Source: Anaerolineae bacterium (GTDB taxonomy: Bacteria; Chloroflexota; Anaerolineae; Aggregatilineales; Phototrophicaceae). Taken from it: 64,000 bases of DNA. The stretch spans positions 372,001 to 436,000 of the forward strand of contig JAJDZV010000004.1 in NCBI GenBank assembly GCA_022824465.1, in the 5' to 3' direction. Positions 1-64,000 of the stretch are shown piece by piece. Within the stretch, counting starts at the first letter, position 1; each line of letters starts with the position of its first letter. The notes beneath the pieces are model-generated. The model saw only the letters and a list, made by a program, of their open reading frames with translations. It did not search any database and was not told the DNA's origin. Position numbers and translations under genes: made by a program.

Positions 1-74
1 ACGCCTTGCGCGTCCAACGCGTGATTGAAGCCGCGATTGAATCCTGGGACAAAGGGAAAGTGGTCGCCTTGTGA
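1..74 (+). CDS. C-terminal end of an upstream gene, possibly a Gfo/Idh/MocA-type dehydrogenase
   Basis: An open frame enters from the left edge (first full codon at base 3) and stops at TGA 72-74, giving 23 residues. The helical tail with RVQRVIEAAIESWDKGK resembles the last helix of Gfo/Idh/MocA-family NAD(P)-dependent sugar dehydrogenases, where the end of the protein often reads like this. The stop overlaps the GTG start of the sulfotransferase by four bases (GTGA), which indicates translational coupling. The identification rests on a very short tail and is tentative. Confidence 0.35.
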   Translation, partial: ALRVQRVIEAAIESWDKGKVVAL

Positions 75-793
75 TTACCGTGATCGGCCGCGGGCACAGC
101 GGCACGCGCGCAATCTCCCACACGCTTTACGCCAGCGGCGTCTTCATGGGCCAGACGCTGAACCCATCCGGCGACCTGGTGCCGCCCTGGCTGATGTACG
201 ACGCCTGCCGCGTCTTCGCGCGCTACGTAACCTGGAACGGCGGCTTGAGATGGGATTTCAGCCGCGCCCGAGAAACCGAGATACCTCCGCGCTTCATCGA
301 TCTGTTTCACGGCTATATCGCATCCGTCCGCAAGCACAATGGCAAGCTCAAAGGCTGGAAAGTGCCGGAGACGACCTTAGTCTTCCCCTGGCTCCAGCGG
401 CTCTACCCCGATTTGCGCTACATCTTCCTGATTCGCAATCCGCGCGATTGCATCATCGGCGCGCACAAAACCGACGACTTGCGCGACTTCGGCATCCAGG
501 TTCCTGAAACCGAAGACGAGCGCTATCGCCGCGCCATCTCCTGGAAATATCAGTACGACCTGGTCAAGTCGACGCCCAAGCCCGCGCGCTGGATCGAAGT
601 GCGCTTCGAAGACTTCGTGACGAAGCAAGAAGAAACGCTGACACGCCTGGAAAACTTCCTGGGCATACCCCTGGCGCGCATCGTCATGCGCCAAGACACA
701 ATCAATCGCTGGCGTCACGACGAGGGCGTCAACTACTTCGACTTCTTCGCGCCGGCGATGCGCGAATATGGTTACGAGATTCCCGAAAGATGA
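71..793 (+). CDS. Sulfotransferase family protein
   Basis: This 240-residue protein looks like a PAPS-dependent sulfotransferase, which transfers a sulfuryl group to a carbohydrate or small molecule. The 5'-phosphosulfate-binding loop is visible as GRGHSGTR at residues 6-13. A 3'-phosphate-binding segment IRNPRDCIIG lies at 121-130, with the Arg and the later Ser/Gly-type environment expected of the family. There is no signal peptide, so it is probably cytoplasmic. The start is GTG, overlapping the preceding stop by four bases. The neighbours are sugar dehydrogenases and isomerases, so a role in carbohydrate or surface-polymer modification is possible, but the acceptor cannot be read from the sequence. 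Confidence 0.75.
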   Translation: MITVIGRGHSGTRAISHTLYASGVFMGQTLNPSGDLVPPWLMYDACRVFARYVTWNGGLRWDFSRARETEIPPRFIDLFHGYIASVRKHNGKLKGWKVPETTLVFPWLQRLYPDLRYIFLIRNPRDCIIGAHKTDDLRDFGIQVPETEDERYRRAISWKYQYDLVKSTPKPARWIEVRFEDFVTKQEETLTRLENFLGIPLARIVMRQDTINRWRHDEGVNYFDFFAPAMREYGYEIPER

Positions 794-842
794 AGTGAAA
801 ATGGCTGCTGTTTCAGCGCAATCCCAAAATCATCGATTCGTT

Positions 843-869
843 GTAGCGACGAGCCAGTGGCTCGCCCGC
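843..869 (+). repeat. Palindromic intergenic repeat, copy 1
   Basis: The sequence reads GTAGCGACGAGCC-AGT-GGCTCGCCCGC. Its arms GCGACGAGCC/GGCTCGCC form a hairpin. The upstream flank (AAATCATCGATTCGTT) matches the flank of other copies such as 2028 and the inverted copy at 14094. It lies between the sulfotransferase and dehydrogenase genes, in a 153-base gap where nothing else was recognised. Confidence 0.75.
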
Positions 870-946
870 AACACAATCCTGCGGGAAACTCCTGGGCGCG
901 ATTCTGTGAAGCGCCCGCAGGCACACCCAACGATTAGAGGGCGCAA

Positions 947-1939
947 ATGACCTTGCGGACAGCCGTCATCGGCATGGGACCAATCGGCAATCGACACGCC
1001 AAGCTCTATCGCGAAGACGAGCTTGCTGAACTCGTCGGCGTCTGCGACATTATCCACGAGCGGGCGGACGCGGCGGCGGCGCGGCTGGGCGTGCCCGCCT
1101 ACTACGACGCCGAAGTCATGCTCAGCGACTTGACGCCGGATGTGGTCAGCGTAGCCACCGCCGGCTACGAAAACGGCAGCGACCACTACCAGCCCACGAT
1201 GCAAGCGCTTGAGGCTCGCTGCCACGTCCTCGGCGAAAAGCCAATTTCGAACGACATCCGCCAAGCCGAGAAGATGGTGGCGAAAGGCGTCGAACTGGAC
1301 CTATGCTACGGCATCAACCTCAACCACCGCTTTACGCCAGCCGCGCGTCTGGCGAAATCCTTGCTGGACGAAGGCAAGCTGGGCGACCTGCTATTCGTCA
1401 ACATGGCGATGTGGATCATGAACCCAGCCGAATCCTCGCCCTACTTCCACATCAAGTCGCTGCACCCGCATACGGTCGACGTGATGCGCTATTTCTGCGG
1501 CGATATCGAAGCGGCGCACTGCTTCGCGACCAAGGCGCCGGGCCGGCAAATCTGGTCGACGGCGCAATTCAGCTTCCGCTTCCGCAACGGCGTCGTCGGC
1601 TCGCTGACCGGCAGCTATGATATTGAGCGCGGGCATCCCATGGAGCGCTGCGAAGTAGCCGGCACCGGCGGCCGTTTCGTGCTGGACGATATGTGGCGCG
1701 AACTGACGCTCTACCCCGCTGGCGACCTGCAAAAGACGGTCTATACGGATCCACTCTTCGGCGGCTTCCACAATTTCGAGAACACTTTCCGCGAGCGCAT
1801 ACACTGTTTCTTGCGGCAGGTCACAGATGGAGTCGCACCGGAGGAGATTGACGGCAGCGCAGCCGAGGGCTTGGCGGCGCAGAACGCGCTGGCAGCTGCG
1901 ATTGAATCGCTGGAGACGGAGCGTGTGATTTACCTTTGA
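947..1939 (+). CDS. Gfo/Idh/MocA family oxidoreductase
   Basis: This 330-residue protein is an NAD(P)-dependent sugar or inositol dehydrogenase. The N-terminal Rossmann fold shows the dinucleotide motif GMGPIG at 9-14. The family signature EKP is at 97-99 (VLGEKPIS), where the Lys is normally catalytic. The rest is the alpha/beta domain that binds substrate. Length is normal for the family. The ATG at 947 follows GGGCGCAA and no strong Shine-Dalgarno is visible. The following genes are a sugar isomerase, rhamnose isomerase and an aldolase, so a function in deoxy-sugar or related catabolism is likely. The exact substrate is unknown. Confidence 0.85.
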   Translation: MTLRTAVIGMGPIGNRHAKLYREDELAELVGVCDIIHERADAAAARLGVPAYYDAEVMLSDLTPDVVSVATAGYENGSDHYQPTMQALEARCHVLGEKPISNDIRQAEKMVAKGVELDLCYGINLNHRFTPAARLAKSLLDEGKLGDLLFVNMAMWIMNPAESSPYFHIKSLHPHTVDVMRYFCGDIEAAHCFATKAPGRQIWSTAQFSFRFRNGVVGSLTGSYDIERGHPMERCEVAGTGGRFVLDDMWRELTLYPAGDLQKTVYTDPLFGGFHNFENTFRERIHCFLRQVTDGVAPEEIDGSAAEGLAAQNALAAAIESLETERVIYL

Positions 1940-2027
1940 GTTTCGCTACTGAGACACAGAAGAGACTCCTGCCAGCCGATGAGAATCACTGCCGCCTTAA
2001 CCCAAATTCGAAATCCATCGAAACGAT

Positions 2028-2053
2028 GTAGGGGCGAGCCAGTGGCTCGCCCG
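2028..2053 (+). repeat. Palindromic intergenic repeat, copy 2
   Basis: This is one of the cleanest copies. GTAGGGGCGAGCC-AGT-GGCTCGCCCG has perfect nine-base arms GGGCGAGCC/GGCTCGCCC and a three-base loop. It is preceded by CCATCGAAACGAT, the conserved outer flank of the family. Confidence 0.85.
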
Positions 2054-2249
2054 CGCTCGCCATAAAATATGGATCACTTTTCGCAGGAGTGACTTGGAAC
2101 TACAAAGCGCGCCGGGTGCTGTCCTTGGACTCGCGCCGCCGCATAGTCGAGAGAGATGATGCGCGTAAGAACGGATCAACTAGAAAAGTGTCCTTCTGTG
2201 TCGCCTGGGTGCGCATGGGCGTCCCGGTTGAACCATCTACGTCAACAGA

Positions 2250-2292
2250 TTGACCTTTCCCGCTGAGTACTCGAAAATACTCGATGTACTCG
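2250..2292 (+). promoter_or_regulatory. Putative promoter with triple TACTCG operator for the sugar-isomerase gene
   Basis: TTGACC at 2250-2255 and GAAAAT at 2273-2278 are separated by 17 bases, a reasonable but weak sigma-70 pair. Three TACTCG repeats start at 2268, 2278 and 2287, about one helical turn apart, and overlap the -10 side. The first lies within the perfect palindrome GAGTACTC (2265-2272). Such spacing is typical of a transcription-factor site. The regulator is not identified. Confidence 0.3.
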
Positions 2293-2359
2293 GTGGCAAA
2301 ATCTGTGACAATTGCTCAAAGACTTGAAGCTGAGGATTAGACAGGAGCCAGACAATCAA

Positions 2360-3163
2360 ATGAAACTCGGAGCCAACTCTCTCCTCTTCGGCAGCTGGGA
2401 CATGCACACCGCCTTCAAATACATCGCCATGGCCGGCTACGACGGCATCGAAATCTCCGCCATCGACAGCATGAGCCAGCACCTCGTCCTCTCCCGCTGG
2501 CAAGAATGCGCGCCCGAAATCCTGCGCCTCTCAAATCAATACGACCTCGAACTCCTGGCGATTGAGCAATCCTCGCGCGATCCCGACCTGATGGAACGCG
2601 CCATGCAAGCCGCGGTCGAGACCGGCATCCCCATCATCAACGTCGGTCCCGGCGGAATAGCCAACGACGAATCAACCTACCCCCAAGTCCTCGATGAATT
2701 GGGCGCGCTGGTGCAACGAGCCGAGCATTACGGCCTCATGCTCTGCGCCAAAGCCCATGTCGGCCACTACGTCCACAACACACCCACCAGCCTGAAACTC
2801 CTGAACGACATCCCCTCGCCCAACTTCGGCCTGGACATGGACCCTTCGCATATTCACCGCGCCGGCGAAAACCCGGTCGAAGCCATCGAAGCCGTGATCG
2901 ACCGCATCAAGCACGTGCACATCCGCGACTGCAAGGGCCGCCAGCAGGGACCCGGCGCGCCCGAAGATCAAGCCAATGGCCGCGGCGATATCGACCTGGT
3001 CGGTTATATCCGCGTTTTGCATGAGCATGGCTATGCCGGTCCCGTGAACCTGGAAGTCATCGGCGCGAAAGCTCAAGGGCGCCGCCTCGAGCAATGCTGC
3101 ATCATCGCCGCCGAAGCCCGCGGCCACATGCAAGCCTGCCTGCAAGCCGCCGGCGCCCGTTAG
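2360..3163 (+). CDS. Sugar phosphate isomerase/epimerase (AP-endonuclease-2-like TIM barrel)
   Basis: This 267-residue xylose-isomerase-like TIM barrel resembles enzymes that isomerise or epimerise keto-sugars. Family features include KAHVGH at 131-136, the metal-ligand strand LDMDPSHIHRAGENP from 158, HVHIRD at 185-190 and GRGDID near 207-212, which together supply the usual Glu/Asp/His metal site. The start ATG 2360 is preferred over an in-frame upstream start at 2312 because AGGAG lies at 2343-2347 and the barrel begins directly with MKLGANSLLF. It sits just upstream of rhamnose isomerase. It could act on a rhamnose-related ketose, but the substrate is not determinable. Confidence 0.8.
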   Translation: MKLGANSLLFGSWDMHTAFKYIAMAGYDGIEISAIDSMSQHLVLSRWQECAPEILRLSNQYDLELLAIEQSSRDPDLMERAMQAAVETGIPIINVGPGGIANDESTYPQVLDELGALVQRAEHYGLMLCAKAHVGHYVHNTPTSLKLLNDIPSPNFGLDMDPSHIHRAGENPVEAIEAVIDRIKHVHIRDCKGRQQGPGAPEDQANGRGDIDLVGYIRVLHEHGYAGPVNLEVIGAKAQGRRLEQCCIIAAEARGHMQACLQAAGAR

Positions 3164-3178
3164 ACCGCACGAATCCGA

Positions 3179-3205
3179 GTAGGGGCGAGCCACCGTGTCA
3201 CCCGC
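3179..3205 (+). repeat. Palindromic intergenic repeat, copy 3 (degenerate)
   Basis: GTAGGGGCGAGCCACCGTG is followed by TCACCCGC. The left arm is intact but the right arm has diverged, so the hairpin is imperfect. It lies 15 bases after the isomerase stop. Confidence 0.6.
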
Positions 3206-3229
3206 TAAACTGATAGCTAGTATACGCAT

Positions 3230-3412
3230 GTAGGGGCGAAGCATTGGACGCTATTGAAAACCCTATTTCACCACCACCCCAATCCCCTCCCTCATGGTGG
3301 GAGGGGCTTTCACGGCTCGTTTTGGGGTAAGTAAGCTCCCCTTCCCTCTTGATGGGGGCAAGGGGCCGGGGGATGGGGGTGTTTTTCAATACTATCCATT
3401 GGCTCGCCCGTA
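3230..3412 (+). repeat. Composite intergenic element with G-quadruplex motif
   Basis: The element runs from GTAGGGGCGAAGC to the half-arm GGCTCGCCCG. In between lie a C/G-rich inverted segment (CCCCTCCC...GGGAGGGG), the box TTTTGGGGTAAGT, and four G-runs at 3354-3358, 3362-3365, 3368-3372 and 3375-3379 separated by 2-3 bases, which is a textbook G-quadruplex pattern. A closely matching inverted copy lies at 56070-56220 and fragments lie near 14321 and 24480-24740. No transposase is present, so it resembles a MITE- or REP-like passenger. Confidence 0.75.
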
Positions 3413-3426
3413 ATAGGAAGGCAACT

Positions 3427-4701
3427 ATGGACTTTCAACCATCGGACGGCCAAATCCAGGCAGCCTATAAACTGGCTCAGGAACGCTACGCCGCGCTTGG
3501 CGTCGACGCCGGCGCCGCGCTGAATACGCTCAAGACCGTGCCCATCGGCCTGCACTGCTGGCAGGGCGACGACGTCGCTGGCTTCGAAGACCCCGATCGC
3601 GGCCTCAGCGGCGGCATCATGGCGACCGGCAACTATCCCGGCAAAGCCCGTAATATCGACGAGCTGCGCAGCGACCTCGACAAAGCCTACAGCTTGATTC
3701 CCGGTCGGCATCGGCTGGCGCTCCATGCCTCCTACCTGGACGCGCCATGCCGCATCGCGCGTGACCAGCTCCTGCCGGAACACTTCGCCTCCTGGATCGA
3801 TTGGGCGAAGACCAACGACCACGCCCTCGACTTCAATCAAACGTTCTTCTCGCATGAGCTGGCGGATGACGGCTTCACGCTCGCTCATGCCGATCCCGCC
3901 ATTCGCCGCTTCTGGATTGACCACGCCATCGCCTGCCGCGCAATCGGCGCTAGCTTTGGCGCTCAACTTGGCGAAGCTTGCGTCACCAACTTGTGGATTC
4001 CCGACGGCTTCAAAGACTCGCCCGCCGATCGCCTGGCGCCGCGGCAGCGCTTGCTCGAGTCGCTCGACGCCGTCTTCGCCAAAGACTACGACCCCGCAAT
4101 TCACCTTGATGCCGTCGAATGCAAGCTCTTCGGCTTGGGCTCGGAGAGCTACGTCGTCGGCTCCCACGAGTTCTATCTCGGTTACGCCATCAGCCGCCAG
4201 AAGCTCCTCTGCCTGGATGCCGGCCACTTCCACCCGACCGAATCCATCGCCGATAAACTATCATCCGTGCTGCTCTACCTGCCGGAAATCCTGCTCCATG
4301 TCAGCCGCGGCGTCCGCTGGGACAGCGATCATGTCGTGACCCTCACCGACGACCTGCAAGCCATCATGCAGGAAATCGTCCGCTGCGACGCCCTCAAGCG
4401 TGTGCGCATCGGCTTGGACTTCTTCGACGCCAGCATCAACCGCGTCGCCGCCTGGGCCATCGGCGCGCGCAACGCCTGCCGCGCCCTGCTGATGGCGCTG
4501 CTCGAGCCGCGCGAACTGCTGCGCCGCTACGAGAACGAGAGCGATTTCACCAGCCGCCTCGCCCTGCTGGAAGCGCTCAAGAGCCTGCCATTCGGCGCCG
4601 TCTGGGACTACTACTGCGCCGCCAGCGACGCGCCAGTCGGCATGGCATTCATGGACGACATCCGCGACTACGAGCGGACGGTAATGTCCCAACGCATCTA
4701 G
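3427..4701 (+). CDS. rhaA: L-rhamnose isomerase
   Basis: The enzyme interconverts L-rhamnose and L-rhamnulose in the cytoplasm, the first step of the phosphorylating rhamnose pathway. The 424-residue protein is close to the usual length of about 420. It shows the family segments [10 protein letters not shown] at 41-50, [14 protein letters not shown] at 59-72 and the downstream metal-site region ([10 protein letters not shown]) of this Mn-dependent TIM barrel. The start ATG 3427 follows AGGAAGG. An in-frame upstream start at 3349 would read into the composite repeat and is rejected. The aldolase/dehydrogenase fusion follows 119 bases downstream. The rhamnulose kinase expected between these two steps is not in this window. 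Confidence 0.92.
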
Positions 4702-4820
4702 CAAACCTATCAAACAGCCGATTTTCATACGAGCGAGCCAGCGCGCCCTTATCGCTGCGCAACCCAGATAATATACTTTCGCTTGCAAGCGCCTGGTCGC
4801 GCCAATTGGCAGGAGATCCC

Positions 4821-7016
4821 ATGCAAACATTCAAACCCGCCGAATACCGCCACGTCAACTACCTCTGGGACGACTCCCACGCGTCAACCCTGGATGCCCT
4901 CGACCGCCTCGTCTACCGCTCCAACCTGCTCGGCCAAGACCAGCGCATCACCAATACCGGCGGCGGCAATACCTCCAGCAAATTCACGCAAGTCGATCCG
5001 CTGACCGGCGATGATGTCGACATCATCTTCGTCAAAGGCTCCGGCGGAGACCTGCGCACCGCCAAGCGCGAAAACTTCGCCTCGCTCTACCTGGATAAAC
5101 TGCTGCGCCTGCAAGACCTCTACAACGCAGCCGCCGTCAAAGGCGCGAAGACCGCCATCGAAGACGCCATGGTCGCACTGGCGCCCCACTGCGTATTCAA
5201 CTTGAATCCGCGCGCCTCTTCCATCGATACGCCCCTTCACGCCTTCATCCCCTATCGTCACGTCGACCACACCCATCCCAACGCCGTCATCGCCATCGCC
5301 GCCTCCAGCAACGGAAAAGCGCTCACCCAGGAAATCTACGGCGATGAAGTGATCTGGCTCGATTGGCAGCGACCCGGCTTCGACCTCGGCTTGCAACTTC
5401 ACGCGACCATCAAAAACAATCCGGGCTGCGTCGGCATCCTGCTCGGCGGGCACGGCTTGATCAACTGGGCGGACGACGACCTGGCATGCTACGAGCTTTC
5501 GCTGACGCTGATTGAAAAAGCGGCGCGTTACCTGACTGAACGCGACAAGGCAAACGCCAGCTTCGGCGGCGCGAAAGTCGCCGATCTCAATATCGCCGAG
5601 CGCGAATCCCTGCTGGTGCAGGTCCTGCCGGCGCTGCGGGGCATGGTTTCGCAAGAGAACCGCTTCATCGCCACCGCCCAGCACGACGCCGACATCCTGC
5701 AATTCGTCAACAGCGTCGACGCCGCGCGCCTGGCTGAGCTGGGCACATCCTGCCCCGACCACTTTCTGCGCGCCAAAATCAAACCGCTCTACATCGACTG
5801 GGACCCAAACGCGGAGGACGCCGCGGACTTGCTGGACAAATTGCGCGACGGCATCGCCCGATACCGCGCCGATTACGCCGCCTACTACCAAGCCTGCAAG
5901 CGCGCCGACAGCCCAGCCATGCGCGACCCAAATCCCACCGTGATTTTGATTCCCGGGCTGGGAATGATCGCCTTCGGGGTGAACAAAAGCGAATCCCGCG
6001 TCACCGCCGAGTTCTACAATTGCGCCATCGCCGTGATGCGCGGCGCCGAAGCCGTCAGCGAATATGTCGCCCTCCCCCGCCAGGAAGCCTTTGATATCGA
6101 GTACTGGGCGCTCGAAGAAGCCAAGCTCCGCCGCATGCCGCCCGAAAAAACGCTGGCGCGCAAGGTAGCCCTTGTGGTCGGCGCCGGCAGCGGCATCGGC
6201 GCGCAGACCGCAAAACGCATCGCCGCCGAAGGCGCGCACGTCGTCTGCGCCGACTTGAATCTGGAGGCGGCACAAGCGACCGCCGCCGCTTTGACCAACC
6301 AGCACGGAACCGGCATCGGCGTGGCTGGAAGCGGCATAGCCAGCTGCGGTCCCGCCATAGCCGCCCAGGTCGACGTGACATCCGCCGACAGCGTCCAAGC
6401 CTTGCTTGACCTTGCCGTTCTGGCTTATGGCGGCATCGACGACGTGATCGTCACCGCCGGCGTCTTCTTCACGCCCGACGCCGACGGACGCAACACCATC
6501 GACCAATGGCGCGTCTCCTACGACGTGAACGTCCGCGGCGCCTGCCTGGTCGCCGATGCCGCGCGTGCAATCTGGCAGGCGCAGGGATTGCCAGGCGCGC
6601 TCGTCCTCACGACCAGCGTCAACGGCGTCGTCGCCAAAGCCGGCTCCATCGCCTACGACGCCAGCAAAGCAGCCGCCAATCATCTCGTGCGCGAGCTGGC
6701 GATTGAGCTGGCGCCCTTGGTGCGCGTCAATGGCTTGGCGCCTGCCACCGTGGTCGCCGGCAGCAGCATGTTCCCCCGCGACCGCGTCTTGGCGTCCCTG
6801 CGCAAATACAATCTCGCCTTCAGCGACGACGAAGACACTGAGACCCTGCGCGCCCGCCTGGCCGACTTCTACGCGGGACGTACGCTGACCAAAGCCGCCA
6901 TCAGCCCGCAAGACCAAGCCGAGGTCGCTTACCTGCTCATCACCGACGCCTTCAGCAAAACCACTGGCCAAATCATCAACGTCGACGGCGGCTTGCCCGA
7001 CGCCTTCTTGCGCTAA
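4821..7016 (+). CDS. rhaEW: Bifunctional rhamnulose-1-phosphate aldolase/lactaldehyde dehydrogenase (short-chain type)
   Basis: This 731-residue two-domain protein is predicted to cleave L-rhamnulose-1-phosphate to dihydroxyacetone phosphate and L-lactaldehyde, then oxidise the lactaldehyde. The N-terminal class II aldolase domain (about 1-430) shows NTGGGNTSSK at 45-54 and the zinc-ligand pair H150/H152 in HTHPN. The C-terminal short-chain dehydrogenase domain has GAGSGIG at 454-460 and the catalytic YDASK at 612-616. The family was described in rhamnose regulons including Chloroflexus and Bacillus. AGGAGA at 4811-4816 supports ATG 4821 over an in-frame TTG at 4806. Confidence 0.9.
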   Translation: MQTFKPAEYRHVNYLWDDSHASTLDALDRLVYRSNLLGQDQRITNTGGGNTSSKFTQVDPLTGDDVDIIFVKGSGGDLRTAKRENFASLYLDKLLRLQDLYNAAAVKGAKTAIEDAMVALAPHCVFNLNPRASSIDTPLHAFIPYRHVDHTHPNAVIAIAASSNGKALTQEIYGDEVIWLDWQRPGFDLGLQLHATIKNNPGCVGILLGGHGLINWADDDLACYELSLTLIEKAARYLTERDKANASFGGAKVADLNIAERESLLVQVLPALRGMVSQENRFIATAQHDADILQFVNSVDAARLAELGTSCPDHFLRAKIKPLYIDWDPNAEDAADLLDKLRDGIARYRADYAAYYQACKRADSPAMRDPNPTVILIPGLGMIAFGVNKSESRVTAEFYNCAIAVMRGAEAVSEYVALPRQEAFDIEYWALEEAKLRRMPPEKTLARKVALVVGAGSGIGAQTAKRIAAEGAHVVCADLNLEAAQATAAALTNQHGTGIGVAGSGIASCGPAIAAQVDVTSADSVQALLDLAVLAYGGIDDVIVTAGVFFTPDADGRNTIDQWRVSYDVNVRGACLVADAARAIWQAQGLPGALVLTTSVNGVVAKAGSIAYDASKAAANHLVRELAIELAPLVRVNGLAPATVVAGSSMFPRDRVLASLRKYNLAFSDDEDTETLRARLADFYAGRTLTKAAISPQDQAEVAYLLITDAFSKTTGQIINVDGGLPDAFLR

Positions 7017-7138
7017 CTCGGTAGATTTCAAGGGCTAAAAGACACGGAATGCGCCAACGATCTGTCTAAGGGCGCAAATCGCTGGGGCCGCTCGCCGGGT
7101 CGCCTGCGGTAATCCCAGACCCGCGACCGCCAAGCCTC

Positions 7139-7163
7139 GTAGGGGCAAGCCTTGGCTCGCCCA
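7139..7163 (+). repeat. Palindromic intergenic repeat, copy 4
   Basis: The sequence reads GTAGGGGCAAGCC-TT-GGCTCGCCCA. Arms GGGCAAGCC and GGCTCGCCC pair with one mismatch. It sits between two convergent genes and could also act as a bidirectional terminator hairpin, although there is no T-tract. Confidence 0.75.
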
Positions 7164-7202
7164 CTTGCGACATCATACGACTAAGCTTCCCTCAGTCACG
7201 AT

Positions 7203-9437
7203 TCACTCCCGCGCCTCAAAAGTCCTGAAATAATTCACCACATCCCAACGCTCTTCCACGCTCAACTCGCCGCCGCAAGCTCGCAATTCCCGCCAGCCCT
7301 CCGCCACAACGCCATACAGGAAGTCGTCGCGCGCTGAACCCAGCCGCTTGCGCAAAGCCCGAAAGTCCGCCGATTCCCCCTGCCACGCCAAGCAATGAGC
7401 CCGATAGAGCCCCTCCCCGCGCGCCAGCGACGCCGCATCAGGCAAGGTCGTGTTCACAACCCGCGGCGGCGGATTCAACGTCAGTTCATAGCTGCGCTGC
7501 TGCTCGTCGATCATCGCCGCGCCTCCCGCCATCACACCCAGTGCAACGCCAACCGCGACCAGCGCAATCGCGAGGCTGCCCGCCGTCAAATTCTTTGCCC
7601 TGACGAGCCGGCGCCCGCGCGGAACCAGCTGCCACGCCAGCACCGCCACAATCGCAAACAGCGCAAACAAGTGAATAGCCTGCGGCCGACGCGTCCGCTG
7701 TACAGCCGCCGCCTGGCTGATGTCCCAGGCGAAGGCCGCTCTGGTCACTGCGCCATCGGATTCAACAATGTCGATCAACATCCACCAGCCGCCCGCGCGG
7801 TCGATGTCGTCGCCAGCCGCCACAAACAATCCGTCTCCCACCTGCTCAGCCGCCTGCCAGCGACTGCGGATGGCGCGCTCGGGGCTGACCAGTTGCAGAT
7901 AAACCTGCAAATCCGGCGCCGGCGATCCCGCCCGGCTCACGACCGTGTCATAGGTATTCACGCCCGGTCCGCCAGGGATGATCGACCCGCCAACCGTGAA
8001 CTCGCCCGCTTCAATGGTGGCGCTTGGCGTCTCAATATCAGATCGCGACAGCTCCGGCTCAGGAACCGGCGTGGCGCTCAGCCAGGCAACGGCGATTAAC
8101 GTCGCCAGCATCAACAAGACTTCCAGCCGCAGAATCGTCCCGCCGGCCCCGCCCGGCCGCCGCGACAGCTTGCCGCCGAATGGCAGGCGCTCGAGCGCCG
8201 TCCGCAAGCGAGCAGACAGCGCCGGACGCAGAGCAATATGCTGCTGCGCGCCAAGCATGAAGACCGGCAGCGCCAGCAGCAACTTTAAGCCCAGCGCCCG
8301 CCCGTAGCTCGAGGCGATGTCCGCCGCCGTTACGAAGAAGTTAAGCGCATTGTAAACGCCGCTGACGATTACGAGCGCGACCAGCGGCAGCATCAACCGC
8401 GAGAAGCGCAGAAGAACCGCCTGCAGCGCCCGCCGTCTCTCTTCCGCCGCGTAGGGCGCCAGCGCGACCGGCAAAACCAGCGTCAGCGTCAGCGCGCCGC
8501 CCAGCCAGAACGCCACCGCCAGCGCATGCAGCCAGTCGACCGCGATCGCGACCCACGGCAGCAATGTCGAACCAGCCGCGTGACTCGTCACCATCGACAA
8601 GCCAATGAACAAAGCGCCCAGCCAGGGCAGCCCCCGCCAAATGCCCTGCGCTAACTGCGGCATTAGCGCGCGAAAATACTCCGCCGTGAAAAGCATGATC
8701 GCGCAGAAGATCAGCAGCACAAAGCGACACGTCCAAATATCGCCGAAGCGCGATCCAATCAAAACCACCTGCCATAGGCTCTGGCTGATGACCTGCGCGG
8801 CGCCGGCGTCGAAGAAGACCATCGATTGCTGCAGCAGCGCGATCAGATTGGCGGTTGTCGCCAACACAAGCGCGGCGACTAGGCAATTGCGCAGCCGGCG
8901 CATCACCCGCTGCGGCAACTCGCCGCCTATGCCCCAGGCCGGAATCAGTACCGCCTTGTAAAGCAGGGACGCGCCGAAAAACAACATGTTCGCCAGATTG
9001 AGCAGCGCCCGCCAAGCGGCCTCCAACGGTATCGCCCGGTCGTCAGCCGCTTCACCCGCGATGCCGCCGACCTCCGAGCCGACGAAAAAGACGCGCCTTT
9101 CGCTGATGACATGACCATCGCTGGCGAAGGCTGGGCGCAGCTCGACCACATAAGCGCCGTCAGCCAAGTCGGCGGGGACGCGCAGCGTCAACAGCGCATG
9201 ATTATCTTCGTCGACGCCGCCGCTGGCGATGGGCGCTCCCGCTTGATCGCGCAAGTGAATCTCGCTGAATCGCGGCTCGAGGTCTTCACTGAACCAGTAC
9301 TGCAAACGCGTCGGCGGCCGCTCCAGCGTGCTGCGGTCCGCCGGAATCGCGCGGACGACATAACCGTGCGCCTGCGCCCCCAGCCCGCCCAGCGCCAACA
9401 AGCTGCATACCACCAGAAGCCAACCTGATTTCAACAT
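7203..9437 (-). CDS. CopC-CopD copper-resistance fusion with degenerate C-terminal cytochrome c domain
   Basis: This 744-residue membrane protein has a signal peptide (residues 1-23, cleavage after AQA). The mature chain therefore begins with His24, as in CopC, where the N-terminal His is a copper ligand. Residues about 24-125 are the CopC beta-sandwich (HGYVVRAIPADRS, DGHVISERRVFF). A multi-helix CopD-type region follows. The last 70 residues are built like a class I cytochrome c (LARGEGLYRAHC..., ending VVNYFRTFE), but the heme motif CxxCH is replaced by CLAWQ at 682-686, so heme attachment is unlikely. The start is chosen at the signal peptide; the open frame extends upstream to 9641 without homology. 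A role in copper handling or redox is inferred. Confidence 0.8.
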   Translation of the reverse strand: MLKSGWLLVVCSLLALGGLGAQAHGYVVRAIPADRSTLERPPTRLQYWFSEDLEPRFSEIHLRDQAGAPIASGGVDEDNHALLTLRVPADLADGAYVVELRPAFASDGHVISERRVFFVGSEVGGIAGEAADDRAIPLEAAWRALLNLANMLFFGASLLYKAVLIPAWGIGGELPQRVMRRLRNCLVAALVLATTANLIALLQQSMVFFDAGAAQVISQSLWQVVLIGSRFGDIWTCRFVLLIFCAIMLFTAEYFRALMPQLAQGIWRGLPWLGALFIGLSMVTSHAAGSTLLPWVAIAVDWLHALAVAFWLGGALTLTLVLPVALAPYAAEERRRALQAVLLRFSRLMLPLVALVIVSGVYNALNFFVTAADIASSYGRALGLKLLLALPVFMLGAQQHIALRPALSARLRTALERLPFGGKLSRRPGGAGGTILRLEVLLMLATLIAVAWLSATPVPEPELSRSDIETPSATIEAGEFTVGGSIIPGGPGVNTYDTVVSRAGSPAPDLQVYLQLVSPERAIRSRWQAAEQVGDGLFVAAGDDIDRAGGWWMLIDIVESDGAVTRAAFAWDISQAAAVQRTRRPQAIHLFALFAIVAVLAWQLVPRGRRLVRAKNLTAGSLAIALVAVGVALGVMAGGAAMIDEQQRSYELTLNPPPRVVNTTLPDAASLARGEGLYRAHCLAWQGESADFRALRKRLGSARDDFLYGVVAEGWRELRACGGELSVEERWDVVNYFRTFEARE

Positions 9438-9540
9438 CTCAACCCTTGTCAAGTGAAGGCCGCGTCTCCGATTGTAACCACTGAAGCCGCAGATGGTATC
9501 CCAACCCGCCCGCGTCGCCAACCACGCCATCCAAACCGCT

Positions 9541-9566
9541 GTAGGGGCGAGCCTTGGTTCGCCCGC
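9541..9566 (+). repeat. Palindromic intergenic repeat, copy 5
   Basis: GTAGGGGCGAGCC-TT-GGTTCGCCCGC is preceded by the conserved flank GCCATCCAAACCGCT, which also flanks the inverted copy ending at 56220. Confidence 0.8.
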
Positions 9567-9628
9567 GCCCAGCCCATCATCCCTATCTCTCGGCGCGACC
9601 CCCGTCGGGCGACAATTTGTAATCTGTG

Positions 9629-9654
9629 CGTAGGGCGACACAGCGGCTCGGCCC
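9629..9654 (+). repeat. Palindromic intergenic repeat, copy 6 (degenerate)
   Basis: The sequence CGTAGGGCGACACAGCGGCTCGGCCC is a decayed copy recognisable from GTAGGGCGA and GGCTCGGCCC. Confidence 0.45.
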
Positions 9655-9689
9655 TTGTCTTCCCCTCTCCCGCCCGCGACGATAGCCTA

Positions 9690-9718
9690 TTGAACGACCG
9701 CCGCCCCTTGTTTATCAT
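9690..9718 (+). promoter_or_regulatory. Putative sigma-70 promoter of glnS
   Basis: TTGAAC at 9690-9695 and TATCAT at 9713-9718 are separated by 17 bases. The predicted start near 9725 gives a leader of about 25 nt before ATG 9751. Confidence 0.5.
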
Positions 9719-9750
9719 ACGCCCTTGCCAGACGAAGCGAGAACTATTGC

Positions 9751-11472
9751 ATGACCGCAGCGAAAAACAAGAACTTCATCACCGATATCATTGACGCCGA
9801 TAACCAGAACGGGCGCTTTGACCGTCGGGTGCACACCCGCTTTCCGCCCGAGCCCAATGGCTATCTGCATATCGGCCACGCCAAGTCGATCTGCCTCAAC
9901 TTCGGCATCGCCGAACAATACGGCGGCCTTTGCAATCTGCGCTTCGACGACACCAACCCCGCCAAAGAAGAGCAAGAATATATCGACGCCATCATCGAGG
10001 ACCTTCGCTGGCTTGGCTACCAGTGGCACGATCGCGTCTACTTTGCCTCGGACTACTTTGACGAACTCTATCAGATGGCGGTCGAACTGATTCAAATCGG
10101 CAAAGCCTACGTCGACGAGCTCAGCCCCGATGAGATCCGCCAATACCGCGGCGCCCTCTCTGAGCCGGGAACCGATAGCCCCTATCGCAACCGACCGATT
10201 GCCGAGAACCTCGCCCTCTTCGAGAAGATGCGCGCCGGCGGCTTCAAGGAAGGCGAAGCCGTGTTGCGCGCCAAGATCGACATGTCCAGCGGCAACATCA
10301 ACCTGCGCGACCCGGTGATGTATCGCATTCTCGACGCCCCGCATCCGCGCACCGGCGACAAATGGCGCATCTACCCCATGTACGATTTCGCCCACGGCCA
10401 ATCGGACTCCATCGAGGGCATCACCCATTCGATCTGCACGCTGGAATACGAAGACCATCGGCCCCTCTACGATTGGTATCTGGACAATATCGAGATCTTC
10501 CATCCCCGGCAGATTGAATTCGCGCGCCTCAATCTCAGCCACACCATCATGAGCAAGCGCAAGCTGATCCGCCTCGTCCAAGAAGGCTACGTGCGCGGCT
10601 GGGACGATCCGCGCATGCCCACGATCGCCGGTCTGCGCCGGCGCGGGTATACGCCCGAAGCCATCCGCGAATTCTGCGACGACATCGGCGTCGGCAAGGT
10701 CAAAGGCGTGGTCGCCTTGCACAAACTCGAATTCCACATTCGCCAAGACCTCAACCGCCGCGCCCAGCGCGTCATGGCGGTCGTCAATCCGCTCAAAGTC
10801 GTCATCGAGAATTATCCCGACGACCAGGTCGAGCATCTCGACGCCATCAACAACCCCGAGGACGAGAGCGCCGGCACGCGGAAAGTCCCCTTCTCCAAAG
10901 TGCTCTATATCGAGCGCGAAGACTTCATGGAAGACCCGCCGCGGAAGTTCTTCCGCCTGGCGCCCGGGCGCGAAGTCCGCTTGCGCTATGCCTACTTCAT
11001 CACGTGCGTCGCCGTCATTAAAGACGACGCCGGGCAAATCGTCGAACTGCGCTGTAGGTATGATCCCGCCACGCGAGGCGGCTCAGCGCCTGATGGCCGG
11101 CGTGTTAAGGCGACGCTCCATTGGGTCTCAGCGCAACACGCTCTTGAAGCCGAAGCGCGCCTGTACGAAAACCTGTTCACGGTGGAAAATCCCGAAGCCG
11201 ACCGCGACAAGGACTTCACCGAATTCATCAACCCCAAGTCGCTGACGGTCGTCGATCCCATCTATATCGAGCCCTCGCTCCGATCGGCGCGAGCCGGCGA
11301 TCGTTTCCAGTTCGAGCGCCTCGCCTACTTCGTCGTCGATGAAGATTCGACGCCCGACAAACTGGTATTCAATCGCACCGTCACGCTGCGCGACCAGTGG
11401 CGCAAAGCACAGAAGCGGAGCGCCAAGCGCCGCAAATCCAAGCGCCGAAAAAAGTCAGCGGAGCCAGGCTGA
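9751..11472 (+). CDS. glnS: Glutaminyl-tRNA synthetase
   Basis: The enzyme charges tRNA-Gln with glutamine in the cytoplasm. The 573-residue class I synthetase shows the HIGH box at 40-43 (YLHIGHAKS), the KMSKS-type loop MSKRK at 267-271, and GlnRS-specific [18 protein letters not shown] and [19 protein letters not shown]. The C-terminal anticodon-binding beta-barrels follow. It ends in an unusually basic tail of about 25 residues rich in Lys/Arg ([15 protein letters not shown]), which may add nonspecific RNA affinity. Its presence implies direct Gln-tRNA charging, unlike bacteria that rely only on the amidotransferase route. Confidence 0.95.
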
Positions 11473-11523
11473 TAATCGATGGGCGATTTCCTTTGCTTTT
11501 GCCATCAACCGCAGCGACGAGTC

Positions 11524-11551
11524 AGTAGGGGCAACTCTGCGAGTCGCCCGC
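11524..11551 (+). repeat. Palindromic intergenic repeat, copy 7 (degenerate)
   Basis: The sequence is GTAGGGGCAACTC, then TGC, then GAGTCGCCCGCG. Arms GGGCAACTC/GAGTCGCCC pair with one mismatch, so the hairpin is kept although the loop-side sequence differs from other copies. Confidence 0.65.
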
Positions 11552-11603
11552 GAATCAATGCTCCTCGCGCACACAACAACCGGTATGCACAGAGCAAACA
11601 GCT

Positions 11604-12881
11604 GTGAGAATCTCGAAGCCTGTCCGCCTCATATCGCCCTTGCTGTTGGGAATAGCATTCGCCTGCGCGACGGTAGTGACGGACGCGCAGACTTGCCGCG
11701 CAACCGTCGCCCGCGCGATCGCGTCGCTGGCGGCGAACTGCGCCGAGCTGGCGCGCGATTCCGCCTGCTACGCCTACCCCAGCGCCAGCGCCGAATTTGC
11801 CGACGCTGCGCACGAGACCGCCTTCGATAAGCCCGGCGCGCGCGCATCCGCCGCCGACCTGGCAACCGTGCGGACCGGCGGTCTTGATGCCGCCCGCAAC
11901 CAGTGGGGCATCGCCGTATTGCACCTGAGCGCCAATCTGCCTGAGACTTACCGCGGACCAGGCGTCATCGTCATGCTTGGCGGTCCAGCGGCGCTTCTCA
12001 ATGAAGTCGCGGTGGGCGATGCGATGCCGATACATCCGCCAGTGAGCACGGCCGCGCTTGAGTCGGCTACGCTCTACCGGCGCCCCGGCGTCATTCCCGA
12101 ACCCGTCGGCGAGGTCCAGGCTGATGCCCTGCTTCTGGTTGATGCTTACGAGGACACCGGCGGCTGGCTTCGCGTGGTCAACGACGGCGGCGTCTCCTGG
12201 GTGGAAGCGGATAAAGTCGCCCGCCTGCAAGCGATGGATGGCTTGCCGCGGCTCGGACTTGGCGCGACCTTTGCCTGGCAGGCGCTCTCGCTCTCGACCG
12301 GCACGGACTATCCCGAGTGCGCGGAAGCCGAGCCTTGGATCGCGATACAAACGCCGGCCGACATCGGCGTCAGTCTCTCCGTCAACGGCGTCGATATCCA
12401 TCTCCGCTCGATGGCGACCATCAAGCAGGTGCATCGCAACGCGCTTAGCATGACCGTGCATCGTGGCGAGGCGACCACCATCTTCGGCGGGACCGTGCGT
12501 CAGAGCGAAAGCATCATCGGAATCCTCGGCGCGACCGACGATCGGGAGGCGACCGTGCTCGAATGGAGCGGCGCGCTGCCCGGCGCCGACGCCGAATTCG
12601 CTCGCGGGCAACGGGCGCAAGCGGCGCTCAACGAGTTGGGGCGGGCTAACGGCTGGCCCCTCTACGAAGCCCACAACTACCTGCCGGAGATCCGCCATAT
12701 CGTGCAGGCGGGCGAAACGCTCTACGGCTTGACGGCGCGCTACGAGACCAGCGTCGCCGAAATCATCGCGGCCAACGGCGGCGACGACTCGCTGCGGCTC
12801 CTGATTGGCATGGAGCTGATCATCCCCAAGCCGGGCAGCGGCTTTGCCTGGCGCGACGCTACGCCCGATCCCGGCGAGTAA
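11604..12881 (+). CDS. Secreted LysM-domain protein of unknown function
   Basis: This 425-residue exported protein has a signal peptide (hydrophobic stretch around residues 8-26, probable cleavage near TDAQ). The middle (about 145-220) looks like an SH3-type wall-binding fold, with ATLYRRPGVI and GGWLRVVNDGGVSWVEADKV. The last part (about 360-412) is a LysM domain: IRHIVQAGETLYGLTARYE, then VAEIIAANGG and IGMELIIP. LysM domains bind glycans such as peptidoglycan, so an extracellular or envelope role is likely. The start GTG 11604 is chosen because it places the signal peptide at the N-terminus. No catalytic motif was recognised. Confidence 0.7.
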   Translation: MRISKPVRLISPLLLGIAFACATVVTDAQTCRATVARAIASLAANCAELARDSACYAYPSASAEFADAAHETAFDKPGARASAADLATVRTGGLDAARNQWGIAVLHLSANLPETYRGPGVIVMLGGPAALLNEVAVGDAMPIHPPVSTAALESATLYRRPGVIPEPVGEVQADALLLVDAYEDTGGWLRVVNDGGVSWVEADKVARLQAMDGLPRLGLGATFAWQALSLSTGTDYPECAEAEPWIAIQTPADIGVSLSVNGVDIHLRSMATIKQVHRNALSMTVHRGEATTIFGGTVRQSESIIGILGATDDREATVLEWSGALPGADAEFARGQRAQAALNELGRANGWPLYEAHNYLPEIRHIVQAGETLYGLTARYETSVAEIIAANGGDDSLRLLIGMELIIPKPGSGFAWRDATPDPGE

Positions 12882-12895
12882 CGCCGCCCAACTGC

Positions 12896-13819
12896 TCACG
12901 ATACTGATTGCTTGAGCAAGCTTACAAAGGCGTCGCGGTCGGCGCTGGTCGCCACCTGGACTTGCGGCGCCTGCCCGCTGACGCCAAGCCAATCAACGAC
13001 GGTGATGCCGCGCGCAAGACCGTCGCCGGTCGTCACATCCACGCGGCGTTGCTGATACTGGCAGACGCTTCGATCGAGCGCGGCCGCCATTGTGATGGGG
13101 TCGGGCAGGTCGAAGCCGGGCAGCGCGTTCGCGGTCTTGGAGAATTGATCAAGCGTCGCCTGGATATCGACAACAAACTCAGCCAGCGGCGTGCCGATGC
13201 GCCGGATTTCCGCGGCTTGCTCGGCATCGAAGGTGGCGTATCGCCAGGAAATATCCCAGCCGACCATGGTGATTTTCATGCCGGATTCGTAGACGATCTT
13301 GGCCGCTTCGGGGTCAACCCAGATGTTGAATTCGGCTGTCGGCGTGACGTTACCGTGGCCGCTGCCGATGCCGCCCATGATGAAGCACTCGGCGACGCGC
13401 TCCGCCAGCGCCGGCTCCCGCAGCAAAGCCAAGGCGACATTGGTGAGCGGTCCCAGCGTGACCAGGGTGATATCGCCGGCGTGCTGGTTGACGACGCGGC
13501 GCAGCAAGTCAGCGGCGTGGCCGGCGGCCGGCGCGCGCCCCGACAGCGGCAAGCCAATATCGCCCATGCCGTCCTCGCCGTGAACCGCCTGCGCCGTTTC
13601 GAGCGCACGCAGCAGCGGTTTGGCGCAGCCGGCGTATACAGACGTGGCCGCGCCACAAAGCTCGACCGTGTAGAGGGCGTTCTGCAGGGCTTGCGGCAGG
13701 GGCACGTTGCCGGCGACCACCGTGATCGCCTTGACATCAATGTCGGGATGCCGAAGCGCCATGACGAGGGCGACCGCGTCATCCGAGGCAGTGTCAGTAT
13801 CGATGATGAAATTGCGCAT
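12896..13819 (-). CDS. Inosine-uridine preferring nucleoside hydrolase family protein
   Basis: This 307-residue nucleoside N-ribohydrolase cleaves the N-glycosidic bond of ribonucleosides to base and ribose. The calcium-binding signature is DTDTASDDA at 7-15 (Asp7, Asp9, Asp13, Asp14). Downstream are FIMGG and the NIWVDPEAAKIV segment typical of the fold. GGAG lies seven bases before ATG 13819. A second, homologous hydrolase is encoded at 48387-49358. The PfkB-family kinase at 32035 could phosphorylate released ribose, but the link is only functional logic. Confidence 0.88.
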   Translation of the reverse strand: MRNFIIDTDTASDDAVALVMALRHPDIDVKAITVVAGNVPLPQALQNALYTVELCGAATSVYAGCAKPLLRALETAQAVHGEDGMGDIGLPLSGRAPAAGHAADLLRRVVNQHAGDITLVTLGPLTNVALALLREPALAERVAECFIMGGIGSGHGNVTPTAEFNIWVDPEAAKIVYESGMKITMVGWDISWRYATFDAEQAAEIRRIGTPLAEFVVDIQATLDQFSKTANALPGFDLPDPITMAAALDRSVCQYQQRRVDVTTGDGLARGITVVDWLGVSGQAPQVQVATSADRDAFVSLLKQSVS

Positions 13820-14093
13820 GTTTGGCTCCGTTCTGGCTTGTTTGCTGTGTCAAGCGTCGGGCGGGAATTGCCTTGGAAGGCGCGCCCGGGCTGGCATTGG
13901 CGCGGATTCCGGCGAGCGTTTGGCAGCGGCGGAATTGCGTAAGAAGCAGGTCAGCCGCTGTCGGACTTCCAAGCTCGCTCCGTCCTTTAGCAACCTGCGT
14001 CCGTCTTTTAGCATACTCTGCCCCCCCCTAAACTGTAATGAATCGCGTCCGGTTCTGGCGCGTGTCCAGTCGAGAGCCGCAGGGCGGGAAACG

Positions 14094-14119
14094 TGGGCGA
14101 GACAAGGCTCGCCCCTACA
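14094..14119 (-). repeat. Palindromic intergenic repeat, copy 8 (inverted)
   Basis: GTGGGCGAGACAAGGCTCGCC is followed by CCTAC and then the conserved outer flank AACGTTTCGATGGTTTTGG in inverse orientation. It matches copies 1, 2 and 5 when reverse-complemented. Confidence 0.8.
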
Positions 14120-14239
14120 ACGTTTCGATGGTTTTGGCGATTCCATTTCACAGTGAAACTTCTCAAGCGCATACAGTCGATTAGTGAAGCAGTTCCTAGT
14201 TAGTGATGCGACAAGGCGACAGGCCTGCGCCTGCAGGCG

Positions 14240-14287
14240 CGGGCGACTCACAGGGGCGCGCAGACACAGCCCGTCAGTCGCCCCTAC
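14240..14287 (-). repeat. Palindromic intergenic repeat, copy 9 (long variant, inverted)
   Basis: The variant begins GGGCGACTCACAGGGGCGCG, continues CAGACACAGCCCGTCAG and ends TCGCCCCTAC. It is almost identical over about 48 bases to the copy at 30693-30742. The perfect palindrome GCGCCTGCAGGCGC abuts it at 14227-14240. Confidence 0.75.
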
Positions 14288-14320
14288 AAGGCTTTTCCGA
14301 TAATGTAATGTAGCATGCGC

Positions 14321-14365
14321 GAACTCTACCCCATCCCCCGGCCCCTTCCCCGAATCATCAGGGAA
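14321..14365 (-). repeat. Fragment of the composite G4 element
   Basis: C-runs at 14329-14332, 14335-14339, 14342-14345 and 14348-14351 (G-quadruplex on the minus strand) are followed by AATCATCAGGGAAGGGGAGC. This matches the middle of the composite element seen at 3230 and 56070. Confidence 0.6.
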
Positions 14366-14627
14366 GGGGAGCTAAAATCAACGGAGTTTTTTTCGCGTGA
14401 CCAACTTGGATGCATTGTGATGAAATCGATTTCCGGCCATTGTTGGCGCATGGGTTTTTCGGGCGAGATCACAGACTGAGCATAGCACAGTTGCGTCAGC
14501 CATAGGCGACTAAATGGTCGCGTATTGCCAGGTGTTTACGTTTTGCGGACGCGAACAAATGGTCGCCTTTGCCAGCCCGCCCTATGGTATACTCGCGGAG
14601 GCTAATGGACCGCAAGCCAGGAAAGCG

Positions 14628-15815
14628 ATGACGATGGATTTTACGATTCCGCGACATATTGAGCTGATTGCGCAGCGCGCGCGCCAATTCGTCGATGAAG
14701 CTGTCATACCGCTGGAGACTGAGCTGCTTCGATCGGGCGCGGACTTGCGCATGGACCTGCTGCAAGACCTGCGCGCCAAGGCGAAGGCGGCCGGGCTCTG
14801 GGCGCCGACGATGCCCAAAGACTGGGGCGGGATGGGGTTGAGCATTCAGGAGATCGCGCCGGTATTCGAGGCGGCGGGACGCAGTTTGCTCGGACCGATG
14901 GCGATGCACTGCGCCGCGCCTGACGAAGGCAATATGCACCTGCTGAACAAGTTTGCGGACGAAGCGCAAACCGAGCGCTATTTGGTCCCGCTGGCGAAGG
15001 GCGAGACCTTCTCGGCATTTTCGATGACCGAGCCGCCGCCGGGGGCGGGGAGCGACCCGCGCATGATCCGGACGCGCGCCGAACGCGATGGCGGCGACTG
15101 GATAATCAAGGGGCACAAGTGGCTGACCACTTATGGCGAGATCGCCGATTTCTTCATCATCATGGCGGTGACGAATCCGGAGGCGCATCCTTATCAGGGG
15201 ACGACGCAGTTTCTAGCGCCACGGGATACGCCGGGCATCAATATCCTGCGCGATGTGCCGGTGATGGGCGCGAAGGACTTCGGCGGGCACGTGGAGATTT
15301 TGTACGAGGATGTCCGGCTGCCGAATAGCGCTATCTTGGGCGGCGAGGGAAACGGATTTATGCTGGCGCAATCGCGGTTGGGACCGGCGCGGCTGACGCA
15401 TTGCATGCGTTGGACCGGCATCGCCCAGCGCGCGCTGGAAATCGCGACGGAGTACGCCAGCGAGCGCGAAGCCTTCGGCGGTCCGCTGACGGGGCATCAG
15501 TCGGTGCAGTGGATGTTGGCTGACTCGGAGATGGAATTGAAGATGGGACGGCTGCTGATTCACGAGGCGGCTTGGCGGCTGGCGCAGGGGGAGCAGGCGC
15601 GGGTCGAGACGTCGATCGCCAAAGCGCAGGTGGCGGAGATAGTCGGGCGCGTGCTGGATCGCTGCGTGCAGATTTGCGGCGGGCGGGGCATCTCGCGCGA
15701 TTTGCCGCTGTCGACCTGGTACGAGAAAGCGCGCGCCTTCCGCATCTATGACGGCGCGTCCGAAGTGCATCGGATGGTGGTGGCGCGCGATGTGATCAAG
15801 CGTTATGGGGCGTGA
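14628..15815 (+). CDS. Acyl-CoA dehydrogenase family protein (ACAD10/11-like)
   Basis: This 395-residue FAD-dependent dehydrogenase oxidises an acyl-CoA at alpha-beta. It has all three ACAD regions: the N-terminal helical domain, a mid beta domain with FSAFSMTEPPPGAGSDPRMI and WITKGHKW-like WIIKGHKWLTTYG, and a C-terminal helical domain ending QICGGRGISRDLPLSTWYEKARAF. At the usual catalytic YEGT position it reads YDGASEVH (374-381), as in the ACAD10/11 branch, so the base may differ from classic MCAD. AGGAAAG precedes ATG 14628. In-frame upstream starts run through the direct repeat and are less likely. Confidence 0.85.
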   Translation: MTMDFTIPRHIELIAQRARQFVDEAVIPLETELLRSGADLRMDLLQDLRAKAKAAGLWAPTMPKDWGGMGLSIQEIAPVFEAAGRSLLGPMAMHCAAPDEGNMHLLNKFADEAQTERYLVPLAKGETFSAFSMTEPPPGAGSDPRMIRTRAERDGGDWIIKGHKWLTTYGEIADFFIIMAVTNPEAHPYQGTTQFLAPRDTPGINILRDVPVMGAKDFGGHVEILYEDVRLPNSAILGGEGNGFMLAQSRLGPARLTHCMRWTGIAQRALEIATEYASEREAFGGPLTGHQSVQWMLADSEMELKMGRLLIHEAAWRLAQGEQARVETSIAKAQVAEIVGRVLDRCVQICGGRGISRDLPLSTWYEKARAFRIYDGASEVHRMVVARDVIKRYGA

Positions 15816-15860
15816 GTTCGGGGAGGGCGGCGGCAAGGCGGCAAGCGACCAGAGCAGAAT

Positions 15861-16742
15861 ATGTTCAAGGTATTCATCAGCCACAGCAACGAAGACGTCG
15901 AGGCGACGCAATTCATCGCGGAAGCCTTGCGGAGCGCGGGTTTTGGCGTCTGGGTGGACTTCGAGAATATCCGCGGCGGCGCGGCCTGGCTCTGCGAGAT
16001 TGAGGCGGGCATCGAGCGCTGCGACGCGGTTGTGGTGGTGCTTTCGGCGGCGAGCCGGCGTTCCAGCTGGGTCGAGCGCGAGTGTCTATACGCCTTTCAG
16101 CTGAACAAGCCGGTGATAACGGCGCTGATCGCTGATGTGCTGATACCGCTGCATCTGATCAATATCCAGTATTGCGACATGCGCGAGCGGGAGCCGGGGC
16201 GGGCGAAACTATTGGAAGCGTTGTCGAGCTTGCGGGCGGGCGGCGGCGAACTGGACAGCTATGTGCCCGATGCCGTTTCGCGCGAGCCGGTGGCGGCGAA
16301 CTTCTTCCCCTATGTCGAGCAGTTGCCGGGCGGCGATATTGCGGCGCTGGTGGCGCGCGATCTCTTTCATTGGGCGCGGCAAATCGCGGACGAGGTGGCA
16401 TTTGGCGGCGAGCGCAGCCCGGGTTTCCATGCCCGCATCGCCGTCAATGAGCGTTTGGTCACCGTCTTTACGGTTTGGGCGTACCGGCGGAATCCGTCGG
16501 CGCAGATTCCACTGGATTATCTGGCCGCGCGGGCGCCCTTCGCTCGCCGGGCGGAACGGCGGAAGATCGTGACGCGGCTGAATCGCTTGTTGCCTCGGTC
16601 GGCGCGGATCTCGCGAGACAAAGCGGACGGGCGGCCGACATTTTCGCTGCATTATCTGAGCGATGCGCAGCGCCTGGAGGCTTTCAAGCAGGTGATATCG
16701 GAGATGGCGGGCGCGCTGCGTGCGACGGGCGAGGTCGCGTAG
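15861..16742 (+). CDS. TIR-domain protein with uncharacterised C-terminal region
   Basis: The first about 125 of 293 residues form a Toll/interleukin-1 receptor domain: KVFISHSNEDVE at 3-14, GFGVWVDFENIRGG at 27-40 and SSWVERECLYAF at 68-79. Glu74 sits at the position of the catalytic glutamate of NAD-cleaving TIR domains. Many bacterial TIR proteins hydrolyse NAD or make cyclic ADP-ribose signals, often in antiviral defence. The C-terminal about 165 residues are helical, basic and unrecognised; they contain FLARRAPFARRAERRKI-like basic helices. No recognisable Thoeris or other defence partner is adjacent, so signalling or defence function is open. Confidence 0.75.
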   Translation: MFKVFISHSNEDVEATQFIAEALRSAGFGVWVDFENIRGGAAWLCEIEAGIERCDAVVVVLSAASRRSSWVERECLYAFQLNKPVITALIADVLIPLHLINIQYCDMREREPGRAKLLEALSSLRAGGGELDSYVPDAVSREPVAANFFPYVEQLPGGDIAALVARDLFHWARQIADEVAFGGERSPGFHARIAVNERLVTVFTVWAYRRNPSAQIPLDYLAARAPFARRAERRKIVTRLNRLLPRSARISRDKADGRPTFSLHYLSDAQRLEAFKQVISEMAGALRATGEVA

Positions 16743-16786
16743 ATGATGGTTAGTTTGGCGGGGTCGGGAATTCTTGCGGACGGCGG

Positions 16787-17626
16787 TCAGGAGAGCGCTT
16801 GCTGGAGATGTTCGAGGCGCAGGCGGCGGTCGTAGTATTTCTCGGCTGATTCGGCCATGCTGCGGATCGTCTGCACGTTGAGGAAGGCGTTGGCGAAGGC
16901 GCCGGCGACTGGCAGGAAGCCGACGATCATGCGGGCGGGGATGCGCGTGCCGATGCGCGAAGCCAGTTTGTATGCCAGGCGGCGGCTGATTTTGCGTCCC
17001 AGGGGCCGGGTCAGCATGACTTCGGTGTTGTGATGCTCGACCTGTTCTTTGGCGGATGCCAGAATCGCGGCGGCGGCTTCTGCCCCGCGCATGGCCTCGA
17101 GGACGGCGTAACCGCGTTCGTCGCCGGCGACTAGATTTTCGGCGAGACGTTGCAGGATGTGGAAGGTGCGCAGGGTGGTGGTATCGGTCGGGGTGTTAAG
17201 GAGCGCGGGTATGGCCGCTTGGCCCGCGGCGGAAAGGGTCCACTCCAGCGAGTCCAGGGAAATCGCCAGATGTTCCAGCAGGCTGGCGTTGAAGTCGCCT
17301 TCATTGGCCCAGAGCGCAAGGATATTGCGTAGATCGGAATAAGCTTCGGTCTCAATGATATAAGCGCCTTTGAGCGCGCCGATGCCCCAGCTGATGTAGC
17401 CCATTTTGTGCAGGAGGTAGCTGACGCCGCTGGGAATGGTGAAGGCGTGCAAGCCGGGCACGACCATTTCGGCGCCGCCGACGAGCGCCAGTTTGGTGGT
17501 CTCTTGTTTGATCCATTGCCGCGCCGACTGGCAATCGACGGCTGCGGCGACGGCGCGTTGGGGATTGCCAGCAAGCTCGTCCATGCCCATGACGATGGCT
17601 TCGGCTATGGTGTCTTCCAGTCCCAT
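16787..17626 (-). CDS. EcsC-like family protein
   Basis: This 279-residue protein has amphipathic and weakly hydrophobic helices and no signal peptide. The C-terminal GFLPVAGAFANAFLNVQTIRSMAESAEKYYDRR region resembles the end of EcsC-family proteins, where a glycine/alanine-rich stretch precedes a conserved aromatic helix. EcsC proteins were first noted beside the Ecs ABC transporter of Bacillus and have no settled biochemical role. The neighbours are a TIR gene (convergent) and a lipoprotein gene (same strand, 80 bases upstream). Assignment is by pattern only. Confidence 0.5.
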   Translation of the reverse strand: MGLEDTIAEAIVMGMDELAGNPQRAVAAAVDCQSARQWIKQETTKLALVGGAEMVVPGLHAFTIPSGVSYLLHKMGYISWGIGALKGAYIIETEAYSDLRNILALWANEGDFNASLLEHLAISLDSLEWTLSAAGQAAIPALLNTPTDTTTLRTFHILQRLAENLVAGDERGYAVLEAMRGAEAAAAILASAKEQVEHHNTEVMLTRPLGRKISRRLAYKLASRIGTRIPARMIVGFLPVAGAFANAFLNVQTIRSMAESAEKYYDRRLRLEHLQQALS

Positions 17627-17706
17627 ATTGACTTCCTGGTCGGCGTTACGCTGATGTTCACCATGTTATACGCGAGCGCGGGAATTATGTTGCCGGGGGC
17701 GGCCGG

Positions 17707-18378
17707 TCAGGGGGCGCGGCCGGCGAGAGCGGCGCGCCAGACTTTGAGATCGTCAATCGTCAGGGTGAGGTTTTTGCCCTGGTAATTCACGACGCCCGCC
17801 AGACCGACCGACCCGCTGGAGGCGCGTTGGTCGCGCGCTTCGAGCACGAACTGGTCGTTGACCCAGAGCGCGAGATAGTCGTCGATGCAGACGGCGCGGA
17901 GGCGATTGCGAGCCATGCCGCGATTGATATGCGCCGATGGCTGGGCGGGCGCGATTGCTTCAAGCGAGCGTCCGTTGCTCCAGCGGATGCTGGCATAGCC
18001 GTCGCCGCTGATCAGGAAGAAATAGCCGCGGCCGGAATTGGCTGAGTCAAGGCGGCAAGCCAAGCCAAAGGCGTTGTGATCGTGGCTGGATGTTTGCCGC
18101 AAGTCGGCTTCGAGCACGAGGTCGTCGAGCGGCAGGTCGTTTTGCGTCCAGACGTATTGACGGTCCTGGATGTCGATCAGGAAACGGCCGGCTTGGACGC
18201 CAAGGGTGAAGCCCGCGCCTTGGTAGCCGCGCCAGGCGCCTTGCGCGTCGAAGGATTCGTCCAGAGCCAGGTCGAGGTAGCGATAGCCTTGGGACGGCAT
18301 AGGGCGGGAGGAGACGAGATCGGAGCAAGCCGCGGCGAGGACCAGAATCAAGAGCAGGGGGAAAGGAGTGGCGCGCAC
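17707..18378 (-). CDS. Putative lipoprotein with concanavalin-like (DUF1080-type) domain
   Basis: This protein of about 223 residues starts at GTG 18378 (TTG 18390 is also possible). A basic N-terminus is followed by a hydrophobic segment and the lipobox LAAACSD, so it should be acylated at Cys and anchored outside the membrane. The rest is a jelly-roll-like domain: DESFDAQGAWRG, then YFFLISGDGYASIRW, NRLRAVCIDDYLALWVNDQFV and LTIDDLKVWRA. These repeat features of LamG/DUF1080 carbohydrate-binding or hydrolase-like folds. The open frame continues upstream to 18927 but there overlaps the DUF151 gene and its promoter, so that part is rejected. Function is unknown. Confidence 0.6.
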   Translation of the reverse strand: MRATPFPLLLILVLAAACSDLVSSRPMPSQGYRYLDLALDESFDAQGAWRGYQGAGFTLGVQAGRFLIDIQDRQYVWTQNDLPLDDLVLEADLRQTSSHDHNAFGLACRLDSANSGRGYFFLISGDGYASIRWSNGRSLEAIAPAQPSAHINRGMARNRLRAVCIDDYLALWVNDQFVLEARDQRASSGSVGLAGVVNYQGKNLTLTIDDLKVWRAALAGRAP

Positions 18379-18479
18379 AAGAATTCGCAATCGTTGGATT
18401 CTGGGCAGTGTAGCCGATTCGGCCGGCGAATTGTAGCTGGCATAATCAGCGCGTATGTGAGCGGAGTGAGCGGGGGAGT

Positions 18480-18508
18480 TTGAATTGGGGAGACAGGCGG
18501 TGTATAAT
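18480..18508 (+). promoter_or_regulatory. Sigma-70 promoter of the DUF151 gene
   Basis: TTGAAT at 18480-18485 and a consensus TATAAT at 18503-18508 are separated by exactly 17 bases. The predicted start near 18515 gives a short leader before ATG 18547. The promoter may also serve the downstream replication genes. Confidence 0.7.
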
Positions 18509-18546
18509 GAGGGTCGGATCGACTTGGAGTGAGGCGGGCTGGCGCA

Positions 18547-19092
18547 ATGATTGAGATGATTGTGGACCGGGTTCAAGTCAGTTTGATGTCGCAGCATCGG
18601 CTGGTCGTCTTGCGCGACATTCATGAGGAGCTTTATCTGCCGATTTGGATTGGGCAGTTCGAGTCCGAGGCGATCACGCTGGAACTGCAGGAAGTTGACC
18701 GCGAGCGGCCGCTGACGCACGATCTGCTGAAATCGACGATACAGCAGATGGGCGGCGAGGTGCGATTTATCCTCATCAACAATCTCAACAAGGATGTTTT
18801 TTTCGCCTTGATCGTCATAGACGCGGGTGGCGAGACCATCGAGATTGACGCCCGCCCGAGCGACGCCATAGCGCTGGCGGTGCGTTTGCGCGCGCCGATA
18901 TACGTGGAAAAGGCGGTGATGGAGCATGCGGCGATCCGCCCGGACAGGAATGTGGAGCCGGAGATTCTGGGATTGCCGGATGACATGTATGAGCCGGGCG
19001 ATGGCGGCGAGCGCGTGGACGAGAGCAAGCTGAGCGCCTTTGCCGATTTCGTCGACACGCTGAATCTGGAAGACCTCGAAGACGAAGAGTGA
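18547..19092 (+). CDS. Bifunctional nuclease family protein (DUF151)
   Basis: This 181-residue DUF151/BFN domain protein shows the family segments VVLRDIHEELYLPIWIGQFESEAI, RPLTHDLLKSTI and IDARPSDAIALAVRLRAPIYVEKAV. Members are described as bifunctional nucleases with RNase and DNase activity. Structures are known from Thermotoga, and plant relatives act in defence. An acidic C-terminal tail (FVDTLNLEDLEDEE) is present. ATG 18547 is chosen over an in-frame GTG at 18529. It lies 97 bases upstream of dnaB on the same strand. Confidence 0.85.
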   Translation: MIEMIVDRVQVSLMSQHRLVVLRDIHEELYLPIWIGQFESEAITLELQEVDRERPLTHDLLKSTIQQMGGEVRFILINNLNKDVFFALIVIDAGGETIEIDARPSDAIALAVRLRAPIYVEKAVMEHAAIRPDRNVEPEILGLPDDMYEPGDGGERVDESKLSAFADFVDTLNLEDLEDEE

Positions 19093-19189
19093 ACATCAGC
19101 CCGGTAGGCTGAACATTGATATAGCGCTGGCGATGCGCTGAGCCGGGCGGTCAAGGTCCGGGCTACTCAGCGCTTTTGGATGCACTTTT

Positions 19190-20554
19190 ATGGATTATCA
19201 GGCGGCGCCCGTCCAGATGCAACTGCCCATGAGCCTGGAAGCGGAGGAGGCGGTTCTGGGCGCGATCATTCTGGCGCCGAAGGCATATCTTAGCATCGCT
19301 GCCTTCCTCGACGGCGAGGACTTTTTCCTCAAGCGGCACGAACACATCTGGACGGCATTCAGTCGTTTGCAAGAGCGCAACGACGCCATCGACTATGTCA
19401 CCTTGGCGCAAGAGTTGGCTGCGATGGGCGTGCTGGAGGAGATCGGCGGGCAGGCTTATTTGACGAGTTTGGTGAACAAGACGCCGACCGCGGTTCATGC
19501 CGAGGTATATGGCGAGGTGGTGTCGCGGACATCGACGCGGCGCAAGATGCTGAAGGCGGCCGATGAGATTCGGCAGACGGCCCTGGATGAAGATTTGCCG
19601 ATTGACAAGGTCATCAGCGAAGCCGAGGAGAAACTCTTCGCGGTCAGCGATGGTCAGATGAATCGCGAATTCGTGCCGATAGGAACGGCGCTGAGCGACT
19701 ATTACGATGAGATTGAGAAGCTGCTGGAATTGGGGTCAGGGGCGATCGGCATCCCGACAGGTTTCAGAGCCTTGGACGAGTTGTTGAGCGGTTTCCAGAA
19801 GTCAGATTTGGTAGTATTCGCCGGGCGGCCCGGCATGGGCAAGACGAGCTGGATATTGACGGTGGCGCTGAATGCTGCGCGGCTGAATAAACGGGTGGCG
19901 ATTTTCACGATGGAGATGGGCGTGGAGCAGATGGTGCAGCGCCTGCTGTCGATGGAGACTGGTATCCGCATCACGCAATTGCGCACGGCCGCCATCAACC
20001 CGCGCGAGCAGACGCGACTGACGGAAGCGATCGGACGCCTTTCGGATTTCCCGCTCTTCATTGACGATACGCCGGCGATTACGCCGATTGAAATGCGGAC
20101 GAAGTGTCGCCGCTTGCAGCACGAATACGGGCTGGATATCGTCATGGTGGATTACATGCAATTGATGTCGGCGGGCAAGGCTTATGAGAACAATCGCGTG
20201 CAAGAGATCAGTTATATCAGCCGTTCGCTGAAGGAGATGGCGCGCGAGCTGAATGTATGCGTGCTGTCGACGGCGCAGCTTTCGCGGGCGGTGGAACAGC
20301 GGCAGGACAAGCGCCCGCAGCTATCGGATTTGCGGGAGAGCGGCACGATTGAGCAAGACGCCGACGCCGTGATGTTTTTGTACCGCGATGAGGTTTACAA
20401 TCCGGACACGACTGAGTTCCCCAACCAGGCGGATATCATGCTTTCGAAGCATCGACATGGCCCGACGGGCACGGTTCATCTCTATTTTGAGAAATCGTAC
20501 ACCAAGTTCACCGACCTCAAGCGGCATCGGGTCGACCTGAGCAACCTCGAGTGA
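19190..20554 (+). CDS. dnaB: Replicative DNA helicase DnaB
   Basis: The 454-residue hexameric helicase unwinds the replication fork 5' to 3'. The N-terminal DnaB domain (MSLEAEEAVLGAII..., about 14-115) is followed by a linker and the RecA-like motor with Walker A GRPGMGKTS at 212-220, Walker B region DIVMVDYMQLMS, and the arginine-finger end KHRHGPTGTVHLYF. Length and order are standard. The DnaD-like gene begins at the stop codon and the loader ATPase follows, so helicase and loading factors are co-encoded. Confidence 0.95.
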   Translation: MDYQAAPVQMQLPMSLEAEEAVLGAIILAPKAYLSIAAFLDGEDFFLKRHEHIWTAFSRLQERNDAIDYVTLAQELAAMGVLEEIGGQAYLTSLVNKTPTAVHAEVYGEVVSRTSTRRKMLKAADEIRQTALDEDLPIDKVISEAEEKLFAVSDGQMNREFVPIGTALSDYYDEIEKLLELGSGAIGIPTGFRALDELLSGFQKSDLVVFAGRPGMGKTSWILTVALNAARLNKRVAIFTMEMGVEQMVQRLLSMETGIRITQLRTAAINPREQTRLTEAIGRLSDFPLFIDDTPAITPIEMRTKCRRLQHEYGLDIVMVDYMQLMSAGKAYENNRVQEISYISRSLKEMARELNVCVLSTAQLSRAVEQRQDKRPQLSDLRESGTIEQDADAVMFLYRDEVYNPDTTEFPNQADIMLSKHRHGPTGTVHLYFEKSYTKFTDLKRHRVDLSNLE

Positions 20555-20559
20555 GCGGC

Positions 20560-21267
20560 ATGAGCGCAGTTGACTGGCTTGGCGTGGGCGGCGACTTGGA
20601 CGAGGCGGTTCTCCCAGCCGAGTTTTTCAGCCGGGTGATGCCGGTGATAGACGATTTGGCCGAGATGAAGGCTACGGTCTATTTTCTGGCGGCGCTGCGA
20701 CAGAAAGCGGGCAATTACCGGTACTTGTCTTTGGAGGAGTTTCTGGCGGACGGGGACTTGATGCGCGGCTTGGCGGTGGTCGACCGGTCGGTGGCGCCGG
20801 AAGAGGTTCTGGCGGCGGCGCTGCGGAAGGCGATTGAGCGCGGCACGCTGTTGCGGGCTGAAGTTGGATTGCGCGACGAGAGGCGGCAGCTCTATTTCCG
20901 CAATGATCGCGCCGGGCGAGATTTGCAGCGGCAGGTTCAAGCCGGCGAATGGCGGCCGGCGGTTGCCGATGAGATTGAGATTTTGCCGCCGCGGCCCACG
21001 CTTTACAGCATGTATGAGGAGAATATCGGCGCGTTGACGCCGATGATTGCCGAGGCGATTAAGGCGGCTCAGGCGGAATACCCGCCCGAGTGGATTGAGG
21101 ACGCGATGCGGACCGCGGTCGAGCGTAACGCGCGGAACTGGCGATATATTCAGCGCGTGTTGGAGGGATGGCAGCAGGAAGGACGCAGCCGTGAAACAAG
21201 TGGGAGACATCTTGAGCGGCGCCAGCAATACACCGCCGGAAAATGGAAGGACTTCATCAAGTCCTGA
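20560..21267 (+). CDS. DnaD-domain replication protein
   Basis: This protein of about 235 residues has a C-terminal DnaD/DnaB_2 domain: YEENIGALTPMIAEAIKAAQ, then EYPPEWIEDAMRTAVERNARNWRYIQRVLEGW. This motif in Firmicutes DnaD helps remodel origin DNA and load the helicase. The N-terminal part (about 1-145) is probably a winged helix. ATG 20560 is used; an alternative GTG at 20551 would overlap the dnaB stop by four bases. Its end overlaps the next gene by 77 bases. Context with dnaB and a DnaC-like ATPase strongly supports a primosome role. Confidence 0.75.
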   Translation: MSAVDWLGVGGDLDEAVLPAEFFSRVMPVIDDLAEMKATVYFLAALRQKAGNYRYLSLEEFLADGDLMRGLAVVDRSVAPEEVLAAALRKAIERGTLLRAEVGLRDERRQLYFRNDRAGRDLQRQVQAGEWRPAVADEIEILPPRPTLYSMYEENIGALTPMIAEAIKAAQAEYPPEWIEDAMRTAVERNARNWRYIQRVLEGWQQEGRSRETSGRHLERRQQYTAGKWKDFIKS

Positions 21268-22609
21268 AGCGGATGCGAGCGCGGACCTGGGGCGCGACTT
21301 TGTCTGTCGGGATCCGGACGACCGCGATCTCCCCTGCCCTATTTGCGACGGCAAGGGCGTCTATGCGCTGGATGTGCCGTTGGATGACCCGCGCTTTGGC
21401 AAATTCCAGCGTTGCCCGAACCATCCGGCGCACGAAGATCAAGACATGCTGGCGCGGCTTCGGCGCTATGGCAACCTGGATGCCTATCGGGACAAGACAT
21501 TTGAGTGCTTCGAGACGACGCCCATAGGCGGAAGCTATACGCAAAATGTGCTGTCATCATTGGGCGCGGCAAAAGACGCGGCGCAGGGCTTCGCTGATAA
21601 TCCGCAAGGGTGGATCGTCTTCCAGGGTGTGGTGGGCTGTGGCAAGACGCATCTTGCGGTCGCCATCGGCAATGAACGGCTGGAGCAATCGGGGCAGCAA
21701 GTCATCTTCGTCACCGCGCCCGACCTGCTCGACCTCTTGCGCATGACCTTCGATCCGCGCGGCGAAGCGAGTTACGATGACTATTTTGAGCGCATCCGCA
21801 ACGTCTCGCTGCTGGTGCTGGATGACCTGGGTGTGGAGAACCCCAGCCCATGGGCGAAAGAAAAGCTCTTTCAATTGCTGAATTATCGACATGTGAACGA
21901 GCTCGCGACCGTTATCACGACCAGCCAGTCCGTCGACGATTTCGATCCCTGGTTAAGCAGCCGTCTGCTGGATCCGCTAGTCAATGTGGTGGCGATAGTC
22001 GCGCCCGATTATCGACGGACTCTGCGGGCGCAGACGCCGGGATCGCCGTCGGTCAATTTGCAGTTGTACAGCGACATGCGATTCGACAGTTTCGAGACGG
22101 CTGGAGCGAGCGCCGACGAAACTGAAAACTTGCGGCGGGGCGCGCAACTGGCGCGGAGCTGGGTCGGCAATCCCGAGGGCTGGCTCTGCCTGATTGGCGA
22201 ATACGGCACCGGCAAGACGCATTTGGCGGCCGCAATTGCTGGTCAGTTGTACGAAAACGGCAGCTCGGTAGTCTTTCATGCGGCGCCGGATTTGCTCGAT
22301 TTTCTACGGCGGGCGTCCGACCCGAAGTCCAGCGCGCTGATTGACAAGCACGCGCACGATCTTATGAATACGCCGATATTGATACTCGACGACTTACGAC
22401 TGGGGAGCGGCGCGCCCTGGGCAAAAGAGAAGCTGTTTCAGATCATCGACTACCGTTATCGGGCGAAGATGCCGACGGTGATCACGACGTCGGAAACGCT
22501 GGAAGAGATGGACAGCCGGATCGCGACGCGGCTGCTTGACCAGCGCGTCTGCCAGATTTTCGCAATTCGCGCGCGCAGCTACGTGATGCGAGCGCCGAAA
22601 CGAAACTGA
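21191..22609 (+). CDS. Tandem DnaC/DnaI-like helicase-loader ATPase (two AAA+ modules)
   Basis: This 472-residue protein has two complete DnaC-type AAA+ modules in one chain. Module 1 has Walker A GVVGCGKTH at 146-154 and Walker B LLVLDDLG from 207. Module 2 has Walker A GEYGTGKTH at 336-344 and Walker B ILILDDLR from 396. Both carry the downstream SRLLDP/TRLLDQ arginine element and APDLLD sensor region. An N-terminal Cys cluster (CPICDGKG...CPNHP) suggests a small zinc site like that of DnaI. GTG 21191 is chosen because AGGAAGGA lies just upstream; it overlaps the DnaD gene. Typical loaders have a single AAA+ module, so this is an internal duplication. Confidence 0.8.
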   Translation: MKQVGDILSGASNTPPENGRTSSSPEADASADLGRDFVCRDPDDRDLPCPICDGKGVYALDVPLDDPRFGKFQRCPNHPAHEDQDMLARLRRYGNLDAYRDKTFECFETTPIGGSYTQNVLSSLGAAKDAAQGFADNPQGWIVFQGVVGCGKTHLAVAIGNERLEQSGQQVIFVTAPDLLDLLRMTFDPRGEASYDDYFERIRNVSLLVLDDLGVENPSPWAKEKLFQLLNYRHVNELATVITTSQSVDDFDPWLSSRLLDPLVNVVAIVAPDYRRTLRAQTPGSPSVNLQLYSDMRFDSFETAGASADETENLRRGAQLARSWVGNPEGWLCLIGEYGTGKTHLAAAIAGQLYENGSSVVFHAAPDLLDFLRRASDPKSSALIDKHAHDLMNTPILILDDLRLGSGAPWAKEKLFQIIDYRYRAKMPTVITTSETLEEMDSRIATRLLDQRVCQIFAIRARSYVMRAPKRN

Positions 22610-23466
22610 TGCTGAACACGCGGCTTGAGGTCCGGCCATACGCTCGGCGGCATCGAAGCGCGCTGCTCGAGCTCAGCGCTTTCAGCCAGTGGACGCACAA
22701 GCATCTGGATTGGTACAGCTTGGGGCAATGGCTGGACCAGGAACGCGGTCAAGTCTTCCTCGCTTGGCGGGGCGCGGTATTGGCGGGCGTCATCGGCTTG
22801 TCGCTGCCGATCGACGACTGCAGCTGGATTCGGCTGTTATGCGTGGGCGATGCCCGCATGCCCGGACTGATCGTCGAGGAGCTATGGGAGCGCGCCGAAG
22901 CGTATTGTCGCCGAGCGGGAATCGGGCAAGCGGCGGGGCTGATGGTGACGAACTGGCTGGCGACTTATCTGCGGTCTCTCGGTTTCGATTATGCGGATGA
23001 GGTAATCACGCTGCGCCAAAAAGGCAGCCGGCGTCCGGCATTGCGGTCGGCGGTGGCGGAATTGCGGCCGGCGGCGCCAGCGGATGTTCCGGCGATCGCC
23101 GAAGTGGACCGGCGGGCGTTTCCGGCGCTGTGGCGCTTGGGGCACGACGAAATCTGGCAGGCGCTGCGGCAGTCGGTTCACGCGCGGGTAGCGCTTCGGG
23201 ATGGCGTGGTAGTGGCTTATCAATTTGGCACGCGGCACGACGGCGTGGCTCATCTGGCGCGGCTGGCGGTGGATCCGCGGCATCAGCGCGCCGGCATCGG
23301 CTCGCAGCTGCTTGACGGCTTTCTGGCTGAATGCGAGCGACTGCCGCTGGAAACGATCTCGGTGAACACGCAGTTGAGCAATGCGCCGTCGCAGGAGATG
23401 TATCAGCGTTTCGGGTTCTACCGCAACAACAAGGATCTCGAGTTGTGGCGCAAGCGGATTGTGTGA
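22609..23466 (+). CDS. GNAT family N-acetyltransferase (tandem domains)
   Basis: This 285-residue protein contains a C-terminal GNAT domain with the acetyl-CoA loop LARLAVDPRHQRAGIGSQLL (motif A, R-x-x-G-x-G/A) and the motif B end NAPSQEMYQRFGFYR. The N-terminal half (about 1-140) has the same overall fold with a weaker motif, including YLRSLGFDYADEV, and is probably a degenerate second GNAT. The ATG overlaps the previous stop by one base. The acetyl acceptor is unknown, and the operon position behind replication genes gives no clear hint. Confidence 0.8.
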   Translation: MLNTRLEVRPYARRHRSALLELSAFSQWTHKHLDWYSLGQWLDQERGQVFLAWRGAVLAGVIGLSLPIDDCSWIRLLCVGDARMPGLIVEELWERAEAYCRRAGIGQAAGLMVTNWLATYLRSLGFDYADEVITLRQKGSRRPALRSAVAELRPAAPADVPAIAEVDRRAFPALWRLGHDEIWQALRQSVHARVALRDGVVVAYQFGTRHDGVAHLARLAVDPRHQRAGIGSQLLDGFLAECERLPLETISVNTQLSNAPSQEMYQRFGFYRNNKDLELWRKRIV

Positions 23467-23486
23467 CTTGAGGCGGGGAGACGCTG

Positions 23487-24467
23487 ATGACGACCATTTA
23501 TCGTGAAGACGACGCCAACCTCAATGTCTTGAGCGGCAAGACCGTGGGCATTATCGGTTTCGGCAATTTGGGACGGCCGATTGCCAACAACTTGCGTGAT
23601 TCGGGCGTGCGGGTTCTAGTCGGATTGCGCGAGGATGAGACGCGGGATCATGCGCGCGAGGATGGCTTCGAGCCGCAGGATATTGAGAGAGTCGTGCCGC
23701 GCTGTCATATTCTGATGCTCTTGTTGCCTGATGAGGTGGCGCCGGAGGTGTACCTGGAGAAGATATCGCCGTACCTGGCGCGCGGGCATCTGCTGGTGTT
23801 CTTCAGCGGCTACAATATCGCCTTCGGCTTCGTCGAGCCGCCGCCCTTCGTCGATGTGGGCATGATCGCGCCGCGGACGATCGGCGAGGCGGTGCGCAGC
23901 CGCTATCTGGATGGCAACGGCTTCTATTGTTTCGTCGGCGCCGGGCAGGACGCGACCGGGACGGCAATGGAATCGCTGCTGGCGCTGGCGAAGGCGATGG
24001 GCGGTTTGCGCGCGGGCGCGATCGAGATGAGCCTGGAGCAGGAATCCCAGCTCGATCTATTCGTGCAGCAGGCGATTCTGCCGGCTTTCCAGCATGTGAT
24101 GACGACGGCGGCGGACGTGCTTTTGGACGAGGGTTATCCGGCGGAAGCGGTGATGATGGACCTGATTATTTCGGGCGAATTCACCGATTATCTTTGGCGC
24201 GCCTCGCAGCGGGGCTTGCTGCATGCCTTGCGGCTGTCGTCGCTGACGGGCCAATACGGCATCTTCAGCCGCCTGCATCGTTTCAAGGAGCTCAAGCTGG
24301 AGGGGTTGATGGAGGCGACGCTGGATGAGATCCGCAGCGGCGATTTCTCGATCGAGTGGTCGCGCGAATATGAGAACGGCTATCCGCGGCTGACGAGGCT
24401 ACTGCAAGAGCAAGAGCGCCGCCGGCTTTGGGCGCTGGAGCAGGGCACGCTGGAGCGGTTGAAGTAG
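23487..24467 (+). CDS. Ketol-acid reductoisomerase-like protein lacking key catalytic residues
   Basis: This 326-residue protein has the IlvC architecture: N-terminal NADPH domain with LSGKTVGIIGFGNLGRPIANNLRDSG (GFGNLG at 24-29) and VDVGMIAPRTIGEAVR, then the helical knotted domain. Several active-site positions differ from true KARI. The catalytic His of the AHG/FNIHFG loop is Ser107 (FSGYNIAFG). The metal ligands D190 and E194 of DLFGEQ read D190 and Q194 (DLFVQQ). The later FE..HE pair reads MD..S. It therefore probably does not catalyse the acetolactate reaction. GGGGAG precedes ATG 23487. A different oxidoreductase activity or a structural role is possible. Confidence 0.7.
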   Translation: MTTIYREDDANLNVLSGKTVGIIGFGNLGRPIANNLRDSGVRVLVGLREDETRDHAREDGFEPQDIERVVPRCHILMLLLPDEVAPEVYLEKISPYLARGHLLVFFSGYNIAFGFVEPPPFVDVGMIAPRTIGEAVRSRYLDGNGFYCFVGAGQDATGTAMESLLALAKAMGGLRAGAIEMSLEQESQLDLFVQQAILPAFQHVMTTAADVLLDEGYPAEAVMMDLIISGEFTDYLWRASQRGLLHALRLSSLTGQYGIFSRLHRFKELKLEGLMEATLDEIRSGDFSIEWSREYENGYPRLTRLLQEQERRRLWALEQGTLERLK

Positions 24468-24957
24468 ACCCTGCAAGGTGGAGCGCCGCTGCGGTCTATC
24501 TCGCCCCGCGCCCTCTCCGACTCATCAGAGAGGGGGAGCGCGCCGCAAGACGATGGGAATATACGGGCATTTGCGCGCCTTGCAAGCGATGATGCGCGAA
24601 TTCTTGGTCGAGTCACGCCTCACGGATGAACCGGGGATCGGCGGAGAATCGGGTACAAGCACCTGTCCGCTCCTGCGCTCGATATTGGGGGAGGGGTTTG
24701 GGGTGGTAGTGAAACAGGGATTTCAACAGCGGCCACTGGATCGCCCATGCAAGGAATAGATGAACTTAAGGATTGCGAAACACGGGCGGTTGTTCTCGTT
24801 GGTTACTTGGAATTTCATCGCTGGCCACTGGTTCGTCCCTACAGATTGGGAAGACGGGCGTTTCCGCGATGGGCGATTCAGTGGCTCGCCCCTACGGATT
24901 GTGAAGGCGGCGCGCTAGAATGGGGCGCTGTTTCCGCGAGCGCGAGGGCGATTCCAG
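24468..24957. other. Gene-free region with composite-element fragments
   Basis: This 490-base spacer holds no supported gene. From 24480 to 24740 it carries scattered pieces of the composite element: CGCCCTCTCCGACTCATCAG, GGGGGAGCGCG, and near the right GGGGGAGGGGTTTGGGGTGG with GTGAAACAGGGATTTCAACA. Two palindromic half-copies follow at 24827-24842 and 24870-24896. Confidence 0.55.
24870..24896 (-). repeat. Palindromic intergenic repeat, copy 10 (inverted)
   Basis: The sequence GGGCGATTCAGTGGCTCGCCCCTACGG is the inverted orientation of the family. A shorter relative, CTGGTTCGTCCCTACA, lies at 24827-24842, so two copies sit within 70 bases. Confidence 0.75.
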
Positions 24958-25743
24958 GTGAGCAAGCAAATCAAGGCGATAATCGCCGATATGGATGGCG
25001 TGCTGTGGCGTGGGTCGCAGCCGTTGCCGGGCTTGACGGAGTTTTTCGACTTCCTTTTTGAGCGGCGCATGGACTTTGCGCTGGCGACGAATAACAGCCG
25101 CAATACGCCTTCCGACTATGTGACCAAGCTGGCGGCGCTGGGCGTGCCGGGTATTGAGCCGCGGCATATCGTGACCAGCGGCACGGCGACGGTCAGCGCG
25201 CTGCGAGCGGAGTATCGCGCCGGGACGGGTGTTTATGTCGTCGGCGGCGATGGCTTGAAGCAACTGCTGATCAAAGCCGGCTTTGAATTGGTCGAGCGGG
25301 ATGCCGAGCTGGTCGTCTGCGGCATCGACTTTGACTTGACATACAGCAAGGTCAAGACGGCGACGCTGCTTATACGGTCGGGCGCGCGCTTCATCGGTAC
25401 GAACCCGGATTCGTCATTTCCGTCGCCCGAGGGTCTGGTGCCGGGCGCGGGCAGCCTCCTGGCGCTGATCGAGTCGGCATCGGGTGTGAAGCCAACGATC
25501 ATTGGCAAGCCCGCGCGGGGAATGTTTAAGGCGGCGCTGCGTCAGCTGGACGCGGTCGCGGAAGAGACGCTGATGATTGGCGACCGCATCGGCACGGATA
25601 TCGCCGGGGCAAGCGCGCTGGGCATCAAGACGGCGCTGGTGTTGACGGGCGTGGAGACCGACGCGAGCCTGCGCGAGAGCGAGGTTCAGCCGGACGCGGT
25701 GTTTGCGGGCTTGCCGGAGTTGGTGGCGGCGCTGCGGGGCTAG
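24958..25743 (+). CDS. HAD-IIA family phosphatase (NagD/phosphoglycolate phosphatase-like)
   Basis: This 261-residue haloacid-dehalogenase hydrolase removes phosphate from a small metabolite. Motif I is DMDGV at 11-15, motif II is ATNNS in the first third, motif III the Lys of IIGKPARGMF, and motif IV is MIGDRIGTDIAGA. The large C2 cap between motifs II and III places it in the HAD-IIA subfamily with NagD, PNPase and phosphoglycolate phosphatases. It starts at GTG 24958 directly after the repeat region. Substrate is not determined. Confidence 0.87.
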   Translation: MSKQIKAIIADMDGVLWRGSQPLPGLTEFFDFLFERRMDFALATNNSRNTPSDYVTKLAALGVPGIEPRHIVTSGTATVSALRAEYRAGTGVYVVGGDGLKQLLIKAGFELVERDAELVVCGIDFDLTYSKVKTATLLIRSGARFIGTNPDSSFPSPEGLVPGAGSLLALIESASGVKPTIIGKPARGMFKAALRQLDAVAEETLMIGDRIGTDIAGASALGIKTALVLTGVETDASLRESEVQPDAVFAGLPELVAALRG

Positions 25744-25942
25744 AGAGCCTGTATCCCCAATTTCACGGTGTAGGCCGAGGCGGCAGACAACATAGAGTTT
25801 TTCACGCGTGCGAGGAAGGCGAACCAGCGGCTCTCACGCAGGCACATTTAGCCTTTAAGAATAAGAATCGTCGGCGACGCAAATGCCGCTGGAATCGATC
25901 TCCTACGCTGACGAAGAGGCATATTCCTGCGTAAACGCGAAT

Positions 25943-26785
25943 TCAAGTTTGCTCGTTAAGCAGCGCAGCAAGTACAGCATCTAACGCGGGCGCGGACTCG
26001 GCGTCCTTGAACCTCGCCAGGCGCGAATACAGCTCATGCGCGGCGTCGAAGAAACCGGGCGGGATGCCAGCCCCCTCGAAAGTGGCAGCGATCTCCTGCA
26101 TTTCGCCGGCGAAGCGCCAGGCTTTGGCGGTGACGTTGCGCGTTTGGTTTCGTCTTTGCGTAACCGAGTCGGGATCACGCAAGGACCACTCGCGCTCGAG
26201 ATCGGCGCGGACGCCGAGGTTCTCGGCTGTGGCGTAGATGGCGGCGAGCAGCGCGGTAGAGCCTTTGGTGAGAGCGGCGAAGACCATCTTCAGCGCCGAG
26301 GCTTGGCCGATTTCGGCGCCGATAACGCGGGCGTCGGTGAGGGAATCATCGAAGAGGGCGGCGATTTCGCGGGCGGATTCGCCGGAGAGATAGAAGCGGG
26401 TCGCGCCTGGGTTCCACGCCGGCGGACCGATGATGCCGCCGTCGACGAAATTGATGCTGGCGGCGCGCATCATGGCGTCGATGGCGCGCGATTTTTGTGG
26501 GGCGATGGCGTTGCCGTCGCAGTAAAGCCCGCTGAAGCCAGCGTCAACGACGGCGCGGGCGACTGACTCGGCGGCGTGCGGCGGGCAGACACAGACGATG
26601 ATGTCGCAGGCGGCGCAGAGGGCAGACAGCGCGTCGACTTCAAGCAAGCCCTGCTCGGCGGCGCGTTGACGCGTGGCGGCGCTGCGCCCGGCGGATGCCC
26701 AATACAGCTTGTGCCCGGCGGCTTTGGCGGAGGCGGCAATGGAGACGCCCATCGCGCCAGGATTGAGAATGCCTACGGAAGTCAT
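25943..26785 (-). CDS. 6-phosphogluconate/3-hydroxyisobutyrate dehydrogenase-like protein (DUF1932 type)
   Basis: This 280-residue NAD(P)-binding protein begins with the Rossmann segment VGILNPGAMGVSIAASAKAAG, with the GxGxxG equivalent NPGAMG. It continues with CDIIVCVCPP and FVDGGIIGPPAWNPGATRFYLSG. The C-terminal helical part (AEIGQASALKMVFAALTKGSTALLAA) contains the conserved Lys region of beta-hydroxyacid dehydrogenases and matches the DUF1932 style. Its ATG directly follows the hisG stop (TAG-ATG), so it is the third gene of the hisS-like/hisG operon. Its role there is unclear. Confidence 0.75.
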   Translation of the reverse strand: MTSVGILNPGAMGVSIAASAKAAGHKLYWASAGRSAATRQRAAEQGLLEVDALSALCAACDIIVCVCPPHAAESVARAVVDAGFSGLYCDGNAIAPQKSRAIDAMMRAASINFVDGGIIGPPAWNPGATRFYLSGESAREIAALFDDSLTDARVIGAEIGQASALKMVFAALTKGSTALLAAIYATAENLGVRADLEREWSLRDPDSVTQRRNQTRNVTAKAWRFAGEMQEIAATFEGAGIPPGFFDAAHELYSRLARFKDAESAPALDAVLAALLNEQT

Positions 26786-27832
26786 CTACGCCTCCCAGCT
26801 CGTGCGTTCATATTTGTTGAGCAGTTGTTCAAAGCGGTTGTAGGTCGCGGACGCTTCGCCAAAGACATAATCGGGTCGGGTGACGATGATATCGGCGCCG
26901 CCCAGGGCGCGCAGGCGCTGCATGGTTTTGTGGATGAGATCGGTGCGGACAAGCAGATTGGTCTCGAACCAATGCTTTTTTGCGCCGGGCGGACTGGCGA
27001 CGGCGACGACGCCGGGACCTTTGGCGCCGGCCAAGGTGGGATCGGCGAGGATGCGGTCTTGCACATCGGCAACGGATTGGCCGGCGATGTTGGCGCGGAG
27101 TGAGACAAATTGACGCGCGCGGCGATGGGCTTCGATAAGCTCGATCAGTTCGCGCAGGGTTTCGAGTTTGTTTGGCGCTTCGCGCAGGCGCCGGCGATTG
27201 CCGATCATCACCGCTTCCGAGGCGAAGATGACGCCGCCGTCGAGGGGCCGCAGTTGGTTCTCGCGCAGAGTCGTGCCGGTTTCGGAAAGGTCGGCGATCA
27301 TATCGGCGTAAGCCATGCGCGGCGCGGCTTCCATGGCGCCTTCGGCATGGACGATCAGGAAACGCGAGATGCTCTGGCGATAGAGGAAGCTTTTGGTCAG
27401 ATTATTGTATTTTGTCGCGATGCGGAGCTGGGCGCCGCGCGCGTGCTGGCGCAGGCTCAGGTCAGCCAGATCGGCGATTGATGTCACATCGATCCAGGAA
27501 TCGGGCACAGCCAGCAGCAATTGACAGCGGCCGAAGCCCAGGCGATCGATCACCATGACATCGGCGGAATCTTCACTGTGTTCGGCGACGATGTCCAAGC
27601 CGGTGACGCCGATATCGGCTTGGCCTTCGCCGACCTGGTTGAGGATATCGCGGGGCCGCTGATAGACGACTTGCGACCCGGGCAGGCTGGGGATGGTCGC
27701 GGTGTATTGGCGCTGATTGGGTTTATAGATGCGCAAGCCGGCATTAGCAAAGAGATTATCGGTGGCCTCCGCCAGACGCCCACGGCTCGGCAAGGCGATG
27801 ATCAGTTGGTCCGCGGGCACGGTGTCAATCAT
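26786..27832 (-). CDS. hisG: ATP phosphoribosyltransferase, long form
   Basis: This enzyme catalyses the first step of histidine biosynthesis, joining ATP and PRPP. The 348-residue chain contains the periplasmic-binding-like catalytic core (IALPSRGRLAEAT at 13-25, GEGQADIGVTGLDIVAEH, ADMIADLSETGTTLRENQL). It also has a C-terminal HisG_C regulatory domain (AKKHWFETNLLVRTDLIHKTMQRLRALGGADIIV). The long form is usually feedback-inhibited by histidine and needs no HisZ partner. The start overlaps the upstream HisRS-like gene by eight bases, so the two are translationally coupled. Confidence 0.92.
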   Translation of the reverse strand: MIDTVPADQLIIALPSRGRLAEATDNLFANAGLRIYKPNQRQYTATIPSLPGSQVVYQRPRDILNQVGEGQADIGVTGLDIVAEHSEDSADVMVIDRLGFGRCQLLLAVPDSWIDVTSIADLADLSLRQHARGAQLRIATKYNNLTKSFLYRQSISRFLIVHAEGAMEAAPRMAYADMIADLSETGTTLRENQLRPLDGGVIFASEAVMIGNRRRLREAPNKLETLRELIELIEAHRRARQFVSLRANIAGQSVADVQDRILADPTLAGAKGPGVVAVASPPGAKKHWFETNLLVRTDLIHKTMQRLRALGGADIIVTRPDYVFGEASATYNRFEQLLNKYERTSWEA

Positions 27833-29381
27833 AGGCGCTTAGCCGTTCCACTACCGACTTGGCGAGGTCCGCCAGCGGCGTCTGCGTTTCCGCGCCACGG
27901 CGCATATCGCGGAGGCGGGCGGCTTTGACGCGGCGTTCATCCTCGCCGATGATGATCACCAAGGCGATTCCAAGGCGGTCGGCGCGTCTGAGGCTGCGGC
28001 GCAGGCTGCGGGCGTCGATGTTCACTTCGACGGCGATTTCATGAGCGCGCAGTTCGTCAGCGACAGCGAAGCCGGTTGAGAAGTCGGCGGCGGCAAGCGG
28101 AATTACCAGTACGTCGGGCCGGTTGTCAGCGTCGCTTTGTCCGGCCGCCAAGAGGCTGGCGAGGCGCTCAATGCCAAAGGCGAAACCGGCGGCTTCGGTC
28201 GGCTCGGCGCCGCCAAAGATGCCGATGAGATTGTCATAGCGTCCGCCGCCGCAGAGCTGAAGCGGTTCGTCGTTGGGCGCCGCGGCATGCAGCTCGAAGA
28301 TAAAGCCGGTGTAGTAATGCAATCCGCGATTTAAGCCGAAGTCCAGCCGGAGCTTGCCGTGCCGCTCGCCGCAATCGTCCAGGCAAGCCAGGGTTTGCTC
28401 AAGCGCGGTCAAGACCGTGCGATCCAGGTCATATTCGTCGGCCAAGGCAAAGGCGACCGGCAGGACGTCGGCGGGCGCGCCGTTCAGTTCACCGAGTCGT
28501 TCCATGAATTCCAGGGCGAGCTGCACTTTGGGCGCTTGTTGGTCTTCGCGTATTTTGCGCAGCAGTCGGGCGATCACTTCGCCTTGGCCGCGGTCGGTGG
28601 CGATGCGGATGTTCAGGCTGTGCAGAAAATCGCTGACGGCTTGATGGGCTTCGCTGTCGCTCATTTCGCGCAGCACGTTGATCAGTCTTTGACTGTTGTC
28701 GTCCGCGCCGCTTTCGCCATGCGGGGCAGCCGCGCCATCATATTCGGGATAAATCTGGATCAGGGATTCCAGCACGGCGCCGACGCCGCGCTTGCGCAGG
28801 TTCTCCATGTTGCGCAACAGAAAACTGACCAGCTGCTTGCGCAAGCCAAGCCGGTTGAGGAAACGGTCCAGCAGCGCTGTGTGCCCGATGGTTATGGCGT
28901 AGCGCTGTATGCCAAGGCGCTCGAGACTGCTGGATGCGAGATGAAGCAATTCGGCGTCGGCGCGCGGACCGCCGGCGCCGATTAGTTCAACGCCGGTCAG
29001 GTTGAATTGGCGATAACGATGCTGCTGCGGTTTCTCATAGCGGAAGACGGGTCCGTTGTATTGAAGGCGCATGGGCAGCGGCTCGTCTTGCAGACGCTCG
29101 ACATAGGCGCGCATGACCGACGCCGTGATCTCCGGGCGCAGGGCGACGCGCCGGCTTTTGAAATCGAATTCGTAGAGCCGGGCGGCGATGTCTTCGCCCG
29201 ATTTGCGCAGATAGAGTTCGGTGTTTTCGAGGATGGGCAGGTCGATGGATGCGTAGCCGTGCAGGCGGAAATGCCCTTCGAGGCCTTGCTGAATGGCGTG
29301 CTGGCGCGCGCAATCGGCGCTTAAGAGATCGCGCATACCGCGCAAGGCGGAGATTTTGTCGGCTGATGGCACGGCGCACAC
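27825..29381 (-). CDS. Histidyl-tRNA synthetase family protein (HisS or HisZ-type)
   Basis: This 518-residue class II synthetase-like protein has motif 2 as FRYEKPQQHRYRQFNLTG, and the HisRS-type signature as GLNRGLHYYTGFIFEL instead of LVRGLDYYTG. Motif 3 reads GGGRYDNLIG...AAGFAFGIERL. A C-terminal anticodon-binding-like domain (VLVIPLAAADF...IDARSLRRSLRRADRLG) is present, which HisZ usually lacks. It is the first gene of an operon with hisG, where HisZ is often found, but hisG here is the long form that does not need HisZ. Either a real HisRS with drifted motifs or a regulatory paralogue is possible. Confidence 0.75.
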   Translation of the reverse strand: MCAVPSADKISALRGMRDLLSADCARQHAIQQGLEGHFRLHGYASIDLPILENTELYLRKSGEDIAARLYEFDFKSRRVALRPEITASVMRAYVERLQDEPLPMRLQYNGPVFRYEKPQQHRYRQFNLTGVELIGAGGPRADAELLHLASSSLERLGIQRYAITIGHTALLDRFLNRLGLRKQLVSFLLRNMENLRKRGVGAVLESLIQIYPEYDGAAAPHGESGADDNSQRLINVLREMSDSEAHQAVSDFLHSLNIRIATDRGQGEVIARLLRKIREDQQAPKVQLALEFMERLGELNGAPADVLPVAFALADEYDLDRTVLTALEQTLACLDDCGERHGKLRLDFGLNRGLHYYTGFIFELHAAAPNDEPLQLCGGGRYDNLIGIFGGAEPTEAAGFAFGIERLASLLAAGQSDADNRPDVLVIPLAAADFSTGFAVADELRAHEIAVEVNIDARSLRRSLRRADRLGIALVIIIGEDERRVKAARLRDMRRGAETQTPLADLAKSVVERLSAYD

Positions 29382-29453
29382 TCGGTTGTGTTTCCAAGGA
29401 TATAGACGCTGTCCAGCCTACCACCGATTGCGGTCCAAGCCTAGTGCAGCGCG

Positions 29454-30554
29454 TCAGGCGCCGATGTCGAAGTCTATGTGATAATGGTCGGCGTCGTCCT
29501 CGATGAAGCGCAGCAGCGAGAGGCCTTCGGCTTCTATCGCGGCGAGCGCGTCGGCGGCTTGCGGTTCAAACAGGGAGACGAGCAGACGCGCATGGGGTTT
29601 GTCGCGGCGGACTTTCCAGATCCCGCTGACGAAGCCGTCGACGAGCACCGAGCCCAAGACACGGCCCGCCGAGACGAAGACCTTCTTGCGTTGGGCTTCC
29701 GGCAAGATGCGGCGGCGGTCTTTATGGGCGATGAGGATGTTATCGTATTCGGGCAGGAAGCGTATCGGCGCGGGCGCGTCGGCCTGGGCGAGCGGCAGGT
29801 TCGGCAGGTCGTAGAGCGTCTGTCCGTTCCCGTCTTGATACATAACCAGATCTTTGAGCGCGGTGGCGAGTTGAGGCTTCAGGCGGGTCATGCCGGACCA
29901 GGTTTGGAAGTCTATGACGCTGGCGGGACCGAAGGCGGTCAGATAGCGGCGGAAGAGCGCGGCAAGGTCAAGGGGATCAGGGGACCCGAGCCAGCTTTCG
30001 GCGGTGGTGTATGTCGCCCGCGTGCCGACGCCCCATGTGCCGCTCGGCGGGACTTGCGCCAGCGGCAGGAAGCTGCGCACGGCGTAAGCCATCGCTTGCT
30101 TGTCCTGGTCGGGCAGATGCGCTTGCAGTTTGTCGCGGAGGGCGCCGATGGCGGGCGTCTCAGCTTCAAGAAAGGGCTTGGCAATCGCGATCAGACGGTC
30201 AATGTCCAGGTCTTTGGCGCGGGCGCCGAAGAAAGAGCGCAAGCCCCGCGCCAGCGCCGGCTGGATCACCGCCTGGAAGCGCTGATGGTCCGCGGCGCTG
30301 ACGAGGTGGAGGGTCGAGCGGATCCAGGGAGCGCGCGCAACCTGGCGCGATTCCAGCAGCGACGTCAGGTCGCGCTTTGCGAACCGCTCCAGCCGCGTCC
30401 ACAAGCCAACGTAAGGCGGGTTGGGAATCTGGGATTGCAGCGCGATCAAAGATTCTATGGCGGCGAGGCTGTCCAGCGAGCTGCGTTGCAGCAGGAACTG
30501 GCGCGCGAGCAAGGCGCGGTTGAGCTGCCGAAGCGAGAGAACTTTCAAGGTCAC
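29454..30554 (-). CDS. Winged-helix DNA-binding protein, AlkZ-like (HTH_42)
   Basis: This 366-residue protein belongs to the family containing the interstrand-crosslink DNA glycosylases AlkZ and AlkX. The family's catalytic QxQ motif is visible as Q40-S41-Q42 in ALQSQIPNPPYVGLW. Other matching blocks are RAPWIRSTLHLVSAADH, YLTAFGPASVIDFQTWSGM and FLPEYDNILIAHKDR, typical of the tandem winged helices and C-terminal barrel. A DNA-repair role against alkylation or crosslinks is inferred from the family. The gene lies 73 bases upstream of the HisRS-like gene on the same strand. Confidence 0.8.
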   Translation of the reverse strand: MTLKVLSLRQLNRALLARQFLLQRSSLDSLAAIESLIALQSQIPNPPYVGLWTRLERFAKRDLTSLLESRQVARAPWIRSTLHLVSAADHQRFQAVIQPALARGLRSFFGARAKDLDIDRLIAIAKPFLEAETPAIGALRDKLQAHLPDQDKQAMAYAVRSFLPLAQVPPSGTWGVGTRATYTTAESWLGSPDPLDLAALFRRYLTAFGPASVIDFQTWSGMTRLKPQLATALKDLVMYQDGNGQTLYDLPNLPLAQADAPAPIRFLPEYDNILIAHKDRRRILPEAQRKKVFVSAGRVLGSVLVDGFVSGIWKVRRDKPHARLLVSLFEPQAADALAAIEAEGLSLLRFIEDDADHYHIDFDIGA

Positions 30555-30968
30555 GCCTGTAAGGCTTGTCCGCTAGCAGGTCATTTCGATGCGATAATTC
30601 TACCTCAGGCCCCAGCCCCCTCGCCGAATCATCAGTTGAGCACAGGACAGGATTGCCTCGCAGAACGATCTCATGTCGATATTGAATATTTTCGGGCGAC
30701 TCGCCGGGGCGCGCAGACACAGCCCATCAGTCGCCGCTACAACTTTCGCCAGGAATCAGCGGCCAGAACAGGTGATATTCTGACAAATTCGGGTCGTAGC
30801 ATGGCGAAACAATAACTTTCCATTCCTCCAGAATCATCAGAACAGGGGAGCCTTCGTAATAGAATCTCGTTGATTCCAGTTGCTGTGCCCAGGAACCAAA
30901 CTGCCTCTAGAGTCGTCCTCGCGCGATCCGAGTCTCGACGGCGAAACGACTGCGCTATTGTAGAAGCC
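30555..30968. other. Intergenic region with repeat copies
   Basis: This 414-base gap between two minus-strand genes contains a long-variant palindromic repeat (30693-30742) and composite-element traces (CCCCAGCCCCCTCGCCGAATCATCAG near 30612, split as CCCCAGCCCCC and GAATCATCAG; GAATCATCAGAACAGGGGAG near 30830). No gene is supported. Confidence 0.55.
30693..30742 (-). repeat. Palindromic intergenic repeat, copy 11 (long variant, inverted)
   Basis: The sequence GGGCGACTCGCCGGGGCGCG is followed by CAGACACAGCCCATCAG and TCGCCGCTAC. It is nearly identical to the copy at 14240-14287. Confidence 0.75.
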
Positions 30969-31352
30969 TTAGAGCGGAGTGGCGACCGCTTCTTCCTGAA
31001 TTTCCTGGGGCGCGTCCGAGCCGAAAAGGCGGCGCATGATGAAAAGCAGGCAACCGGCGATCAATGCCAGAATCGCGGCGACATGAACGCGCGCGGGCAT
31101 CTGGCGGACGCGCAGGACCATACCCTGTTCATCGTCCAGCAAGTCTGCGCGAAGCTCGTCGGCGAAATCGCGGCTGGGTTCGGCCGGGGTCAGGACAGCG
31201 TGCAAGCGCCGGATGATATCGGCGAGCTCGCCGGCGTCGGTCGACGCGGCGTCGGTTTGCGTCAGCAGATTATCGACATCATCGCCGGCTTGCAGGTTCC
31301 GGGTGATGGCGTCGAGCGCGTCTTGCGCGTTCAGTTCAGTTTGTGAAGACAT
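30969..31352 (-). CDS. Small membrane-anchored protein, possible partner of the ECF sigma factor
   Basis: This 127-residue protein has an acidic, soluble N-terminal part (about 90 residues) and one transmembrane helix (VHVAAILALIAGCLLFIM). A short C-terminal tail follows. It begins seven bases after the ECF sigma stop, the usual place for an anti-sigma factor. No zinc-binding HxxxCxxC anti-sigma motif is present, so anti-sigma function is inferred from position and topology only. Confidence 0.55.
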   Translation of the reverse strand: MSSQTELNAQDALDAITRNLQAGDDVDNLLTQTDAASTDAGELADIIRRLHAVLTPAEPSRDFADELRADLLDDEQGMVLRVRQMPARVHVAAILALIAGCLLFIMRRLFGSDAPQEIQEEAVATPL

Positions 31353-31359
31353 GATACGC

Positions 31360-31974
31360 TCACACCTTTGTTCCGTCTATATACCGTTCGGACGCGGAGT
31401 CAGACAGCAGCCGCAAGTCGTCACGCAGCGCGAGCAGCGTGCGATGATACAGCGATTTGACAGCGCCTTCGGTCCGTCCCATGATCGCGCCGATTTCGGC
31501 ATTGGGCATCTGTTCGATGAACTTCAGCAGTAGCAACTGTTGTCGGTCCTCCGGCAGACGGCGAACGGCCGCCATCAGTTGCGTCGTCTCTTCCGATTCT
31601 TGCGCCAGACGCTCGGGCGCTTCCGACTGTAGCGAGCGCGCCACATAGTCGTCCAGGGCAATGATCTTATGCTTGCTTTGGTCGCGACGCCAATTGGCGA
31701 CGATGTTGTGCGCGATGCGGTAGAGCCAGGCTTGGAAGGGCAAGCCGCGATCTTCGTAGGCGCCGATATGAGCCAAAGCGCGCATAAAGACCTTCGCAGT
31801 CAGATCTTCGGCGTCATGCGTGTTGCCGGTGCGACGATAGACATAGCTGTAGATCTTTTTCAGGTAGCGCGAATACAGTTCGCCGAAAGCCTGATTGTCC
31901 GCCTTCGCCAGCGCGACCAGCTCGCTGTCGTCAAGGTCGTCGTAGCTGTCCCGGCGGGCGAAGAAGTTTCTCAT
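31360..31974 (-). CDS. RNA polymerase ECF-type sigma factor
   Basis: This 204-residue sigma-70-family factor has region 2 (FGELYSRYLKKIYSYVYRRTGNTHDAEDLTAKVFMRAL, ending AWLYRIAHNIVANWRRD). Region 4 follows with helix-turn-helix features (LPEDRQQLLLLKFIEQMPNAEIGAIMGRTEGAVKSLYHRTLLALR). Regions 1 and 3 are missing, as in ECF factors. It is followed by a small membrane protein gene seven bases downstream, which suggests control by membrane sequestration. Target promoters are unknown. Confidence 0.9.
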   Translation of the reverse strand: MRNFFARRDSYDDLDDSELVALAKADNQAFGELYSRYLKKIYSYVYRRTGNTHDAEDLTAKVFMRALAHIGAYEDRGLPFQAWLYRIAHNIVANWRRDQSKHKIIALDDYVARSLQSEAPERLAQESEETTQLMAAVRRLPEDRQQLLLLKFIEQMPNAEIGAIMGRTEGAVKSLYHRTLLALRDDLRLLSDSASERYIDGTKV

Positions 31975-32034
31975 GCTGTAAATCCTTAAACACAGCCGGG
32001 CGAAGCGGGTTACGCAAATGCAGCGCGCCAGGGT

Positions 32035-32961
32035 TCAGCGTATCTTCTCCGCCAGCAGCGTGTCAACCTCGTCGCGGGTCGGCAGCGAAGCCATGGTTCC
32101 GCGTTTGGCGCAGGCTAAGCCGGCGGTCGCCGAAGCGGTTTCGAGCAAGCGTTCGGCGCGCCAGCCCTGCGCCAAGCCATGACAGAAGGCGCCGACGAAG
32201 GCGTCGCTGGCGCCAGTGGTGTCAACGGTATCGAGCAGGTAGGCGCGCTGCGGGATACGCTGGCCATCGGCGAAGAACAGGCTGCCGGCTTCCCCGAGGG
32301 TCAGCGCGACTCGTCCGACGCCCAATGCGCGCAAGCCGCTCGCCAGCTTTGCCGCGTCCTCGCTTTGGCAGCCCAGGATGAGCTGCGCTTCCAGCAAGTT
32401 GGGGATAATCACATCGACCAGCGAGAGGTACTCGATGACGAAGGCGTCGCGCGAAAAAAAGGGCGCCGGGTTTAGCACATTGATCGCCCCGCGGGCGCGG
32501 CCCAGTTCAAGGCTAGACTGTACCAAGGGCTGCGGGACTTCGAAATTGACCAGCAGGATATCGCCGGCGCGGATGTCCGTCAGCGCCGCTTCGATTTGGC
32601 GCCGGTCGACGCGGCGGCTGGCATCGGGCGCGCCGATGAAGCCGGGCAAATCGTCCTTGACGACGATCGCGGCGATGCTCGTGCGGGCGTCGCCATGCCG
32701 GCGGACGAACTCGGTGTTGACGCCATTGCGCTTGGCGGCATTGACCAGCTCCGAGCCAAAGAAGTCATCGCCGACGCAGCCGATCAGACGGACGTCATCA
32801 GCGCCCAGGCGGCGCGCGGCCACTGCCTGGTTAAGCGCTTTGCCGCCCGGCGAGAAGGTCGCCTGCGAGGCGTGAACGGCGCGGTTGGGCTCGACCCAAT
32901 CGGGCACTTCAAATACGATGTCGTAGACCAAGGCGCCTATGACATAGATACGACGCGACAT
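32035..32961 (-). CDS. PfkB-family carbohydrate kinase (ribokinase-like)
   Basis: This 308-residue sugar kinase has the N-terminal PfkB signature FSPGGKALNQAVAARRLG (GG at 39-40) and the C-terminal ATP/anion-hole signature DTTGASDAFVGAF, with DTTGASD at 247-253. Asp253 is the predicted catalytic base. The pattern GGKALNQA is close to the GGKGANQA of ribokinases. It could phosphorylate ribose from the nucleoside hydrolases encoded in this window or a sugar from the adjacent divergent ABC importer. The choice cannot be made from sequence alone. Confidence 0.85.
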   Translation of the reverse strand: MSRRIYVIGALVYDIVFEVPDWVEPNRAVHASQATFSPGGKALNQAVAARRLGADDVRLIGCVGDDFFGSELVNAAKRNGVNTEFVRRHGDARTSIAAIVVKDDLPGFIGAPDASRRVDRRQIEAALTDIRAGDILLVNFEVPQPLVQSSLELGRARGAINVLNPAPFFSRDAFVIEYLSLVDVIIPNLLEAQLILGCQSEDAAKLASGLRALGVGRVALTLGEAGSLFFADGQRIPQRAYLLDTVDTTGASDAFVGAFCHGLAQGWRAERLLETASATAGLACAKRGTMASLPTRDEVDTLLAEKIR

Positions 32962-33264
32962 GCGCGATCCTTCGCGGTCTCGATCACTAATGTGATTGTA
33001 GCATGAATGCGCGCGTCAATGTTGATGGCGCGACAATGCGGCAGGCCGGGACGACGGAGGAGTGGCGAATCACGAAAATATATACGCGCCCATTCGAAAA
33101 ATCTGACGCGGGCGAGCGCCTACAATTGCTAAATTCTGAGTCAGGATTAACAGTTGCCATGTCCTCGATTTGCATCACGCTCACGACGGCGCGAGTTTGG
33201 ATTTGTTCCGGCGGGCAAGTATAATTGGGGCGCGTTGGCGCCGTCGGACGCGGTGGCAGGTCAA
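32962..33264. other. Divergent regulatory region between kinase and ABC importer
   Basis: This 303-base spacer separates divergent genes. On the plus side a strong promoter lies at 33197-33225. On the minus side TACAAT (reverse of 32998-33003 region) may serve the kinase, but without a clear -35. No gene is visible. Confidence 0.5.
33197..33225 (+). promoter_or_regulatory. Sigma-70 promoter of the ABC importer operon
   Basis: TTGGAT at 33197-33202 and consensus TATAAT at 33220-33225 are separated by 17 bases. The predicted start near 33232 leaves about 33 nt before ATG 33265. Confidence 0.65.
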
Positions 33265-34923
33265 ATGTTTCGCGGCGGACTGGATGCTGAGTACATGCTG
33301 AATACACGGCGCGGGCGGATCCTCATCGAGAACCTGACGGCATACGCCTTTCTAGGACCGGCCGGTTGTTTGATCGCGCTGTTTGGCTTGTTCCCGGTGG
33401 CTTTCGCCTTCTTCGTCAGCTTGCACCGCTGGCGCCGCTTCCCGGACGAATACATCGGCTTGGCCAACTACGAGAAAGCCCTGGGCAATTTGGGCTACAT
33501 CCTGTTTTTCTGGCTGTCGCTGCTGGGCTTCGCCGCGACCGCGATGATGGCGCGCCGGCTGTTGAAGACGCTGCGGCGCGCGCGCTGGTCCGCCGAGTGG
33601 CCCGCTCTCGCCGCCGGGGCAGTCAGCGGTTTCGCCCTCTTGCTCACGATCGACTGGTTCTTCAAGCTGATTCCCGTCATCATGCTCATTCCCCGTCTGG
33701 TGCGCGGACAGGATACCTCGCTGGCGCTATTCATGGAGAAATTCGGCGAGAGTTTCGCCAGCTCGGGCGTGCATGAGGCAGGCAACGCAATGCTGGTCGG
33801 ACTGCTGGCAGCGGTTGTCAGCCTGTCGATTGTCCTGCGGCGATTCCGCAGCGATGCCAGCGGAGAGCTTATCGTCTTCAGCGCGATCACAACGGCGCTA
33901 TCCGCGGGGTCGGCATACCTGCTGCAGCTGACACTTCAAGAAACTGAGCTTGCGATTGCCCAAGCGCGCGAGGCGGGCGAACGTCTGCCGGTCTGGTCGC
34001 AGTTGGTGTTCATCAGCGCGGGTATCGGCATGATCGCGGCCGCCTATGTCCTCTTTCAACGCGGCATCAAGGCGCTGGAGAACCGGCGCTTTATCTTCAT
34101 GATTTTCAGCGGGCTGTCGTTGGCTGTCGGCGGCTACCTGGTGATGGCGGAAGCGCCCGCGGCATTGGCAGCCGGCGATGACGACTTGCTGCAGGGCTTT
34201 TGGGTAACGGTGATGTACGCGGGCGGCACCGTGCCGGTCCAACTGACGATCGGCTTGCTGCTCGCGTATTTACTCTTTCAGCCGATTCGCTTCCGCGCGT
34301 TTTTCCGCATGGTCTATTTCATCCCGTATATTACGCCCTTCGTCGCCACCTCCATCGTCTTCCGCGTTATCTTCGACGCTGGCAAGACCGCGCCAGCCAA
34401 CCGGATGCTGACGCTGGTCGGCATAGAACCGCAGCGCTGGATTCTCGAGCGGTCGTCGCTGGGCAGTCTGCTGGGCTTGCCGGACTTCCTGGCGGGGCCG
34501 GCGCTGGCGCTGGTCGTCATCATGATCTATTCGACCTGGACCTATATCGGCTACGACGCCGTGATATTTCTGGCGGGCTTGGGCAATATCCCGGGCGAGC
34601 TGTATGAAGCGGCGCGGATTGACGGCGCGGGCGGCTGGCGCATTTTCCGGCATATCACTTTACCCTTGCTCTCGCCGACCATTTTCTTCCTTTCGCTGGT
34701 GGCGATCATCGGCACCTTTCAAGCCTTCACGCAGATCTGGATCCTGCGAACTGGGGCTGTCGGCAGCAAGGTCAACACCGCCAGCGTTTACATATTCGAC
34801 GAGCTGCAGAACAGCAATCGCTATGGTTATGCTTCGTCGATGGCGTTTGTTCTGTTCGCGCTGATATTGCTGATGACGCTCTTCCAAAACCGGATCATGG
34901 GCAGACGGGTGTTTTATGGCTAG
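33265..34923 (+). CDS. Sugar ABC transporter permease with large membrane insertion
   Basis: This 552-residue MalF-type permease carries the EAA coupling motif ELYEAARIDGAGGWRIFRHITLPLL near residues 450-475 and the usual five- to six-helix permease domain in its C-terminal half (about 310-552). Typical MalF/UgpA relatives have about 290-310 residues. Here the first helix (AYAFLGPAGCLIALFGLFPVAFAFFVSL) is followed by about 230 extra residues with several further hydrophobic helices before the permease domain. ATG 33265 is used; ATG 33295 is also possible. The partner permease overlaps its end by eight bases. No ATPase gene is nearby. Confidence 0.85.
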   Translation: MFRGGLDAEYMLNTRRGRILIENLTAYAFLGPAGCLIALFGLFPVAFAFFVSLHRWRRFPDEYIGLANYEKALGNLGYILFFWLSLLGFAATAMMARRLLKTLRRARWSAEWPALAAGAVSGFALLLTIDWFFKLIPVIMLIPRLVRGQDTSLALFMEKFGESFASSGVHEAGNAMLVGLLAAVVSLSIVLRRFRSDASGELIVFSAITTALSAGSAYLLQLTLQETELAIAQAREAGERLPVWSQLVFISAGIGMIAAAYVLFQRGIKALENRRFIFMIFSGLSLAVGGYLVMAEAPAALAAGDDDLLQGFWVTVMYAGGTVPVQLTIGLLLAYLLFQPIRFRAFFRMVYFIPYITPFVATSIVFRVIFDAGKTAPANRMLTLVGIEPQRWILERSSLGSLLGLPDFLAGPALALVVIMIYSTWTYIGYDAVIFLAGLGNIPGELYEAARIDGAGGWRIFRHITLPLLSPTIFFLSLVAIIGTFQAFTQIWILRTGAVGSKVNTASVYIFDELQNSNRYGYASSMAFVLFALILLMTLFQNRIMGRRVFYG

Positions 34924-35887
34924 CGCCGAGATCAGTCGCTTGGGCGTCCAGAAAGCGCCGGCGGAGGGTCCGCCAAAGCCCCTGGACTGGCGGCGTTTTG
35001 GCATTTACGTCGTGCTATTCGCCGGCGTGCTGATTGCGGTGGGTCCCTTTTTGTGGATGATCAGCGCGTCCTTTATGACGCTCAGCGAAGTCAATCTGAC
35101 GCGGCTGCTGCCGGAGAAGCTGCTTTGGGAGAATTATGCCACGGCGCTGCGGCGGGCGAACTTCCTCGATATTGAGCTGGTCAGCGACCCGGTTACCGGC
35201 GTATTGCAGTCCTTCGGCGTCTCGGGATATATCTGGAACAGCGTGCGCATTACCTTAATTACGGTGGTCGGCTCGCTGCTGGTTTGCATTCCGGCCGCCT
35301 ATGCCTTTGCGAGGATGAGGTTCGTCGGGCGCAATTTCCTGTTTGCGCTCTTCTTGTCGACGATGATGATTCCCGGCATTGTCATGCTGATCCCGCATTT
35401 GCTGACGGTGATCTGGCTGGGACGGTTGAGCGAGAGTTTGTTCGGTGCGGCGGGGGCCTGGTTCAACAACTGGCCCGCGCTGACGATTCCATTCTTCGCG
35501 TCGGTATTCAATATTTTCCTGTTGCGTCAGTTTTTCTTGCAGATACCGGATGACCTGTGGGAGGCGGCGCGGATCGATGGCGCCGGGCATCCGCGTTTTC
35601 TCGTCAGCGTTGTGCTGCCGCTGTCGAAGGCGCCGATAATGACGATCGTCACGCTGGGTTTCATCGGCTCGTGGAACGCGCTGATGTGGCCCCTGCTGGT
35701 GACGATCAGCGACGACTGGCGTCCAATCGCGGTTGGCTTGTCAAACTTTGTGACTGCCGACACGCCCGGCGATTTGAACTTGCAGATGGCGGCGTCGGTG
35801 ATTACGGTGATCCCAATACTTGCGCTCTACTTCGTTGCGCAAAAGCAGTTCACCGAGGGCATCGCGCAGACGGGCATCAAGAGCTAG
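34916..35887 (+). CDS. Sugar ABC transporter permease (MalG type)
   Basis: This 323-residue inner-membrane permease has a cytoplasmic N-terminal tail, then helices starting with FGIYVVLFAGVLIAVGPFLWMISASF. The EAA motif is DDLWEAARIDGAGHPRFLVSVVLPLSKAP, which contacts the ATPase. It forms the heterodimeric channel with the preceding permease, overlapping it by eight bases. A loop region between helices (LWENYATALRRANFLDIELVSD) matches the family. The substrate is probably an oligosaccharide or monosaccharide, judged from the family only. Confidence 0.9.
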   Translation: MASAEISRLGVQKAPAEGPPKPLDWRRFGIYVVLFAGVLIAVGPFLWMISASFMTLSEVNLTRLLPEKLLWENYATALRRANFLDIELVSDPVTGVLQSFGVSGYIWNSVRITLITVVGSLLVCIPAAYAFARMRFVGRNFLFALFLSTMMIPGIVMLIPHLLTVIWLGRLSESLFGAAGAWFNNWPALTIPFFASVFNIFLLRQFFLQIPDDLWEAARIDGAGHPRFLVSVVLPLSKAPIMTIVTLGFIGSWNALMWPLLVTISDDWRPIAVGLSNFVTADTPGDLNLQMAASVITVIPILALYFVAQKQFTEGIAQTGIKS

Positions 35888-35952
35888 GCGCGCCAATTCC
35901 CCGAAAGGTCCGGATGTCAAGCCATCGCCTAATGGCTAAACGGACTCGACGC

Positions 35953-35980
35953 TTCACTGCCGCGTTCGGTCTGATACAAT
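35953..35980 (+). promoter_or_regulatory. Putative extended -10 promoter of the solute-binding protein gene
   Basis: TACAAT at 35975-35980 is preceded by TGA (TGATACAAT), an extended -10. TTCACT at 35953-35958 is a weak -35 with a 16-base spacer. The predicted leader to ATG 36043 is about 56 nt. An extra promoter here would let the binding protein be made in excess over the permeases. Confidence 0.45.
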
Positions 35981-36042
35981 GGCGTCAATCGTAATGTATC
36001 CGTCTTAAGGACGACCTTTCGAGAACTGGAGGAGCATTGACC

Positions 36043-37377
36043 ATGAAGAAGATTCTACTAGTCGCCGTCCTGCTGCTGTTGAGCTTGGGCTTGGCGCAGG
36101 CGCAAGGCGATACCGATTATGAAGGACTGGACCCCAGCGGACAGACGGTTGTCTACTGGCATCAGTATTCCGACGACAGCACGCAATCCAACACCATGAC
36201 GGCGCTGATTGAAGACTTCAACAGCAGCAACGAGTACGGGATCATGGTGGAGGCTCATCACCAGGGGCATTACGGCACGATCGAAGATCTGATGAATACG
36301 GCGATACTCTCTGGCGAGCTGCCGAATCTGGTGGCGGGTTACGCCAATGCGGCCGCGGGTTGGGCGAACGAAGGCGTCGTGGTCGATATCAACTTGCTGA
36401 TGAACAGCCCGGCTTGGGGCATCCCGGCTGAAGAACAAGCCAGTCTCAACTTCAACTTGCTGGATGTCAATCAACTGGACTTCGCGCCCTTTTATGGCAT
36501 GCGCGTCGCTTGGGCGAATCAGAACTCGCTGAACATCTTCTACACCAATCTTGATATCGTCGAGGCATTGGGTTACGAGCGGCGCGCGCCGGCGACATTG
36601 GCGGAATTCGAGGAGATTTCTTGCGCTGCGGGCACAAGCGCTGATTATGAGGGTTATCCGCTGGATACCGGCACGTCGCACTTTGAGAGCTTCGTGGCGG
36701 CGCACGGCGGCGCGATTTTCGATGGCGAAGCGGGCGAGTACATCTTCGAATCCGACGCGGTGGTCGCGACGCTGGAAATGTTCACGCGCATGCTGGAAAA
36801 CGGCTGCGCCTATCTCTACGCCGAGCGCTATCAGAACACCGGCGACTTTTCGCTGGGCATCACGCCCTTTGCGGCTGGCAGCTCGGCCGGCATCCCCTTC
36901 GTCACTTTTGACGCCGCGGAAGCCGAGATGACCGACGAGTGGGTCGCGACCGCATTCCCCGGCGCCGAGGGCGTTGGGCGCACGATCCAGCTATACGTGC
37001 CCAGCCAGGCGATCCTGACCGGTAGCCCGGAAGCCGAAGTGGCGACCTGGCTCTTCGTCAAGTATCTGGCGGGCAGTGACGCGCAGTTGGCATGGTCCGG
37101 CGCGACTGGTTACTTCAGCATCCGCAACGACATTGAAGTGACCGAGGCGGATTTCACCGAGCCGCGGATGCCCTATGCGCGCTTCGTCGAAGCGCATGGC
37201 ATCTTGCAGGACGATATGGTCAGCGTCTATTCATCGCCCGGTCTGCCGAGCTACAGCGCCGTGCGCGGCTTGGTACCGAATACGATCGCCGAAGTCATCA
37301 ATGGCGATGTCGGCGTTGCGGCAGCGCTGGCGGAGCTCAATGCGGAAGCCAACGAGTTGCATGAGGAGCTTGACTAG
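36043..37377 (+). CDS. Extracellular solute-binding protein of the sugar ABC importer
   Basis: This 444-residue family 1 (MalE-like) binding protein has a clean signal peptide (MKKILLVAVLLLLSLGLA, cleavage after AQA at residue 20). It has no lipobox cysteine, so it is presumably secreted or held in another way. Core family blocks include VVYWHQYSDDSTQ, GELPNLVAGYANAAAGWANEG and VATWLFVKYLAGSDAQLAWS. GGAGGAG at 36028-36034 sets ATG 36043; an in-frame TTG at 36037 is less likely. It follows the two permeases by about 150 bases with its own probable promoter. Confidence 0.9.
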   Translation: MKKILLVAVLLLLSLGLAQAQGDTDYEGLDPSGQTVVYWHQYSDDSTQSNTMTALIEDFNSSNEYGIMVEAHHQGHYGTIEDLMNTAILSGELPNLVAGYANAAAGWANEGVVVDINLLMNSPAWGIPAEEQASLNFNLLDVNQLDFAPFYGMRVAWANQNSLNIFYTNLDIVEALGYERRAPATLAEFEEISCAAGTSADYEGYPLDTGTSHFESFVAAHGGAIFDGEAGEYIFESDAVVATLEMFTRMLENGCAYLYAERYQNTGDFSLGITPFAAGSSAGIPFVTFDAAEAEMTDEWVATAFPGAEGVGRTIQLYVPSQAILTGSPEAEVATWLFVKYLAGSDAQLAWSGATGYFSIRNDIEVTEADFTEPRMPYARFVEAHGILQDDMVSVYSSPGLPSYSAVRGLVPNTIAEVINGDVGVAAALAELNAEANELHEELD

Positions 37378-37553
37378 CGGCTAAAGGCAGGCAAGGTCGG
37401 GGCGGCTCTTTGAGTCGCCCTTCCCATTCATAGCGCGGTCCTTCTCTGGCTGCCCAGCGGCTTGCCCCTTGTTTCGACCCTGCCGCTTATCCCAATCCTC
37501 CATTGCGTTTGGCTATGGAGTGTTAAAGGTTTATATACGTCCGCCAAAACGAG

Positions 37554-37582
37554 TTGACGCCCATTTGGACTTATGATATAGT
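37554..37582 (+). promoter_or_regulatory. Sigma-70 promoter of rho
   Basis: TTGACG at 37554-37559 and TATAGT at 37577-37582 are separated by exactly 17 bases. The predicted transcript start near 37589 gives a leader of about 200 nt before rho, long enough for leader regulation. Confidence 0.75.
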
Positions 37583-37667
37583 GCTGATTGAAAGTTCCAG
37601 GCCCACTTGCAAACCAGCATTGACCTATAACAGGGATTGCCGAGATTCAGAATTGGCGATTCGCGAG

Positions 37668-37769
37668 ATGCGCGTTACGGCGACGAACGGAGCGTTTCCC
37701 TCCGACAACCACATCAGGAAACAGACCAGACTGCGCGGCACAATCAAATACCAGCTTAGCCGCAATTAG
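37668..37769 (+). CDS. Possible 33-residue upstream open frame in the rho leader
   Basis: The frame runs ATG CGC GTT ACG... to TAG, ending 18 bases before the rho start. It encodes 33 residues with a basic C-terminal half. In Escherichia coli a leader peptide of similar length precedes rho. No strong ribosome site precedes this ATG, so it may be coincidental. Confidence 0.2.
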   Translation: MRVTATNGAFPSDNHIRKQTRLRGTIKYQLSRN

Positions 37770-37787
37770 CGCCCCAGGAAGAACTGA

Positions 37788-39056
37788 ATGAATATCGCAA
37801 CGCTTGAAGGAAAAACCCTGCCCGAACTGCGCACCTTAGCGCGCAAGAATAACGTGCCGCGTTTCAGCCGGCTAAAAAAGCAAGACTTGATCATCGGACT
37901 GCTGCGCGAAGAAGCCGAGCGGCGCGGCAATCAGTTGCGCGGCGGCGTGCTCGAGGTCGTCGATGACGGCATTGGTTTCTTGCGCGCTGAAGGCTATCTG
38001 CCCGGGCAGAACGACATCTACGTCAGCTCGACGCAGATAAAGAAGTTTGGCTTGCGCACGGGCGACATGGTTATCGGCCAGGTGCGCCCGCCCAAGGACA
38101 CTGAGCGGTACTATGGCTTGCTGCGCGTCGACGCCGTCAATGGCTTGAATCCGCACGAGATTCGCAACCGCGCCTATTTCGAGCGTTTGACGCCGATCTT
38201 CCCTGAAGTTCGCTTCGACTTGGAGACGCTGCCGCGCATCATCTCGACGCGGATGCTGAATATGATCGCGCCAATCGGCTTTGGTCAGCGCGGCTTGATT
38301 GTCTCGCCGCCGAAAGCGGGCAAGACGACCGTGCTCAAGGATATCGCCAACGCCATCAGCCAGAATTATCCTGAAGTGCATCTGATGGTCGCGCTCATCG
38401 GCGAGCGGCCCGAAGAGGTTACGGATATGGATCGCTCGGTGGACGCCGAAGTGATCGCCTCGACATTTGACGATCCTGTGCATCATCATGTGCGCGTGGC
38501 GGAAATGGCGCTGGAGCGAGCCAAGCGTCTGGTGGAGGTCCGGCGGCATGTCGTGATGATGCTGGACAGCGTCACGCGTTTGGCGCGCGCTTACAACCTG
38601 GTTGTGCCGACCAGCGGGCGCACGCTTTCCGGCGGTTTGGACCCCTCGGCGATTCATCCGCCCAAGCGGCTCTACGGCGCGGCGCGCAATGTGGAGGAAG
38701 GCGGCAGCTTGACGATCGTGGCCACTTGCCTGGTCAATACTGGCAGCAAGATGGATGACGTGATCTATGAGGAATTCAAGGGCACTGGCAATATGGAATT
38801 GCACCTGAGCCGCAAGCTGCAGGAACGGCGCGTCTTCCCCGCCTTTGATGTCGAGCAGTCGTCGACGCGGCGCGAGGAACTGCTGCTTGGTCCGGATGTC
38901 TTGCAGCGTGTTTACACCATGCGGCGCATGTGGTCGCACTTGGCGGAGCAGCCTGAAGGCATTGTCGGCGCGACTGAACAGTTGCTGCACAACTTCCGCC
39001 TATACGACACGAACGAAGCCTTCCTCAACAACTTGCATGGCGGCAACGGGCGTTAG
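37788..39056 (+). CDS. rho: Transcription termination factor Rho
   Basis: The 422-residue hexameric RNA helicase/translocase terminates transcription. The N-terminal helical domain ([31 protein letters not shown]) is followed by the cold-shock RNA-binding domain ([31 protein letters not shown]). The ATPase follows with Walker A PPKAGKTT at 174-181, Walker B region [15 protein letters not shown], the Q-loop [15 protein letters not shown] and the R-loop [21 protein letters not shown]. It lacks the long N-terminal insertion of actinobacterial Rho. It is preceded by its own promoter and a 200-nt leader. Confidence 0.96.
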
Positions 39057-39141
39057 CGCTCAACATCAATTCAGCGTCTTGACCTCGCCCAAAGCGACGT
39101 CTGTAGAGGCTCTGTTAGCCGCCCACGCCGATTGCAGCGCT

Positions 39142-39170
39142 GTGTAGGGACGAGCGGCCGGCTCGCGCTT
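39142..39170 (+). repeat. Palindromic intergenic repeat, copy 12 (degenerate)
   Basis: GTGTAGGGACGAGCGGCCGG is followed by CTCGCGCTT. The arms are CGAGC/GCTCG around GGCC. It lies between rho and the dehydrogenase gene. A related G/C-rich inverted piece (CTCCCTTGG...AAGGGAGCCG) follows near 39228-39286. Confidence 0.5.
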
Positions 39171-39318
39171 ACGAAGCGGAATCGCGCGACCACGCTATAT
39201 AGCTTGCGTCACGCAGCGCGCTGCTCCCTAGCTCCCTTGGTGATGCTCGCGATAGAAATGGCGAGATAAGGGAGCCGGGGGCGAGGGTTTCTAGTCGCCG
39301 ACATTTGGAGCAAATCAC

Positions 39319-40086
39319 ATGAAGATGCAAGACGTCATCGCGCTGATCACCGGCGGCGCGTCTGGTTTGGGCGCGGGCACGGCGGCGCGCTTTGTGTCTG
39401 AGGGCGCGCGCGTGGTACTCTTTGATCGCGATGGCGAAAAGGGCGAGCGGGTCGTCGCCGAACTTGGCGAGAGCGCGCGATTCGGCGAAGGCGATGTTTG
39501 CAGCGAAGACGATGTCGCCGTTGCCTTGGATCTCGCGCAAGCGGAATTCGGCGGGCTCAATGTGCTGGTCAATTGCGCCGGCATCGGCATTGCCGCGCGG
39601 ACGTTCAGCAGCCGCGGTCCGCATCCGCTGGAAGCTTTCGAAGGCGTGATCAGCGTGAATCTTGTCGGCACGTTCAATTGCATCCGCCTGTGCGCCGCGG
39701 GAATGGCGAGCAATCGGCCAAACGCGGGCGGCGAACGCGGCGTCATCATCAATTCGGCATCGGTCGCGGCTTTTGAGGGTCAGATCGGGCAGGCGGCATA
39801 CGCGGCATCCAAAGGCGGCATCGTCGGCATGACCTTGCCGGTCGCCCGCGATCTGGCGCGATACGGCATCCGCGTTTGCACAATTGCGCCGGGCATTTTC
39901 GACACGCCGCTCCTGGGCAGCTTGCCGGCGGCGGTCCGCGAGTCGCTGGGCGCGCAAGTCCCCTTCCCGCAACGCTTGGGATTGCCTGAAGAATACGCGC
40001 AGCTGGCGCAGCAGATTGTGGAAAACGCCATGCTCAACGGCGAGACCATCCGTTTGGACGGCGCTCTGCGGATGGGCAGCGCATGA
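39319..40086 (+). CDS. Short-chain dehydrogenase (3-hydroxyacyl-CoA dehydrogenase type 2-like)
   Basis: This 255-residue SDR enzyme has the NAD(P) motif TGGASGLG at 11-18, NCAGIG, the catalytic Ser in [10 protein letters not shown] and the YAASK active site about 12 residues further. The long acidic and Gly-rich loop and the ending [15 protein letters not shown] match the type 2 3-hydroxyacyl-CoA dehydrogenase branch (HSD17B10-like), which acts in fatty acid or branched-chain degradation. GGAG precedes ATG 39319. The promoter of the sulfur operon begins about 40 bases after its stop. Confidence 0.85.
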
Positions 40087-40124
40087 GATGCCGACCGAGC
40101 AGCTCGCCAATTCTCATCAGGCGC

Positions 40125-40153
40125 TTGACAGGCGAGCAAAGCTGCGCTAGGCT
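40125..40153 (+). promoter_or_regulatory. Sigma-70 promoter of the cysteine/siroheme operon
   Basis: A perfect TTGACA at 40125-40130 is followed by 17 bases and TAGGCT at 40148-40153 (three of six consensus, including the key first T, A and last T). The predicted start near 40160 places the first cysteine-rich leader frame about 28 nt downstream. This is the only convincing promoter before the operon. Confidence 0.6.
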
Positions 40154-40187
40154 GTGGGGCGTTGAGCAAGATATTTCGCGAGATGTG

Positions 40188-40253
40188 ATGAATCGGAATT
40201 GCTGCGCCGCGTGTTGTTGTCAGACGCTTTCAGCCGAAAGTCGTGCGGAGTAG
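40188..40253 (+). CDS. Cysteine-rich leader peptide 1
   Basis: A 21-codon open frame starts at ATG 40188 and ends with TAG at 40251-40253. Residues 5-11 read C C A A C C C, so five of seven codons are cysteine (TGC TGC ... TGT TGT TGT). No folded domain is possible. Its likely job is to make ribosomes stall when charged Cys-tRNA is scarce. It lies after the operon promoter and before terminator 1. The ribosome-binding site is weak (GAGATGTG). It is too short and too biased in composition to be a normal gene, but both features are what an attenuator peptide needs. Confidence 0.7.
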   Translation: MNRNCCAACCCQTLSAESRAE

Positions 40254-40309
40254 CGTTGCCAAGTCTTTATTGACACAGCGCAAATTGGAGAAAGACGCCC
40301 CGTAACGAC
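40240..40309 (+). promoter_or_regulatory. Candidate antiterminator pairing of attenuator 1
   Basis: GTCGTGCGG at 40240-40248 can pair with CCGTAACGAC at 40300-40309 through nine pairs with one bulged A and one G-U. This would take up the 5' arm and loop of terminator 1. The first segment overlaps the end of leader frame 1, so a ribosome at its stop codon would mask it, while one stalled at the cysteine codons (40200-40220) would not. Inferred by eye; no energy was calculated. Confidence 0.45.
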
Positions 40310-40322
40310 ACGGGGCTTTTTT
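40297..40322 (+). terminator. Intrinsic terminator 1 of the cys leader
   Basis: The perfect seven-base stem GCCCCGT (40297-40303) and ACGGGGC (40310-40316) encloses the loop AACGAC and is followed directly by six T (40317-40322). It lies 43 bases after leader frame 1 and before leader frame 2, so it can cut transcription before the operon genes. Confidence 0.85.
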
Positions 40323-40349
40323 GTTGCCAGCGGCGGATAGGAAGCCGAG

Positions 40350-40448
40350 ATGATGTTCAGAGTTCAATCGTGTTCCTGCGCTTGTTGTTGCTGCGCTGCG
40401 CGGATGCAGCGAGGATATCCAGGGCTGGTTGATCGATGTAGCCGGTGA
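40350..40448 (+). CDS. Cysteine-rich leader peptide 2
   Basis: A 32-codon open frame starts at ATG 40350 (a second in-frame ATG at 40353) and ends with TGA at 40446-40448. AGGAAG at 40339-40344 is a good ribosome-binding site, 5 or 8 bases away. Residues 8-15 read C S C A C C C C, six cysteines in eight codons, mixing TGT and TGC, both read by the same tRNA-Cys. A seventh Cys is at position 30. The frame lies between terminators 1 and 2. The composition and location indicate a cysteine-sensing attenuator peptide. Confidence 0.75.
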   Translation: MMFRVQSCSCACCCCAARMQRGYPGLVDRCSR

Positions 40449-40479
40449 GAAGTTTAGAAACTTCGGGGCGCCTTGGATA
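40416..40479 (+). promoter_or_regulatory. Candidate antiterminator pairing of attenuator 2
   Basis: TATCCAGGGC at 40416-40425, inside leader frame 2 and 21 bases after the last clustered Cys codon, can form ten consecutive pairs (one G-U) with GCCTTGGATA at 40470-40479. That covers eight of ten bases of the 5' arm of terminator 2, so the two structures exclude each other. A ribosome stalled on the cysteine codons leaves 40416-40425 free. A ribosome at the stop codon sits between the two arms. A small hairpin CGCTGC/GCAGCG at 40394-40411 lies upstream. Confidence 0.6.
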
Positions 40480-40500
40480 ATCCGAGGCGCTTTTGCTTTT
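40468..40500 (+). terminator. Intrinsic terminator 2 of the cys leader
   Basis: The ten-base stem GCGCCTTGGA (40468-40477) and TCCGAGGCGC (40481-40490), with one G-U pair and loop TAA, is followed by TTTTGCTTTT. It ends 28 bases before the APS reductase start, so its readthrough controls the whole operon. Confidence 0.85.
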
Positions 40501-40527
40501 CACCGCGAACAGCCAGAACCGGGAGTC

Positions 40528-41241
40528 ATGATGATAAGTTACAAACTCGAGAAACTAGCCAAAGACTTTGAGAAAGCCAGTCCGCGCGAAGTCCTCGCCT
40601 GGGCGAGCGCGACCTACGGCGACAAGCTTGCCATCGTGACGAGCTTTCAAGTCACCGGCATCGCCACATTGCACATGCTCCAGAGCATAGCGCCGCGAAC
40701 GACCGTGCTGACGCTCGATACGGGTTTGCTCTTCCCGGAGACGCAGGATCTCATCGACGATTTGGAGCAGCGCTTTGACCTCAACCTGTGGCGGGTCAAG
40801 CCGCGGCAAACACCGAAGCAACAGGCGCGCGATTATGGCGACCGCCTGTGGGAGCGCAATCCCGATCGCTGCTGCCACATCCGCAAGACCATTCCGCTGC
40901 GCGATGCCTTGGCCGGCTTTGACGCCTGGGTTACCGGGCTGCGGCGCGATCAATCGCCCGAGCGCGCGGCCACGCCAATCCTCAGCCGGGACCGCCGCAA
41001 TGGGCTGATCAAGCTTGCGCACTTCGCCAATTGGAGCGAGGCGCAGGTCTGGGGGTATATCCGCGAAAACGACCTGCCCGCGAATCAGCTGCACGCCATG
41101 GGTTACGCCAGCATCGGCTGCTGGACCTGCACCAAGGCGAAGACGGAGGGCGGCGATCTTCGCAGCGGACGCTGGTCGAAGCGCGCAAAGACCGAATGCG
41201 GCATCCATGTCGCGCCCTTGGCGGAGGCAATCCATGGCTGA
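40528..41241 (+). CDS. cysH: Adenylyl-sulfate (APS) reductase, thioredoxin-dependent
   Basis: This 237-residue enzyme reduces activated sulfate to sulfite in assimilation. It shows the PP-loop-like nucleotide region (AIVTSFQVTGIATLHML), LDTGLLFPET, and the iron-sulfur ligands C115-C116 (DRCCHIRK) and C198/C201 (GCWTC), which define the APS-using, [4Fe-4S] type rather than the PAPS type. The catalytic Cys is C224 in KTECGIH. GGGAG precedes ATG 40528/40531. An in-frame upstream start at 40429 would cross the terminator and is rejected. Its 3' end overlaps the next gene by eight bases. Confidence 0.93.
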   Translation: MMISYKLEKLAKDFEKASPREVLAWASATYGDKLAIVTSFQVTGIATLHMLQSIAPRTTVLTLDTGLLFPETQDLIDDLEQRFDLNLWRVKPRQTPKQQARDYGDRLWERNPDRCCHIRKTIPLRDALAGFDAWVTGLRRDQSPERAATPILSRDRRNGLIKLAHFANWSEAQVWGYIRENDLPANQLHAMGYASIGCWTCTKAKTEGGDLRSGRWSKRAKTECGIHVAPLAEAIHG

Positions 41242-41896
41242 GCATGCTTCCGCTTATCCCATCTTGCTCCACTTGCGCGACCGGCAGGCGGCGGTGATCG
41301 GCGGCGGTCGCGTGGGCGCGCGCAAGGTTCGGCGCCTGCTGCAAGCCGGGGCGCGCGTGCTGCTCGTCAGCCCGGAGACCAGCGCGGAGCTGCAAGACCT
41401 GGCTGACAACGGCGCGATCGAATGGATTGAGGCGCGATACCAACGCGACATGCTCAATGACTATATGCCGCTGCTGGTCATCGCCGCGACCGATGATGAG
41501 CGCGTCAATCTCACGGTGGCGCAAGACGCGCATCGCATCCGCGCGCTCTGCAATGTCGCTGACGGCAGCAGCGACCACAGCGACTTCAGCAATATGGCGC
41601 TGATAGAGCAGCCGCCCTTGACTATCGCCTTAAGCAGCGATGGCAAGTCCCCGGCGCTGATTCGCTTGCTCAAGCAGCGTTTCGAAGCCGATTATGGCGA
41701 AGAATACGCGCTGCTGGCGGAATGGCTGGGGGAGATTCGTCAAACTCAAAAGGAGCGTCTGCCCGCCCAAGCAGAGCGGCAAAGCGTCTATCAAGAGATT
41801 GTGACATCAGAATTGCTCGCGCTGCTACGGGAAGGCGAACGCGAAAAAGCGCGGCGGCTATTCTACTCGATTCTGCTGGAGGACGAGCCGGAATGA
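41234..41896 (+). CDS. Precorrin-2 dehydrogenase (siroheme synthase N-terminal domain type)
   Basis: This 220-residue protein oxidises precorrin-2 to sirohydrochlorin with NAD. The N-terminal Rossmann motif is AAVIGGGRVGARKVRRLLQAGA (GGGRVG at 23-28), followed by VIAATDDERVN and CNVADGSSDHSDFSNMALIEQPPLTIALSSDGKSPALIRLLK. These match the CysG N-terminal and Met8/SirC family. Iron insertion is probably done by the next gene product. It overlaps cysH by eight bases and the chelatase gene by four, so it is within one translationally coupled operon. Confidence 0.9.
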   Translation: MAEHASAYPILLHLRDRQAAVIGGGRVGARKVRRLLQAGARVLLVSPETSAELQDLADNGAIEWIEARYQRDMLNDYMPLLVIAATDDERVNLTVAQDAHRIRALCNVADGSSDHSDFSNMALIEQPPLTIALSSDGKSPALIRLLKQRFEADYGEEYALLAEWLGEIRQTQKERLPAQAERQSVYQEIVTSELLALLREGEREKARRLFYSILLEDEPE

Positions 41897-43224
41897 GCGG
41901 CGTCGCCTTGATTCTTGCCGGGCACGGCTCGCATATCAGCGCAAGCACGGCCGGCGTCGTCTGGGATTGTGTTGACCGGCTTCGGCAGTTGGGCGTCGCT
42001 GATGAAATAACGGCTTGCTTCTGGAAGGAGCCGCCCGCGTTCTCACAAGCGCTGAACATGGTCGAAGCGGATGACGTCGTTGTCGTGCCGCTCTTCACGG
42101 CGCGCGGCTACTTCGCGCAACAGGCGCTGCCGAGCGAGATGGGGCTTGGCGGTCCTTTAACACGCATCGGCAAACGCCGGATACACTTGACGCCGACCAT
42201 CGGCGAACACCGAATCCTGGACGCTATCGTCGACGAGCGCCTACGCGACGCGATTAATCGCTTCAATCTTGCGGCGGCGGAATCGGCGGTCGCCGTCATC
42301 GGTCATGGCACACGCCGCAACAGGCAGAGCCGGGACACAGCGCGTCAGCAAGCCGAGCGCCTCCGGGCAGCGAACTGGTTCGACGAAGTAGTCGCCGTCT
42401 ATCTTGACGATGATCCGCCTATTCCCAGCGTCTATCAGTCGACGCGCTCGCCCAATATCATCGCCCTGCCCTACTTTCTGGCTGATGGCTCGCATGTCGG
42501 GATTGATTTGCCGCGCGCGCTTGGCATTAGCGGCAGCGCGACGGTTGGACGGGTCAACGGACGCGCCGTTTATTATTGCGCGCCGGTCGGGACTGATGAG
42601 TCGATCTGCGATGTGGCGCTGGCTTTGGCGCGCGACACCGGCTTGCCTTTCGAGTCGCAAGCGGTCGATGGCGCCTGGGCGTGCTTTCCGTCCGCCGGGC
42701 GCCGCCTCTTGTCCAAGGCTCTGGACGCGGGAAGAATACTGACCTTGGGACAAGTCAACGTCAGCCGTGAACGCGTCTGGCATAGTGATGCAAGGGCTGG
42801 CAGTCGGAAGTTCGGGTCGCCGGCGTCGCTGCGGCGTCACCTTCGCGAGCAGCCTTTCCGCCCTTTGCCGACCAGCGTCGATATGCCGGGCGACTGGCAG
42901 GTCGAATGCGAAAAGACTGACGACGCGCATGCTGTGGTCGAGACGGTCTACCCCGGAGTAGTCGCCGACTGGGCGGCAAATTGCCAAGGGCGGCTAACGA
43001 CTGAGTCCTTGGAGACGGTCGCCAGGCGGCAGCAAGGCATGTTCCGCGGAATCCAGAACCTAGCCAAGGCGGCCCTCATGGAGACCTTTGACCGGGTATG
43101 CGGCGGCTGCATCCGCCAGCCAACCTGGCGCGAAGACTTGGCCGCCAATGACGCCGCGCTGCCTTGCCGCTCCGCATGCAATGTCTGGCTCTCAGCCGCG
43201 CTTGAAATGGGAGAGTCGTTGTGA
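41893..43224 (+). CDS. Sirohydrochlorin chelatase, double CbiX domain with C-terminal Fe-S domain
   Basis: This 443-residue protein is predicted to insert iron into sirohydrochlorin to give siroheme. Two CbiX-type halves are visible. The first starts LILAGHGSHISAS with catalytic His11, and the second contains VAVIGHGTRRNRQSRD. The C-terminal third ends with a four-cysteine arrangement C403xxC406...C425xxxC429, probably a [4Fe-4S] site, as in the Deinococcus DR2241-like fusion. It overlaps its neighbours by four bases on both sides (ATGA, GTGA). Separate CbiX proteins are shorter (about 120-250), so the Fe-S extension is notable. Confidence 0.85.
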   Translation: MSGVALILAGHGSHISASTAGVVWDCVDRLRQLGVADEITACFWKEPPAFSQALNMVEADDVVVVPLFTARGYFAQQALPSEMGLGGPLTRIGKRRIHLTPTIGEHRILDAIVDERLRDAINRFNLAAAESAVAVIGHGTRRNRQSRDTARQQAERLRAANWFDEVVAVYLDDDPPIPSVYQSTRSPNIIALPYFLADGSHVGIDLPRALGISGSATVGRVNGRAVYYCAPVGTDESICDVALALARDTGLPFESQAVDGAWACFPSAGRRLLSKALDAGRILTLGQVNVSRERVWHSDARAGSRKFGSPASLRRHLREQPFRPLPTSVDMPGDWQVECEKTDDAHAVVETVYPGVVADWAANCQGRLTTESLETVARRQQGMFRGIQNLAKAALMETFDRVCGGCIRQPTWREDLAANDAALPCRSACNVWLSAALEMGESL

Positions 43225-44042
43225 AAACCGGGACGGTCTATCTGGTCGGCGCCGGACCGGGCGATCCCGATCTGATCACGCGCAAAGGGCTGCGTTTGCT
43301 GCGGCGAGCCGATGTGGTGATCTACGATCGGTTGATTCCCCATGTTCTGCTGGACGAGACGAAGGTCGACGCCGAACTCATCGATGGCGGCAAGCAGCCA
43401 GCCAGGCAAAGGCTCTCACAAGCGCATATCAACGAACTGCTGGTGGACCGGGCGCTCGCGGGCAAAGACGTCGTGCGGCTGAAAGGGGGCGATCCGCTGG
43501 TCTTCGGCCGCGGCAGCGAAGAAGCGCTGGCTTGCCGCGAATATGGCATCTCCTTTGAGATCGTGCCCGGCGTGTCCAGCGCCATTGCCGCGCCCGCTTA
43601 TGCCGGCATCTCTTTGACGCAGCGCCACATCAGCAGCGCCTTCACCGTCATCACCGGGCATGAAGCGCCGGACAAAGACGAAAGCGCCATCAACTACGAA
43701 GGGTTGGCGCGGCTGGGCGGCACGCTTGTCATTTTGATGGGCGTCAAGCAACTGCCGGCAATCAGCGAGCGTCTGGTCGCCGCCGGCTTGGCTGGCGATA
43801 CACCGGCCGCCGTCATCGAATGGGGCACGCTCGCAAATCAGCGCGTCTTTGTCGGCGTCCTGGACGATATCGCTGAGATCGCGAAATCCCAGAACGTCCG
43901 ACCGCCGGCGATCACCGTGATCGGCGAAGTCGTGAACTTGCGCAAACAAGGCATGGCTTGGTTTGATCGCCTAGAGGTTGAGGCGCTGGAAACAGAAAAC
44001 AGTACCGGGCATGGCATTGAATTTGGCGGGGCGACGCTGTAG
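43221..44042 (+). CDS. cobA: Uroporphyrinogen-III C-methyltransferase
   Basis: This 273-residue SAM-dependent methyltransferase converts uroporphyrinogen III to precorrin-2, the first committed step of siroheme. It carries the SUMT signatures VYLVGAGPGDPDLITRKGLRLL, VVRLKGGDPLVFGRGSEEA and VPGVSSAIAAPAYAGISLTQR, and a mid MGVKQL region. GTG 43221 overlaps the chelatase stop. The last codons and the stop lie inside a palindromic repeat (44028-44052), so the C-terminal tail has been shaped by repeat insertion. There is no uroporphyrinogen synthase domain. Confidence 0.93.
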   Translation: MKTGTVYLVGAGPGDPDLITRKGLRLLRRADVVIYDRLIPHVLLDETKVDAELIDGGKQPARQRLSQAHINELLVDRALAGKDVVRLKGGDPLVFGRGSEEALACREYGISFEIVPGVSSAIAAPAYAGISLTQRHISSAFTVITGHEAPDKDESAINYEGLARLGGTLVILMGVKQLPAISERLVAAGLAGDTPAAVIEWGTLANQRVFVGVLDDIAEIAKSQNVRPPAITVIGEVVNLRKQGMAWFDRLEVEALETENSTGHGIEFGGATL

Positions 44043-44052
44043 CTCGCCCGCC
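44028..44052 (+). repeat. Palindromic intergenic repeat, copy 13 (overlaps cobA 3' end)
   Basis: GGGGCGACGCTGTAGCTCGC is followed by CCGCC. The TAG stop of cobA is formed within the repeat loop. A near twin follows at 44065-44092. Confidence 0.65.
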
Positions 44053-44064
44053 GCAACCGCAAAA

Positions 44065-44092
44065 TTAGGGGCGACGCTGTGATTCGCCCGCG
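44065..44092 (+). repeat. Palindromic intergenic repeat, copy 14
   Basis: TTAGGGGCGACGCTGTGATT is followed by CGCCCGCG. It shares GGGGCGACGCTGT with copy 13, only 37 bases upstream, giving a tandem arrangement. Confidence 0.65.
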
Positions 44093-44114
44093 ATACGGAG
44101 AGGACTGGCAAATC

Positions 44115-46361
44115 ATGACCACCTGGAAAGAACTGCTAGACGACAAGATACCGGCCGAGATGGGCAAACTCATCGACACCTACGAAGCGCAGATGGAGTT
44201 GCGCAAGCAAGGCAAGCTCGACGAGAAAGTCTTCGCGGAATCCCGCCTGCGCAAAGGCGTCTATGGCCAGCGCTACGACAACGGCCAGCGCCACGACGGC
44301 GTCCGCACGCGCGAATTGCATTACTCGTCAGACGAGGTGGTCAAGGGACCCGACACGCTTTGGGACGCGCCGGGCATGCAGCGCATAAAGATCCCATACG
44401 GCGGCTTGACTGCCGAGCAATTGGAGGTTCTGTCGGAGCTGGCGGACGAGTATTCGGATGGCATCCTGCATATCACCACGCGGCAGGACATTCAACTGCA
44501 TTACGTGCACATCGACGACACGCCCGATTTGATGCGGCGGTTGGCGGCGGTCAGCATCACCACGCAGGAAGCCTGCGGCAACTCGGTTCGCAACATCACC
44601 GCATGCGCGCTGGCGGGCGTCTGCCACGACGAGGTCTTTGACGTCAGCCCCTACGCCGATGCGATGACGCAGTTCTTGCTTGGGCATGACGATGTGCAAG
44701 ACTTCGGCCGCAAATTCAAAGTCGCATTCTCTGGCTGCGCCGGGCACGCTTGCGGTCTGGTGAAGATGCACGACCTCGGGCTTTTGGCGCAGACGCGCGA
44801 GCTTGATGGCGAGGCCGTCCGCGGCTTCACCGTCTTCGTGGGCGGCGGCTTGGGCACCGTGCCGCACCAAGCCAAAGTCCTGGCTGAGTTCTGCACCGAA
44901 GAGCAGTTGCTCCCCCTGACGCAGGCGATTGCGCGCGTCTTCGCCCGGCTGGGTGAAAAGAAGAATCGCAACCGCGCCCGGCTCAAGTTCCTGGTGGCAA
45001 AGCTCGGCATCGACGAGTTCCGCGGTCTGGTGGAGGAAGAGCTCAAAACTGTGCCGCCCGACCCGCGCCATACCGACTACATCCCCAAGGTAAGCGACTT
45101 CGTTAACGCGCCGGCGAAAGCGGGCATGGCGCTGAATGGCGCACCGCTGCCGGATGGCTTCGCCGAGTGGTACGCCACCAACGTTTACAAGCAGGTTCAG
45201 GGCGGTTACAGCACGATCACGCTGAATACGCCGCTGGGCGACCTCACATCGGAGCAGGGATTCAAGCTGGCTGATATCGCCCGCGAATATGTCGGCGACA
45301 ATATCCGGCTCTCGGTCGAGCAGAATGTCGTGCTCCGTTGGGTGGCTGATGCCGACCTGCCGGCGATCTACCGCGACCTCCTCGCCATCGGCTTGGGAGA
45401 CGCCAACGCCGGAACCATCGTCGACATCACCACCTGCCCCGGCACCGATACCTGCAAGCTGGGCATCGCCTCATCGCGGGGGTTGACCGCCGAGCTGCGC
45501 GCGCGCTTGATCGAGCGCATCAATCTGCTGCCCGATGCCGTGCGCGATCTCAAGATCAAAGTCAGCGGCTGCTTCAACTCCTGCGGCCAGCATCACGTCG
45601 CCGATATCGGCTTCTTCGGCAACAGCCGGCGCTCGGGCAATCACAAGATGCCGCATTTCCAGGTGGTGCTCGGCGGTCAGTGGCATGAGAACGCCGGCAG
45701 CTACGGGCTGGCCGTCGGCGCTGTGCCAGCCAAACGCGTGCCCGATGTGATCGAGGCATTGACCGAGCGCTATGTCGCTGAACGCGCCGAAGACGAAAAC
45801 TTCCAGACCTGGATCAAGGAACTGGGACGCAAAGAGATCAAGGCGATGCTGCAGCCCTTCACCAAGCTGCCGAGTTTTGAAGAGAAGCCGGATATGTTCA
45901 GCGACTGGGGCGATTCGCGCGTTTACACCATCGATGACATCGGCGTCGGCGAATGCGCGGGCGAGGTGGTGTCGCTCTTCTCGATGGAGATCTCCAGAGC
46001 GGAATCGACGCACTTCGAGGCGCTGCTGGCGCTGGACGAGGGCGACTACGCCCTGGCTGATGAGAACGCCTACAAAGCGATGGTGCAGGCGGCGCGCGCC
46101 CTGGTGCGCACGAAACACCTGGATGTCGGCGACGACTACAACAACATCGTGGATGAATTCCGCACGCGCTTCTACGATACCGAGCTGATCTATGATCGCT
46201 TCGCCAAAGGCAAATTCGCCCGTTATCTCTTCAATCGGCACAAGGAATCGCCGGCGCGGATCAACGAAGACTATGCCCATCAAATCATTGATGAGACGCA
46301 GCTCTTCATCGAGAACGTTCATACCGCCGAGCAGCGCATCAACGGCGTCATCGTCAGCTAA
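44115..46361 (+). CDS. Siroheme [4Fe-4S] nitrite/sulfite reductase
   Basis: This 748-residue assimilatory reductase carries out six-electron reduction of sulfite or nitrite. Two ferredoxin-like/siroheme half-modules are present. The second holds the cluster ligands C441/C447 (CPGTDTC) and C486/C490 (CFNSC), followed by GQHHVADIGFFG. The position in an APS reductase/siroheme operon favours sulfite as substrate. The C-terminal about 180 residues (from the LFSMEISRAEST region) form an additional helical domain not found in short family members and resembling HEPN-like helices. GAGAGGA precedes ATG 44115. Electrons probably come from ferredoxin. Confidence 0.9.
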   Translation: MTTWKELLDDKIPAEMGKLIDTYEAQMELRKQGKLDEKVFAESRLRKGVYGQRYDNGQRHDGVRTRELHYSSDEVVKGPDTLWDAPGMQRIKIPYGGLTAEQLEVLSELADEYSDGILHITTRQDIQLHYVHIDDTPDLMRRLAAVSITTQEACGNSVRNITACALAGVCHDEVFDVSPYADAMTQFLLGHDDVQDFGRKFKVAFSGCAGHACGLVKMHDLGLLAQTRELDGEAVRGFTVFVGGGLGTVPHQAKVLAEFCTEEQLLPLTQAIARVFARLGEKKNRNRARLKFLVAKLGIDEFRGLVEEELKTVPPDPRHTDYIPKVSDFVNAPAKAGMALNGAPLPDGFAEWYATNVYKQVQGGYSTITLNTPLGDLTSEQGFKLADIAREYVGDNIRLSVEQNVVLRWVADADLPAIYRDLLAIGLGDANAGTIVDITTCPGTDTCKLGIASSRGLTAELRARLIERINLLPDAVRDLKIKVSGCFNSCGQHHVADIGFFGNSRRSGNHKMPHFQVVLGGQWHENAGSYGLAVGAVPAKRVPDVIEALTERYVAERAEDENFQTWIKELGRKEIKAMLQPFTKLPSFEEKPDMFSDWGDSRVYTIDDIGVGECAGEVVSLFSMEISRAESTHFEALLALDEGDYALADENAYKAMVQAARALVRTKHLDVGDDYNNIVDEFRTRFYDTELIYDRFAKGKFARYLFNRHKESPARINEDYAHQIIDETQLFIENVHTAEQRINGVIVS

Positions 46362-46451
46362 GCCCCCACCCTGAATCCCTCCCCGGCCGCCTGTGTCTAC
46401 GCAGCGCAAAATGAGGGAGGGACTTGATCAACGCCTTGCGAAGGAGCGCGA

Positions 46452-47051
46452 ATGATAACCACCTTACCAAAACGCCTGGGCGTCAAGTTCAGCCTGAAAC
46501 AGCAACCGCAACTGCAGCCGGACGACATCCTGCCCATCTTCCAGCGTTGGATTCAGGAAGGCCGGGTCGAAGGCATGCTTATCGACGTCATCGACTACAA
46601 ACACGTGCCGGAGGGACCCGGCGTCGTGCTGATCGCTGATGAAGCGGATTACGCCTATGACCTCGGCGACGGGCAAACCGGCTTGCACTATATCCGCAAG
46701 CGCGATCTGCCCGATGACTTCGCCGCGGCTCTGGCGCTGGTCTTCCATTGCGCGCTGCAGGGGGCGCGGGCGCTCGAAGCCGAAGCGCCGGAGGATCTGC
46801 GCTTCAATTTCAGTTCGGTCAAGGTAAGCTTCTTCGACCGCATGAACTATCGCAACGAGTCCGCCGTATACGACGCGATCGGCGGCGCTGTCGCCGAGGT
46901 CATGACGGGCATCTACGGCGCGGAGATCAGCATTTCGCGCGTCTATGACGACCCGCGGCGGCTGCTCGCCCTTCGCGTCGAAGCGCAGTCGGATGATCTT
47001 GACCTCGCCGACATCAGCAGGCGGCTGAACGCGAGCCGGCAGACCGTCTAG
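46452..47051 (+). CDS. Conserved protein of unknown function linked to the siroheme reductase
   Basis: This 199-residue soluble protein has no recognised domain. It has a central acidic beta-rich part (GVVLIADEADYAYDLGDGQTGLHYIRKRDLPDDF) and a helical second half (SAVYDAIGGAVAEVMTGIYGAEISISRVYDD). AAGGAG at 46441-46446 gives a good ribosome site. It is the last gene of the sulfur operon, 90 bases after the reductase, and so may help electron delivery or assembly, but nothing in the sequence shows this. Confidence 0.6.
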   Translation: MITTLPKRLGVKFSLKQQPQLQPDDILPIFQRWIQEGRVEGMLIDVIDYKHVPEGPGVVLIADEADYAYDLGDGQTGLHYIRKRDLPDDFAAALALVFHCALQGARALEAEAPEDLRFNFSSVKVSFFDRMNYRNESAVYDAIGGAVAEVMTGIYGAEISISRVYDDPRRLLALRVEAQSDDLDLADISRRLNASRQTV

Positions 47052-47198
47052 CCCAAGCGAATTCTCCGCAATAGGCGATCTGCCGAAGCGAGTTATCAAG
47101 TCGCGCCTGTTGTTCATTGCGACAATCGCCCGTGCAAGCGGCGGTCGATTCGGTTATATTTCTAGTCGCATTTGTCGCCGACTGGAGAAAGCCGGACC

Positions 47199-48380
47199 AT
47201 GACCGCCTATGACTTCGACGAAATCATCGACCGCAGGGGCCATCACAGCGCCAAGTGGGGCGCGGTCGAGGGCGACTGCCTGCCGATGTGGGTGGCCGAT
47301 ATGGACTTCCGCTCGCCGCCGTCCGCTATCGAGGCCATGATTGAGCGCGCCCGGCACGGCGTCTTTGGCTACACGCTGGATCCGCCCAAACTCAAAGACG
47401 TGGTCGTCGAGCGCATGAGCCGGCTCTACAACTGGGAGATCACGCCCGACGATGTGTTGTTCTCGCCCGGGCTGGTATTGGCGCTCTGCGCAACCTGCAG
47501 CGGCTTCGGCGAGCCGGGCGATTCCGTGCTGATTCAGACGCCGGTCTACGGCTCCTTCTTCAAAGCCGTCCGCGCCAACCGCAAGTTTTCCGCCAGTATT
47601 GATATGGAATACATCGCCGACGGCACCCATACCTTTCACTATGAGAATAATTACGATGAGTTTGAGTTGGTCGCGCGCGACCCGCAGACCTCCATTCACC
47701 TCCAATGCAATCCGCAGAACCCGGCTGGCTTCATCTACGCGCGCGCCGAGCTTGAACAGATCGCTGAAATCTGCTTGAGACACAAGCTGCTCATCGTCGC
47801 TGACGAAATCCATTCCGACCTCATCCTGGAAGGCGAGCACATCCCCATCGCCACGCTGGACGCGGAGATCGCGCAGAATACGCTGACCATGATCGCGCCG
47901 AGCAAGACCTATAATCTGGCGGGCATGGCTTGCTCGGTGCTGATCGCGCAGAACAAAGAGATTCGCGAGACGATGGCGGCCGCCCTGCAAAGCATCAGCG
48001 CGCACGTCAATATCATGGGTTACGAAGCCGCTTATGGCGCCTACACCGGCGGCGACGAATGGCTGCGGCAGGCGCTGATCTACCTCAAGGACAATCGCGA
48101 ATTTGCCCTTGACTACATTCACAAGCACATGCCCCAGATCCATACGACCGTGCCGGACTCAACCTATCTGCTTTGGATGGATATGCGCGATCTGCCGATC
48201 GTCGGCGATGCGGCTGAATTCTGCCGAAACCAAGCGGGCATGGCGCCGAGCCCAGGCGAGTTTTTCGGCGAGGCCGGCAAAGGGTTTGTTCGTTTGAATT
48301 TCGGCTGCCCGCGCGCCACGCTCGAGCTCGGTTTGGAGCGTCTGAGGCGCGCCGTCGATGCACTGGCGCTCAAGGTCTAA
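47199..48380 (+). CDS. PatB/MalY-type cystathionine beta-lyase (fold-type I PLP enzyme)
   Basis: This 393-residue PLP-dependent C-S lyase converts cystathionine to homocysteine, pyruvate and ammonia. Markers are WVADMDFRSPPS, FGYTLDPP, FSPGLVLALCATC, NPQNPAGFI, VADEIHSDL and the PLP lysine K236 in APSKTYNLAGM, all typical of PatB/MalY. GGAGAAA precedes ATG 47199; a further upstream start at 47172 is less likely. It follows the sulfur operon and fits with using newly made cysteine for methionine. The nucleoside hydrolase gene starts six bases after its stop. Confidence 0.88.
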   Translation: MTAYDFDEIIDRRGHHSAKWGAVEGDCLPMWVADMDFRSPPSAIEAMIERARHGVFGYTLDPPKLKDVVVERMSRLYNWEITPDDVLFSPGLVLALCATCSGFGEPGDSVLIQTPVYGSFFKAVRANRKFSASIDMEYIADGTHTFHYENNYDEFELVARDPQTSIHLQCNPQNPAGFIYARAELEQIAEICLRHKLLIVADEIHSDLILEGEHIPIATLDAEIAQNTLTMIAPSKTYNLAGMACSVLIAQNKEIRETMAAALQSISAHVNIMGYEAAYGAYTGGDEWLRQALIYLKDNREFALDYIHKHMPQIHTTVPDSTYLLWMDMRDLPIVGDAAEFCRNQAGMAPSPGEFFGEAGKGFVRLNFGCPRATLELGLERLRRAVDALALKV

Positions 48381-48386
48381 CTCGCA

Positions 48387-49358
48387 ATGCCCAACCCCTT
48401 CCTGATCGATACTGACGCCGGCTCGGACGATGCCGTGGCGATCGTCATGGCGTTGCGTCACGCCGACATTGATGTCCGCGCGATCACAGTCGTGGCCGGC
48501 AACGTGCCGCTCGAACAAGGCTTGCTAAATTCGCTCTACTTCTGCGAACTCTGCGACGCTGATGTCCCGGTCCATGCCGGCGCCGATCGTCCGCTGCTGC
48601 GCGAATACGTCTCGGCCGACTGGTTCCATGGCGCCGATGGGCTGGGCGACTGGGGCGACCGCTACAAGCCGCGTCAGTCTCAACCTGCCCGGCGGCACGC
48701 AGTCGACGCCATCATTGAGACCGCCCGCTCGACGCCCGATCTCGTCATCGTCACCCTGGGCCCGCTGACTAATCTGGCGCTGGCGCTGCGCAAGGCGCCC
48801 GACATCGTTGAGCGTATCGCTCGCTGCGTGGTCATGGGCGGCGCCGCCTGCACCAACGGCAATGTCACGCCGGCGGCTGAATACAATATCTGGTGCGATC
48901 CCGAAGCGGCACGGATCGTCTTCCGCGCTGGCTTGACCCTGGAGATGGTCGGCTGGGAGTTCAGCCAGGGCGATTTTGTCCTGTCCATCGCTGACATCGA
49001 GAGCGTCCGCAATATCAACACACCCTACGCCGACTTCACGATTGACTGCAATATCAAGGGTATGAAGGGCTATGAGATCCAAACCGGCGAGGTCGGCATT
49101 TCGCTGCCCGATGGCGTCGCAATGGCGGTCGCCATTGACCCCGCAATTTGTACTGTGAAAAGCCGCCACTACGTCGATATCGAGTGCGACAGCGAGCTCA
49201 CCCGCGGCATGACCGTCGTCGACAAGCTCAATCTGGCGGACGATACGCGCAATGCCGCAGTCTGGCGCGAAACGGCTGCCAGCGCCACCAAGTCCTCGAT
49301 TTGCTGGGAGCTGGATGCCGCGCGCTGGAAAGACTTGCTCTACCAGCTCTTGCGCTGA
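48387..49358 (+). CDS. Nucleoside hydrolase family protein
   Basis: This 323-residue ribonucleoside hydrolase is homologous to the one at 12896-13819. The calcium site is DTDAGSDDA at 8-16. VTLGPLTNLALAL, VVMGGAACTNGNVTPAAEYNIWCDPEAA and the later EFSQGDFV helix region match the fold. It is co-directional with the upstream PLP enzyme and separated by six bases, so the two are probably co-transcribed. The functional link, if any, is unclear. Base preference cannot be read with confidence. Confidence 0.88.
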   Translation: MPNPFLIDTDAGSDDAVAIVMALRHADIDVRAITVVAGNVPLEQGLLNSLYFCELCDADVPVHAGADRPLLREYVSADWFHGADGLGDWGDRYKPRQSQPARRHAVDAIIETARSTPDLVIVTLGPLTNLALALRKAPDIVERIARCVVMGGAACTNGNVTPAAEYNIWCDPEAARIVFRAGLTLEMVGWEFSQGDFVLSIADIESVRNINTPYADFTIDCNIKGMKGYEIQTGEVGISLPDGVAMAVAIDPAICTVKSRHYVDIECDSELTRGMTVVDKLNLADDTRNAAVWRETAASATKSSICWELDAARWKDLLYQLLR

Positions 49359-49410
49359 GTCATTCGCAACTGCCCAGCCGCCTCCACGTAGAATTAGATA
49401 CAACATATTC

Positions 49411-49436
49411 GTAAGGGCGAGACATCAAGTCGCCCG
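49411..49436 (+). repeat. Palindromic intergenic repeat, copy 15
   Basis: GTAAGGGCGAGACATCAAGTCGCCCG carries an A for G at position four. The arms GGGCGA/TCGCCC are intact. It lies in a 99-base gap. Confidence 0.6.
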
Positions 49437-49457
49437 AATTGGAACGGAGCCGCAGCC

Positions 49458-49811
49458 ATGGAAAACCGACCGGAGAAACCCAAGAACCAACGCGACTGGG
49501 TCGAGGAGATTGAAGTCGCCGGCAACGAACTGGTCGAACGCGTCAAGAGCCTGGTCGCCGAAGGCAACGTGCGCCGACTCATCATCCGCAACGCCAATGA
49601 TGAAGTGCTGATGGAAGTGCCCTTGACGCCAGCGGTAGCGGTCGGCGGCGTCGCCGCGCTAGTGAGCCCGATGCTTGCGGCGCTGGGCGCGCTGGCGGCG
49701 CTGATCGCGCGCCTCAAAATCGAGATTGTGCGCGTGGAGGCGATCGACGATGAAGCTGAAACCATCGAGATCTCCGACGACGACGTCACCAACATCACGC
49801 CGGACGATTAG
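49458..49811 (+). CDS. DUF4342 domain-containing protein
   Basis: This 117-residue protein has the DUF4342 pattern: WVEEIEVAGNELVERVKSLVAEGNVRRLIIRNANDEVLMEVPLTPAV, then a hydrophobic hairpin (VAVGGVAALVSPMLAALGALAALIARL). An acidic tail follows. Members often occur near stress or membrane genes and have no assigned biochemical function. The hydrophobic segment suggests membrane association. GGAG precedes ATG 49458. Confidence 0.8.
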   Translation: MENRPEKPKNQRDWVEEIEVAGNELVERVKSLVAEGNVRRLIIRNANDEVLMEVPLTPAVAVGGVAALVSPMLAALGALAALIARLKIEIVRVEAIDDEAETIEISDDDVTNITPDD

Positions 49812-50114
49812 GCCCGCTTCACGCTTTCGACTGGCGGATGCTTTTCGCGGGGTAGCGGCCTCGGCTGGCTGGCTACTTCCCAAGGCTCACTATGCAGTCA
49901 TTGGACTCGAATCATCCAAGTATTCCACCTCTTTCGCGCCTTTGTCGCTCGCGCGCGTCGCCGGCGCCACGGATGACCATCATCGCGCGTGGGTCTACGC
50001 ATTTCCGCTCGCTGCAATTTGCGATATACTATGGCGCGATAGCCTATGCGCGCGTGTCCGGCTGGTTTGGATGCGCGCTGAATCCTGGCGCGTTGGCGCC
50101 GAACGAGGGTAACC
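49812..50114. other. Intergenic region upstream of dnaN
   Basis: This 303-base gap contains no repeat copy or gene that I can support. A TATACT at 50025-50030 could be a -10 box for dnaN but lacks a clear -35. No DnaA-box clusters were seen, so this does not look like an origin. Confidence 0.45.
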
Positions 50115-51239
50115 ATGATCGTTAGTGTCCTTCAAGAAAATCTGGCCAGGAGCCTGAACATCGTCACCAAGGCGGTCGACAGCAATCCGCCGCTGCCCGT
50201 GCTCGCCAACGTGCTGCTGGAAACGGAAGACTCGCGCCTAAAGGTCTCCGCGACCAATCTCGAGCTGAGCATCACCATGTGGATCGGCGCCAAAGTCGAA
50301 CAAAGCGGCAGCATCACGCTGCCGGCGCGGACCTTCAGCGAGTTGGTCAGCAGCTTGTCGCCGGAACGGGTCGACTTGCGCCTGGACGCCTCGACGCATA
50401 CGGTGCATCTGCGTTGCGGCGTGCAGACCTCGAATATCCGCGGCATTGACGCCGACGAGTTTCCGCCGATCAATCACAACGAAAGCGCGGACCTGCACCT
50501 CGAGGGCGAGACGCTTATCGAGATGATCAATCAGACAGCCTTCGCCGCCGCGCGCGAACAGAATCGCCCAATCCTTACCGGCGTATACGTCCAGCTAGAG
50601 GGCGAAAAGCTGACGATGGCGGCCGCCGATGGTTACCGACTGGCGGTTCGCACCAGCGAAATCGGCGAAAGCTTCAGCGAGAAGCAGGACATGGTCGTCC
50701 CGGCGCGCACGATGAGCGAGATCGCGCGCATTGTCGAAGCGGACCAGGATGTGGGCGTCGCCCTGCCGGCGCAGCGCAACAGCGTCACGTTTTTCGCGCC
50801 GAACGTTGTCGTCTCATCGCAGTTGCTCGAGGGTCGCTTCCCCGACTTCGCATCAATCATCCCGCGCTCCTTTGTCACATCGACCGTGCTCTACACGAAG
50901 GATTTGCTCCTCGTTTGCCAGCGCGCCGAGATTTTCGCCCGCGACAACGCCAACAGCGCCAATTTGAGCGTCAAGCCGGCGCAGAATCCGGGCGAGCCGG
51001 CCGAGGTGCTGATAGTAGGCAAGAGCGCCGAACGCGGCGACAGCGAAGGCATGCTGGACGCCACCGCCGAAGGCGAAGCGCTCGATATCTCCTTCAACAT
51101 CCGTTATCTGATTGATGTGCTGCGCGTCATCAACGAGGAGCGCGTGGTCTTCCAGAGCAACGGACCGGAGAATCCGGGCGTGCTCAAGCCCGAGAACCGC
51201 GATGATTTCGTCCATGTCATCATGCCCATGAGCAAGTGA
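50115..51239 (+). CDS. dnaN: DNA polymerase III beta subunit (sliding clamp)
   Basis: The 374-residue ring-forming clamp holds the replicase on DNA. It shows the three-domain beta-clamp pattern beginning MIVSVLQENLARSLNIVTKAVDSNPPLPVLANVLLET, with the mid region AAREQNRPILTGVYVQLEGEKLTMAAADGYRLAV and the C-terminal ending DFVHVIMPMSK that forms the hydrophobic partner-binding pocket. Length is standard. It is not next to dnaA or recF here, unlike in many bacteria, so the usual dnaA-dnaN-recF cluster is broken up. Confidence 0.95.
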   Translation: MIVSVLQENLARSLNIVTKAVDSNPPLPVLANVLLETEDSRLKVSATNLELSITMWIGAKVEQSGSITLPARTFSELVSSLSPERVDLRLDASTHTVHLRCGVQTSNIRGIDADEFPPINHNESADLHLEGETLIEMINQTAFAAAREQNRPILTGVYVQLEGEKLTMAAADGYRLAVRTSEIGESFSEKQDMVVPARTMSEIARIVEADQDVGVALPAQRNSVTFFAPNVVVSSQLLEGRFPDFASIIPRSFVTSTVLYTKDLLLVCQRAEIFARDNANSANLSVKPAQNPGEPAEVLIVGKSAERGDSEGMLDATAEGEALDISFNIRYLIDVLRVINEERVVFQSNGPENPGVLKPENRDDFVHVIMPMSK

Positions 51240-51276
51240 TCGGCCACGCCGCGAGCTGGGAAACGAGAATCAAGTG

Positions 51277-51777
51277 ATGATTGCGCCTCAAAGCGCGCGC
51301 CGCGTCCGCCCCAACATGCCGCATTACGGCGTCATGCCCGACAAGACCGACCAGATGCTGGCTTGGGACTGGGTTGACCAGCAAATGCACGATGCGCGCA
51401 ACTACTGGGTGTGCACCGTCTGCGCGGACGGGCGCCCGCACAGCGTTCCTGTTTGGGGCGCCTGGGTCGATGGCGTCTTGTATTTCGGCAGCGACCGGCA
51501 AGCGGTTAAGGCGCGCAATATCGCGCGCGACAATCGCGTCGTCGTCCATCTCGGCAGCGGCGACGAAGCCGTGATTATAGAAGGCGAGGCAGTCGAAGCG
51601 CGGGTTTCGGCGTCCCATTTGAAGCGAGTCAGCGGACGCTATGTCGAGAAGTACCAGCTCGATCCTGAACTCGAAGAGTCGGGCGACCTGCTGCTGCAGT
51701 TGATCCCGCGCAAGGTCATGGCTTGGCTTGAGCGCGACTATCCGGCGACCGCCACTGCCTGGCTCTTCCACGATTGA
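51277..51777 (+). CDS. Pyridoxamine 5'-phosphate oxidase family protein (FMN/F420-binding split barrel)
   Basis: This 166-residue split beta-barrel flavoprotein of the PPOX class has family blocks YWVCTVCADGRPHSVPVWGAWVDGVLYFGSDRQAVKARNIARDNRVVVHLGSGDEAVIIEGEAV. Such proteins bind FMN, F420 or heme and act on small molecules; the cofactor is not certain. GTG 51274 directly before ATG 51277 is an alternative start. It follows dnaN by about 40 bases. Its 3' end overlaps the convergent DUF89 gene by 40 bases. Confidence 0.8.
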   Translation: MIAPQSARRVRPNMPHYGVMPDKTDQMLAWDWVDQQMHDARNYWVCTVCADGRPHSVPVWGAWVDGVLYFGSDRQAVKARNIARDNRVVVHLGSGDEAVIIEGEAVEARVSASHLKRVSGRYVEKYQLDPELEESGDLLLQLIPRKVMAWLERDYPATATAWLFHD

Positions 51778-52976
51778 GGCTTGAACTGAATCAGGCCCCG
51801 TCTGCCGTTGACGCGCCAAGCGGGATCGACCCGGTCCAGCGCCGCGGCTGTTTCGGCGGATGGCAAGCCGACGATGGGATCGCTCTTCAGCGCGCGCAGG
51901 CAAAGCACAGGCGCGTCAAGGTATCCCACGACATCAGCGAATGGGGTGTGCGCGGGCCAGACGGCATCGCCCACCGCCCGCCGGTAGTTGGCGTCGCCTT
52001 TGACAATCACCAAAAGCGCGGCATTGAAAGCGCCGCTGTACGTTGATGGAAGGTTCCACAAGAAGCGGCTGCTATTCCAGCAGGGATGCGGCAGGAAGCG
52101 CAGGCGCCCGCTCTGCCAGAATCCCTCCAGCCGTTCCGCCAATGCTGCGATTCGCCCGCCCCGGCGCGCCATCTCGCGCAGCAACATCCAGACATCTTCC
52201 ACAGTGGCGTCGCTGACAAAGGTGGGATCTTGCTTCAAGCAGAGGACCACGCGGTCGGCGACCTGGCGCAGAAGGCAATCCGCCAGCGCCAGATCCATCG
52301 CCAACTCGGAACCGGCGTTGTCCGCGACGATGTATACGGGCGAGCGTCGCCGAAGGCCCGGCTGCGAGGCGCGCAACTGAGCGAGATAGGCGGCGAAGGC
52401 GTCGCGCTCGTCAACGAGCAGGTCATCGGCGCTGATTTCGGCGCCCCGTTGGCTGGAGAGGGCGTAACTCAGGTCGATTCGATTGCCCCAAAGCGCGAAT
52501 TCGACGGCGCGTCTCACTTCACTAGCCGACGAGTCAAGCGGCCGGCAAGCGCGCGCGACAAGATCCCAGAGGGCATCGCTGTGCAGTTCTTCCAGTTTTT
52601 TGGGCAGGAAGGGGTCGCGCCTTGTTTCATGCCAGCGGACCGCTTCAATCAGGCGGCGGTAGGCGTAAGTCTCGGCGAAGAACCACTCGGCTTTGTGCCA
52701 GGCGAGCTCGCCGGTGACAATATCGCGTTGCTCCTCAATCGCGCGGGACCATTCCGCGCTGTCGGGCGCGGTTTCATTGTCTGGCCGCGGGATTGGCGCG
52801 CCGCCAGCGATGGCATCGCGCAGATTAGCGACGCGCCGTTTGATGCTCGAAGGGTAGTCATCGTTAAGCGCGAGCGTCTCGTCGAAGATGGCGGGCAGGC
52901 GCACGCGCATAGTGTTGTTGGCGAAGGCGTTGCTCTGGTCGGTGCGAATCGGCGGCGGCACAACAGGCGCGGACAT
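51738..52976 (-). CDS. Damage-control phosphatase ARMT1-like (DUF89)
   Basis: This 412-residue protein of the DUF89 family has metal-dependent phosphatases that hydrolyse harmful phosphorylated metabolites. The family motifs are VADNAGSEL with Asp219-Asn220 and VKGDANYR with Lys326-Gly327-Asp328, which together bind metal and phosphate. A long N-terminal helical region with FAETYAYRRLIEAVRWHETRRDPF is as in ARMT1. Start ATG 52976 is used because the frame further upstream overlaps the R3H-ATPase gene. The natural substrate is unknown; fructose-1-phosphate and similar esters are known substrates of relatives. Confidence 0.8.
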   Translation of the reverse strand: MSAPVVPPPIRTDQSNAFANNTMRVRLPAIFDETLALNDDYPSSIKRRVANLRDAIAGGAPIPRPDNETAPDSAEWSRAIEEQRDIVTGELAWHKAEWFFAETYAYRRLIEAVRWHETRRDPFLPKKLEELHSDALWDLVARACRPLDSSASEVRRAVEFALWGNRIDLSYALSSQRGAEISADDLLVDERDAFAAYLAQLRASQPGLRRRSPVYIVADNAGSELAMDLALADCLLRQVADRVVLCLKQDPTFVSDATVEDVWMLLREMARRGGRIAALAERLEGFWQSGRLRFLPHPCWNSSRFLWNLPSTYSGAFNAALLVIVKGDANYRRAVGDAVWPAHTPFADVVGYLDAPVLCLRALKSDPIVGLPSAETAAALDRVDPAWRVNGRRGLIQFKPQSWKSQAVAVAG

Positions 52977-53004
52977 TGGAGACCTGGCTTTGGCGACGGG
53001 CTGG

Positions 53005-54618
53005 CTATGAGCCGCGAAAGATGGTGACGTAGCGCCGCGGTTCGTCGCCGGCGCTGGCGGATTGCATTCGCGCTTGACGGGCAAGCTGATGCTGTCGTTT
53101 GCGCACGGGCGATGCTTGCGGCTTCAGATTGATATAGTCTTCGCCGGCGCGGATTTTATTGATCGCCTGCTGCGCTTCCCAGAGCGCCTCGCCAAAGGGA
53201 TCGGCATCTTGGCGTCCGTTGAGGCGAAAGAGATCGACCAGGAAATTCTCCATTTGCGTGACGGTATTGGCTCGCAGGACATAGATTGACAGCCCGCGCT
53301 TTTCGGCGTCGGTGATCAAGCGGGGTCGCCGTCGGTAATGTGTTTTGAGCGTGACGATCGCTTCAGCTCCGCCGAAGTCATCGGTGAGGATTAGCGGCAC
53401 GGAAAGGCGGCGCGCCGCTTGTTCCAGGCGATTGCGGGCGACGCCGTAGGCATACACGGATATGGGTCGCAGGTCGCGGCGGTTTTGCTGGGCGGCATCG
53501 TCTTTGAGCGCGTTGCGGGTTTGGCCGTTATCGCGGTTACCACGAACGACGTGCGCGTTTGCGCCCCCGCCGATCTTCGACGCGCCTTGGCGGGCGGGCG
53601 CCGAGCGGGCGTCGGTCTCTTGCACGAAATCGCTGACGAGGATGGCGCCGGCGGCGTCGCGTTCGCGCAGTTCGGCCGGCAAGTGGCGGTTGCGCAACAT
53701 AGCGTCGACCGCCGAGGCGACATCGGCGTGCACGACCAGGCGATCGCGGGCTTGAATCTCGATCATGATATCGAAGGTGGGCGCCGTTCGCCGTTCGAGC
53801 ACTACTTTTTGGGTGCCGCGGCGCCGGGCTTCGTCATCGGACAGGGTCACCGACTCGATGCCACCGATGAGATCGGAGAGCGTCGGGTTGAGCATCAGGT
53901 TTTCCAGCGTGTTGCCGTGAGCTGTGCCGATAAGCTGGACGCCGCGTTCGGCAATGGTGCGCGCCGCCATCGCTTCCAGTTCACGGCCGATTTCGTCGAT
54001 GACGATCACTTCCGGGTTGTGGTTCTCGACCGCTTCAATCATGACTTCGTGTTGGCGGTCGGGTTGGGAGACTTGCATGCGCCGCGCTTTGCCGACGGCT
54101 TCGTGAGGGATATCGCCATCGCCGCCAATCTCGTTGGAGGTGTCGACGATCACGACGCGTTTGTCGCGCGCGCGCACGCGAGCCGCCTCACGCAGGAGGG
54201 TCGTCTTGCCGACGCCAGGCGGACCGACCAGGAGCACGCTCTGGCCTGACTGGATAAGGTCGGCAATGATGTCTATGGCGCCGTAGACGGCGCGGCCCAG
54301 GCGAATGGTCAAGCCGACGATTTTGCCGCGGCGATTGCGGATGGCGGAGATTCGATGCAATGAACGTTCGATGCCCGCGCGGTTATCCTCGTCAAAATCG
54401 CCTAGTTCAGCGACAAGTTCGCGCAAGTCCGTTTCGCCCACTTCGCGCTCGGAGAGAGTGTATTCGCCATGAATGTAGCGCGCGGTCGGGATGCGTCCCA
54501 GGTCCAGCACAATTTCGAGCAGTTTACTTGTATCGCCGTATTCGTCTATTGCATCGCGTATTCTCTGCGGCAGCACATTTTTCAGGATGTCAAAATCGTC
54601 AGTTATGCGTTTGTTCAT
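53005..54618 (-). CDS. Ycf45-like AAA+ ATPase with C-terminal R3H domain
   Basis: This 537-residue protein has an N-terminal helical region and a SpoIIIAA/Ycf45-type ATPase with Walker A VGPPGVGKTTLL (132-140) and Walker B VIVIDEIGRELEA near 203-213. The C-terminal R3H single-strand nucleic-acid-binding motif is KRQHQLARQARMQSASAGDEPRRYVTI. Ycf45 relatives occur in cyanobacteria, plastids and Chloroflexota and have no assigned function; the R3H suggests RNA or ssDNA handling. It is followed on the same strand by the DUF89 phosphatase. Confidence 0.88.
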   Translation of the reverse strand: MNKRITDDFDILKNVLPQRIRDAIDEYGDTSKLLEIVLDLGRIPTARYIHGEYTLSEREVGETDLRELVAELGDFDEDNRAGIERSLHRISAIRNRRGKIVGLTIRLGRAVYGAIDIIADLIQSGQSVLLVGPPGVGKTTLLREAARVRARDKRVVIVDTSNEIGGDGDIPHEAVGKARRMQVSQPDRQHEVMIEAVENHNPEVIVIDEIGRELEAMAARTIAERGVQLIGTAHGNTLENLMLNPTLSDLIGGIESVTLSDDEARRRGTQKVVLERRTAPTFDIMIEIQARDRLVVHADVASAVDAMLRNRHLPAELRERDAAGAILVSDFVQETDARSAPARQGASKIGGGANAHVVRGNRDNGQTRNALKDDAAQQNRRDLRPISVYAYGVARNRLEQAARRLSVPLILTDDFGGAEAIVTLKTHYRRRPRLITDAEKRGLSIYVLRANTVTQMENFLVDLFRLNGRQDADPFGEALWEAQQAINKIRAGEDYINLKPQASPVRKRQHQLARQARMQSASAGDEPRRYVTIFRGS

Positions 54619-54666
54619 GTATTCGGGCGTCGTCCTCCGCTCGGCTGATATTCAGGCTGCAGACTT

Positions 54667-55665
54667 TTATCCAAAGCTTGGCTTGCGACCGCTGCTCCGT
54701 CGCCCCTTGTCTATGTGGTGGTGTCCCGTAAGTTGCAGGGTGGCGGCGGGCTTGCGGCGGCCTCTGGCGCTCAACTGGACGCTGTCGAAGGAGGTCTGGC
54801 GGATGCCGGCTGTCAGATGCTTGACCATCACGGCTTGTTCCAGCCACGGACTGAAACCGAGGTCGCGCATGGCGTTTTCCAGCCAGCCTTGATAGCCGCG
54901 CACGCAGATATAGACGGGCACTTTGCGGCAGCGTTCGATGCGCGTCAGAGCGGACGAGACGATATCGGCCGCTTCAGTCAGCACTTCCGGGTGGATGTAG
55001 GGCATGACGTAAACGCCATGCTTGCCTTCCGAGTACGCCAAGTAAGCTTCGACCTGGCCATTCTTGCGGTAAACCAAGCCGGTCATTTCCGCGGAGGGTT
55101 CCATAACCGATTGCAGGATTCGCGGTATGGTGCAGCCGAGGAGCGCCGCGATGCCCAGCCCGTCGCCCGCTGTCTCGCTGGCGACAAGAATCTGGTTGGA
55201 CGTGAAGCCCCGCCCCAGCGGGTTTCGCTGCCAAATGACCTGGCGGCTGTAGACCGCGTAACCGGCGTGGCGCATCGTTTCGAACAGGCGATGGCTGAGT
55301 TCGACCTCACCGACAAGGGTGTGGGCGCCGTTCTGTCCGGCTTGCGCCGCCATAGCATCCAGCATGTGCAGCCAGATAGCGTCATCCTCGCCGTCGCTCA
55401 AAGTCGGCGCCAAATAGACAAGATGGGCATTGGCGTCGCCCTGTCGATGACGGAACTGGCCGACGACATCCTTGCCGTCGATATTGCCCAAGAGCGAGTG
55501 CAAGCCGCGCGGAAAAACGATGCTCGAAAGCAGGGCGCTGTTTTGCCCGCGCGCGTCCTCGATCAGCCCCAGCTCGCTGTGCAGGACGATGGCTTTCTGT
55601 TTTAGACGCAACATCAAAGGCAGGTCGCGCAGTTTCATCGCGTGGGCGTCAGTCTGGCTGACCAT
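54667..55665 (-). CDS. Unrecognised protein, acetyltransferase-like fold suspected
   Basis: This 332-residue soluble protein starts at ATG 55665 with GAGG seven bases upstream. It has no clear motif. Stretches such as DMRHAGYAVYSRQVIWQR-type (FETMRHAGYAVYSRQVIWQ) and ENAMRDLGFSPWLEQAVMVKHL resemble the GFxxxxE element after the GNAT core and occur twice, so a tandem GNAT-like arrangement is suspected. It ends with a basic tail. It lies 49 bases upstream of the Ycf45-like gene on the same strand. Confidence 0.5.
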   Translation of the reverse strand: MVSQTDAHAMKLRDLPLMLRLKQKAIVLHSELGLIEDARGQNSALLSSIVFPRGLHSLLGNIDGKDVVGQFRHRQGDANAHLVYLAPTLSDGEDDAIWLHMLDAMAAQAGQNGAHTLVGEVELSHRLFETMRHAGYAVYSRQVIWQRNPLGRGFTSNQILVASETAGDGLGIAALLGCTIPRILQSVMEPSAEMTGLVYRKNGQVEAYLAYSEGKHGVYVMPYIHPEVLTEAADIVSSALTRIERCRKVPVYICVRGYQGWLENAMRDLGFSPWLEQAVMVKHLTAGIRQTSFDSVQLSARGRRKPAATLQLTGHHHIDKGRRSSGRKPSFG

Positions 55666-55814
55666 GCTATGCCTCTACAAGACATTCCCAACGGTCGGAT
55701 GTTTCAGTCCAATTGTAGCATTTTCCACCGAAGCTTAACAGCAAGTCGGACGATCCGCGAGCGAGCAACATTTGGCGGGAGGCGGTTGGTATGTCGTTTT
55801 CGCTTTGTCCAAAA

Positions 55815-55833
55815 TTGTCCGATTGTCGGACAA
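55815..55833. promoter_or_regulatory. Perfect inverted repeat, possible operator
   Basis: TTGTCCGA-TTG-TCGGACAA has eight-base perfect arms. A further TTGTCC lies directly upstream (55805-55810), so the box TTGTCC occurs twice in direct and once in inverse orientation in 29 bases. It resembles a dimeric-regulator site. There is no T-tract, so it is not a usual terminator. Confidence 0.4.
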
Positions 55834-56069
55834 TGAAATTACATTTTCGGATAAAGGGCACAGTTTTCCGGCTGAACGGGCCAAATGGCGGGGCGCCAAG
55901 AACTGGCGCATGAGACTGCTTATCCATGAGGAGAGTGTATCATCATATTGATCAGAAAGATAGAACACATGTTGTAGTATCAAGTTGAATCTTCCGCTGT
56001 TTCGCGGGCTGCGCTTCCGTGTTTCAGGTGTAGCGAATGAGTCGTCCTTGGCGAGCGAGCGGAGTCCGT

Positions 56070-56220
56070 TCAAAAACACCCCCATCCCCCGGTCCCTTGC
56101 CCCCATCAAGAGGGAAGGGGCGCTTGCTTGCCCCAAAACAAGCCGTGAAAGTCCTCACTCGAGGGGTTTGGGGTGGTTGTGAAACAGGATTCTCAACAGC
56201 GTCAACTGGCAGGCCCCTAC
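56070..56220 (-). repeat. Composite intergenic element with G4 motif, inverted copy
   Basis: C-runs at 56079-56083, 56086-56090, 56094-56096 and 56100-56104 form a G-quadruplex motif on the minus strand. The order CCCCCATCCCCCGG, CATCAAGAGGGAAGGGG, CCCCAAAACAAGCCGTGAAAG, GGGGTTTGGGGTGG, GTGAAACAGGATTCTCAACAG and final GGCCCCTAC mirrors 3230-3412 in reverse complement, with an estimated identity of about 80-85 percent by eye. The outer flank AGCGTTTGGATGG continues as in copies 5 and 8. Confidence 0.8.
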
Positions 56221-56368
56221 AGCGTTTGGATGGCATTGGCGATTGGGTTGACTCGGCGGACATGCTCAGCCATTGCATGGAGTTAATTCTGAGCGTTATT
56301 TGTACTGGCGGACAAGAGTTATGGGGGTATTATTGCGCGGACGGTCAAGAAGCAGCGAGCGAAGGCGA

Positions 56369-57430
56369 ATGGACAAATTACGCGTCGGCATCCTGGGCAC
56401 GGGTCGAATATCTGACTTGCACGCCCTCGCCTACCTGGATGACGAAAGAGCCGAAATCGTAGCGGTGTGCGACCGCAGCCTGTCGCTGGCGCAGGCGCGC
56501 GGAGGCTATTGGGGTGTGGCTGACAGCCGGATATTCGGCGATTATCACGAGATGCTGGCGCTGCCGGATATCGACATGGTGGAGATCTTGTTGCCGCATC
56601 ATCTGCATCATCGGGCGACGCTGGACGCGATTGCGGCCGGCAAGCACGTGTCGGTGCAGAAGCCGATGGCGCTGACCGTGGCGCAAGCGGATGAGATGGT
56701 CGCCGCGGCGAATGCGGCCGGGGCCGTATTCAAGGTTTATGAGAACTTCCTCTTTTATCCGCCGGTGCAGCGAGCCAAGGCGCTGATCGACAACGGCGAA
56801 ATTGGCGACCCGCTGACGATTCGGATCAAGAGCAATTCCGGCATCAGCCCTACCGAATGGGATGTGCCGAGCGCGGCGCTGGCTTGGCGGTTGAACCCGG
56901 AGGAATGCGGCGGCGGTCCGTTAGTGTTTGATGACGGTCATCACAAATTCGCCCTGGGCTGGCATTTCATGGGCATGGCGGAGGAAGTGCACGCCTGGAT
57001 CGGCAGCACGGAGATCGCGCCGGGCGAGTATCTTGATGCGCCGGCGATCGTTTCCTGGAAGTTCCCGGGCAATCGTTACGGGTCGCTGGAAGCGGTGTAT
57101 TCGCCGGAGTTGGTGCTGGATACCCGTCAATACGCGCAGGATGATCGCATTGAGATTACGGGTACGAAAGGCGTGATCTGGGTGACGCGCGGGCATGGCA
57201 AGATGCTTGATGCGCCGCCGGTGGTGATGTACAAAGATCGGCAGACGCGCGCGTTCTCCGATATGCCGGTCGGTTGGGAACACAGCTTCATCAATTCGAC
57301 GCGGCAGATGATCGACGCCTGGCACTCGGGCGAGGCGCCGCAACTGACCGGGGAGGCGGGCCGGGAGGTCTTGCGCTTTGCATTGGCGGCGCAAGAATCG
57401 GCACGGCTTGGTCGGGCGGTCAAGTTGTGA
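56369..57430 (+). CDS. Gfo/Idh/MocA family oxidoreductase
   Basis: This 353-residue NAD(P)-dependent dehydrogenase has the N-terminal Rossmann motif LRVGILGTGRISDLHALAYLDD. The catalytic Lys sits in HVSVQKPMALTVAQADEM, where the EKP motif reads QKP. The sugar-binding region is DDGHHKFALGWHFMG. ATG 56369 is chosen since the frame upstream lies within repeat-derived DNA. The change from EKP to QKP is found in some members. It stands alone between the repeat region and the convergent xpt gene, so its pathway is unknown. Confidence 0.85.
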   Translation: MDKLRVGILGTGRISDLHALAYLDDERAEIVAVCDRSLSLAQARGGYWGVADSRIFGDYHEMLALPDIDMVEILLPHHLHHRATLDAIAAGKHVSVQKPMALTVAQADEMVAAANAAGAVFKVYENFLFYPPVQRAKALIDNGEIGDPLTIRIKSNSGISPTEWDVPSAALAWRLNPEECGGGPLVFDDGHHKFALGWHFMGMAEEVHAWIGSTEIAPGEYLDAPAIVSWKFPGNRYGSLEAVYSPELVLDTRQYAQDDRIEITGTKGVIWVTRGHGKMLDAPPVVMYKDRQTRAFSDMPVGWEHSFINSTRQMIDAWHSGEAPQLTGEAGREVLRFALAAQESARLGRAVKL

Positions 57431-57445
57431 GGATTAGCACAGCGC

Positions 57446-58018
57446 TTAGCTGACGACTATGCTGTCGCCTTCCATGCTTGAGATTGTGGCGAGGGCGTGA
57501 ATCGGGATGTCAAAGCGCTCCTGCACGGCGGCGCGCCCGCCCTCGAAGGTCTTTTCGACTATGACGCCGACGCCGACAAGATTGGCGCCGGCGCTGGCGA
57601 CGATGCGCGCGAGAGCCAGCAGCGTTTTGCCGGTCGCCAGGAAGTCGTCGATGATCAGGATGTTCTCGCCGGCGTGAATGAACTCGGCGGATACAAGCAA
57701 CAATGTTTCGCCGCCTTTGGTATGGCTGGGCGCAGTTTCAAGAAAGACGGGTCCGGACATGGTGATCGGTTTTCTCTTGCGCGCGTAGACGACGGGCACA
57801 TTCATTTCGATGCCGGTCATTAGCGCGGGCGCGATGCCGGAGATCTCGGCGGTGAGAATGCGGTCGATGCGCGCGCCGGCAAAGCATTGCGTGAAGGCGG
57901 CGCCCATCCCCAGCATTAGACCGGGATCGAGCTGGTGATTGATGATGCTGTCAACCTTGAGGATGCCATCGCCGAGATTGATGCCTTCCGCGCGGATGCG
58001 TTCAACGAGCGCGATCAT
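57446..58018 (-). CDS. xpt: Xanthine phosphoribosyltransferase
   Basis: This 190-residue purine salvage enzyme transfers ribose phosphate from PRPP to xanthine. The PRPP loop is ILIIDDFLATGKTLLAL. RILTAEISGIAPALMTG, YARKRKPITMSGPVF and VEKTFEGGRAAVQERFDIPIHALATI match Xpt closely. AGGAGA precedes ATG 58018. No guanine-riboswitch-like structure is visible in the short space to the DinB gene upstream, unlike in Bacillus. Confidence 0.9.
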   Translation of the reverse strand: MIALVERIRAEGINLGDGILKVDSIINHQLDPGLMLGMGAAFTQCFAGARIDRILTAEISGIAPALMTGIEMNVPVVYARKRKPITMSGPVFLETAPSHTKGGETLLLVSAEFIHAGENILIIDDFLATGKTLLALARIVASAGANLVGVGVIVEKTFEGGRAAVQERFDIPIHALATISSMEGDSIVVS

Positions 58019-58052
58019 GATGCTTCTCCTGGCTTAATACGGACGCGCCGCG

Positions 58053-58544
58053 CTAGCCTTGCGCCAGGACGCGCGTAATCTGTTCGAGATGATCAAGGTC
58101 GTGCAAGCCCACCTGCATAGCCGCGTCGGTCATGGTGAAGCTGTCACGTTCCGGGTGGACGCCGCCGCGTTCCCAGTCCTGCGGGCTGAGGCTCTGGAAG
58201 AACTGGATGAAGCGCTCCCGCGAGGTTTGCAGGGCGCTAAGGGCGTCGGACAGATCCTCATGCTGATAGTCTCGTTCAACCGCCATCGCTTCATGATCGT
58301 AGCCGGGCAATTGTGGGTAAGACTCGTCGCGCATCATGAGGCCGCGGTGGAGGAAGATGTCGTCAAAGTCGCGCAAGTGGCAGACGATCTCGATAATCGA
58401 CCAGCCCTCAGCGCCATCGCGGAGCGCGCGCGCTTGATCTGGCGTGACGTTCTGAAGGATATTCCCGAGTGTTTGGCAGGTCAAGCGCATCAAGCTGATG
58501 TGGCGCTCGCGCACTTGCGTCATGGTCGTTTGATTGGCTGTCAT
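58053..58544 (-). CDS. DinB family protein
   Basis: This 163-residue four-helix-bundle DinB/YfiT-like protein has a putative metal triad of three histidines: H in VCHLRDFDDIFLHR, plus H in GLHDLDHLEQI near the end. Family members include bacillithiol-S-transferases and other thiol-dependent enzymes; true substrates are often unknown. GAGGCG precedes ATG 58544. It lies 34 bases upstream of xpt on the same strand. Confidence 0.85.
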   Translation of the reverse strand: MTANQTTMTQVRERHISLMRLTCQTLGNILQNVTPDQARALRDGAEGWSIIEIVCHLRDFDDIFLHRGLMMRDESYPQLPGYDHEAMAVERDYQHEDLSDALSALQTSRERFIQFFQSLSPQDWERGGVHPERDSFTMTDAAMQVGLHDLDHLEQITRVLAQG

Positions 58545-58630
58545 ATTTCGCCTCGATGGTTGATTCTGCCGAACACTTTCATTCTAATTTGACCAGCCGT
58601 CAAATGCCATATCGCGGTGGTTGCCTTCGC

Positions 58631-59605
58631 TCAAGCCAGCGTCCAAAGATTAACGCGATTGTCGCCGCCGCCACTGACCAGCATGGCGCCATTCGGGCTA
58701 AAGTCCAGCGTCAGAACGGGCCGGCTATGACCTTCGAGGGCGCGAAGTTCTGTCTGGGCAGCGACATCCCAGATGCGAATGAGATTGTCGCGGCCGCCGC
58801 TAGCCAGCAGCTTGCCGTCCGGCGAGAAGGCAACTGCGTCGACGCCGCCGGCATGGGCGGGGATAATGCCCGGCTCGCGTTGGCGTCTTGACCAAAGGCG
58901 AATGGTCATGTCTTTGCTGGCGGAGGCGAGCAGGTCGGTCGGCGCATGAAGGGCAATGTCGCGAATCCAGTCGTCGTGCGCGCCAATGATGGCAGAAGAC
59001 GGTTCCGCAGTCTGGTCCCAGCGAAGGATTCTGTTGTCGCGGCCAGCCGAGAATAGGCTTTCGCCAGTTCGGTCGAATGCGAGCGCGGTCAATTCGTCTG
59101 TGTGCGCTTTCAGGCTGGCAAGCAGGTCGCCGGCCTCTGGGTTCCAGAGGCGAATCACGCCGTCAGCGCCGCCCGTTGCGAGGAGAGGGCCGCCGGGCGA
59201 GAAAGCCAATGCCTCAACCGAGCTCGTCTGTCCCGTCAGCGTCTTGGCTAGCCCGGCGGACAAGTCTTTCAGGTTCCAGAGCTTGACGCTGGTATCGGCG
59301 CTGGCGGAGGCCAAGAGGGCGGCATCCGGACTGTAGGCGATGTCTTTCACCGGCGCGCTATGCCCGGTGAGACGAATTGTAGGCGAGCCGCCGAAGCGGC
59401 CTTGGTAGAGGGCAATGCCTTCACCGCCGGAAATCGCAAGCATATCGCCGCGCGGCGACCAGCGGACCTGCGAAATCCAGCCAAAACGCAGGACGCTTCG
59501 CAAGCGCAAGCGGCTCGAGTTGGCGCAATCTATCGGTTCTGGGTTCACGGCGACGACAGTTTCCGATCGCGCCTGAATCGCGCTGTCAATTCTCGGATGC
59601 GACAC
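58631..59605 (-). CDS. WD40-repeat beta-propeller protein
   Basis: This 324-residue protein of about seven WD repeats shows HSAPVKDIAYSPDAALLASASADTSVKLWNL, SSVEALAFSPGGPLLATGGADGVIRLWN and similar units to the end. No signal peptide or fused kinase is present, so it is a free propeller, likely a protein-interaction scaffold. It starts with GTG at 59605, only five bases after a TATAAT box, which suggests a leaderless mRNA. It is divergent to the thioesterase gene. Confidence 0.9.
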   Translation of the reverse strand: MSHPRIDSAIQARSETVVAVNPEPIDCANSSRLRLRSVLRFGWISQVRWSPRGDMLAISGGEGIALYQGRFGGSPTIRLTGHSAPVKDIAYSPDAALLASASADTSVKLWNLKDLSAGLAKTLTGQTSSVEALAFSPGGPLLATGGADGVIRLWNPEAGDLLASLKAHTDELTALAFDRTGESLFSAGRDNRILRWDQTAEPSSAIIGAHDDWIRDIALHAPTDLLASASKDMTIRLWSRRQREPGIIPAHAGGVDAVAFSPDGKLLASGGRDNLIRIWDVAAQTELRALEGHSRPVLTLDFSPNGAMLVSGGGDNRVNLWTLA

Positions 59606-59610
59606 AAGAG

Positions 59611-59618
59611 ATTATAAT
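59611..59618. promoter_or_regulatory. Shared bidirectional -10 element
   Basis: The palindrome ATTATAAT gives TATAAT on both strands: plus strand 59613-59618 toward the thioesterase (leader about 24 nt) and minus strand 59616-59611 toward the WD40 gene (start codon at the predicted transcript start). No strong -35 is visible on either side. Confidence 0.45.
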
Positions 59619-59648
59619 GTCGGCTCCTTGCGCGGCACGAGAGGCTTT

Positions 59649-60146
59649 ATGAGCAGAATATCGAACTCATTGGACGAAGTCAGGCAGCTTCAGCCGGTGC
59701 ATCAGATGAGGATCCCGGTTGAGTTTCTGGACGAGAACGGCCATGTGAACGTCCAATATTATCTGTATATAGTCGAGCGCGGCTTGGGCCGGGTCTTCGA
59801 GCAGGTTGGGCTGGGCGCGGCCTACGCGGCGGCCGATGTTCATGGCAACTTTGCTTTGGAGCAGCATATTCGCTATTTGGCTGAGATACTGGCGGGCGAC
59901 TTGGTCAGCGTGCATATCCGCTTGCTCGAACTGACAGCGAAGAGAGGCTACTTTATTGGATTCCTCGTCAATGACACGCGCGAAGAGCTGGCGGCGACCG
60001 TTGAAGTGGTGATGATGAATGTGAATATGAGGCGGCGTCGCGGGGCGCCCTTCCCCGACGCGGCCTTCAAGGAGCTGGAGGCGCTGCTACAGCGACACCA
60101 GGCATTGTCATGGACCGCGCCGGTCTGCGGCGTGATGCGCGCTTAG
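59649..60146 (+). CDS. Hotdog-fold acyl-CoA thioesterase
   Basis: This 165-residue 4HBT-like thioesterase hydrolyses acyl-CoA thioesters. The active-site turn is FLDENGHVNVQYYLYIVERGL, where the Asp is the nucleophile of the family and GHVN the conserved turn. IRYLAEILAGDLVSVHIRLLELTAKRGYFIGFLVND follows as the central helix-strand. GAGAGG precedes ATG 59649; the ATG at 59628 is farther from any ribosome site. The natural acyl group is not known. Confidence 0.82.
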   Translation: MSRISNSLDEVRQLQPVHQMRIPVEFLDENGHVNVQYYLYIVERGLGRVFEQVGLGAAYAAADVHGNFALEQHIRYLAEILAGDLVSVHIRLLELTAKRGYFIGFLVNDTREELAATVEVVMMNVNMRRRRGAPFPDAAFKELEALLQRHQALSWTAPVCGVMRA

Positions 60147-60191
60147 GCAGACGTCCGGTGAGCTCTATACGCGTCTCGGACTTGGCGCCGC

Positions 60192-61283
60192 TCAAAGCTC
60201 GCGCTTATAGGATGTCAGCACCTTGAGGCCGTCTTCGGTGACGACCGCGTTGTCTTCGATGCGAACGCCGCCGACGCCGGGGATATAGACGCCCGGCTCG
60301 ATTGTGAAGACCATGCCCGGCTGCAATTCTTGCATGTTGCCTTCGACGATGTTGGGCAGTTCGTGCACGCTCAATCCGAGCCCGTGACCGAGGCGGTGGA
60401 TGAAGTATTCGCCAAAGCCGGCCTTCTCGATGACGGCGCGCGCGACCCGATCGACGGCTTCGCAGGCGACGCCGGGGCGGGCGTATTCTCGCGCCGCTTT
60501 GTTGGCTTCGTAGACCGCCTGGTACATCGCGCGCATCTGCGGACTTGGCTGGCCGTAGCAGAAGGTGCGCGTGATATCGGCGGGATAATCGGCATAGCGA
60601 GCGCCGAAGTCGATCAGCAGGAATTCGTCTTCGCCCCAGACGCGGTCGGCGGTGTTGCCGTGGGGCAAGCCGGATTTCTCCCCCGTCAGGACGAGGAGGA
60701 AGGCGTGACCGTGCGAGCCGCGGCTAAGCATTTCCGCGCCGAGCCGGTCGGCGATCTGTCGTTCGGTCATGCCGGGGCGCGCCCAAGCCATCGTCGCTTT
60801 GAGCGCCGCCTCGCTGATATCAATCGCTCGCTGCATATTGGCGATTTCTTCCGGCGCCTTTCGCGCGCGCAGATTGAGGAAGAGCTCGCCTATGTCGCGC
60901 GCGTCGGCCGGGGTGACGCCAGCTCGCTCCAGCGCCAGCCATTCAAATAGGCGCAGCGTCTGCCCGTCCATAGCGCAGGTCGCGCCGGCCGGCAGCAGGG
61001 CGGCGACCGCCTGGCTGAAAGCGGCTTCATAACCAGCGGCGTCGGTCCACAGGAAGCGCCGCGCCTCAAGTTCGGGGCGGGCTTCCAACTTCGCCACTTC
61101 CAACTCGGGGATGATGAAGGACAGGCCCTGAGCATTGTATAAGCCGAGAATGGGTCGTTCGGACAAGTGAAAATGGAGCCCGGTGAAATAGACCATATTT
61201 TCGCCTGGAACAAAGGCTACGAGGTCCGCCTCGCTGTTTGCAAGCAGATTATCAAGCCGATTCAAATAATCGATAGCCACCAT
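60192..61283 (-). CDS. M24 family metallopeptidase (Xaa-Pro aminopeptidase/creatinase type)
   Basis: This 363-residue protein has an N-terminal creatinase-like domain and a C-terminal pita-bread catalytic domain. The dimetal ligands are visible in LLIDFGARYADYPADITRTFCYG (two Asp), FIHRLGHGLGLSVHELPNI (His), TIEPGVYIPGVGGVRIEDNAVVT (two Glu). This is the Xaa-Pro peptidase pattern. AAGGAGG ends only two bases before ATG 61283, so GTG 61280 may be the real start. It is convergent with the thioesterase gene. Confidence 0.9.
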   Translation of the reverse strand: MVAIDYLNRLDNLLANSEADLVAFVPGENMVYFTGLHFHLSERPILGLYNAQGLSFIIPELEVAKLEARPELEARRFLWTDAAGYEAAFSQAVAALLPAGATCAMDGQTLRLFEWLALERAGVTPADARDIGELFLNLRARKAPEEIANMQRAIDISEAALKATMAWARPGMTERQIADRLGAEMLSRGSHGHAFLLVLTGEKSGLPHGNTADRVWGEDEFLLIDFGARYADYPADITRTFCYGQPSPQMRAMYQAVYEANKAAREYARPGVACEAVDRVARAVIEKAGFGEYFIHRLGHGLGLSVHELPNIVEGNMQELQPGMVFTIEPGVYIPGVGGVRIEDNAVVTEDGLKVLTSYKREL

Positions 61284-61443
61284 CGCCTCCTTGGATTCTC
61301 AGCCAGGAGTTTAGACGATTGCGCTGCCTTCGTCCACCGGGTCAGTTTGGGGGCAGCGGCTGGAATGGGCGAGCGCCTATTGCCCGCCTGTGCTATAAAC
61401 GTGTTGCACTGTCTGGACTAATTCGGTGGAGTCAGCGCCGATT

Positions 61444-62349
61444 ATGCGATTGGATTATCACCTGCTGGATGTCTTCAGCGAGCGGCAATTCGGCGGAAAC
61501 CAGTTGGCTGTGTTTTCTGAACCGCCGCTGGACCTGCCGGGGACGACGATGCAGCAAATCGCCAGGGAATTGAACCTCTCTGAATCGGTCTTTCTCTTTC
61601 CGCCGGAAGATCGCGCCAGGGACTATCGTCTGCGCATCTTTACGCCGGCGGCCGAACTGCCGATGGCTGGGCATCCCACCGTGGGCGCGGCTTATATGCT
61701 GGCGTGGCTCGGAAAGGTCGAGAGCGCGCATGGGGTCGGCAAATTAGTATTTGAAGAAGGCGTCGGACCGATTGCGGTTACCATAGAGTTTCACGCCGAC
61801 GGCAGGCCCCATCTCGTGTGGATGCGACAGCCGCTGCCGCAATTCCTGGACATCTTCCACGAGCGCGGAGAGATCGCTGACATGCTGTCGCTGACGGAGA
61901 GCGACTTGATTGAGGGCGCGCCGATGCAGGTCGTGAGCAGCGGGTTGCCGTTCTTATACGTGCCAGTGAACTCCCTGGCGGCGGTGAAGCGGGTCGAGCT
62001 GAAGTTGGACCCTTGGCGAAGGCTGCTGGCAGGAAGCGCGGCGGAGAATGTATTCGTCACGACGACTGAGACGGTTCATGCGAACGCGGCCGCGCACAGC
62101 CGCATGTTCGCGCCGGCCTTGGGCATCAGCGAAGACCCGGCGACCGGCTCGGCGAGCGGTCCGCTTGGCGCCTACTTGCTGCGATATGGCTTGGCCCAGG
62201 CGAACTGCATGGTTTGCGAGCAAGGATTTGAGATGGGGCGGCCGAGCATTATTCAGGTGCGGATAGCGCGCCGGGGCGCCGACATCGCCCGCGTGGAAAT
62301 CGGCGGTCAATGCGTCGCCATGGGTTATGGAAGGCTGCTGATCGGCTGA
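61444..62349 (+). CDS. PhzF family isomerase/epimerase-like protein
   Basis: This 301-residue protein of the PhzF fold (two diaminopimelate-epimerase-like halves) has the signatures FSERQFGGNQLAVF and LNLSESVFLFP with Glu47 at the catalytic position, MAGHPTVGAAYML and SEDPATGSASGPLGAYL near 230-247. PhzF isomerises an intermediate of phenazine synthesis, but most family members outside that pathway have unknown substrates, and no phenazine genes are nearby. GGTGGAG at 61427-61433 supports ATG 61444 over GTG 61426. Confidence 0.87.
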   Translation: MRLDYHLLDVFSERQFGGNQLAVFSEPPLDLPGTTMQQIARELNLSESVFLFPPEDRARDYRLRIFTPAAELPMAGHPTVGAAYMLAWLGKVESAHGVGKLVFEEGVGPIAVTIEFHADGRPHLVWMRQPLPQFLDIFHERGEIADMLSLTESDLIEGAPMQVVSSGLPFLYVPVNSLAAVKRVELKLDPWRRLLAGSAAENVFVTTTETVHANAAAHSRMFAPALGISEDPATGSASGPLGAYLLRYGLAQANCMVCEQGFEMGRPSIIQVRIARRGADIARVEIGGQCVAMGYGRLLIG

Positions 62350-62369
62350 GCCTTTGCGTCGTTTCAATA

Positions 62370-62378
62370 TGCTAGAAT
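62370..62378 (+). promoter_or_regulatory. Putative extended -10 promoter
   Basis: TGCTAGAAT forms TGn-TAGAAT, an extended -10. The transcript would begin near 62385, about 21 nt before the zinc-ribbon start. The -35 side is weak. Confidence 0.4.
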
Positions 62379-62405
62379 CAAGTTGTTGCGAGGCGGCGGG
62401 AAAGC

Positions 62406-62780
62406 ATGGCGCATAAGATCAGCATCGATCACTTTGAAGCGCGAGCGGTGTTTCGCGGGCTGCTTGATGGCGACGATTATCGCAATCGCGTGGCCGGCGC
62501 CTGCGTATACCGCTGCCCGCGCTGCGATCATCGCATTCGCTTTCGCTGGCGCAGCTTCTACCAGGCGCGGGACCGGTCGATATTCAGACGGACCTTGCGG
62601 CGGATATTCGACGAACTGACACCCAGCTTGGCGGCGGATGAGCAGGGATGTCTGGATTTCCGCTGCCCGACTTGCGCCGCGCCAACCCGCATCATTTTCA
62701 GCGCATGCGCCTCTGCCAAGGTCGCGGTCCGCTTCGAACTCTACGCGGCCTTGGTTGGCGAAGGCAAGCCGACCCCATGA
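62406..62780 (+). CDS. Small zinc-ribbon protein
   Basis: This 124-residue cytosolic protein has two CxxC pairs, CPRC about residues 37-40 and CPTC about 86-89, separated by a basic helix. Together these could bind zinc as a ribbon. It has no close family I recognise. The stop overlaps the next start (ATGA), so it is coupled to the XPB-N-like gene downstream, suggesting a shared nucleic-acid-related job. Confidence 0.6.
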   Translation: MAHKISIDHFEARAVFRGLLDGDDYRNRVAGACVYRCPRCDHRIRFRWRSFYQARDRSIFRRTLRRIFDELTPSLAADEQGCLDFRCPTCAAPTRIIFSACASAKVAVRFELYAALVGEGKPTP

Positions 62781-64000
62781 AGAATCTGCTGGCGACGCTG
62801 CACGACTTCGACCCGGGCATGTTGCCGGCGCTGGCGGAGGTCTGGGGAGTTGAAGGCAAGAGCCTCACCAGCGATCAGCTGATCCGGCAGCTTCAGCAGA
62901 AAATGCTGACGCCAACGAGCCTGGAAGCGGCATGGGACAAGCTCGACGAGCCGGAACGCGCCGCCCTGCAACTATTGGTGAGCAGCGCGCAGAGCCGTAT
63001 GAAGGCCGGACAATTCGAGCGCTTCTATGGCGAAATCCGCAAGCTTGGCCGAGCGCAGATCGCGCGGGACAAGCCGCACGTGCAGGGACAAAGCCTGGCT
63101 GAGACGCTTTACTACCGTGGCTTGATTGGCGAAGGCTTTGACAAGGCAGGCGACAATCTTATCGGTTTCGTCTATGTTCCGACCGACCTCATCGAGGCGC
63201 TGCCGCTGCACAGAACGAGCTATGAGGAGCTGACGGCGCCGCCCGAAGACGTGGCTTTGCCCAGGATCGGCTTGATAGAAGGAGTCGACGAGGTCCACCC
63301 GGCTGACACATCCATTGTGGATGATATGACGACGCTGCTCGCCTGGATGCAGATGAACCGCGCCGAACTCGAAGGCGAGCGACTGAACGAGGCCGCGACG
63401 AGCGTCATCAAGCCCTACCTGCTGCAGCCATCGGAAGCGCGACTGGCGTTCATGTTGGGAATTGGCGCGAGCGCGAAGCTGATTGAAACGCAGGATGGCA
63501 GGGCATTTCCGCGCCGAGACGAAGCGCGCCGATGGCTACGAGCGACGCGCGCCGAGCAGACTCGCAGCTTGGCGCTGGCTTGGCTGGAGAGCCAAGAGTA
63601 CCGCGATATGTGGCATATCCCGGGGTTGTATCCGGAAGATTCGGGCTGGTCTTATGATGCGGCGGCGGCGCGAAAAGCGCTTGTCGAGCTCCTGGCGGAC
63701 TTGCTACCGGAACAAGGATGGGTTTCGGTCAATGACTTGATCGAGATCATCAAGGAGTTTGAGCCGGATTTCCAGCGTGTCGACGGCGATTACGACCGCT
63801 GGTATATCCGCAATGACGCGGGCGAGTATCTTAGCGGATTCGAAAGTTGGGATGCGGTCGAAGGTTCGCTGATTGAGTTCTATATTACGGGTCCCATGCA
63901 CTGGCTCGGGCTGGTTGATGTCGGGGAAGACGTGCTGCGATTGACGGCATACGGCCGCGCCTTCCTGCGGCTCAGCGACTGGCCCCGACAAGCCGATCCG
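62777..64000 (+). CDS. XPB/Ssl2 N-terminal-domain-like helicase-associated protein (partial)
   Basis: An open frame of 408 codons begins at ATG 62777 and runs off the right edge without a stop. The pattern LLATLHDFDPGMLPALAEVWGV...TSDQLIRQLQQKML and ALQLLVSSAQSRMKAGQF resembles the helical N-terminal part of helicase XPB/Ssl2-like and Helicase_C_3 proteins common in Chloroflexota. Later segments (WYIRNDAGEYLSGFESWDAVEGSLIEFYITGPMHWLGLVDVG...LRLTAYGRAFLRL) match winged-helix-like repeats. Walker motifs are not in the visible part. Overlap with the zinc-ribbon stop implies coupling. Confidence 0.65.
   Translation, partial: MKNLLATLHDFDPGMLPALAEVWGVEGKSLTSDQLIRQLQQKMLTPTSLEAAWDKLDEPERAALQLLVSSAQSRMKAGQFERFYGEIRKLGRAQIARDKPHVQGQSLAETLYYRGLIGEGFDKAGDNLIGFVYVPTDLIEALPLHRTSYEELTAPPEDVALPRIGLIEGVDEVHPADTSIVDDMTTLLAWMQMNRAELEGERLNEAATSVIKPYLLQPSEARLAFMLGIGASAKLIETQDGRAFPRRDEARRWLRATRAEQTRSLALAWLESQEYRDMWHIPGLYPEDSGWSYDAAAARKALVELLADLLPEQGWVSVNDLIEIIKEFEPDFQRVDGDYDRWYIRNDAGEYLSGFESWDAVEGSLIEFYITGPMHWLGLVDVGEDVLRLTAYGRAFLRLSDWPRQADP

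Follow-up and report, generated by a model that had tools for sequence, protein, structure and literature searches.

A doubled Cys-codon leader upstream of cysH in Chloroflexota, predicted to form two transcription attenuators in series

Attenuators of the trp, his and leu type consist of a short reading frame with codons for the end-product amino acid and of a terminator that alternates with a mutually exclusive antiterminator. Leader-peptide transcription attenuators in general are treated in section 11 of PMC3641672, where tandem riboswitches (metE) also appear, and double T-boxes are mentioned in PMC9413887. For cysteine, passages of PMC1262725 describe poly-Cys leader frames upstream of the cys operons of Mycobacterium and others, without conserved terminator hairpins, and PMC13236596 cites translation attenuation of the cysteine genes of M. 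smegmatis. In Rhodobacterales, the uORFC-8-2 motif upstream of cysS combines Cys codons with a terminal U run, which its authors read as ribosome-mediated attenuation, according to the part of PMC8632094 on this motif. Attenuators can also follow one another, as in the Salmonella mgtCBR leader, which responds to two signals (ATP and proline) through hairpins described in PMC3641672 as unlike intrinsic terminators.

The cysH leader investigated here resembles the trp, his and leu attenuators in that codons of the pathway amino acid lie in a short frame, with a predicted terminator and exclusive antiterminator, ahead of the genes for that amino acid; it differs from them in its likely cysteine signal, in having two full units behind one promoter-like site and in belonging to the Chloroflexota. 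Like the mycobacterial poly-Cys frames, it places runs of Cys codons within a short reading frame ahead of sulfur genes, but here there are two frames and two terminator-like hairpins, and the starts lie inside the 5′ leader. The mycobacterial frames are reportedly leaderless, to judge by the title of the 2020 work of Canestrari, and are said to act by translation attenuation. Leader 1, in contrast, is not leaderless, as its ATG lies 35 nt past the −10-like element, given the predicted transcription start. Compared with uORFC-8-2, the short frame with Cys codons and the terminal U run recur, whereas that motif has two conserved Cys codons in one unit upstream of a tRNA synthetase gene in Rhodobacterales, and the present leader lies upstream of cysH in Chloroflexota. 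As in mgtCBR, two short frames share one leader and the attenuators stand one after the other, but here the same signal would be read twice, both frames are Cys-rich and each has its own terminator-like hairpin. Double T-boxes and tandem riboswitches likewise place two RNA sensors ahead of one gene or operon; their sensors are RNA domains, whereas ours are predicted to be translated leaders.

Among the matches listed in the open-access literature, none described a doubled attenuator for one amino acid and none a cysteine attenuator in Chloroflexota. This agrees with the first-pass annotation of this DNA, which knew of no described tandem cysteine attenuator in this lineage and which mentioned polycysteine leaders reported for mycobacterial sulfur genes. 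As Cys-codon attenuators and tandem attenuators are both already in print, the novelty lies in the doubling for a single signal, in the phylum and in the regulon. We conclude that the cysH leader very probably represents two ribosome-mediated transcription attenuators in series, both of which likely read charged tRNA-Cys, as predicted from conservation and modelled folding.

The analysed window is the whole stretch of 64 kb, which originates from a genome (G000) of 3.27 Mb in 14 contigs. The leader region (40125-40531) was placed by sequence reading between a short-chain dehydrogenase gene and cysH, and all leader, terminator and promoter elements of the first-pass annotation were found in place by direct reading (Table 1). 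Leader 1 has 5 Cys in 7 codons (40200-40205 and 40212-40220) and leader 2 has 6 Cys in 8 codons (40371-40373, 40377-40379 and 40383-40394), the latter frame being preceded by a Shine-Dalgarno-like GGAAG at 40340-40344. The downstream gene, previously called an APS reductase, belongs to the (phospho)adenylyl-sulfate reductase family; its protein scored 253 bits against NCBIfam NF002537 (phosphoadenylyl-sulfate reductase, cut-off 154) and 199.1 bits against TIGR02055 (APS_reductase), under the cut-off of 235.3, so that the models do not settle the name APS reductase. No Rfam family reached its gathering score anywhere in the window, and there is thus no match to a described riboswitch or T-box.

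Table 1. Features of the cysH leader and the adjoining genes, in positions of the window.
Feature	Position	Strand	Basis or detail
Promoter-like TTGACA-17-TAGGCT, 5′ of both leaders	40125..40153	+	Sequence reading and conservation
Leader 1, 21 codons, MNRNCCAACCCQTLSAESRAE; ATG 40188, TAG 40251-40253	40188..40253	+	Sequence reading and unit rule
Hairpin P1 of unit 1, immediately 3′ of the Cys run, CTTTC/GAAAG	40227..40240	+	Genus alignment
5′ arm of antiterminator 1, GTCGTGCGG, beginning 20 nt past the last Cys codon	40240..40248	+	Pairs with 40300-40309
Terminator 1: stem 40297-40316, T6 40317-40322; antiterminator 3′ arm 40300-40309	40297..40322	+	
Leader 2, 32 codons, MMFRVQSCSCACCCCAARMQRGYPGLVDRCSR; ATG 40350, TGA 40446-40448; Cys run 40371-40394	40350..40448	+	
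Hairpin P1 of unit 2, immediately 3′ of the Cys run, CTGC/GCAG	40396..40409	+	Genus alignment
Antiterminator 5′ arm of unit 2, TATCCAGGGC, starting 22 nt past the last codon of the Cys run	40416..40425	+	Pairs with 40470-40479
Terminator 2: core stem 40468-40490 (10 pairs), then TTTT; antiterminator 3′ arm 40470-40479	40465..40494	+	
cysH, (phospho)adenylyl-sulfate reductase, first gene 3′ of the leader; ATG 40528	40528..41241	+	PF01507, 155.6 bits
Genes 3′ of cysH: siroheme synthase N-domain, CbiX-like protein with 4Fe-4S domain, uroporphyrinogen-III methyltransferase, nitrite/sulfite-reductase-family protein	41237..46361	+	Profile matches

We defined a unit as a short frame holding 4 or more Cys within 8 codons and followed, 10-150 nt past the last Cys codon, by a GC-rich hairpin with a T-rich tail and a loop of 3-11 nt. 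By this rule the whole 64 kb window holds exactly two units, both on the plus strand and none on the minus strand. Short Cys-rich frames occur four times on the two strands together, and a terminator stands behind only two of them, the pair in the cysH leader. The controls yielded no unit in 1280 dinucleotide shuffles of upstream regions, none in 64 reverse complements and none in 244 other 535-nt tiles of the relatives' loci. The doubled unit in the cysH leader is not a product of chance. Due to the loop limit, the rule misses the terminator of the cysteine synthase leader described below, and any units with long-armed terminators upstream of cysH would likewise escape it.

To place the tandem pair phylogenetically, we searched the relatives' genomes for cysH, which was matched in 62 of the 98 genomes of the family. 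Of 68 listed places 64 were examined; the other four, which include the sole match in genome G058, were short (37-43 residues, E 8e-6 to 8e-5). Two units were found at 39 of these 64 loci, one unit at 7 and none at 18. Of the 34 genomes of the genus, 33 have cysH and together contribute 34 loci, 30 of which carry two units by the rule; L010, L015 and L034 retain the two terminators and also the two frames, the latter with fewer Cys, and L036, the second cysH of G063, has no unit. Elsewhere in the family, two units precede cysH at 9 of 30 loci, these 9 coming from four further genera, and the tandem pair occurs in five genera of the family. From the other families of the order, 26 of 29 listed places were fetched (one of the others is cut by a contig end, two are short matches), with two units at 2 loci (L159 and L160, from two families), one unit at 3 and none at 21. 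A wider genome search (best 80 of 587) added 38 further distinct loci, many from other phyla, with two units at one (L090, the same record as L159) and one unit at another (L099, the same record as L165). In several of the unit-less loci a long open frame ends close upstream of cysH, so cysH may not be the first gene of the operon there. In a cysH tree of 90 rows, the 41 rows with two units are clustered, yet 11 changes are needed, at least 8 of which are forced by well-supported branches; on these grounds an early origin with losses and a repeated gain are both possible. The comparison of close relatives that the first-pass annotation had proposed came out as anticipated: they retain the runs of Cys, the two terminators and the arms that pair, and much of the remainder varies.

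A single promoter had also been claimed. The TTGACA at 40125-40130 is followed after a 17-nt spacer by TAGGCT at 40148-40153, and TTGAC[AG] with TANNNT at spacer 17 (the −10 being the best among spacers 16-18) precedes leader 1 in 30 of 32 same-genus leaders. The element is a conserved promoter-like site, although the promoter scan did not list it (its −10 matches at 3 of 6 positions). Regarding a second promoter between the units, the sole scan match (40453-40481, 9/12) overlaps terminator 2 and was rejected, and none of 30 same-genus loci has a TTGAC[AG] in the stretch from terminator 1 to the Cys run of leader 2. With one conserved promoter-like site in front and none between, the two units most likely share one transcript.

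The repetitive character of the Cys runs raises the question of the reading frame, since the TTG/GTT repeats (TGTTGTTG) provide Leu or Val codons in the other frames and the leader might accordingly sense leucine or valine. At least 4 Leu in 8 codons over the run were counted in 31/32 and 30/31 same-genus units, and a Val frame with at least 4 such codons in 25/32 and 21/31 units within the genus and in 9/12 and 11/13 outside it; furthermore, the T/C changes within the Cys codons are likewise synonymous in the Leu frame. The starts speak against this: an in-frame ATG belongs to the Cys frame in 82 of 88 units (same genus: 27/32 for unit 1 and 31/31 for unit 2), but to the Leu frame in only 6 and to the Val frame in only 2. 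Outside the genus the Leu runs fade (2/12 and 4/13), although the Cys runs are present there by construction of the search, and the genes concerned serve sulfate reduction and cysteine synthesis. We consider sensing of leucine or valine very improbable.

Each unit has, some 19-20 nt past its last Cys codon, a segment predicted to pair with the 5′ arm and loop of the terminator, a GC-rich hairpin with a T run located 53-80 nt past that codon. Across 44 + 44 units, the median distance from this codon to the arm was 19 nt for unit 1 and 20 nt for unit 2, which places the arm just past a ribosome halted on the Cys codons; the median distance to the terminator was 73 and 70 nt, respectively. The genus alignments cover those first-copy same-genus loci that have the respective unit by the rule, 31 of 33 for unit 2 (alignment A2) and 32 of 33 for unit 1 (A3). 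For antiterminator 2, 95.9% of cells were paired and 3 pairs showed changes on both sides; only 0-3 of 500 shuffles scored as high, and slid versions were 13-57% paired. For antiterminator 1, the paired share was 91.6% of cells, and its covariation score was not above the shuffles (221/500 as high). Jointly, terminator 2 and two small helices were paired in 95.0% of cells and terminator 1 and P1 of unit 1 in 87.2%; both covariation scores beat all shuffles, whereas the counts of pairs with two-sided changes did not exceed them (223/500 and 237/500 as high, respectively). The stem cells of terminators 1 and 2 themselves were 97.3% and 97.7% paired. P1 reached 75% in unit 1, with changes on both sides in 4 of 6 pairs, and 89.5% in unit 2, with such changes in 2 of 4. 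When partners were swapped, the native arm and terminator paired better than the mean of the swapped ones in 36 of 44 cases for each unit, and between the two units of one genome the own partner was preferred in 29/40 and 36/40 cases. Tested locus by locus against shuffles, pairing was significant (p<=0.05) for 26 of 44 first and 30 of 44 second units.

This architecture also bears on two explanations that dispense with attenuation at the hairpins. The poly-Cys frames could act through translation or Rho, as discussed for mycobacteria, the hairpins being incidental. Precedent exists, in that the passages of PMC1262725 describe Mycobacterium cys operons having poly-Cys leader frames without obvious terminators and PMC13236596 cites translation attenuation in M. 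smegmatis, and the window itself contains a rho gene at 37788-39056. Yet two hairpins with T runs were present in 30 of 34 same-genus loci with stems paired in 97-98% of cells, and terminator 1 precedes leader 2, distant from the cysH start, which makes such control improbable. Alternatively, the Cys-rich peptides might themselves be the product, as metal- or thiol-binding micropeptides, with the hairpins marking ordinary gene ends. The short Cys-rich frames are conserved, and leader 2 has its Shine-Dalgarno-like site; outside the Cys run, however, the peptide follows the RNA, as the antiterminator arm itself is the coding sequence for GYPGL in leader 2, and the distance from the last Cys codon to the stop ranges from 15 to 90 nt. 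A function of the peptides as such is therefore extremely improbable. In two loci (L024 and L034), the frame of leader 2 extends into the terminator, which counts against the attenuator reading.

According to the proposed attenuation mechanism, a ribosome short of cysteine would halt on the Cys codons and leave the antiterminator arm free; this arm would pair with the 5′ half of the terminator before the 3′ half is made, and RNA polymerase would continue. With ample cysteine, the ribosome would travel across the arm as far as the stop codon; the terminator would then fold, and transcription would end. Reaching cysH would require passing both gates. With two gates in series, the two leaks would multiply under plenty, and a steeper response than with one gate would follow.

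We modelled these states as energy-model predictions with an assumed ribosome footprint. At the stage preceding synthesis of the 3′ arm, the antiterminator had a mean probability of 0.29 (unit 1) and 0.36 (unit 2) in free RNA, 0.73 and 0.80 with a ribosome on the first Cys codon, and 0.83 and 0.84 with the ribosome on the last. With the ribosome at the stop codon, the terminator reached 0.96 and 0.95 in a model that leaves out the upstream RNA. When the entire RNA was present, the terminator was still favored (0.75 and 0.71) even if a ribosome stood on the last Cys codon; the model therefore depends on the order of folding. The earlier expectation that ribosomes stalled on each leader block the terminators agrees with the modelled pairing on average, the antiterminator forming mainly with the ribosome on the Cys codons, although the RNA of the window is not the cleanest case. 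Its own free RNA already favors the antiterminator (0.81 for unit 1 and 0.95 for unit 2), and in its unit 1 the probability drops to 0.30 when the ribosome is on the first Cys codon and is 0.92 when it is on the last. This weak modelled contrast slightly reduces our confidence in the tandem-attenuator reading.

The two units differ in how they would be switched off. With the ribosome at the stop codon, its footprint takes in the arm of 42 of 44 first units vs 16 of 44 second units; in unit 2 of the window, the arm (+22 to +29) lies ahead of the stop-codon footprint (+35 to +63) and is uncovered. As the arm of unit 2 is mostly outside this footprint, unlike in the trp, his and leu attenuators, switching off would need a ribosome that separates the arms rather than covers one. 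One alternative is that just one unit regulates and the other is a relic or constant damper, for example that unit 2 switches and unit 1 only lowers basal transcription. Covariation indeed backs antiterminator 2 and not antiterminator 1, and one unit by the rule occurs at 7 of 64 family and 3 of 26 order loci, although at three of the seven family loci both units are retained with fewer Cys. Against this alternative, the stop-codon footprint takes in the arm more often in unit 1 than in unit 2, the rule detects unit 1 at 32 of 33 first-copy loci of the genus, its arm sits at a constant position (median +19), and its native pairs beat the swapped mean as often as stated above. We therefore regard a single working unit as unlikely.

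Cys codons lead to a second target as well. In the own genome, Cys-codon runs occur at 12 places, including the short frame MSYHLCCCCCQKMGA (L157:1486-1533, on G000:C9) ahead of a cysteine-synthase-like gene, which matches TIGR01138 (cysM) with 336.8 bits, under the cut-off of 394.2. We fetched 30 of 32 strong same-genus places, and all 30 loci showed a poly-Cys frame ahead of the cysteine synthase gene, followed in all 30 by two 11-nt terminator arms, a motif set after viewing the alignment. By a stricter motif, 25 of the 30 loci have a stem that spans 60-79 nt, is structured inside and ends in T6. This frame supports the Cys codons as the likely signal, and the single Cys frame with its long-armed terminator looks like part of a small leader-peptide cysteine regulon.

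Beyond the individual leader, we lean towards a wider reading: two tRNA-Cys sensors behind one promoter would form a multiplicative gate on Chloroflexota sulfate reduction, a same-signal doubling kept in five genera of one family and in two more families for a steep and tight cysteine response, and the third Cys leader, on cysteine synthase, would extend it to a protein-free cysteine regulon. If this is true, the locus offers a natural case of two attenuators with the same logic in series on one signal, and it makes a design question testable, namely whether doubling a leaky gate yields a steeper or a merely tighter response. It would also extend leader-peptide control of cysteine metabolism to the Chloroflexota. 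Finally, it suggests a sequence rule for more cases in uncultured bacteria: a Cys run, an arm at +19 to +20 and a terminator about 70 nt on.

Other sulfur genes of the own genome were inspected, too. The sequence preceding the ATP sulfurylase frame in L214 showed no Cys leader, and cysE gave three weak matches, none above the cut-off of the model. In the cysteine synthase stem, locus L211 has a C-G where the others have T-A or T-G.

Another sulfur-related gene of the same genome, encoding a cysteine-synthase-like protein, is preceded by a short poly-Cys frame, MSYHLCCCCCQKMGA. A poly-Cys frame was retained in all of the same-genus loci that were fetched (30/30), where it is accompanied by the arms of a predicted long-armed terminator. 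G082, a genome of the same genus, gave no match in the cysH search of the family genomes, and yet its cysteine synthase (locus L209) retains the poly-Cys leader.

Within the window, the sulfur gene run also comprises a CbiX-like protein, whose NCBIfam model matches all fall under the respective cut-offs. For a 199-aa frame of the window, Pfam and NCBIfam searches at E 0.001 returned no match.

Coordinates of the additional frames
Feature	Position	Location
CbiX-like protein with C-terminal 4Fe-4S domain (Pfam Fer4_23)	window 41890-43224	within the sulfur gene run
199-aa frame	window 46452-47051	3' of the nitrite/sulfite-reductase-family gene
Poly-Cys frame	L157:1486-1533 (G000:C9)	upstream of the cysteine-synthase-like gene

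Among the cysH loci, L024 and L034 carry the stop codon of leader 2, the Cys frame nearer cysH, at a late position, so that, in the modelled states, a ribosome at this stop would extend into terminator 2; such an overlap should upset the proposed attenuator. At locus L042, outside the genus, there is one Cys leader, and behind it lie two consecutive terminator-like hairpins, at about -96 and -65 relative to the cysH match.
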